Origin: Endomicrobium sp.
GTDB lineage: Bacteria; Elusimicrobiota; Endomicrobiia; Endomicrobiales; Endomicrobiaceae
Assembly: GCA_031264425.1 (NCBI GenBank)
Contig: JAISDY010000046.1
Location: 1-16,237 of the forward strand
DNA: 16,237 bases
Reading direction: 5' to 3'
In this document: positions 1 through 16,237 of the stretch, one piece after another
How the letters are laid out: every line of letters begins with the position of its first letter
Numbering within the stretch: position 1 is the stretch's first letter
Translations under genes and position numbers: made by a program
The notes under the pieces: generated by a model
The model's database searches: none
Told to the model about the DNA's origin: nothing
What the model saw: only the letters and a program-made list of their open reading frames with translations

Positions 1-165
1 CAAGTTTTGGTTATTGATGACATGATTGGAATGTTTGACGATTTTACGCCGAAATTTGTTAAAAAGTACGCCAGTGTCAGCCAGATTATAAAAACTGCGG
101 TAAAAGAATATATAGAGGAAGTTAAAGAAGGCAAGTTCCCAAAGGAAGAAAATACTTACAAATGA
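1..165 (+). CDS. panB: 3-methyl-2-oxobutanoate hydroxymethyltransferase, C-terminal end only
   Basis: Frame 1 is open from the window edge to the TGA at 163-165 and gives 54 residues. They match the C-terminus of PanB: a VLVIDDMIG strand, then [10 protein letters not shown], a helix with [13 protein letters not shown], and a final GKFP. PanB is a cytoplasmic enzyme that transfers a hydroxymethyl group from methylenetetrahydrofolate to ketoisovalerate, the first committed step of pantothenate synthesis. The identification is helped by panC following directly: the stop codon overlaps the panC start as ATGA (162-165), the usual sign of translational coupling. The catalytic part lies outside the window, so its integrity cannot be judged. 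Confidence 0.88.
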
Positions 166-1001
166 AAGTTATAAAAGATGCTTTACAGCTGCAAAAAGTT
201 GCTTTTAAACACCTTATAAACGGTGATGAAATAGGTTTAATTCCTACTATGGGCGCCCTTCATGAAGGACATATTTCATTGATAGAAAAATCAGTAAAAA
301 ACGACGATATTACAATAGTTTCAATTTTTGTAAATCCCGTTCAGTTTGGTCCAAATGAGGATTATCTAAAATATCCGCGCCCTATAAAAAAAGATTTGGA
401 AATCTGCAAAAGAAACCACGTTGACTACGTGTTTATGCCTTCGGTAAACAATATGTTCCCTCAAGATCATAAAACTTTTGTTGAGGTAAAAACATTACAG
501 GACATAATGTGTGGCGCGTTTAGACCTGTTCATTTTAGAGGCGTAGCCACAGTGGTTTCAAAATTGTTCAATATATCTTGTGCTGATAGAGCTTATTTCG
601 GTATGAAAGACTTCCAGCAGCTTAAGATAATAGAAAAAATGACTAAGGACTTAAATTTTAGGACAAAGATAGTTCCGTGTCCTATAGTCAGAGAAAAAAA
701 CGGATTGGCTCTTTCAAGTAGAAATTCTTATTTGAGCGATGAAGAAAGATTGTTGAGCTTGAATATTTCCAAAAGTTTAAAAGAAGCAGCCAAAGAGTTT
801 AAAAATAAATCTTTAAACGCGGTTAAGAAAAAAGCTGTAAATAAACTTAAAAAAATCCCAAACAGTAAAATTGATTATGCGGAAATTGTTTCAGCAGACG
901 ATTTGTCACCTGCTGATAAAAATACGAAAAGAGCTGTTTTTACAGTTGCGGTTTGGGTAGGCAAAACAAGATTGATAGACAATATACAAATGACAAAATA
1001 A
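162..1001 (+). CDS. panC: Pantothenate synthetase (pantoate--beta-alanine ligase)
   Basis: PanC condenses pantoate with beta-alanine using ATP, via a pantoyl-adenylate, in the cytoplasm; it is the last step to pantothenate, the coenzyme A precursor. The 279 residues are the usual family length. Visible signatures are [10 protein letters not shown] (28-37, the HIGH-type nucleotide-binding motif), [12 protein letters not shown] (56-67), GVATVV (127-132), FGMKDFQQ (146-153) and ALSSRNSYL (183-191, the KMSKS-equivalent loop). No key residue seems missing. The start ATG overlaps the panB stop by four bases, so the two genes are probably coupled. The C-terminus ends 11 bases before the nadB start. 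It is the second gene of a compact + strand run that continues through nadB and uvrA. Confidence 0.96.
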
Positions 1002-1012
1002 GAGTATATAAA

Positions 1013-2623
1013 ATGATAAAATCGGATTATTTGGTTATAGGAAGCGGTATAGCCGGTCTTAGTTTTGCCTTAAAAGCGGCAAAATGTGGAACAGTTTCTT
1101 TAATAACAAAAAGAAAATTGTTTGACTCTTCTACCGGTAGAGCGCAGGGCGGGGTCGCTTGCGTTACTGATAAAATGGATACTTTTGAAGAGCATGTGCG
1201 CGATACTCTCGTTTCTGGTGCCGGTCTTTGCAATAAAGAGATGGTTGAAAAGATGGTAAAGGAAGCTCCAAGCAGAATAAAAGAACTTGTAAACCTTGGC
1301 GTTAAATTTACAAAGAAAGACGAATTTTCTTTTGAATTTGATTTGGGGTTGGAGGGGGGGCACAGCAAGAGAAGAGTTCTTCATGCGGGAGACGTTACGG
1401 GCGCTGAGATAGAAAAAGTTTTGATAGGTAAGGTTTGTAGATTTGAAAATATAAATGTTTATGAAGAGCATACCGCGGTTGATTTAATATTAGACGATAA
1501 TAATTTTTGTTCCGGAGCACATGTCTTAAATAATGAAAACAATGAAGTGGAAGCATTTCAAGCAAAAGTTGTCGTTTTAGCTTGCGGTGGTTCTGGGAAA
1601 ACTTATCTATATACTTCAAATCCCGATGTCGCTACGGGTGACGGTATAGCTATGGCTTACAGAGCTGGAGCTGACATTGCAAATATGGAGTTTGTTCAGT
1701 TTCATCCCACGTGTTTATACAACAGCGAAGCTAAATCTTTTTTGATATCTGAGGCTGTTCGCGGCGAAGGAGCTGTTTTAAGACTTAAAAATGGCGAACA
1801 GTTTATGGATAAGTACAGTTCTCAAAAAGAGCTTGCTCCCAGAGACATAGTCTCAAGAGCCATAGACACGGAGTTAAAAGCAAGAAGGGAAAACTTTGTT
1901 TATTTGGATATTATGTCAAAAAGCAGGGATTTCCTTGTCAGAAGATTTCCTAATATTTACGCAAAATGTCTTGAGTACGGCATAGACATGGCTAAAGATA
2001 TGATCCCAATAATTCCTGCAGCTCATTTTTTTTGCGGGGGCATAAATATTGATGAACACGGAAGGACAAATATAGAAAATCTTTACGCTATTGGCGAAAC
2101 AGCTTGTTCTGGGATACACGGAGCCAACAGGCTTGCGTCTAATTCCTTGCTTGAGGGGATAGTTTATGCAGATAGAGCCTATAAAGATTCTTTAAAACTT
2201 TTAAAGAGAGAACATTCTAAAATTAACGGCAAGGAAAATAAAATCAACAATTCTAAAAAGCCGTCACAGATTGTATTCATGCAGGAATGGGAAGAAATTA
2301 GGAGGTTAGCGTGGAGTTATTTAGGCATATATCGCTCAAACGAGAAACTTTTAAAAGCCAAAAAGAGAATAGATATTTTAAAAAATGAAATAGATAAATA
2401 CTTTGCGGACGCTCCCGTAAGCGTTGACAGTATTGAATTGAGGAATATAGCATGTGTGGCGGAGCTTATACTGCGTTCCGCGATGCTTAGAAAAGAAAGC
2501 AGAGGACTTCACTTTAACGTTGATTATCCATTCATGTTATCTGAAGCTTATAATACAATCCTAAACATAAATAGAAAAGAAACGTTTACGCGTCCTTGCC
2601 GCAGAGGAATAGAATGGACATAA
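1013..2623 (+). CDS. nadB: L-aspartate oxidase
   Basis: NadB is an FAD flavoenzyme that oxidises L-aspartate to iminoaspartate, the first step of de novo NAD synthesis; in anaerobes fumarate can replace oxygen as acceptor. From the ATG at 1013 the protein is 536 residues, normal for the family. Seen motifs: the dinucleotide-binding glycines G10, G12, G15; the [11 protein letters not shown] segment near 39-49; HPTCLY from H231; [12 protein letters not shown] with the expected arginine at about 250; HFFCGGI from H338; and the C-terminal flavin motif from G361 ([13 protein letters not shown]). The frame is open further upstream to 953, but that extension lies inside panC and is not family-like. 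There is no strong Shine-Dalgarno sequence, so coupling to panC is likely. No nadA or nadC is present in the window. Confidence 0.95.
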
Positions 2624-5427
2624 TTAAAATTCGCGGCGCAAGGCAGCACAATCTTAAAAATATAGATCTTGATATCCCAAGAAAAAAACTTGTTGTTGTT
2701 ACAGGCTTGTCCGGATCCGGAAAGTCTTCTCTTGCTTTTGACACCATATATGCAGAAGGGCAAAGAAGATATGTGGAATCTTTATCAGCTTATGCAAGAC
2801 AATTTCTTGATCTTATGGATAAACCTGATGTGGATATTATTGAAGGCTTGTCGCCGGCAATTTCAATTGAACAAAGAGCTCCTTCGCATAACCCTCGTTC
2901 TACCGTAGGAACGGTTACAGAAATTTACGATTATTTAAGATTGTTGTTTGCAAGAGTAGGCGTTCCCCATTGTCCAAAATGCGGCAAAGAGGTAAAGCCG
3001 CAATCTGCTCAACAGATAATAGACGAGATTATGAAACTTCCTAAAGATACTATGATTCATATTTTTGCACCGCTTGTAAAAGGAAGAGCTGGAACTTACG
3101 AAGAACTTTTTTCTCGCCTTGCAAAAAACGGGTACTCCCGAGTAAGAGTTGACAACGATACTTACATGCTTGACGAAAAAATAAAGTTAGACAGATATAG
3201 AAAGCATTCCATAGACATAATTGTTGACAGAATAAAACTAAGCCAAGAATTGCGTTCAAGAGTGGCGGCGTCTATAGAAACGGTTCTTAAAGAATCAAGA
3301 GGGATAGTATCGGTCGCTATTATAGAAAACGGGAAAGCCGCTTCTGAAAATGTTTACAGCGAGCAATATGCATGCGTTGATTGCGGTATAAGCATTTCTG
3401 AAATAGAGCCTAGATTGTTTTCTTTTAATTCTCCTTTTGGCGCATGTCCTGAATGTGGCGGGCTTGGGAATAAAATAGAAATTGACGAGAGTTTGGTTGT
3501 GCCGGATAAAAGTCGTTCGTTAAAACAAGGAGCGATTATCGCATGGTCTGAGCCTATAACCACAAGAACCAACAGATGGAAAAACAGTTGGGGCGGTTAT
3601 TATTGGGAACTTTTGTCAGAAGCGGCAAAAGATAATAAAATACCTTTAAACGTTGCATGGAAAGACTTAACAAGGAAACAGCAAGAAATACTTCTCTTTG
3701 GCAAAGACGACTTTGAAGGCGTTATAACAAACATGCAACGTCGTTACAGCGAGACGGAGTCTGATTTTGTAAGGGAAGAAATTTTTAACAAATACACGGG
3801 TCAAAAAATTTGCCCGTCTTGCAAAGGCAAAAGGCTTAAAAAAGAAGCTCTTTCAGTTCTTATAGACAATAAATCTATTGCCGACATAACTAAAATGTCT
3901 GTAGAAAAATCCTTTGATTTCTTTAACAAAATCAAATTTAGTGAAAAAGACAAAGAAATAAGCAAGACTATTTTAAAAGAAATACGCTCAAGACTGCAGT
4001 TTTTAAATAATGTAGGATTGGGCTATTTAAGTTTAGACAGAGAAAGCGGAACGCTTTCAGGCGGGGAAGCCCAAAGAATACATTTGGCTACTCAAATAGG
4101 TTCTGGTCTTACGGGCGTATTGTATGTTCTTGACGAGCCGTCCATAGGGTTGCACCAAAGAGATAATGATAAACTTTTGGAAACATTGATAAAACTTAGA
4201 GATTTAGGAAATACATTAATTGTTGTTGAACATGACGAAGATACAATGCGTGCCGCAGACTACATAATAGATTTGGGACCGGGAGCCGGAGTACACGGCG
4301 GGCATATAGTGGCTCAAGGCAGTGCCAAAGAAATAATAAAGTCAAAAAAATCTTTGACTGGACAGTACTTAAGCGGAGCTTTGTCAATTCCTATCCCAAA
4401 AAAGAGAAAACAGCTCCTAGACAAATGGCTTACGGTTGAAGGTGCGCAACAATTTAACTTAAAAAACTTAGATGTCCGCATTCCGTTAGGTCTTTTTGTC
4501 TGCGTCACAGGCGTGTCGGGCAGTGGCAAATCTACTTTGGTCCATGAAATAATATATAAAAATCTCGCCAAACAACTTTACGGAGCAAAAGAAACCCCCG
4601 GCAGGTTTAAGAATATGGAAGGTCTTGAGAATATAGACAAAGTTGTAATTGTTGACCAGTCGCCTATAGGAAAGACTCCAAGGTCAAATCCTGCGACTTA
4701 TACCGGTGCGTTTTCAGTGATAAGAGATTTGTTTGCTCAAGTTCCCGAGTCAAAAGCTAGAGGTTATCAGCCCGGAAGATTTTCTTTTAACGTAAAAGGC
4801 GGCAGATGTGAAAATTGTCAGGGAGATGGGACGCTAAAGATAGAAATGCAATTTCTCCCAGACGTTTATGTAAAATGCGATGTCTGCGGCGGAAGAAGGT
4901 TTAATGAAGAAACTTTACAAGTAAGATATAGAGGTAAAAATATAGATGAAGTTTTAAATATGACAGTGGAGGAAAGCGTAAAGTTTTTTGAGAATATTCC
5001 AACTTTAAAAAGAATACTTTCTACGCTTGAAGACGTGGGGCGTGGGTACATAAAAGTAGGTCAGCCTGCGACTACTCTTTCAGGCGGAGAAGCCCAAAGA
5101 ATAAAACTTGCCTCAGAACTTTCAAAAAGAGCTACGGGTAGGACGATATACGTTCTTGACGAGCCCACAACAGGCTTACATTTTGCGGACGTTGAAAAAC
5201 TTCTTGAAGTGCTTCAAAGGCTTTCTTACGCAGGCAATACCGTTCTTGTAATAGAGCATAATCTTGACGTTATTAAAACCGCAGACTACATAATAGATTT
5301 GGGTCCTGAAGGTGGGGAAAGAGGCGGGAAAATTATTGCGCAGGGAACGCCTGAAGAGGTAATAAAAAATCCAAAATCTTTTACAGGACATTATTTTAAA
5401 GAACATATAAACCGCCACACATGTTAA
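2614..5427 (+). CDS. uvrA: Excinuclease ABC subunit A
   Basis: UvrA is the damage-recognition ATPase of nucleotide excision repair; as a dimer it loads UvrB onto damaged DNA. The 937 residues contain both ABC ATPase modules. First: Walker [10 protein letters not shown] (31-39), zinc-binding cysteines at 254, 257, 278 and 281, signature LSGGEAQRI (from 481) and Walker [10 protein letters not shown] (from 505). Second: Walker [10 protein letters not shown] (633-641), cysteines 732, 735, 755 and 758, LSGGEAQRI (from 822) and VLDEPTTGL (from 847). A further CPKCG pair sits at 120-123. I chose the ATG at 2614, preceded by AGAGGAA, over the in-frame TTG at 2596, because family proteins begin at the [19 protein letters not shown] motif. 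It overlaps the end of nadB by ten bases. It appears intact. Confidence 0.97.
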
Positions 5428-5470
5428 TTCTGTGTTAAGCTACAAAATCTAAATTTAGTGAGAGGGTAAA

Positions 5471-5644
5471 ATGTTTTTAAATTTGATAATAAATGCCATA
5501 ATATTTTCTATTTTTTATACGTTGATATTCTTGTTAATTTACAAAACAAAACTGCTTAAAATAAAATTTGCGCCCATATTCTTTTTTTCGGCAATTATGT
5601 ACTTTCTTATAGCTTTTCTTCTTAAAAAGTATATCAATCTATGA
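5471..5644 (+). CDS. Small hydrophobic membrane protein, unknown function
   Basis: A 57-residue frame starts at the ATG at 5471 behind a clear ribosome-binding sequence (GAGAGGG about six bases upstream). Its TGA overlaps the next start as ATGA (5641-5644). The protein has two hydrophobic stretches, about residues 3-24 and 33-51, separated by a short basic loop (YKTKLLKIK), and a basic C-terminus (KKYINL). This looks like a two-helix inner-membrane hairpin with a positively charged cytoplasmic loop. I do not recognise a family. The good ribosome-binding site, the exact start-stop overlap with the glycosylase gene and the lack of any other content in this gap support it as a real gene. No function can be assigned. 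Confidence 0.6.
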   Translation: MFLNLIINAIIFSIFYTLIFLLIYKTKLLKIKFAPIFFFSAIMYFLIAFLLKKYINL

Positions 5645-6417
5645 AAATAGATTCTTCAAAAAATATTAAAGACTTACTTTTAAAAGATTTAAAAAAGTAT
5701 GGTGAGCCCGTTTTTGCCAAGTTTACCCGAAAACTTTTAAATATTTGCGAAGGCAGGTACGCCCAAGACGATCTTCTTCTCGGAGTACGCGTGCCTAAAC
5801 AAAGAGAATTGGCAGGGAAATATTCTGAATGTATAAGTTTGGAAGAAACTGAAAAGTTATTACAAGATAAAGTCCATGAGCTTAGATTTATTGCATTAGC
5901 TATTTTATCCAAAGAATATAAAAGAGCTGATAATAAACTTAAATCCAAAATAATGAAAATATATTTAAGAAATTATAAGTATATTAACAACTGGGACTTA
6001 GTTGACACATCTGCACCGCACATATCCGGGCATTACTGGTATAACAATAAATTAGACAAATTCTGGAAATTTGCCAAATCTGGTAATTTATGGAAGGAAA
6101 GAATAGCAATGCTTTCAACATTTTACTTTATCAGACAAAATAGATTTAACGAGACTTTAAAACTTGCTGAAGTGTTTTTAAATCATAAGCACGACTTAAT
6201 GCACAAAGCCTCAGGCTGGATGCTTAGGGAAATCGGTAAAAGAGATAAAAAAGTTTTACTTTCATTTTTAGATAAATATTCCTCACTAATGCCCAAAACG
6301 ATGCTCAGATATTCTATTGAAAAATTACCCAAGCAACAAAGGAAGTTTTACTTAAAAAAAGTTCTCATTTTGCTTGTCCTGCTGTGCGGGAACTTAGTTT
6401 CCATTTGCAGTGTCTAG
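5641..6417 (+). CDS. AlkD-type DNA alkylation repair glycosylase
   Basis: The protein matches the AlkD family of HEAT-repeat DNA glycosylases, which excise N3- and N7-alkylated purines. The functional positions known from AlkD are recognisable: NWDLVD with W118 and D122 (tryptophan and the catalytic aspartate), R154 in LWKERIAML, and W193 in GWMLREIGKRD. The closing family motif MPKTMLRYSIEKLP is at 217-230. Family members normally end near KFYLKK (about residue 240). Here 18 more residues, almost all hydrophobic, follow a run of seven A at about 6354-6360. The extension is not family-like and may come from a frameshift or a lost stop at that run. The start overlaps the preceding small membrane gene (ATGA), so the two are probably co-translated. 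With uvrA upstream this makes a small repair cluster. Confidence 0.85.
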   Translation: MKIDSSKNIKDLLLKDLKKYGEPVFAKFTRKLLNICEGRYAQDDLLLGVRVPKQRELAGKYSECISLEETEKLLQDKVHELRFIALAILSKEYKRADNKLKSKIMKIYLRNYKYINNWDLVDTSAPHISGHYWYNNKLDKFWKFAKSGNLWKERIAMLSTFYFIRQNRFNETLKLAEVFLNHKHDLMHKASGWMLREIGKRDKKVLLSFLDKYSSLMPKTMLRYSIEKLPKQQRKFYLKKVLILLVLLCGNLVSICSV

Positions 6418-6534
6418 AGGTCAACTTTTTATTCAAAGCGAGGATTAGTTTATGTCAACGGAAAGATTAGCAAAGTGGAGCAAAGAATCTAAAGAGTTTT
6501 TTAAAAAGCAAAAGATAATAGCGTAATTTTAGAT

Positions 6535-7560
6535 TTGGTTATATCTTTTGGGTGCGCAAGCCAAACGGGCGAAGGATTTGAAGAATTAGTAAATACAATC
6601 AACAGTGAAGAAATTAAGAGAAAAGTAAAAAAGGTTGTTATAACAGACACATCGTACTTATACAGACATGACATCTCTGAATTTGCAAAGTATGCAGACC
6701 CAACTATTCCAACCATATGGTATCTAGTTAATAAAAAATGGATTGAAAAATTGATGGTGCCAATAGAATTAAAGTCATGGGCAAATGAAGTAAAGACAGA
6801 TGCATTTAAAAAGTGGTTTGACAAAATACTAGTTGATTACAAAGATCAAGCAAACTTTAGAGATGCTGTGAATATTGAAGCTGCATATTTTTCAAAAGAA
6901 TGTGGCATAGGAAATTTTAAGAATTGTAGGGATTTTTTGTTAGAAGAAACAGCTCATGCTTTGGCATTTCTCGATCGCAGAGTTGTTGTATATCCTATGG
7001 ACATTGCAGATTCCATAAATCATGCAATGAACTTTTATGAGAAAAAATACACACATATAAAGTATAAACTTTCTTATGCAACACAAAAAAAGAAACGTTA
7101 TGACAGTCACTACTATGATGAAATTGATAAAAGAGTATCTGATTTTATGAGTGGTAACATTAGAGGTCTTAATTTTTATGTGGTAAATAGAGATGGTGAA
7201 TATGTTTACCAAAATAGGTACTTCGGTAAAATTGTAGGGAAAAATAATAATAAGGACATAGACCCTAAATCTTGGGAAGTATCAAAAAGAGTTATGGATA
7301 GTGAGACCTCAGAGGTTCTTGAAGAGGAATTTCAGAATATATATTACACGTCTTTTAAATCGCCCTTAATAATAAACAATAAAGTAGAAGGAGTAATAGG
7401 GTTGGCGATAGACATAACGGATAGGAAAAAGAGGGAAGAATTAGAGAACAAGTTAAAGATGAGGGAAGGGTTGTATAAGGTAGCCAAAGAAGTGTCGCAC
7501 GACATAGCGTCCCCCGTTACAGCGCTGAAAATAATAGAAGAAGTTATAAAGGGAAACTGA
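6535..7560 (+). pseudogene. CDPS-PAS-HisKA fragment of the broken fusion gene
   Basis: This is the longest intact piece of the broken fusion gene. It holds nearly all of the synthase domain, the PAS domain and the phospho-acceptor histidine region. The apparent TTG start at 6535 is an internal leucine codon without a ribosome-binding site. Reading back in the same frame continues the family-like sequence AKDNSVILDLV to about 6508, where it joins the ATG-initiated frame across the A run. The frame ends at a TGA (7558-7560) just after the HisKA helix begins. A one-base change at the preceding GGG lets it continue as GKLTEQDERMLNTAIRS in the next fragment. If translated alone it would lack the ATP-binding domain. 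Confidence 0.75.
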
Positions 7561-7577
7561 CAGAACAAGATGAAAGA

Positions 7578-8164
7578 ATGCTAAATACGGCAATAAGAAG
7601 CATAGAAGAAATGACAAGGAAGATGTTGGATAAGTATAGGATAGAGAGGAGAAGGGAAGAAGGGAGAGAAGAGGAAGCGTGGAAGAAGAAAGAGGAGCAA
7701 GAGATATTGGTGAAAGAGACGGTGGGAGATATAGTAGAAAACATGAGGTATAGGAGTAAAGGGAAGGATGTGGAAATAGTGTATGATGAAAAAGAAGGAG
7801 AGGAGACGGAAGACTAAAAGGAGATAAGACAGACTTTAGAAGGATGATGATAAATCTAATAAAGAATGGAATAGAAGGGAAGAAAGGAGAGATAAAGGTT
7901 GCAACTAGGGTGGAAGAAGAGTATGTAGAGATAAGAGTGAAGGATAATGGGAAAGGAATGAGTAGAGAGATGGTAGAGAAGCTAGAAAGAGGGGAAGAGG
8001 TAGGAACAACGAAGAAAGAAGGGAATGGGATAGGGATGCAGCAGATAAGAGGAGTGATAAAAGAAATGAGAGGGAAGATAAAGATAGAGTCAAGAGAAGG
8101 AGAAGGGACGGAGTTTATCCTAACATTCCCAAAGGCTGAGAACCCAAGTACGATAAAGAGTTAA
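7578..8164 (+). pseudogene. Histidine kinase dimerisation and ATPase fragments
   Basis: Two pieces in different frames (to the TAA at 7815-7817, and from about 7802 to the TAA at 8162-8164) complete the kinase. The first carries the second HisKA helix (MLNTAIRSIEEMTRKMLD) and a highly charged linker. The second has the ATPase landmarks: D-x3-RRMMINLIKNGIEG (N-box), VKDNGKGMS (G1), GTTKKEGNGIGMQQI (G2) and a closing TEFILTFP strand. The break lies between 7790 and 7814. The coding strand here is about 80-85% purine in sampled 60-base rows and has almost no C, unlike the synthase half. All domain landmarks are in order and only the frame is broken, so decay is recent or the indels are sequencing errors. 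Confidence 0.8.
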
Positions 8165-8214
8165 AGTTTAAATATTTTGATAAATAGTTAAGAAAGATTA
8201 TTTGAATATTTCTA

Positions 8215-8661
8215 TTACTTATTTTCTAATGCTTTTTTTACGGCAGCTGAAATACGTTTTCCATCAGCAGCTCCGTTTACTGCCGCTACGGCGGCTTTCA
8301 TAACTACGCCAAAACTCTTATCTTCGGATGTATCTGCAACAGCCTTAATTTTATTGAATAATTCCTCATCGGACATCTCTGCCGGCAAATATTGTTCTAT
8401 AACTTTTACTTCGTTTTGCTCTTTTTCAACAAGATCTTGTCTTCCGCCTTTTTCAAAACTTTCTATAGACTCTTTACGTTTTTTTATTTCGCTTCGCAAC
8501 ACCTTTAACACTTCTTCGTCGGTTATCTTGATGTTTTTCATATCGCGCATATTTATTTCGTTAAGAATGCTTCTTACAACATTTAACTTATTCATATCCT
8601 GCGCTTTCATGTAAGCTGTCAAATCTGACTTTAATCTTTTTATCATTTCCGTTTCTATCAT
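8215..8661 (-). CDS. yqeY: YqeY/GatB-like domain protein
   Basis: The 148 residues match the YqeY family, small cytoplasmic proteins related to the C-terminal tRNA-binding domain of the GatB subunit of the tRNA-dependent amidotransferase. The precise role of free-standing members is not established. Family features seen are the N-terminal helix MIKRLKSDLTAYMKAQDMNKLNVVRSIL, the central EIKKRKESIESFEKGGRQDLVEKE, the IEQYLPAEMSDEEL motif, and the C-terminal DKSFGVVMKAA...GAADGKRISAAVKKAL. The start at 8661 is supported by GGAG at 8667-8670, five bases upstream on this strand; an internal ATG five codons in is less well placed. It follows the DUF192 gene by 13 bases and is probably co-transcribed with it. 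It converges with the kinase pseudogene across a 50-base AT-rich gap. Confidence 0.9.
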   Translation of the reverse strand: MIETEMIKRLKSDLTAYMKAQDMNKLNVVRSILNEINMRDMKNIKITDEEVLKVLRSEIKKRKESIESFEKGGRQDLVEKEQNEVKVIEQYLPAEMSDEELFNKIKAVADTSEDKSFGVVMKAAVAAVNGAADGKRISAAVKKALENK

Positions 8662-8674
8662 ATTAGCTCCCGTG

Positions 8675-9193
8675 CTACAATATTAATATATTACCTTCTT
8701 TAATATTCAATTGTTTTGCTCTTCCCGCGCTTAATTCTATAACTGTGTCTATTTCCGTAGGCGGCGGATATGTTTTTAACCTTTCTTCCGAAACTCCCGG
8801 TTCTGGCTTTATATTTTCAGTAATGCCGACAATTACATTATTTTTCACCCATACGATATCTAATGAAAATTTCATACCTTTCATCCAAAAGGACACTTTT
8901 TGTGCTTTACCAAAGAAAAATATCATACCGTCAAAAGGTATTTTGTTTTTCCCAGAAAGACCTTTTATTATTGTATCGCGTTTTTTTGCAACAACCAATT
9001 TCAATATTTGACCGTTTATTTCTAAATTTATTGTTTCGCCATCAACATATTCATCTATATTTAGTTTGCTAACAAGCGCGCTAGGCAAAGAAACATAGCT
9101 ATTATATGTTTTAGCATAACAGTTTACGCCAAAAGGCGTTTGCGCTAAAATGGTAACAGCTAGAAACATAAAGATATATTTTTCTATTTTCAT
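8675..9193 (-). CDS. Exported DUF192 family protein
   Basis: A 172-residue protein with a lysine-containing N-terminus followed by a hydrophobic stretch (about 5-20) and a probable cleavage site near the CYA at 25-27, so it is likely secreted or periplasmic. The rest is a DUF192 domain: GLSGKNKIPFDGMIFFF, VSFWMKGMKFSLDIVWV, IVGITENIKPEP and a C-terminal VIELSAGRAKQLNIKEG strand. The family is small and beta-rich, and its biochemical role is unknown. The ATG at 9193 has no Shine-Dalgarno sequence, but a perfect TATAAT on this strand ends seven bases before it, so the mRNA may be leaderless. It is first in a two-gene unit with the yqeY-like gene. Confidence 0.85.
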   Translation of the reverse strand: MKIEKYIFMFLAVTILAQTPFGVNCYAKTYNSYVSLPSALVSKLNIDEYVDGETINLEINGQILKLVVAKKRDTIIKGLSGKNKIPFDGMIFFFGKAQKVSFWMKGMKFSLDIVWVKNNVIVGITENIKPEPGVSEERLKTYPPPTEIDTVIELSAGRAKQLNIKEGNILIL

Positions 9194-9200
9194 AATGTTA

Positions 9201-9206
9201 ATTATA
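9201..9206 (-). promoter_or_regulatory. Minus-10 box upstream of the DUF192 gene
   Basis: The minus strand reads TATAAT here, a perfect consensus -10 hexamer, seven bases before the DUF192 start codon. No convincing -35 is seen at 16-18 bases (GAATAC or AATACA-like sequences). Initiation about seven bases downstream would put the first nucleotide at or next to the A of ATG. In such an AT-rich intergenic stretch a chance TATAAT is possible. Confidence 0.45.
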
Positions 9207-9246
9207 CAAAATTTCTAAACTTTGTATTCTAATATCCTATAACCTC

Positions 9247-9275
9247 TTGACATAAGTTAAATTTAACGCTACAGT
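9247..9275 (+). promoter_or_regulatory. Sigma70-type promoter of the heat-shock operon
   Basis: A perfect -35 hexamer TTGACA (9247-9252) is followed after exactly 17 bases by TACAGT (9270-9275, four of six matches to TATAAT). The CIRCE operator begins two bases later and would cover the transcription start. Promoter-operator overlap of this kind is typical of HrcA-controlled genes. The leader to hrcA would be about 60 bases. Confidence 0.8.
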
Positions 9276-9276
9276 G

Positions 9277-9303
9277 TTAGCACTGTGCGAATATGAGCGC
9301 TAA
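9277..9303 (+). promoter_or_regulatory. CIRCE operator (HrcA binding site)
   Basis: TTAGCACTG, nine spacer bases, then GAGCGCTAA: the exact 9-9-9 layout of the CIRCE element (consensus TTAGCACTC-N9-GAGTGCTAA) with one deviation in each arm. It lies immediately downstream of the -10 box and about 37 bases before the hrcA start. It implies that HrcA represses its own operon and that repression is relieved on heat stress. The two deviations reduce arm-to-arm symmetry slightly. Confidence 0.93.
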
Positions 9304-9340
9304 AATAGGATGCTGCTAAAATACGAAAAGGGGTTAATAA

Positions 9341-10381
9341 ATGCGTCAAATATCGCTTGAAGTCTTAAAAGAAAGAAAAACAAAGATATTAAGCGCAGTT
9401 ATACATCATTATATAAAGACAGGCAAGCCTGTGGGATCAACAGTACTTATAGATGAGTATAATGTTTCTCTTTCCCCAGCGGCAGTCAGAAACGTTATGG
9501 CTGAACTTGAAGAAGAAGGATTTTTAACGCACCCTCATACTTCAGCTGGAAGAATACCTACCGACAAGGGATACAGATCTTACGTGGATAATCTGTTGAA
9601 ACTACAAAGTTTTGCTATAGGGGAAGAAGAAAGAATAAGAAAAGAATATGAGCAAAAACACAGAGAAATAGAATCTCTTCTTTCGGAAACTTCGCGTATT
9701 TTGTCGGGACTTTCTCAATATGCCGGTTTTGTAATGGCGCCGCAAACCCAATATGATGAAATAAAAAATATTGAGCTTGTGCAAATTTCAAACAGCGAGT
9801 TGCTTATAGTATTGCTTACTCAAAGCGGAGTAATCAAGCATAAAAAAATAGAAGCTTTTCTTTCTCAATTAGAAATAGCAAAACTTAGAAATTTTTTAAA
9901 CGATAAATTAAGAGGCGTTTCTATAGCTCAGGCAAATAAAAGAATAGTGTCTGAAATTAAAGAGTTTAAACAACAGGAAGAAGAAATTTTAAAAGCGGCG
10001 GAAAAGATAAGCGACGTTTTCTACAATATACAGGACGACATCTATATAGACGGAACGTCTAACGTGGTCTCAATACCTGACTTCAATGATTTTGAGCCCG
10101 TAAAGTCGCTGATAAAATTTAATGAAAATAAAGAAAAACTTATAGAAGTAATAAGCAAAGATTTTACCGGTAACGGAATCAATGTTAAAATAGGCTCAGA
10201 AAACGCCATTGCAGAACTTAAAGATTTAAGCGTTATAACTACAGTATATAAAAACGGCGATAGAGCTGTGGGCGTTTTGGGAATTATAGGACCCAAACGA
10301 ATGGAATACAAGAAAATGATGTCTCTTGTAAGCAGAGTGTCTGAAATGTTAAACAAATTTTTTAAAGATATGGAAAAATAA
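9341..10381 (+). CDS. hrcA: Heat-inducible transcription repressor HrcA
   Basis: HrcA is the dimeric repressor that binds CIRCE and controls class I heat-shock genes; its activity depends on the GroEL chaperonin in studied bacteria. The 346 residues are the normal length. The N-terminal winged helix is clear: GKPVGSTVLIDEYNVSLSPA, then AVRNVMAELEEEGFLTHPHTSAGRIPTDKGYRSYVD (about 28-84), the family hallmark. The C-terminal part contains FTGNGINVKIGSEN and GVLGIIGPKRMEY, both typical of HrcA. The ATG follows an AAAGGGG ribosome-binding sequence. It is the first gene of the hrcA-grpE-dnaK-dnaJ operon, with CIRCE in its leader. It appears intact. Confidence 0.96.
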   Translation: MRQISLEVLKERKTKILSAVIHHYIKTGKPVGSTVLIDEYNVSLSPAAVRNVMAELEEEGFLTHPHTSAGRIPTDKGYRSYVDNLLKLQSFAIGEEERIRKEYEQKHREIESLLSETSRILSGLSQYAGFVMAPQTQYDEIKNIELVQISNSELLIVLLTQSGVIKHKKIEAFLSQLEIAKLRNFLNDKLRGVSIAQANKRIVSEIKEFKQQEEEILKAAEKISDVFYNIQDDIYIDGTSNVVSIPDFNDFEPVKSLIKFNENKEKLIEVISKDFTGNGINVKIGSENAIAELKDLSVITTVYKNGDRAVGVLGIIGPKRMEYKKMMSLVSRVSEMLNKFFKDMEK

Positions 10382-10397
10382 ATGGGTGTCTCTAATA

Positions 10398-10435
10398 GCC
10401 TCAAATTTTTATAATTGCCTTAATTTTGAGGCAAT
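10398..10435 (+). other. Two overlapping, mutually exclusive hairpins after hrcA
   Basis: GCCTCAAA (10398-10405) can pair with TTTGAGGC (10425-10432). ATTGCCT (10414-10420) can pair perfectly with AGGCAAT (10429-10435). The 3' arms overlap, so only one stem can form at a time. No T tract follows directly. This may be an RNA switch-like or processing structure in the operon, or a chance product of an AT-rich spacer. Confidence 0.45.
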
Positions 10436-10451
10436 GCGAAGCAAAAATGCA

Positions 10452-10482
10452 GTGCTTATGGAGTGATAAGCGCAAGTTTTTT
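10452..10482 (+). terminator. Terminator-like hairpin between hrcA and grpE
   Basis: GTGCTTAT (10452-10459), a six-base loop, then ATAAGCGC (10466-10473) form an eight-pair stem with one G-U pair. It is followed three bases later by TTTTTT (10477-10482). This is an intrinsic-terminator layout with a modest stem, inside an operon, so it would act as an attenuator that lowers grpE-dnaK expression relative to hrcA or requires read-through. Stem stability is moderate, so partial termination is more likely than a full stop. Confidence 0.5.
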
Positions 10483-10506
10483 AACGAAGCATCGGCTCAA
10501 GGGTGC

Positions 10507-10533
10507 GGCAAGAATATGCGTTGAGGTTATTAG
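10507..10533 (+). repeat. 27-base repeat, copy 1 (hrcA-grpE spacer)
   Basis: Matches the segment at 13643-13669 in 26 of 27 positions (only G versus A at 10525). Both copies would encode QEYAL followed by RLL or KLL in one frame, which resembles the EYALLT motif of BRO/DinD-like proteins. It is therefore probably the remnant of a second, almost deleted copy of that gene or of the element that carried it. Confidence 0.75.
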
Positions 10534-10557
10534 ACACATCCAAATGGGAGGGGCAAT

Positions 10558-11136
10558 TTGGAAAACGATAAAGAAACCACTAATGAGCAAGAACAGGAAC
10601 AAAACAGCTGCGAGTGCAGTGACGATGCAAGAGATGAGAAAGTCGCCGAGCTTGAAATTTTAAAACAATCCGTTGACGAACAGAAATCTTTAGCTCAAGA
10701 TTATTACGATCAGCTTGTAAGGCTTAAAGCCGATTTTGAGAATTTCAGGAGACGTTCAGAAAAAGAAAAAAAGGATTACTTAGATTGGGGAAAAGAAAAA
10801 ATCCTTGTAAAACAAATAGCAATTGACGACGTTTTGCAGCATGCTCTAAAAAGCGCCAAAGCAGGAAACAATATAGAAAGCATAATTATTGGTCTTGACA
10901 TGATAAGCAAAGAGTTTGCGAAAATGCTTAAAGAAGAAGGTGTTGAAGAGATACGGTGCAAAAAGTTTGACCCAAACATGTGCGAAGCTCTGGATTATGT
11001 TGAAAGCGATGAAGAAGACGGGAAAGTTTTGGAAGTATATCAGAAATGTTACAAAATGAACGGCAAGTTGATAAGGGCTGCCAAAGTTAAAGTTGCTAAA
11101 AACGACAAGAAATCTGAGAATAAAAAAGAAAATTAA
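10558..11136 (+). CDS. grpE: Nucleotide exchange factor GrpE
   Basis: GrpE is the cytoplasmic co-chaperone that exchanges ADP for ATP on DnaK. The 192 residues show the normal layout: an acidic, polar N-terminal tail with glutamine and glutamate (1-30), a long coiled-coil helix (about 30-95) with the signature [11 protein letters not shown] (56-66), and a C-terminal beta domain with [13 protein letters not shown] and [27 protein letters not shown]. The start is TTG at 10558, chosen because GGGAGGGG (10546-10553) sits four bases upstream and the reading gives MENDKE. No ATG fits. The stop is 16 bases before dnaK. The preceding 176-base spacer is abnormal for the operon. Confidence 0.95.
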
Positions 11137-11152
11137 CTATAGGGGGAATTAT

Positions 11153-13018
11153 ATGGCAAAGATTATTGGTATTGATTTGGGGACTTCAAATTCTGCGGCT
11201 GCTGTTATGGAAGGCGGGAAGACTACTCTTATTCCTTCAGCTGAAGGCACCACGCTTGGAGGAAAAGCTTTTCCTTCTTATGTCGCATTTACAAAAGACG
11301 GGCAGCTTTTAGTCGGAGAGCCCGCAAGAAGACAGGCTGTTACAAATCCAGAAGGCACAATTAGCGCTTTTAAGAGAAAAATGGGAACTGATTATAAATA
11401 TAACGTAAATGGAAAAGAATTTACGCCTCAGCAACTTTCGGCTTTCATTCTTCAAAAGATAAAAAAGGACGCAGAAGCGTATTTGGGCGAACCTATTTCT
11501 AAAGCAGTTATTACGGTTCCCGCATATTTTAACGATAACCAGAGACAAGCTACAAAAGATGCGGGCGCAATAGCGGGTCTTGAAGTTGTGAGACTTGTCA
11601 ACGAGCCTACGGCTGCTTCTCTTGCTTACGGTATAGACAAAGTCGGCAAAGAGCAGAAAATATTGGTATTTGACCTTGGAGGGGGAACGCTTGACGTAAC
11701 CATAATGGAAATGGGCGCTGAAGGAACTTTTGAAGTTCTCTCAACTTCAGGTGATACGCAGCTTGGCGGAACCGACATGGACAACGCTTTGATAGACTAC
11801 ATCGCTGAAGATTTCAAAAAAGCGAATGGCATAGATTTACGCAACGATAAAATGGCTGTTCAACGTTTAAAAGAAGCTGCCGAAAAAGCGAAAATTGAAC
11901 TTTCAAACGTTTTGGAAACCGACATAAATCTTCCGTTTATCACCGCTGATGCGTCAGGTCCTAAACATTTAGCGCTTAAACTTACAAGAGCCACTCTTGA
12001 AAACCTTGTAAGACCTATCGTTGAAAGATGCAAAACTTCAATAGATCAAGCGATAAGCGATGCAAAACTTACGGCAGATACTGTTACAAAGATAATTTTG
12101 GTTGGCGGACCTACAAGAATGCCTATAGTGCAGAAATTTGTTGAAGATTACGTAGGCAAAAAAGTAGAGCACGGAATAGATCCTATGGAATGCGTATGTT
12201 TTGGAGCTGCCGTTCAAGCCGCTGTTTTAACGGGTGACGTTAAAGATATTCTTCTTTTAGACGTAACCCCTCTTACTTTAGGTCTTGAAACTATGGGCGG
12301 CGTAAGAACTCCATTAATAGACAGAAATACGACAGTTCCAGCTAAACGCTCTCAAATATTTTCAACGGCTGCGGACAATCAGCCAAGCGTGGAAATTAAC
12401 GTTTTACAGGGCGAAAGACCTATGGCAAAAGACAATTTATCACTTGGCAGGTTTATGCTTGACGGCATACCGCCAGCGCCAAGAGGCGTGCCTCAGATTG
12501 AAGTTACTTTTGATATAGACGCAAACGGCATATTGCACGTTTCCGCAAAAGACAAAGGGACCGGCAAAGAGCAGTCAATTAAAATATCTTCGTCAACGAA
12601 ACTTTCAAAAGACGATATAGACAAATACGTAAAAGAAGCCGAGCATTACGCTTCTGAAGACGCAAAACATAAGGAAGAGATTGAAGCAAGAAATGAAGCC
12701 GACAATCTTGTTTATTCTGTTGAAAAGAGTTTAAAAGAGCATGGTGACAAAGTTTCTTCTGATGAAAGACTTGCAATTGAGCAGGCTTTGACTGCCGCTA
12801 AAGACGCTCTAAAAGGCAGCGATGTCGCGGCAATTAAATCAACAAAAGAAGCTTTGGCGACTGCTTCTCACAAACTTGCGGAAGCTGTATATAAATCTTC
12901 ACAAGCTCAAAATGCGCAAGGCGCGGCTGGACAAGGGCAGCCTCAGGACAACGTACAACCCGGAGCCGAAGGCGAAAAAGTAGTGGACGCCGAAGTTGTT
13001 GACGATGACAAGAAATAA
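11153..13018 (+). CDS. dnaK: Chaperone protein DnaK (Hsp70)
   Basis: DnaK is the ATP-driven chaperone that binds exposed hydrophobic segments with DnaJ and GrpE. The 621 residues are full length. The ATPase domain shows [10 protein letters not shown] (5-14), [29 protein letters not shown] and [10 protein letters not shown]. The interdomain linker [10 protein letters not shown] begins at about 370, followed by the substrate domain with [12 protein letters not shown] and [30 protein letters not shown]. The tail is rich in Q, G and A and ends in [12 protein letters not shown], the acidic EEVD-like end typical of bacterial DnaK. The ATG at 11153 has AGGGGG seven bases upstream; the frame is open back to 11093 inside grpE, but that is not family-like. 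It appears intact. Confidence 0.98.
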
Positions 13019-13033
13019 GTGAAATATTCTTTA

Positions 13034-13063
13034 AGTTGCTCCACAGAAAACTGTGGAGCAACT
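13034..13063 (+). other. Strong perfect hairpin after dnaK
   Basis: AGTTGCTCCACAG (13034-13046), loop AAAA, then CTGTGGAGCAACT (13051-13063): a perfect 13-pair stem 15 bases after the dnaK stop. There is no T tract (AACTTATTC follows), so it is a poor intrinsic terminator. More likely it protects the 3' end of a processed hrcA-grpE-dnaK message or marks the old dnaK-dnaJ spacer. A Rho-assisted or weak terminator is also possible. Confidence 0.75.
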
Positions 13064-13206
13064 AACTTATTCTTGTGCTTAATAAGAAATACAATAAAAA
13101 TAAATTTCAACGTTGGGTTAGTTTTTTTGTATCCTTTTGCTAGTTTTTAGTTATAAATTGCAGCTGATAGTGAAGCCCTTCTACTACCATTGTGCGAGGT
13201 AACCTA

Positions 13207-13999
13207 ATGGAAGACAAAGCATTGACTGTTTTTGAGAATTTTAACATTCGCAGACATTATGACGAAGCAAAAGCCAAGTGGTATTTTTCTGTAGTTGATG
13301 TTGTTCATGCTTTGGCAGGATCTAAAAATCCTACAGACTATTTAAAAAAGCTTAGAAAGCGTGATGTAGAACTCAGAGGCTACATAGGGACAAATTGTCC
13401 CCATGTAGAAATGCTTGTCAATGGTAAAAAACGAAAAACGCTTGATGGTGATGTAAAAGACATGTTGCGTATAATTCAATCTATACCAAGTCCAAAAGCA
13501 GAGCCGATAAAGCGATGGCTTGCCAAAGTTGGTTATGAACGTATAGAAGAGGTATCGGATCCTGAGAAATCCATAAATAGAGCCAGAGAAAACTGGAAAA
13601 CACATGGAAGAAGCGATAAATGGATACAGCGTAGAATGATGGGGCAAGAATATGCGTTGAAGTTATTAGGAAGACCCAATCCATCAGGAATGGTCAGGTT
13701 TGAGTGTTAATGAGCATAAGAAATTAAAAGGATTAGAAACGCAAACCTTACGGGATCATATGAGCGAGGCAGAGCTTATATTTACCGCTCTGGCTGAACT
13801 TTCAACAAGACAAATAGCTGAAACTGAAAATGCCAAAGGTATTGATGAAAATAAAAAGGCAAGTACCAAAGGCGGACGTATTGCAAAGAAAGCTAGAGTG
13901 GAGCTTGAACTGGAAACAGGCAAATCAGTTGTCACAGGAAAGAATTTTTTAAAAGAAGATAATGCCAAAACTTTGAAGTTAAGGAATAAGAGAAAATGA
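13207..13999 (+). pseudogene. Decayed BRO/DinD-related antirepressor gene
   Basis: Two frames form one gene. The first (ATG 13207 after GAGGT, to 13710) starts with a BRO-N type domain: WYFSVVDVVHALAGS, NPTDYLKKLRKRD, IIQSIPSPKAEPIKRWLAKVGYERIEE. The second (to TGA 13999) has the matching C-terminal half: HQEWSGLSVNEHKKLKGL, LRDHMSEAELIFTALAE, GIDENKKASTKGG and ARVELELETGKSVVTGKNFL. Family members keep about 20 more residues between RRMMGQE and EYAL, so a short internal deletion probably occurred between two GQE-like sites. A +1 frameshift lies near 13643-13685. BRO-N proteins are known from phage antirepressors and damage-inducible genes. The gene lies between dnaK and dnaJ, and its stop overlaps the dnaJ ATG. 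Its repeat at 13643-13669 is shared with the hrcA-grpE spacer. Confidence 0.85.
13643..13669 (+). repeat. 27-base repeat, copy 2 (in the antirepressor pseudogene)
   Basis: Identical to 10507-10533 except for one base (A at 13661). It sits exactly at the deletion and frameshift point of the pseudogene and encodes QEYALKLL in the first frame. Its location at the break point could mean that recombination between repeat copies caused the damage, or that both are conserved pieces of the same gene family. Confidence 0.75.
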
Positions 14000-15138
14000 A
14001 ACGCGATTATTATGAGGTGCTTGGCGTTGCCAAGTCTGCAACTAACGATGAAATCAAGTCGGCTTACAGAAAGCTGGCTTTAAAATATCATCCTGACAAA
14101 AATCCGGGAAATAAAGAAGCCGAAGAAAAATTTAAAGAAATAAACGAGGCTTATGAGATTCTTTCCGACGCTCAGAAAAAGCAGCAGTACGATACTTTCG
14201 GTCATGATGCTACGGGCGGCGGTGGAAATCCATTTGGCGGTCAGGGAAGTTATCAATACTCAAGCGGCGATTTTTCAAATATGGGCGATATTTTTGAGGA
14301 TATTTTTGGGGATATTTTCAGCGGACAAGGCGGACGAAGAGGGGGCAGCGGCTCTTCGCAGTACAGGCGTGGTGAAGATTTACGTTATGATATAGACATT
14401 TCTTATCTTGAGGCAATGAACGGCGCCGAGATTTCAATAGATATACCAAAAAAAGAAGTTTGTTCTTCATGTCACGGAACCGGCAGCAAAGATGGGGCTG
14501 CTCCAAAGCAGTGTCCTCAGTGTAAAGGGTCGGGGCAAGTAAGATATTCTCAAGGATTTTTTTCTTTTAGTCAAGAATGTCCTAAATGTCATGGAAAGGG
14601 AACTATTATAAGCAATCCATGCCCTGATTGTAGAGGCGAAGGAACTGTAAAAAAGAGAAAGACAGTTAAAGTAAGAGTTCCCGCAGGTGTTGACGAAGGA
14701 ACATCTTTAAAAGTTTCTGGTTCAGGAAATGCCGGAGCAAACGGAGCTCCAGCAGGAGACTTATACGTGGTTGTGCATATGAAACCTACTCCGGGGTTTA
14801 GAAGAGATGGAGACAATTTATATACAGATGTTTCCGTTTCTTTTTCGCAAGCCGCGATGGGTGTGGAATACGACGTTCCTGTTTTGCAGGGAAGTGTAAA
14901 GGTGAAAATACCCTCAGGAACTCAGCCGGGAACAACTCTAAGAATACGCGAACAAGGCTTCCCCAAACTTGGCAGAAAAAATAGAGGCGATTTGTTCGTC
15001 AAAATAAATGTTTCCGTTCCTAAATCAATGAACGATGCGCAAAAACACGCTCTTTTTGAGTATGCTAAATCTATGGGCGAAGTGCCTAAAGATTCAAAAT
15101 ATCAAAGCGATAACTTTTTTAAGAAAATTTTTGGATAA
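13996..15138 (+). CDS. dnaJ: Chaperone protein DnaJ (Hsp40)
   Basis: DnaJ stimulates the ATPase of DnaK and delivers substrates to it. The 380 residues contain a J domain (1-70) with HPD at 32-34, a glycine/phenylalanine-rich region (about 74-118), four zinc-binding CxxCxGxG repeats beginning at C156, C173, C195 and C209, and a C-terminal substrate domain ([16 protein letters not shown] onward). The ATG at 13996 overlaps the stop of the antirepressor pseudogene (ATGA, 13996-13999). AAGGA at 13981-13985 and AAGAG at 13988-13992 are the only candidate ribosome-binding sites, so dnaJ translation signals lie within the foreign gene. It closes the hrcA operon and is followed by an intrinsic terminator. 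It appears intact. Confidence 0.97.
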
Positions 15139-15459
15139 AATATTAATAATTTTAGTTTTGAAAAAACGGTCTTTCTACATTTTTTGTGGATAGACTGTTT
15201 TTGTTATATTTTTTAGTGTTATTTCAAAATTAAAAGAGGAAATTCTTTCCCTTGAAAAGGTAAATTATTTTTACAATAGATTTGTTTCTTTGTATTTAAA
15301 AATGGATACCTTTAAGCAGAATATTAATCTAAAATCTAATAAGCCTAATATTATAATAATACTGTGCAAATACGCGGTTCCATAAATCTTGAAGTTTTAA
15401 AATTAAGCTAAACAAATATTTTTGGTTTCCGTAATTTATATTGAAAAGGAGAAAACATT
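15139..15459 (+). other. AT-rich 321-base intergenic stretch
   Basis: Contains the dnaJ terminator (15166-15203) and then about 250 bases with no recognisable gene. One + strand frame stays open from the terminator to a TAA at 15383-15385 and reads KEEILSLEKVNYFYNRF and similar, but it has no ATG or GTG start with a ribosome-binding site before 15312, and I do not recognise it. It may be a worn-out gene fragment or chance. No convincing promoter hexamer pair for the downstream gene was found, though TTGAAG at 15389-15394 could be a -35. Confidence 0.4.
15166..15203 (+). terminator. Intrinsic terminator after dnaJ
   Basis: ACGGTCTTTCTAC (15166-15178) pairs with GTGGATAGACTGT (15186-15198): 12 of 13 positions pair, including two G-U pairs and one T-T mismatch. 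The loop is T-rich, and a T tract (15198-15202) follows at once. The A run 5' of the stem extends it. It lies 27 bases after the dnaJ stop and fits as the end of the heat-shock operon. Confidence 0.85.
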
Positions 15460-16011
15460 GTGAAGAAATTTGTTTTGGCAGTCGCATTGTGTTGTTCTTT
15501 TGTAGGCAGTCTTTTTGCTAAAAAAGTAACTATCTGGACGGGGTATGCCGGAGGAAAAGAAATAAAAAACGCATGGATTACAGGGGTGGACGCACTATTT
15601 TACGATGTAAATAAAAACATAACATTAGGTGTGAGGTTATTCTCTTTAGAAGCGGACAGGAAAGAATATGAAATAGGAACTGGTAAGTGTGGTTATGGCG
15701 CTGTCTTGCTTGGCGGCATGTATCATACTAAGATAAGCGAAAATTTTGAATTTGATACTAAGTTTTTTGTAGGGTCAGGACACTATTATCGTAAAGGGTC
15801 AGTTGAAGGACAAAAGGAAAAAGAGAGATATCTAACAGCTTTTCTTTATGATTGTGATTTATCAGTTGGAGCGAGATATAATTTCACAAGAAAGTTTGGA
15901 CTGGGGTTGTGCTTGGGGTATAGGCATTGTTTTGGTATAGATCATAAATCGGACGATAAATTTAATCTTTCAGGATTTCAAACTACGTTAAACTTCTGCA
16001 TTATGTATTAA
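15460..16011 (+). CDS. Small predicted outer-membrane beta-barrel protein
   Basis: 183 residues, starting at GTG 15460 behind AAAAGGAGA (about seven bases upstream). The first 20 residues form a signal peptide (KK, hydrophobic core, SLFA then KK), so the protein is exported. The mature part alternates hydrophobic and polar residues in glycine- and aromatic-rich strands (ITGVDALFYDV, ITLGVRLFSL, GAVLLGGMYHTKI, FEFDTKFFVGSGHYY, LSVGARYNFT, FGLGLCLGYRHCFGI) and ends with FQTTLNFCIMY, an amphipathic strand with a terminal aromatic residue. That pattern is typical of small eight-stranded outer-membrane barrels assembled by BamA. I do not recognise a specific family or role. It is a single-gene unit between two intrinsic terminators. 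Confidence 0.7.
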   Translation: MKKFVLAVALCCSFVGSLFAKKVTIWTGYAGGKEIKNAWITGVDALFYDVNKNITLGVRLFSLEADRKEYEIGTGKCGYGAVLLGGMYHTKISENFEFDTKFFVGSGHYYRKGSVEGQKEKERYLTAFLYDCDLSVGARYNFTRKFGLGLCLGYRHCFGIDHKSDDKFNLSGFQTTLNFCIMY

Positions 16012-16122
16012 TTAGGGTTGGTTAGGTTAAGGAATTATAGAATAAGATTGCCAGCCCGGTATTTGATTTGAGAGAATTGTCCTGCCATATTGATACATGT
16101 TTCATCTTTTTTGCTGTCGCCT

Positions 16123-16160
16123 CCTAGCCAGTTAATATATACTGGCTAGGTTTATTTTTT
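16123..16160 (+). terminator. Intrinsic terminator at the right end
   Basis: CCTAGCCAGT (16123-16132), an eight-base AT loop, then ACTGGCTAGG (16141-16150): a perfect ten-pair stem followed by TTTATTTTTT (16151-16160). It lies about 110 bases after the barrel gene and ends its transcript. The 5' side lacks a suitable A tract next to the stem, so it acts on the + strand. Confidence 0.9.
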
Positions 16161-16237
16161 GACAAATCTATCTGTATGTGATAATATTATTTAGCACCAC
16201 AACGGGTAGTTTTTGGTTATTCTTATCTTTAAAATAA

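Follow-up and report, generated by a model that had tools for sequence, protein, structure and literature searches.

The window analysed here, a stretch of 16,237 nucleotides from Endomicrobium sp. (contig JAISDY010000046.1), carries at 6452-8164 on the plus strand a member of a protein family in which a cyclodipeptide synthase (CDPS)-like domain of the XYP type is joined to a PAS-like sensor domain and to the HisKA and HATPase_c domains of a histidine kinase. The gene is split by frame changes, has no single open frame in this genome and is broken and probably decaying. The sensor kinase of which it is a copy would be soluble, as no membrane segment was recognised in it by eye. Its protein relatives, and an Endomicrobiellum cubanum locus that shares the downstream gene, place the window among the Endomicrobia. 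The fusion itself, which the initial annotation had read from the broken frames, recurs in unbroken relatives of 574-596 residues with the same architecture. We consider it slightly better than an even chance that in this family the PAS domain senses the cyclodipeptide produced by the CDPS of the same protein or of a neighbouring one, and that the kinase then signals. Most work on CDPSs has treated them as producers of secondary metabolites, the use of the product to its maker often being obscure, and a kinase built onto a CDPS would give a direct and testable read-out of that role.

The broken gene and its domains

Three-frame translation resolves the gene into four plus-strand pieces (6452-6526, 6505-7560, 7554-7817 and 7811-8164) with three frame changes between them, the number of frameshifts initially annotated. 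The N-terminal piece (6452..6526, beginning MSTERLAKW), whose N-terminus is conserved in the unbroken relatives, runs into a stop, and the first frame change falls within 6505-6526. The frame opening at 6505 encodes the CDPS-like domain of 209 residues (6505..7131), assigned to the XYP type by homology, fold and residues; it includes the Ser of VISFGC, the F-x-x-E-E motif and the Tyr-Pro pair, and every landmark from which a CDPS had been proposed (VISFGC, GEGF, DT, FLLEE and YP) is found in it. The PAS/Cache-like sensor domain follows at 7135..7419, where all matches are below their cut-offs: dCache_1 (9.9e-7, 29 of 45 bits) and PAS_4 (0.01) in Pfam, and sensory_box (0.0032, 17.6 of 22.9 bits) in NCBIfam, whose other matches are generic kinase models. 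A dCache sensor was also considered as the identity of the N-terminal domain and was dropped because the sub-threshold dCache_1 match falls in the PAS part.

The start of HisKA (7441..7560), placed by three-frame translation and alignment to relatives, contains the H-box SHDIASP (7495-7515) with the phospho-acceptor His codon at 7498-7500, and the second frame change lies before the stop at 7558-7560 that ends the frame opened at 6505. The remainder of HisKA and the linker continue in another, stop-terminated frame (7554..7817; 71% identical to the relative P0060 and 62% to P0011), with the third change of frame falling between position 7790 or so and 7817, and the HATPase_c domain occupies 7811..8164 including the stop codon (80% identical to P0011; PF02518 6.5e-19 for 7844-8161). 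The two landmarks of a HisKA kinase, the H-box His and the HATPase_c domain, are present, in separate frames.

It is highly probable that the window copy is defunct and has no function in this genome, irrespective of what the family does. Besides its own three frame changes, its counterpart at the corresponding site of Candidatus Endomicrobiellum cubanum has three in-frame stops, a second copy in the window genome has 12 stops, and a third match is truncated by a contig end. Against this, the genome is a draft (909,775 bases in 145 contigs, 69% complete) whose A-rich runs may contain indels introduced by sequencing or assembly, and the separate pieces of the gene still carry the catalytic and kinase motifs. 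The second copy (L107, G000:C87, 2802-4343), heavily decayed, lies about 1.5 kb behind an open 321-residue response regulator-like gene, with one other gene intervening.

Homology and predicted fold of the CDPS-like domain

Searched alone against the PDB up to E 10, the window piece returned a single match, the CDPS 5mlp (0.0017), and a profile of 28 sequences that included it returned five at E<=0.01, all of them CDPSs. An AF2 model of the domain has a pLDDT of 91.3 and a pTM of 0.85; all 43 Foldseek matches of the domain at E<=0.001 were CDPSs, and in VIA-align alignments it was 19-23% identical to XYP structures. The domain is therefore predicted to have the CDPS (class I aaRS-like) fold, in agreement with the proposed identity, and by sequence it is homologous to the XYP enzymes. 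The Pfam model that had been suggested as a check, PF16715, gave no match to the window piece up to E 10. It likewise had none at E<=0.001 in the whole window genome or in the control genomes, nor did it match any XYP-type member scanned. This absence is weak evidence and not diagnostic, since a stretch of the crystallised 5mlp also fails to reach the threshold, scoring 16 of 27 bits (E 0.011); a stretch of 9i5m is above it (35.1 bits). An unrelated sensor domain resembling CDPSs by chance, which the missing Pfam matches might suggest, is very improbable, as it is already contradicted by fold, profile and single-sequence searches that all return CDPSs first.

The closest known enzymes are the CDPSs of Rickettsiella grylli (5mlp) and Fluoribacter dumoffii (5ocd), both of which we take to belong to the XYP subfamily, and of Nocardia brasiliensis (9i5m/5mlq). 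The Nocardia enzyme carries the XYP label in the accessible text of PMC13062777. From these the window domain differs by Phe in place of Tyr178, by Tyr at the position of Gln69 in the Nocardia enzyme (Nbra-CDPS), by its fusion to a PAS-kinase and by having no tailoring gene recognised beside it. No stand-alone XYP relative of the fused domain appeared among the 120 matches listed out of 128 (8000 candidates scored), and no relative was confirmed in the viral contigs scanned with both CDPS families discussed here.

Active-site residues

For a census in AlbC numbering, 211 segments were reduced to 97 distinct domains, each 185 residues long or longer, with positions set by profile alignments to CDPSs in the PDB. 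Their median pairwise identity is 45%. S37 is present in 92 domains, E182 and Y202 in 94 each and P203 in 96; position 178 is Phe in 94 and Tyr in one. The set S37, E182 and Y202 is complete in 86 of the 97, and one of the other 11 is merely gapped there. With 178 counted as Phe, the four catalytic positions all fall within the 28 of 211 columns in which at least 90 of the 97 domains have the same residue (chance 2.6e-4). The position of Nbra-CDPS Gln69 is Tyr in 92 of the 97, and an LxRH motif is common to the family, 5mlp and 9i5m.

The window domain has S37, E182 and Y202, with C40 and P203. It thus shows the X40-P203 signature of the XYP subfamily and, with C and P, departs from the N40 and H203 of NYH enzymes; it also departs from the Tyr178 of the XYP subfamily, having Phe. 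According to the accessible part of PMC13062777, S37, Y178, E182 and Y202 are common to NYH and XYP CDPSs. In AlbC the Y178F change causes a substantial loss of activity, affecting the first step too, and Y202F lets the dipeptidyl enzyme accumulate (PMC5935735, accessible text). That the nucleophilic Ser and the Tyr of the cyclising step are retained suggests chemistry and not tRNA binding alone; given Phe178, we call the domain CDPS-like and XYP-homologous rather than a proven synthase.

Distribution and phylogeny

In our sample of the phylum the fusion family was found in 17 of 198 genomes (the window genome included), all of a single genus, and many of these Endomicrobium copies have stops or are cut. 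Matches to PF16715 were found in 12 of the 198 genomes, some as fragments only; 11 of the 12 also carry the fusion. The intact homologues that the initial annotation had advised looking for do exist, and they are mostly unbroken in the order of a Holosporaceae genome (G200, which holds the locus L020): there 24 of 49 genomes carry it, and 33 of the 35 matches listed have no internal stop. PF16715 matches in the same order are limited to two of the 49 genomes, neither among the 24 with the fusion.

The carriers include Holosporaceae bins from samples that also gave Endomicrobiellum bins (Roe453, Cd354 and Gx481), and an alphaproteobacterium from yak omasum. The termite-gut Holosporaceae presumably live in protists. 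The two phyla are intermixed in a tree of 34 CDPS domains, well supported branches forcing at least five changes of label, and a single clade of Endomicrobia is rejected (AU p 0.0003, 34 rows). The interleaving points to repeated transfer, with the reservation that same-sample bins may be contaminated and that binning errors and paralogues could contribute to the rejection of the clade.

Exchange of CDPS-PAS heads over kinase tails

The E. cubanum gene (L012) and its window counterpart are both followed by a yqeY-like gene, 95% identical between the two, and blastn aligns the two loci at window positions 6441-6721 (79% identical) and 7357-8888 (86%) with no alignment between. Third-position identity is 0.65 in the N-terminal part, 0.40 in the middle and 0.71 in the C-terminal part (55, 226 and 59 codons), the random expectation for the middle being 0.33; residue identities are 0.91, 0.31 and 0.78. 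Since third positions in the middle are far below those of the flanks, unlike what drift in a shared gene would produce, the middle has probably been replaced. The relative P0004 shares its CDPS-PAS head with the window gene, block identities lying at 0.88-1.0 over residues 145 to 275, while its HisKA stretch has no match to the window better than E 1.1 and its HATPase is 61% identical.

Among 48 full-length fusions, forming 1128 pairs, the tail is alike (>=0.6) and the middle is not (<0.45) in 16, and the converse holds in nine. Identities of the CDPS and PAS parts are correlated given the kinase (partial r 0.69), and those of PAS and kinase much less so given the CDPS (partial r 0.13); neither value was reached in any of 500 shuffles. 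These comparisons indicate that CDPS-PAS heads recombine over different kinase tails. The joint variation of CDPS and PAS need not reflect co-specificity: a plain alternative is that the conserved stretch behind the PAS domain is prone to recombination. In one pair, P0083 and P0085, the kinase parts are 95% identical and the CDPS and PAS parts only 33-39%, a pattern that reads as a recent exchange of head or tail.

A second CDPS type linked to PAS-kinases

The Pfam-positive CDPSs of Endomicrobium are of another type, with the motifs GISPFN, KYF..ELP and VYK (best PF16715 match 1.7e-50). They are NYH-like, with Asn40, Tyr202 and Lys at 203, and show the motif set S37/Y178/E182/Y202. An hhalign comparison of the XYP-type family with them gave no match (probability 0.25%, E 0.25, both profiles being shallow), and we therefore do not claim the two types as close kin. 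In six of the ten Endomicrobium loci fetched (L001-L006) a PAS-kinase frame comes directly after the CDPS gene, and the two are separated or overlap by about 4 to 38 bases, according to which start is taken; the remaining four have a PAS remnant (L008), decayed pieces (L009), a contig edge (L007) or a fragment (L010). In the Holosporaceae order, genes for a PQ-loop protein, a CDPS and a PAS-kinase are consecutive in L120. PF16715, PAS and HATPase matches lie in a single chain in L119 and in the database proteins P0131 (97% identical to L119), P0132 and P0133. The CDPS part of L119 matches solved CDPSs (6ez3, 2.1e-27); P0133 has, by eye, Cys at the position of Tyr202. A further NYH-like fusion fragment, P0134, passes at its C-terminus into an unrelated-looking tail and is perhaps an assembly chimera. 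In the same lineages, therefore, NYH-like relatives of AlbC and the other NYH-type enzymes are likewise linked to PAS-HisKA-HATPase proteins. Both CDPS types are thus coupled to kinases of one kind, as would be expected if the kinase reads the CDPS product.

The PQ-loop proteins have about 90 residues and match PF04193 at 1.8e-5 to 2.5e-8 in the five scanned. Calling such genes by a match to PF04193, or to a model built from those five, within 800 bases upstream, we found one before 6 of the 49 distinct fusion gene starts with at least 400 bases upstream (L014, L016, L034, L039, L041 and L091, in both phyla), and none before the other 43, the window's included. A PQ-loop gene is also found in L120 (7.6e-9) and beside the CDPS remnant of L010. 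L014:1085-5799 holds a tandem pair of CDPS-kinase fusion genes with the PQ-loop gene between them.

Possible function

The initial annotation had offered two mechanisms, a kinase that senses the cyclic dipeptide of its own domain or a CDPS fold turned into a sensor of charged tRNA; both stand, and the new evidence favours the former. In the unbroken relatives the synthase domain would convert two aminoacyl-tRNAs into a specific cyclodipeptide, and the adjoining PAS domain would bind this product, from the same protein or from neighbours, and so set autophosphorylation by HisKA/HATPase. The phosphate would pass to the receiver domains found at the kinase C-terminus of some relatives, or to a separate regulator, and the small PQ-loop protein beside some copies could move the product across the membrane. 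Product sensing is favoured because Pfam-positive CDPS genes directly precede PAS-kinases or are fused to them, because the PQ-loop protein recurs with both CDPS types, and because CDPS and PAS vary together while kinase tails are exchanged. Counting against it are the near-universal Phe178, in view of the impaired AlbC mutant, the 11 domains that do not show all three other residues, the Cys of P0133, the rarity of the PQ-loop gene, the plainer explanation of CDPS/PAS joint variation, the lack of an hhalign link between the CDPS types, and the fact that PAS ligands cannot be read from sequence.

Phe178 also keeps alive a less probable but serious alternative, that the XYP-type domain has lost cyclodipeptide synthesis and instead binds aminoacyl-tRNA, or carries an aminoacyl group stably on its Ser, and in this way informs the kinase of amino-acid or tRNA-charging status. 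The Tyr at the Gln69 position and the LxRH motif shared with 5mlp and 9i5m are consistent with it, as are the contacts described in the accessible text of PMC13062777, where A76 is stacked between Y172 and F149 of Nbra-CDPS and Q69 is hydrogen-bonded to Y172, so that binding could persist as catalysis weakens. Against a charged-tRNA sensor, the nucleophilic Ser and Tyr202, the cyclising residue, are conserved along with the Glu, and it leaves unexplained the separate Pfam-positive CDPS genes and the PQ-loop protein beside such kinases. It is rather improbable that the kinase part instead regulates the synthase, phosphorylation or a PAS ligand switching production of a compound that acts on the host or is exported: the architecture would be the same and the PQ-loop protein could be the exporter, but the separate CDPS and kinase genes of L001-L006 would require intermolecular contact, and the C-terminal receiver domains of some copies point to an ordinary output.

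A wider picture can be drawn, which we offer tentatively and regard as doubtful: a self-sensing cyclodipeptide system with synthase and receptor kinase in one polypeptide, which would have arisen at least twice from different CDPS types, be shared by two phyla that inhabit the same guts, represented by Endomicrobia and Holosporaceae, which presumably both dwell in protists, and have diversified, pherotype-like, by swaps of CDPS-PAS heads over kinase tails. In the polymorphic ComQXP-type signal/receptor cassettes of Bacillus, a synthase-plus-sensor head varies as a unit between conserved flanks; the chemistry and the proteins are different, and here synthase-like domain and receptor share one polypeptide. 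If true, the self-sensing system would be an unusual case of signal synthase and receptor in a single chain, with heads swapped between tails and apparently between two gut-sharing phyla.

The versions of CDPS known in 2010 had no fusions to other domains, according to the accessible text of PMC2922099. That CDPSs normally stand alone, as the initial annotation assumed, is not always so: PMC5816076 describes CDPSs whose C-terminus is fused to a P450, a methyltransferase or an ABC-transporter domain, so that the CDPS is likewise N-terminal, and one isolated N-terminal CDPS domain was active, but the partners named there are tailoring or transport domains and not sensor kinases. PAS domains are among the commonest non-biosynthetic domains near CDPSs, and quorum sensing has been suggested for the products (PMC5767969, 2018); that neighbourhood resembles the one described here but is a statistic of neighbourhoods only, and in its accessible text we found no term for a fusion, Endomicrobium or Elusimicrobia. 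Our search of the open-access literature, bioRxiv excepted, found no CDPS–kinase fusion in print.

Other genes of the window

The gene lies among panC, nadB, uvrA, hrcA, grpE, dnaK, dnaJ and yqeY, neighbours which we take to be housekeeping-like. Two further neighbours have Pfam matches, one as a DNA-alkylation repair enzyme and the other as a Bro-N protein. No tailoring gene was recognised in the window by eye among the ORFs or in six Pfam scans, as had been noted initially. The search for a neighbouring response regulator that had been proposed recognised none beside the gene (ORFs of at least 80 residues, by eye); four REC matches occur elsewhere in the incomplete genome. The DNA-alkylation-repair gene (5641-6417, plus strand) has its last 29 or so residues beyond the Pfam match, possibly a frame-shifted tail. 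The Bro-N gene (13192-13710, plus strand; PF02498 3.5e-6) is followed by a short ORF (13700-13999), and the two, lying between the dnaK- and dnaJ-like genes, are perhaps a mobile-element or phage-type insertion. A small outer-membrane beta-barrel-like protein, with a Pfam match below the cut-off, is encoded at 15460-16011 on the plus strand.
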